Part shown: in pieces, positions 1 to 6,819 of the stretch
Position numbering within the stretch: position 1 is the stretch's first letter
Layout of the letters: each line of letters begins with the position of its first letter
NCBI GenBank assembly: GCA_031406795.1
Contig: JANOHV010000046.1
Coordinates: forward strand, 1-6,819
Direction: 5' to 3'
Source of the DNA: DATDCY01 sp031406795 [NCBI: Candidatus Rokuibacteriota bacterium]
GTDB lineage: Bacteria > JAUVQV01
DNA: 6,819 nt
The notes under the pieces: generated by a model
The model's database searches: none
Told to the model about the DNA's origin: nothing
Seen by the model: the letters and a program-made list of their open reading frames with translations, nothing else
Program-made: the position numbers and the translations under genes

Positions 1-1835
1 AGCATGTCCGTGCGGTCGATGACCTGGAACATCACGAGGTGGAGGTGGATCGGGTGGGCGTCGACCGTGAAGTTGTTGATCTCCCAGATCTCCGTGCTGC
101 CGAAGGCCGGGGTTTCCGTGATCGGGTCCATGAAGTTCATCGGAACGCCGACTCCGTTCACCACGGTGCCGAGCCTGGCGGAGACCGGACCCATCTCCAT
201 GCCGGTCGGGCCGCAGTTGGGCGGCGTCAGCCCCGGCAGGTAGGCCATCGTGACCGCGTCCACGCAGACGAGCGAGGACATGTCCTCGTTCAGGCTCACC
301 TGCCGCGTCGGCGCGCCGACTTCGCTGATCGGGGTGATCGCCGGGAATGCGAGCGTGGCCAGCGGGGGCGTGTCGACCGAGTTCAGCCGCACGACCCGGA
401 ACTGCATCACCTGGCCCGTCGTCGAGGGGTCGGCACGGTCGATCGGGGCGATCGGGAAGCCGCCGAACGGGGAGTCGGGGCCGAGGTTCCTCATCGTGAC
501 CGTGGCCCCGACCTTCATCTTCGAGAAGTCGATGATCACGTCCGCCCGCTCGGCCGGGCCGACGAGAAGCTGCGGGAGCCGCACCGGAGCCGGCAGGAAC
601 CCGCCTTCCGAGCCGATCTGGGTGACCTTGACGTTCATGTTGTTGAGGGCGAGCACGAGGAACCGCGAGTCGGAGCCGTTGAGAATGCGGAAGCGGTACT
701 TGCGCGGCTCGACGTTGAGGAAGGGCCAGGTCTTCCCGTTCACGACCATCGTGTTGCCGAAGAACTCCGGGTTGTGCATCGGGGCGACGTCGCTCGGGAA
801 GAACGCGTCCCCGATGTACGGACCGAGGAAGCCGTCGAAGAAGGCCCGGGTGTCCGGGTAGAAGAGCGAGCCGTTCGCGTTGAACGACCGGTCCTGGATG
901 ACCAGCGGGATCTCATACTTGCCGCGGGGAAGAGCGGTTGCGGGGAGATCATCGGCTCCGCCGCGCACGAGGTAGAACCCCGCCGGCCCCGCGTAGACGT
1001 TCGTGCGGGTCATGCCGAGCGTGTGGTCGTGGAACCAGAGGGTCGTGGCGCGCTGATCGTTGCGATACTGATAGAGCGCCTCCCCGGGGATTACGAGCGC
1101 GCCCGGGATCTGGCTCTGATTGAAGGTCGACCCCACGGTCGCGTACGTCGGATCGATGTTGTTCGCCGCCGGCAGGAACCAGGCGGTGGGGTAGCCGTCG
1201 CTGTGGTCCTCCACGTGCGCGCCGTGCAGGTGCGGGACCGACGGCACGGGGCCGCTGTAGGGGAGCTGGCTGAGGCCGCGGCAGTCGGGCATCGGCATTC
1301 CCGGCATCGGGTTGATGCAATCCTGCGGCGGGTTCGCCCAGTGCAGCGTCTGGTCCACCGGAAGCAGATGGGGCAGGAAATTGCAGGCCGGGTCGGTGGC
1401 CGGGCTCGCCGATGCCGCGCAGGCATCCGGGTTGACGACCAGCTGGTTCACCCACTTGACCCGCAGCGGCTTGTTGTACGCGGCTTCGATCGAAAGCGAC
1501 GGGTAGCTGAACGTCGCCGGGTTGGTCAAGGACCCGTACCCCCAGACCGTCGTCTTGGGGAGAGCCTTGTTCCTGGTGGACTTGGAGGAGAGCACCTGCT
1601 GTTTGAACTGCCGCAGGCCGATCTCGTAGTAGTCGATGCCCTGTCCGGCCAGGACGGGATCAGGTGTCTGCGGCATGACGCCCGGGATGGGCAGCGGGTC
1701 GACGAACTTGGCGATCGACAGGGGATTGAGCGTTCCTCCCGGCAGTGGCGCCGCGGAGCTTGAGGCGGACAATGCCGTCGCGACGAGTACCGCGGCCAGG
1801 ACAACAAAGCCAGGAACTTTTCTCGGTGAACTCAT
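1..1835 (-). CDS. Secreted CotA-like multicopper oxidase (3' end outside window)
   Basis: This is a laccase/bilirubin-oxidase type copper enzyme that would oxidise a substrate at a type 1 copper and reduce O2 to water at a trinuclear cluster. The frame is open for 611 codons from the ATG at 1835 to the window edge. Residues 1-30 look like a Sec signal peptide (MSSPRK, a hydrophobic stretch, then an Ala/Ser-rich cleavage region). Copper ligand motifs are visible in family order: HLHG at 202-205, WFHDH at 267-271, and HPIHLH at 594-599. VEPRKYRFRILNGSDSRF starting at 375 and the later PAERADVIIDF stretch match the CotA/bilirubin oxidase branch closely. The fourth motif (HCHxxxHExxxM), expected roughly 70-80 residues further on, lies beyond the window, so all ligands cannot be confirmed. 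The start is supported by a strong Shine-Dalgarno sequence. The gene follows the di-haem peroxidase gene by 173 bp on the same strand. Its substrate is unknown: phenolics, metals such as Mn(II), and bilirubin-like compounds are all possible for this branch. Confidence 0.95.
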   Translation of the reverse strand, partial: MSSPRKVPGFVVLAAVLVATALSASSSAAPLPGGTLNPLSIAKFVDPLPIPGVMPQTPDPVLAGQGIDYYEIGLRQFKQQVLSSKSTRNKALPKTTVWGYGSLTNPATFSYPSLSIEAAYNKPLRVKWVNQLVVNPDACAASASPATDPACNFLPHLLPVDQTLHWANPPQDCINPMPGMPMPDCRGLSQLPYSGPVPSVPHLHGAHVEDHSDGYPTAWFLPAANNIDPTYATVGSTFNQSQIPGALVIPGEALYQYRNDQRATTLWFHDHTLGMTRTNVYAGPAGFYLVRGGADDLPATALPRGKYEIPLVIQDRSFNANGSLFYPDTRAFFDGFLGPYIGDAFFPSDVAPMHNPEFFGNTMVVNGKTWPFLNVEPRKYRFRILNGSDSRFLVLALNNMNVKVTQIGSEGGFLPAPVRLPQLLVGPAERADVIIDFSKMKVGATVTMRNLGPDSPFGGFPIAPIDRADPSTTGQVMQFRVVRLNSVDTPPLATLAFPAITPISEVGAPTRQVSLNEDMSSLVCVDAVTMAYLPGLTPPNCGPTGMEMGPVSARLGTVVNGVGVPMNFMDPITETPAFGSTEIWEINNFTVDAHPIHLHLVMFQVIDRTDM

Positions 1836-1840
1836 TTCCT

Positions 1841-1848
1841 TCCTCCTT
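1841..1848 (-). promoter_or_regulatory. Strong ribosome binding site of the multicopper oxidase
   Basis: Read on the minus strand the bases are AAGGAGGA, a near-perfect anti-Shine-Dalgarno match, five bases before the ATG at 1835. This fixes the start of the multicopper oxidase and suggests efficient translation. Confidence 0.85.
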
Positions 1849-1890
1849 GGTTGGCACCGTTTGTCTCGATGCTCTTCTGCCATGCCGCTT

Positions 1891-1908
1891 TGCATCTGGC
1901 GCGATGCA
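1891..1908 (-). promoter_or_regulatory. Inverted repeat in the multicopper oxidase leader
   Basis: The two arms TGCATC and GATGCA form a perfect 6-bp inverted repeat around a 6-base spacer, about 55-75 bases upstream of the multicopper oxidase start. No T-run follows it on the minus strand, so it does not look like an intrinsic terminator. It could be an operator or a leader hairpin. A 6-bp inverted repeat can also occur by chance, so the call is weak. Confidence 0.25.
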
Positions 1909-1945
1909 TCGTCCCCTTCTTGCTTCCAGGCATATCCCCACAGAT

Positions 1946-1973
1946 CATCTCCATTCGCGCCCACGAAGAGATG
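1946..1973 (-). promoter_or_regulatory. Hairpin between peroxidase and multicopper oxidase genes
   Basis: Read on the minus strand, CATCTC-TTCG, a 6-base loop, CGAA, a 2-base bulge and GAGATG give a 10-bp interrupted stem starting 35 bases after the stop codon of the peroxidase gene. It is not followed by a run of T, so it is not a classical Rho-independent terminator. It may be an mRNA 3'-end stabiliser or processing site that separates expression of the two redox genes. No convincing sigma-70 or sigma-54 promoter was found in the 173-bp gap, so read-through from the upstream gene is plausible. Confidence 0.3.
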
Positions 1974-2008
1974 GTTGAATCAGCTGCTTCTCCCGACGGA
2001 CACCCGCG

Positions 2009-5000
2009 CTACCGCAGCGTGCCTCCCAGCGGGATGGTCCCGTCGAACCCGAACGTCGTCTGAGAGAACCCCTCCGTGCTCTTGAACAGGTACCAGTTGC
2101 CGCCGGTCGGATAGTAGACGCCGTAGTCATCGCGACCGTCACCGTCGAAGTCCCCGACAACCGGTTCCGTTCCCGCGTAGCCGAACGTCGTCTGCGAGAA
2201 GCCTTCCGTGCTCTTGAAGAGGTACCAGTTGCCGCCCGCCGGATAGTAGACGCCGATGTCGTCCCGACCGTCCCCGTCGAAGTCCCCGACCACCGGGATC
2301 GTGCCTGCGTAGCCGAACGCCGTCTGGAAGAAGCCTTCGGTGCTCTTGAACCGGTACCAGTTGCCGCCGGCCGGATAGTAAACGCCCAAGTCATCCCGGC
2401 CGTCCCCGTCGAAGTCCCCCACCACCGGGATCGTTCCTTCGAAACCGAACTGTGTCTGAAAGAACCCCTGGGCGCTCTTGAAAAGGTTCCAGTTGCCACC
2501 GATCTGATCGTAGACGCCGATGTCATCCCGGCCGTCCCCGTCGAAGTCGCCGACCACCGGGATCGTCCCTTCGTAGCCAAAGCCCGTCTCCTGGTGTCCT
2601 TCGGCGGTCTTCGAGAGGAACCACTTCCCGTGCTGATCGTCGTAGACCCCGATGTCATCCCGGCCGTCCCCGTCGAAGTCGGCCGCCACGGGGAGGGTTC
2701 CGGTGTAACCGAACTGCGTCTGACCAAACCCCTCCGTGCTCTTGAAGAGGTACCAACCGCCGCTGTCGGCGTGATAGGCGCCGATGTCCGTGCGGCCGTC
2801 ACCGTCGAAATCGTTCTTCGCGGCGTTTGCGCGGATCTGCTCCGTCACCTGCGGCGCGGCGTTGATGTTGCCGTCGCCGGCCTGGTCGAACGCCACCAGA
2901 CAGTCGCCGCTTGTAGCGGTCATCGTGACGGTCCCTGAACCCGTGCCGACGCCGCTGCACGCACCCGAGGCCGTGATCGCAACCGGCAAGCCGGATGTCG
3001 CCCTCGCCGACACCATGAAGCTGTCGCCGCGCCGCGCCCGCGCCGGGACGTGGTTGATCACGCTGATCGTCTGGGCGGAATTGAACGCGATGGCCGTCGA
3101 GAGCGCCGACCGGTTCCCCTCCGCGTCTGTGGCGCTCACGGCGATGGTATTGGATCCCGACTGAAAATTGGAGATCGACACGCTCCAATTCGTACCGCCG
3201 GCAATGACGACCGCTCCGGCCGTTACGGGAGGGGTCACCACCACCACCGGCACGATGCCGGCTTCGACCGTTCCGGAGACGATCTGCGTCGGCACGCCGG
3301 TCGGAGAGGCGACGGGATTGATGGTCAGAGCGGGCGCGCGCCAGTCCACGGTGATGCTCGTCGAGAGCGAGGTCAGGAGCCCTGCCGCGTCGACCGCGCT
3401 GACGGTGATGGTATTGTCCCCCTGCTGAAGATTCGAGACAAGCGAACTCCACGAGCTGCCCGAGACGAACGGCAGCGTGGCGGTCACCGGGAACGCGACC
3501 GTCACCACCGGCACGATTCCCGCCTCCACCGCGCCGGAGATGCTCTGCGTGGTCGTCGCGGTCGGGGATGCGACGGGGTTGAGGGTCAGCGACGGCGGCG
3601 TCGAATCGAGGGTGATGGTAACCGTCGCCGTCGTCAGAACGCCCAGAAGGTCGACGACGGTTGCCGTGACGACGTTCGCACCGTCGGCGAGCCCCGTCAC
3701 AAGAACATTCCAGTCAGCGTCGATCACGTTCACCCCGGCGACCGGGGTTCCATTGACCGTGATCGTCGGCGTCAATCCCGCCTCCACGGTGCCGGTGACG
3801 ACCTGGGTGGGGATCGAAGTCGGGGAGAGAACGGCGTTGATCATCAGGGTCGCCGACGGCGCCGGCACGCCGTCGGCGTCCGTGGCGGGCAGCCGGGTCA
3901 GGATTTCCGGCTCACCCTCCGGGAGGAGCAACTCCGGATGGTCGAAGGGAGCGGACTCGGCGGCAACCCGCGGGTCGGTCAGCGTTTTCATGAAGGCGAT
4001 CATGGCGGCGTGCATCGCCTCCTGGCCCTGGAGAAGGGGGAGCCCCCGGAAGATGACCGGGTCGATGTCGGCAAGATTATCGATGGGGAAGTTGCCGCCC
4101 CGTGTGTAGAAATCCATCACCCCATCGAGCGTCAGATCGCTGCCGTTGTGGAAGTAGGGGGCGGTGAGCTCGATGTTGCGCAGCGTCGGGGCCTTGAAGG
4201 CACCTTCTGCCGTCACGAGAAGACCAGGTGGGGTGAGCGGCGGAAAGAGCGGCGTGGCGAAGGGCAGACGGCTCTGATTCCACAGCTCGGCACGCCGCGA
4301 AAAGGAGAGCGGATACTGCGCGCCGGTCCGCGGATTCACGAAAGGCGTGGTTCCCCCCTGGCCGATGTCCTCCGTCGTCGGTCTGACGGCGGTGTTGTTG
4401 AAGCCGGTGTCGTAAATGGACGGCGCGCCGTTGGCGGTGAACATTATGTCGAATGCGCGGTTGTCGATGTTGTCCAGGAAGGCAACGCCATCGGCTGAGG
4501 CATTCGTGAAAACAGTACCGTCGTGGCACCCGGTGCATTCGCCGATGCCGGCGAAGAGCTGGAAGCCGGTCTGCTCCTGAGCAGTGAGTGCCGCGGGATC
4601 TCCGGCGAGCCATTGATCGAAGGGTGACTGATCGGAGACCAGGGTCGCCACATAGAGCTGGATCGCGAGTCCCCAGTACAGGGAGAAATTGGCTTCCATC
4701 TGGGTGTTGCCATCCGGCGTGAGATTGGCTGAGTTCCAGAGATTGTTCTGGAACGCGGCCTGGATCATCTGGGCATAGGTCGCGTTCAGCCCGTTCGCGC
4801 CGGAGATGCCCCCGCCCGGCAGGCTGGTTGCTCGGGAGAGAAGACCGAGCACGCTGTCGCCGGGGTGGACGACCTGACGGCCGAGCGGGGACAGACTCAG
4901 CATCTTTCGACCCAGCAGCGGGAAGGTGCGGCCCGCCGCGGACATCTCCGTGTCGTCGAGCGCCGGCCCGGTCGCCTGGGAGGCGAGGCTCGCGAACGGG

Positions 5001-5800
5001 ATGGCCACCCGCTGTTTGACAATGGTGCCTCCCTGGTTAAACCAGACGCCGGCGTCGGGATCGGCGGGGCCGAAGGGATTCACGCCGTTGAAGACATAAA
5101 AGGCCCGCCCGTCCCAGAACTGGTTGAAGTTGAAGATCGCGTTGATCACCGACGGGGACTGACGAGCGGTCACACGCCGCACGTTGAAGGTCGGATCCTC
5201 AACGGCTGGGTCGGGGGCGATGTTGAACACGGGATCCCAGACTGGCGTCACGGTGTCCACGGCGGAGCCGCGCACGACACTCACGAACGCCGCCCGCCGG
5301 ACGCCCTGGGAGCCGACGACATCGTTGGTGTCGGTAATGATGGGGGAGAATCGCGAGTCCGGCGGGTTCGCCCGCCGATGCAGCGGGAAATCGGTGTCGA
5401 GCAGGGTGTAATTCGGTCCGAACTGCGGAAAATCCGGCATGCCGGGGATGAGGTTGTTTCCGAAGACCGGGTCCCCTCCGGGGATCAGAGTATCCCTCGT
5501 CCCGGGGTTCAGCGTATTCTTGCGACGATTGTCGGCTCCGGCATGGAAATGGCAGGTCGCACAGGCCGTCAGGCCGTCACTGCCGACCTGCATGTCCCAG
5601 AAGAAGGCTTTGCCAAGGCGGATCGCGGCTGCCTTGTTCTTGACGAACTGCGCGAGATTGGGGGGTTCCGGAACGAAGACCTGATTCAGCGGAACGAAAC
5701 CGCGCGGGATGATGACCTGCCCCCAGGCAACGACCGCGGATACCAGACAAAGCACGAGGGCGCTCGCTACAATCGGCAGGGCCGGCACAGATCTTTTCAT
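2009..5800 (-). CDS. Secreted di-haem cytochrome c peroxidase/MauG-type protein with Ig-like and FG-GAP/VCBS-like repeats
   Basis: The product is 1263 residues long from the ATG at 5800, against roughly 300-400 for a classical bacterial cytochrome c peroxidase. Residues 1-28 form a Sec signal peptide (MKRS, hydrophobic core, cleavage near AWGQ). The catalytic part spans about 35-612. It has CATCH at 80-84, FWDGRA at 228-233, CTGCH at 422-426, FKAPTLRNIELTAPYFHNGS at 535-554 and MKTLTD at 604-609, the order expected of the CCP/MauG di-haem family. Classical members reduce H2O2 with electrons from small cytochromes or copper proteins, while relatives oxidise proteins or polymers. A linker (613-651) leads to three Ig-like repeats (from 652, 738 and 825), an all-beta segment at about 911-996 with two cysteines, and six 44-residue DFDGDGRDD-type repeats from 997 to the end. 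A start at 5842, giving 14 more residues, has a better-spaced Shine-Dalgarno sequence, but 5800 gives the more typical signal peptide. The protein is probably periplasmic, surface-attached or secreted. Its substrate is unknown. Confidence 0.93.
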   Translation of the reverse strand: MKRSVPALPIVASALVLCLVSAVVAWGQVIIPRGFVPLNQVFVPEPPNLAQFVKNKAAAIRLGKAFFWDMQVGSDGLTACATCHFHAGADNRRKNTLNPGTRDTLIPGGDPVFGNNLIPGMPDFPQFGPNYTLLDTDFPLHRRANPPDSRFSPIITDTNDVVGSQGVRRAAFVSVVRGSAVDTVTPVWDPVFNIAPDPAVEDPTFNVRRVTARQSPSVINAIFNFNQFWDGRAFYVFNGVNPFGPADPDAGVWFNQGGTIVKQRVAIPFASLASQATGPALDDTEMSAAGRTFPLLGRKMLSLSPLGRQVVHPGDSVLGLLSRATSLPGGGISGANGLNATYAQMIQAAFQNNLWNSANLTPDGNTQMEANFSLYWGLAIQLYVATLVSDQSPFDQWLAGDPAALTAQEQTGFQLFAGIGECTGCHDGTVFTNASADGVAFLDNIDNRAFDIMFTANGAPSIYDTGFNNTAVRPTTEDIGQGGTTPFVNPRTGAQYPLSFSRRAELWNQSRLPFATPLFPPLTPPGLLVTAEGAFKAPTLRNIELTAPYFHNGSDLTLDGVMDFYTRGGNFPIDNLADIDPVIFRGLPLLQGQEAMHAAMIAFMKTLTDPRVAAESAPFDHPELLLPEGEPEILTRLPATDADGVPAPSATLMINAVLSPTSIPTQVVTGTVEAGLTPTITVNGTPVAGVNVIDADWNVLVTGLADGANVVTATVVDLLGVLTTATVTITLDSTPPSLTLNPVASPTATTTQSISGAVEAGIVPVVTVAFPVTATLPFVSGSSWSSLVSNLQQGDNTITVSAVDAAGLLTSLSTSITVDWRAPALTINPVASPTGVPTQIVSGTVEAGIVPVVVVTPPVTAGAVVIAGGTNWSVSISNFQSGSNTIAVSATDAEGNRSALSTAIAFNSAQTISVINHVPARARRGDSFMVSARATSGLPVAITASGACSGVGTGSGTVTMTATSGDCLVAFDQAGDGNINAAPQVTEQIRANAAKNDFDGDGRTDIGAYHADSGGWYLFKSTEGFGQTQFGYTGTLPVAADFDGDGRDDIGVYDDQHGKWFLSKTAEGHQETGFGYEGTIPVVGDFDGDGRDDIGVYDQIGGNWNLFKSAQGFFQTQFGFEGTIPVVGDFDGDGRDDLGVYYPAGGNWYRFKSTEGFFQTAFGYAGTIPVVGDFDGDGRDDIGVYYPAGGNWYLFKSTEGFSQTTFGYAGTEPVVGDFDGDGRDDYGVYYPTGGNWYLFKSTEGFSQTTFGFDGTIPLGGTLR
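2012..2812 (-). repeat. Six 132-bp tandem repeats encoding FG-GAP/VCBS-like Ca-loop motifs
   Basis: Six in-frame copies of a 44-residue unit run from residue 997 to the C-terminus of the peroxidase fusion. Each starts with DFDGDGR(D/T)D, continues GVY...GGNWYLFKSTEGF, and ends with an FGY.GT.PVVG stretch. The exact 132-bp step was checked at the first two units (2812 and 2680). The D-x-D-G-D-G-x-x-D loop resembles calcium-binding loops of FG-GAP/VCBS and integrin-like propeller repeats. Units 4-6 are nearly identical in protein and very similar in DNA, while units 1 and 2 are the most diverged, which suggests recent duplication or homogenisation at the distal end. A cell-surface or substrate-binding role is inferred from the repeat type. 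Confidence 0.9.
3071..3847 (-). repeat. Three Ig-like repeats within the peroxidase fusion
   Basis: Three consecutive units of about 86 residues start at 652, 738 and 825 of the fusion protein. Each opens with L-x-(I/L)-N-(P/A)-V-x-SPT, followed by a (S/T)G(T/A)VEAG turn, a central tryptophan (absent from no unit), a G.N.(I/V)..(S/A)..D stretch and a closing beta-strand. This is the layout of bacterial Ig-like domains found in surface proteins, where they act as spacer stalks or carbohydrate/cell-wall binding modules. They would hold the haem domain away from the C-terminal Ca-loop repeats. Boundaries are approximate. Confidence 0.75.
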
Positions 5801-5811
5801 TGCAGCCCGCA

Positions 5812-5858
5812 CTCCAGAAGTTCCCGGCCTGGTTCCTTCCATATAATCCGTCTCCCTC
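5812..5858 (-). promoter_or_regulatory. Competing ribosome binding sites for the peroxidase start
   Basis: Two candidate Shine-Dalgarno elements lie here on the minus strand. GAGGGAGA (5851-5858) sits with its GGAG nine bases before the ATG at 5842. A GGAG (5812-5815) sits eleven bases before the ATG at 5800. The first is better spaced but gives a signal peptide with an unusually long n-region (MEGTRPGTSGVRAA before MKRS). The start therefore cannot be settled from sequence alone. Confidence 0.5.
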
Positions 5859-5879
5859 ACCCTCTCCGTCTGGTTCCGT

Positions 5880-5893
5880 GGCGCGTATGCGCC
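5880..5893 (-). promoter_or_regulatory. Small GC hairpin between the Cys-rich gene and the peroxidase gene
   Basis: The arms GGCGC and GCGCC pair around a 4-base loop, 11 bases after the stop codon of the small Cys protein gene. No T-run follows, so it is probably not a full terminator. It may modulate mRNA stability or read-through into the peroxidase gene. Confidence 0.25.
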
Positions 5894-5904
5894 GGTTCCG
5901 ATGG

Positions 5905-6138
5905 CTACCCGTAGGCCTCGGCTGCGAGGGCGTCCGCACCGGCGCCGCCGTGGTGGTGCGCGTAGATCTCGCACTTCTCGAAATCGCCGCCACAGTAGTC
6001 GATGGCCTTTTCCACTTCCGCGCTCCCCAAGCCCTTGATGTAACAGTCGTCGAAGGGCGTCTCCAGATGCGGACATCGCCTTTTTGGGCCAAGCGCCGTC
6101 ACGTAAGCAACCTGCCTTTCGATGAACGTTCGTCTCAT
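5905..6138 (-). CDS. Small four-cysteine protein of unknown function (77 aa)
   Basis: I do not recognise a named family. The product is 77 residues with four cysteines at C22, C32, C49 and C56, in the pattern C-P-x8-C-Y, then Y-C-G-G-x4-C-x-I-Y. No signal peptide or membrane segment is visible, so it is probably cytoplasmic. The Cys spacing suggests a metal (Zn or Fe-S) site or a redox-active pair, and it is reminiscent of short Cys motifs (YCxGxFxxC) attached to regulatory proteins in some anaerobic and deltaproteobacterial genomes. That is inference. The tail carries HHH at 61-63 followed by an Ala/Gly-rich end. The ATG at 6138 has an AAGGA directly before it, at short spacing. A GTG at codon 13 is an alternative start and would suit transcription from the sigma-54-like element just upstream. 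The gene lies between the NtrC-type regulator and the peroxidase, 104 bases before the latter (62 if the start is 5842). It might be a sensor, adaptor or metallochaperone for the redox genes. Confidence 0.7.
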   Translation of the reverse strand: MRRTFIERQVAYVTALGPKRRCPHLETPFDDCYIKGLGSAEVEKAIDYCGGDFEKCEIYAHHHGGAGADALAAEAYG

Positions 6139-6144
6139 GGTCCT

Positions 6145-6160
6145 TACAAGAATCGAGCCA
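6145..6160 (-). promoter_or_regulatory. Candidate sigma-54 (-24/-12) promoter
   Basis: Read on the minus strand the bases are TGGCTCGATTCTTGTA. Against the consensus TGGCACGRNNNTTGCW, the TGGC and TTG blocks and their spacing are kept, with mismatches at position 5 (T for A) and position 15 (T for C). The second mismatch falls in the important -12 GC and lowers confidence. A start about 12 bases downstream would fall at about codon 2 of the small Cys gene as annotated. Transcripts would then begin at or inside that gene and continue into the peroxidase. The neighbouring NtrC-type regulator makes a sigma-54 promoter here plausible. Confidence 0.4.
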
Positions 6161-6259
6161 GCGCGGAACCCTACGGCCGAGCAACCATTTGTTCCTGGAA
6201 AAACAATGAGTTCGAAGAAGCGACGCCGTTTGCAGCCAGGAAGTTGATCGAGCAGCGGA

Positions 6260-6326
6260 TGTGGCATGCCACAGGTATGGGGCGCCACACAAGTGCTGCC
6301 TTTCAGGAAGATTATCGACGTGTGGC
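6260..6326. promoter_or_regulatory. Palindrome and half-sites, candidate activator binding cluster
   Basis: TGTGGCATGCCACA at 6260-6273 is a perfect 14-bp palindrome. The same half-site occurs twice more nearby: GCCACA at 6284-6289 and TGTGGC at 6321-6326. The palindrome centre is about 107 bp upstream of the -24 region of the sigma-54-like element, a usual distance for an enhancer-type upstream activating sequence. Fis-type helix-turn-helix domains of NtrC-family proteins bind such dyads as dimers. The likely ligand is the regulator encoded immediately to the right, by proximity only. Confidence 0.4.
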
Positions 6327-6350
6327 GGGACGGTCAGCTGAAGCGCAGAT

Positions 6351-6819
6351 TCACTCCGCGGGTCCATCCGGGAGGTGGTGCTTCTCCATCTTTCGATATA
6401 GGGTCTTCCGGTCGATTCCCAGTACCCTCGCCGCCCGCGCCTTGTTTCCGGCGGTCCTCTGCAGCGCCGCGAGGATCTTTCGGGCCTCGTCCCCCTGATG
6501 CAAAGGCGCAACGGCTGGAGTGGCGCCGTCGCCGCCCCTGAGCTGTGATGGCAGATGCTCGAGGCAGATCGTCCCGCCGGGACAGAATACCAATGCGTGT
6601 TCGAGGGCGTTCTGAAGCTCTCTGACGTTCCCGGGCCAGGGGTAGCCCGCGAGGAGGTGCTCCACGTCCGAGGAGAGCCCGGTGATCTCCTTGTTCAGCC
6701 TCGCGACGAGCTTCCTGATGAAATGCCGCACCAGAAGGGTGATATCCCCGCCGCGTTCCTTGAGGGGCGGGAGAGAGATCTCCACGACCTTGAGGCGGTA
6801 GTAAAGGTCCTCCCTGAAG
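6351..6819 (-). CDS. Sigma-54-dependent transcriptional regulator, NtrC family (C-terminal part)
   Basis: The gene enters from the right edge and ends at a TGA at 6351. The visible part is 155 residues. It begins FREDLYYRLKVVEISLPPL, continues with the ERGGDI and HF region, and carries YPWPGNVREL at about 59-68. These are the C-terminal half of the sigma-54 interaction AAA+ domain with its sensor II region. After a short linker rich in Ala, Pro and Gly, residues about 111-147 form a Fis-type helix-turn-helix (ARKILAALQRTAGNKARAAR followed by VLGIDRKTLYRK). The protein hydrolyses ATP to open sigma-54 promoters and binds enhancer dyads. The N-terminal sensory domain, the GAFTGA loop and the Walker motifs lie outside the window, so the signal sensed is unknown. 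A receiver domain with a partner kinase is common for this type. The downstream intergenic region carries a matching promoter and palindrome, so it likely controls the genes to its left. Confidence 0.95.
   Translation of the reverse strand, partial: FREDLYYRLKVVEISLPPLKERGGDITLLVRHFIRKLVARLNKEITGLSSDVEHLLAGYPWPGNVRELQNALEHALVFCPGGTICLEHLPSQLRGGDGATPAVAPLHQGDEARKILAALQRTAGNKARAARVLGIDRKTLYRKMEKHHLPDGPAE

Follow-up and report, generated by a model that had tools for sequence, protein, structure and literature searches.

A MauG-type di-haem protein with a putative surface-address tail, encoded beside a multicopper oxidase

Introduction

Enzymes of the MauG type hold a very strong oxidant. To our knowledge most of those described are periplasmic, SACCP being the exception found at the surface. 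The locus considered here, a window of 6,819 nucleotides, raises the question of what such an enzyme does when it is joined in one gene to Ig-like and FG-GAP modules, as a first-pass annotation had proposed, and when the adjoining gene encodes a multicopper oxidase.

Results

Gene integrity and domain layout

The open reading frame runs from 5800 to 2009 on the minus strand, exactly the span given by the first-pass annotation; it begins with ATG, comprises 1263 sense codons and has its only stop at the end. The window is laid out as follows:

3..1835, minus strand: P0002, a multicopper oxidase gene whose start was set at the Met of MSSPRK (Pfam Cu-oxidase_2)
2012..2833, minus strand: six FG-GAP/VCBS-like Ca-loop repeats of 44 residues each, residues 990-1263 (Pfam, register, TRF)
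2834..3055, minus strand: further segment, about residues 916-989, putatively all-beta from its sequence
3056..3880, minus strand: three Ig-like domains, residues 641-915 (Pfam Glucodextran_B x3, Big_13 x2)
3881..5719, minus strand: enlarged di-haem CCP_MauG core, residues 28-640 (Pfam, alignment of 42 sequences, AF2, VIA)
5717..5800, minus strand: Sec-type N-terminal signal peptide, residues 1-28 (MKRSVPALPIVASALVLCLVSAVVAWGQ; read from the sequence)
6351..6818, minus strand: C-terminal part of an upstream sigma-54-dependent regulator (AAA lid, Fis-type HTH; profile matches)

No lipobox was seen by eye in the signal peptide. The Ig region (about residues 640-910) is matched by Glucodextran_B in three stretches and by Big_13 in two, and is 42% identical over 266 aa to the tail of one relative (L001); the segment of about residues 916-989 has no Pfam match. 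FG-GAP_3 and FG-GAP match the final segment in five stretches each (FG-GAP_3 at 57.5 bits vs. a cut-off of 26.9), its six D-x-D-G-D-G loops stand at residues 997, 1041, 1085, 1129, 1173 and 1217, a spacing of exactly 44, and TRF reports a repeat array at 2049-2755 with a period of 132 and a score of 755. A single-sequence model of the FG-GAP half has a pLDDT of 39, too low to give a fold or to read propeller closure from it. Such in-register loops are common to FG-GAP/VCBS repeat proteins in general, from which the window protein differs in that the repeats are fused to a redox enzyme and, in another genome (G439), are also common to neighbours of the haem enzyme. The uninterrupted frame, the Pfam domains and the repeat register bear out the proposed fusion of haem, Ig-like and FG-GAP parts.

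The frame contains no stop between the haem and repeat parts. GC3 lies between 0.81 and 0.89 across all four segments of the gene, and the nucleotide differences among the last three repeats lean to third positions (11/15, 14/23 and 13/20), as do those among the older repeats less clearly (e.g., 22/55 in the first pair), so the full length of 1263 codons looks coding. An in-frame fusion of the same core with FG-GAP repeats also occurs three times in another genome, in the gene copies L132, L133 and L179, and this speaks against an artefact of assembly or a frameshift. The Pfam score is above the cut-off in L132 and slightly below it in L133 (FG-GAP_3 at 25.6 bits vs. 26.9), while the L179 tail is assigned through its similarity to that of L132 (68% over 133 aa).

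The di-haem core

The core matches CCP_MauG (PF03150) with an E-value of 4.4e-19 and 70 bits against a Pfam cut-off of 25.6, and the structure prediction that the first-pass annotation had suggested gives a confident CCP/MauG fold (AF2, pLDDT 84.1, pTM 0.89). Comparison of this model by VIA with CCP, MbnH, MauG and BthA entries gives Z values from 23.5 to 17.1 (bCCP 23.5; MbnH, PDB 6e1c, 22.6; MauG up to 20.8; BthA, 6nx0, 17.3), where rows less than 1 apart are counted as tied. Residue conservation was counted in an alignment of 42 core sequences:

5549..5563, minus strand: haem-1 motif CATCH, residues 80-84; C80, C83 and H84 in 42/42
5114..5116, minus strand: Trp229 of FWDGRA; Trp in 38/42, His in 4/42
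4946..4978, minus strand: distal pocket Gln275, Pro279 and Glu285 (QATGPALDDTE); each in 42/42
4523..4537, minus strand: haem-2 motif CTGCH, residues 422-426; C422, C425 and H426 in 42/42
4106..4108, minus strand: Tyr565, predicted axial (sixth) ligand of haem 2; aligns with MauG Tyr294

The FWDGRA motif matches that of bCCPs in the alignment, and we take Trp229 as the probable equivalent of MauG Trp93, which lies between the two haems. The QATGPALDDTE stretch aligns with the QA-GP---EM stretch of bCCPs, and we equate its Gln275, Pro279 and Glu285 with the conserved Gln/Pro/Glu that PMC6405878 describes for MauG and BthA. Tyr565 is aligned by phmmer with the Tyr at MauG chain position 294 and is conserved in 41 of the 42 sequences, with Leu in L002; the predicted ligation of the second haem is of the MauG/BthA type (His/Tyr).

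The core scores far below the cut-offs of the characterized equivalogs, with 99.3 bits against 362.85 for MbnH (TIGR04039) and 82.1 bits against 443.85 for MauG. MbnP has no match in the four window proteins or the nine relatives' proteins scanned, a scope that covers a window cut at both ends and a minority of the neighbours. The core has in common with MbnH, BthA and MauG the fold, the Tyr-type second haem and the Gln/Pro/Glu pocket, but differs from them in its length of about 600 residues, about half of which align to them.

Copper genes beside the haem gene

The gene next to the haem gene encodes a CotA/PhsA-like multicopper oxidase with the motifs HLHG, HDH and HPIHLH, whose best solved relatives are CotA laccases (E 4.7e-70) and for which the PhsA and CueO profiles stay below cut-off. 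The window end cuts this gene before its last copper motif and C-terminus, so its tail is not visible; its closest seen relative (L181, 44%) carries no shared tag.

Across 58 non-redundant relatives of the haem protein, with 553 kb of flank examined (mean 9.5 kb, many stretches short), a multicopper oxidase is found in the flank of 18 and SCO1/SenC in that of nine. Since PF07732 has 64 hits in the 35.6 Mb of ten genomes, about one chance linkage would be expected, a low estimate because this profile misses some oxidases (e.g., the one in L076). A clustering of neighbours with no family chosen beforehand ranks multicopper oxidases first (11/57 loci), with two split-oxidase families at 7 and 6 loci. 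The oxidase partners are of at least two types, three-domain and split. In five loci (L107, L108, L109, L111 and L112) three genes run consecutively on one strand: the multicopper oxidase, a short gene of SCO1 type and the haem gene. The SCO1 assignment is by Pfam in L107, by similarity in L108, L111 and L112 and by eye in L109, and L107 and L109 nearly duplicate L108. MofC-like genes adjoin the haem gene in L011 (1/58 haem loci) and an oxidase pair in L183. For 34/58 relatives, among them all 11 rows from Acidobacteria, 4/5 from cyanobacteria and the one from Photobacterium, none of the five neighbour families sought is found. The tree places the window in a group of 16 rows (support 97), which includes nine split-oxidase loci and all five FG-GAP-type members seen (the window, L103, L132, L133 and L179).

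Exchanged and shared tails

Among the relatives, cores are conserved and tails are swapped (FG-GAP, SLH, which is an S-layer anchor, CarboxypepD_reg, Ig and others). At least 110 aa extend beyond the core in 20 of the 58 non-redundant members, which for this enlarged sub-family softens the earlier statement that MauG/CCP proteins normally stand alone, and a close relative of the window protein (L131, 62%) has no tail.

Tail sequence common to the haem protein and at least one non-haem neighbour was found in 11 of the 20 tailed members, as compared with 4/37 control genes; the other nine (L001, L006, L016, L021, L025, L105, L106, L108 and L137) have no such neighbour. The G001 tag has six matches on five proteins, namely the haem enzyme, split oxidase B, a 1442-aa CotA-like oxidase and two secreted unknowns, and in G002 the last 86 residues match five cluster proteins (two of them oxidase B copies) and one 2119-aa protein. 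The FG-GAP-tagged haem enzymes of G439 adjoin FG-GAP-tagged neighbours, on another two contigs (L177 and L178) an oxidase pair is immediately followed by a protein with an FG-GAP tag, and in L134 SLH is present on both the haem enzyme and a neighbour. L006 ends in a T9SS-like sorting tail (Por_Secre_tail at 23.5 bits, below the cut-off of 27). The G126 tag, with 24 matches spread over about 15 open frames on many contigs, is thus not exclusive to the oxidase set, and for the dockerin-like L008, L020, L026 and L050 one of the two matches to the neighbour falls close to its N-terminal end, outside the tail.

Discussion

Taken together, we favour, with a probability of roughly 0.6, the reading that the haem protein is an oxidase of the MauG type, tethered at the surface or in a matrix, which belongs to an extracellular set of copper and haem oxidases and whose C-terminal half acts as an interchangeable address. 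That it is secreted and tethered at the surface is very probable. The first-pass annotation had suggested a haem oxidase outside the cell or tethered to a matrix, and comparison supports this, since relatives end in SLH, T9SS-like (below cut-off) and other surface modules, and such tails are often common to neighbouring secreted proteins; for the window's own organism we infer location and substrate. That the protein works in one set with copper oxidases also seems probable, to a somewhat lesser degree, whereas its direct oxidation of an external substrate is a tentative proposal.

In the favoured reading, a secreted di-haem oxidase/peroxidase would be held at the cell surface or in the extracellular matrix by its Ig and FG-GAP half. 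Among the relatives, multicopper oxidases are encoded beside the haem enzyme, accompanied in some lineages by the copper chaperone SCO1/SenC, and in several genomes the haem enzyme and secreted neighbours, sometimes the oxidases, have an exchangeable end module in common, which would bring about co-location. Haem 1 would react with H2O2 to form a ferryl state, and the hole may extend past Trp229 to haem 2 with its Tyr ligand. The oxidising power stored in this way would be used extracellularly, on a substrate or a partner tethered at the same place. As a first guess, the haem enzyme and the copper oxidase would jointly oxidise metals (Mn/Fe) or phenolics.

An alternative that we consider unlikely is that the haem enzyme is a maturase which oxidises a Trp or Tyr of a copper partner rather than an external substrate, after which SCO1 loads copper, as modelled on MauG making TTQ and on SACCP/CorB, which are proposed to make kynurenine in MopE/CorA. 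The His/Tyr ligand pattern would suit this, as would the consecutive oxidase, SCO1-type and haem genes of the five loci above, which parallel a reported mtoX-SCO1/senC-mauG operon (PMC5739008), and pairs of di-haem and copper proteins are a reported theme (PMC3621798, PMC3912023). Against it, the family pairs with both three-domain and split oxidases, where a maturase would be expected to have one usual partner, and many members are without a nearby copper gene. Improbable by comparison is a surface peroxidase for H2O2 defence, i.e., a cytochrome c peroxidase that merely acquired adhesive domains: the core is as close in Z to bCCPs as to MauG-like entries and the Gln/Pro/Glu pocket is intact, but the Met ligand of the high-potential haem that marks the bCCP class is absent (Tyr in all but the one Leu sequence), and the copper-oxidase neighbourhood also speaks against it. 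RoxA is secreted and similar in size to the window haem protein, and RoxA-like_Cyt-c gives a weak match (24.1 bits, below the cut-off of 26.7; E 2.7e-5), so that an oxygenase acting on some bulky organic polymer, after the pattern of the secreted RoxA/RoxB that attack rubber, could be imagined; this is very improbable, as the match spans only the common LRN-LTAPYFH motif (33 residues, 535-567), the NCBIfam match to RoxC reaches just 12.1 bits against a cut-off of 900, and the Glu/Gln/Pro pocket would fit peroxide chemistry. Finally, tandem repeats are where assemblies fail and the window may be a metagenome contig, yet a spurious union of a peroxidase with a repeat protein, through misassembly or a frameshift, has a negligible chance given the uniform codon bias, the third-position divergence of the repeats and the comparable fusions in L132, L133 and L179.

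The extracellular copper-haem set that we favour resembles several known systems in part. SACCP (MCA2590) of Methylococcus capsulatus is reported to sit with MopE at the surface of the cell (PMC4831470, PMC3912023), and in the accounts available SACCP/MopE and CorB/CorA (Methylomicrobium album) likewise have a MauG-family di-haem protein encoded with a copper-binding partner. There the partner is a kynurenine copper protein, here a multicopper oxidase, a distinction drawn from published descriptions; CorB is reported to be mainly periplasmic, and we found no report of a tail common to SACCP and MopE or to CorB and CorA. The methanethiol oxidase operon (PMC5739008) is reported to combine a copper enzyme, SCO1 and a MauG-type protein in an operon-like run as in the window's relatives, but its copper enzyme is SBP56-like, and here there is a multicopper oxidase and a haem protein with surface modules. 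The mofABC/ompB loci of Leptothrix, Geobacter and Fe(II) oxidisers are described with an extracellular multicopper oxidase, a MofC-like cytochrome c plus periplasmic-binding protein, and SCO1/SenC, the metal role being only proposed (PMC5566968). Some of these parts recur in the relatives' loci, MofC-like genes solely in L011 and L183, and the window, too short to show more, has the oxidase adjoining the haem gene; no CCP_MauG partner is described for Mof/OmpB in the main text of PMC5566968, from which the word "peroxidase" is absent. Our literature search found no description of a tail-sharing copper-haem oxidase set.

It is possible, although we hold this as a conjecture with less than even odds, that several phyla have an undescribed extracellular copper-haem system in which a MauG-type enzyme, multicopper oxidases (intact or split), SCO1 and a MofC-like cytochrome are brought together by a C-terminal address that is particular to each lineage and repeated on several of the proteins; such a system would oxidise Mn/Fe or the matrix itself. 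If the family does travel with copper oxidases and is displayed outside the cell, it would be a new and testable candidate for the oxidation of Mn, Fe or matrix polymers, relevant to surface oxidation by uncultured groundwater and sediment bacteria. Co-tagging would then also be a usable tool, as a shared tail could reveal the proteins of one extracellular pathway.

A single gene for the haem core and its repeats

The first-pass annotation described a haem part fused to six Ca-loop repeats, and both points hold, as the gene runs through 1263 codons with no stop and carries six Ca loops at a spacing of exactly 44 residues. Its features are as follows.

5800..2009 (-): ORF in which Pfam places CCP_MauG, Ig-like domains in three stretches, and FG-GAP repeats
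Residues 80-84 of the haem protein: haem motif CATCH (sequence)
Residues 422-426 of the haem protein: haem motif CTGCH (sequence)

The codon bias is uniform over the full length and the younger repeats differ mainly at third positions, which, together with the 44-residue register of the loops, argues that the fusion is genuine coding sequence. The N-terminus, read by eye, is signal-peptide-like. The same kind of fusion, of core and FG-GAP repeats, occurs in three gene copies of one other genome (loci L132, L133 and L179). Modelled alone, the C-terminal 360 residues gave a confidence too low for use. A megablast search of plasmids with the window returned no near match, and a promoter and terminator scan of 1700-6500 gave nothing usable (promoter-like 1 vs. 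0.6 expected, terminator-like 3 vs. 3.5 expected). P0004 (5905..6288, -), a small Cys/His-rich ORF that separates the regulator gene from the haem gene and has no Pfam or NCBIfam match, was considered as a conserved partner and rejected, since it has no relative among the sampled loci.

Fold and class of the haem core

The predicted model of the core (residues 28-640), built from an alignment of 42 sequences in which the other 41 are 35-62% identical to the window, is confident (pLDDT 84.1, pTM 0.89), and in Foldseek and VIA-align comparisons it falls among the di-haem peroxidases, with VIA-align Z of 23.5 for YhjA and MacA, 22.6 for MbnH (6e1c), 20.8 for MauG and 17.3 for BthA. These matches align about 265-325 of the 613 residues, which leaves roughly half of the core specific to the family. 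Both haem-binding histidines, Gln275, Pro279 and Glu285 are each present in 42/42 cores, Trp229 in 38/42 and Tyr565 in 41/42. According to the excerpted text of PMC6405878, the second-haem ligands are Met-His in bCCPs and Tyr-His in MauG and BthA. Since Tyr565 aligns with MauG Tyr294 and would match the Tyr-His pattern, the window's haem protein goes with the MauG-like enzymes, while scoring below the NCBIfam equivalog cut-offs of both MbnH and MauG. Membership of the bCCPs was rejected on the second-haem ligand, and that of RoxA on profile scores. An MbnP partner was sought in 13 proteins (the window and relatives) and none was seen.

Relatives and the diversity of their tails

A scan of genome contigs matched 72 stretches, 56 of which were confirmed as relatives. 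With the window core as query, matches were found in 26/295 genomes of the phylum of locus L002 (E 1e-60), 11/395 of that of L011 (E 1e-70) and 3/400 of that of L001 (E 1e-70). The loci used contain 83 haem ORFs. Of these, 8 were set aside for want of the core-end motif, five of them tailed proteins and the other three fragments, and 17 as near-copies (≥85%) or as part of a second copy of the L001 contig, which left 58 non-redundant members in 57 loci. Two short rows, fragments of L044 and L038, are within the 58 for the neighbour counts and outside the tree. Loci L177-L180 and L183 were found later and stand outside all these counts, while the tree was extended by L179, L180 and L110. Function names of genes are from profiles and neighbours. 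Several genomes carry haem genes in more than one copy or in pieces; genome G439 has at least four core copies (L132, L133, L179 and L180), three of them FG-GAP-tagged, and the others are listed here.

L044:5680-7886: haem gene in two ORFs meeting at 7155, apparently an interrupted copy
L028:5956-8226 and 8686-11010: tandem haem genes, Photobacterium
L016:5947-8478 and 8721-11342: tandem haem genes, Planctomycetota MAG

By sequence comparison, the tail on the haem core is exchangeable between relatives. The tree neighbours of the window core are L001 (Chloroflexi MAG), which ends in Big_13 and Big_6; L002 (Nitrospirae MAG), in He_PIG and CarboxypepD_reg; L011 (Deltaproteobacteria MAG), in an Ig-like repeat, with Y_Y_Y under the cut-off in the haem protein and over it in a co-tagged protein; and L131, whose haem protein has no tail. 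A long tail is likewise absent from the copy in Nostoc linckia, a cultured member. Elsewhere the same core bears SLH (L134), HYR and ankyrin (L106), Big_9 (L021), CarboxypepD_reg (L104), a T9SS-like tail under the cut-off (L006) or FG-GAP (L132 by Pfam, L133 just under the cut-off). The repeats of L103 receive no Pfam call, and repeats of that genome match the L132 FG-GAP tail at 31-34% over 123-165 residues.

Copper oxidases beside the haem gene

In the window, the haem gene is followed directly by the gene of a CotA/PhsA-like multicopper oxidase, cut by the window end. A multicopper oxidase lies within the sampled stretch of 18/58 non-redundant members, at a nearest distance of 11 to 6254 bases, SCO1 lies within that of 9/58 and a MofC-like gene within that of 1/58; in 34/58, none of the neighbour families sought was seen within the sampled stretch. 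The density of PF07732 matches (64 in 35.6 Mb over ten genomes) applied to the 553 kb of flank sampled around haem genes gives, by rough arithmetic, about 1 linkage expected by chance against the 18 observed, an estimate from genomes chosen for having the haem gene and a profile that misses some oxidases. When neighbours were clustered without prior choice, oxidases ranked first (11/57 loci), followed by a regulator-like family (10). On the core tree, a quick search in which 21/57 forks are open, the labels three-domain oxidase, split oxidase and none seen require 12 changes vs. a shuffled mean of 18.6, a value as low being reached in 0/200 shuffles. The association is thus clustered on the tree, yet gained or lost repeatedly.

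In some loci the multicopper oxidase seems to be split over two adjacent genes, A and B.

L002:1890-3329 and 3401-5857: oxidase A and B
L011:8903-10423 and 10486-12786: oxidase A and B
L177:2080-3489 and 3563-5026: oxidase A and B
L183:2681-4093 and 4164-5510: oxidase A and B

Oxidase A has a Tat-type start and MHxHxNH-like and CYPMHDHSE motifs, without HxHG. Oxidase B has HTIHWHG and HCHRNTxQH motifs, no signal peptide was seen in it by eye, and it may travel together with A. In genome G126, L183:2681-10000 holds MCO_A, MCO_B, a tagged protein, a SCO1-like and a MofC-like gene in one run (by similarity), a parts list close to that of the mof/ompB clusters.

Tails shared with neighbours

Sequence homologous to the tail is found on a non-haem neighbour in 11/20 non-redundant tailed members, a fraction that would fall if the five tailed proteins excluded for the absent core-end motif (L104, L110, L017, L022 and one of two in L028) were included, as the four of them examined (L110, L017, L022 and the L028 protein) show no non-haem neighbour sharing the tail, and would rise with L107 and L109, whose tail is common to a neighbour yet which were excluded as near-copies of L108 (a shorter stretch with no sharing). 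In the control, the last 250 residues of other large genes of the same loci were common to another gene in 4/37, these being one pair of L001 cluster proteins and one pair that, judged by sequence, are apparently transporters. Among the eleven, the tails of four members (L008, L020, L026 and L050) are dockerin-like by eye, and there one of two neighbour matches lies near the neighbour's N-terminus. Dockerin-like tails are common in Planctomycetes.

Genome-wide, the L011 tail was found on five proteins: besides the haem enzyme itself, these are oxidase B of the split pair, a CotA-like oxidase of 1442 aa and two secreted unknowns. The C-terminal 86 residues of the L002 protein recur on five proteins from a single cluster and on one further protein of 2119 aa. 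The FG-GAP tail of G439 is carried by three haem enzymes and neighbours, and also by proteins directly after split-oxidase pairs (contigs C304 and C161). The tag is broader in G126, where about 15 open frames account for 24 matches, and so is not exclusive to the oxidase set there; the tagged proteins include some on the contig of L181, a window-type oxidase (44% identical), among them the product of the next gene, and one within the L183 run. The tail of L001 oxidase B occurs once in its genome, and the L001 haem tail shows no sharing within its locus. A secreted protein adjoining the haem gene recurs in 6/58 non-redundant members, often with the same tail; where members were scanned, its N-terminal part matched no family.

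L002:9023-12250: recurrent secreted protein
L103:4583-7495 and 10343-13267: recurrent secreted protein
L107:9322-11790: recurrent secreted protein
L109:3805-6312: recurrent secreted protein
L132:7984-10542: recurrent secreted protein

Probable tethering and a possible role with the oxidase

Taken together, the shared tails, the surface anchor and the signal peptide make extracellular tethering of the window haem enzyme the best reading, and one that would place it outside the cell. Its oxidase and SCO1 setting recalls three known themes, namely the cell-surface pair of SACCP and MopE (PMC3621798, PMC4831470, PMC3912023), mtoX-SCO1-mauG (PMC5739008) and the Mof/OmpB clusters, which include MofC-like and SCO1 genes (PMC5566968). 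In the open-licence PMC literature, the context of manganese oxidation included, we recognised no description of the set of haem enzyme, multicopper oxidase and surface tail. These known themes would point two ways, either to maturation of a copper partner by the haem enzyme or to joint oxidation of an outside substrate. We lean, without strong grounds, to joint action with the oxidase over maturation, since the oxidases paired with this haem family are of more than one type, and the tethered haem enzyme may then work with its copper partner on a substrate outside the cell.
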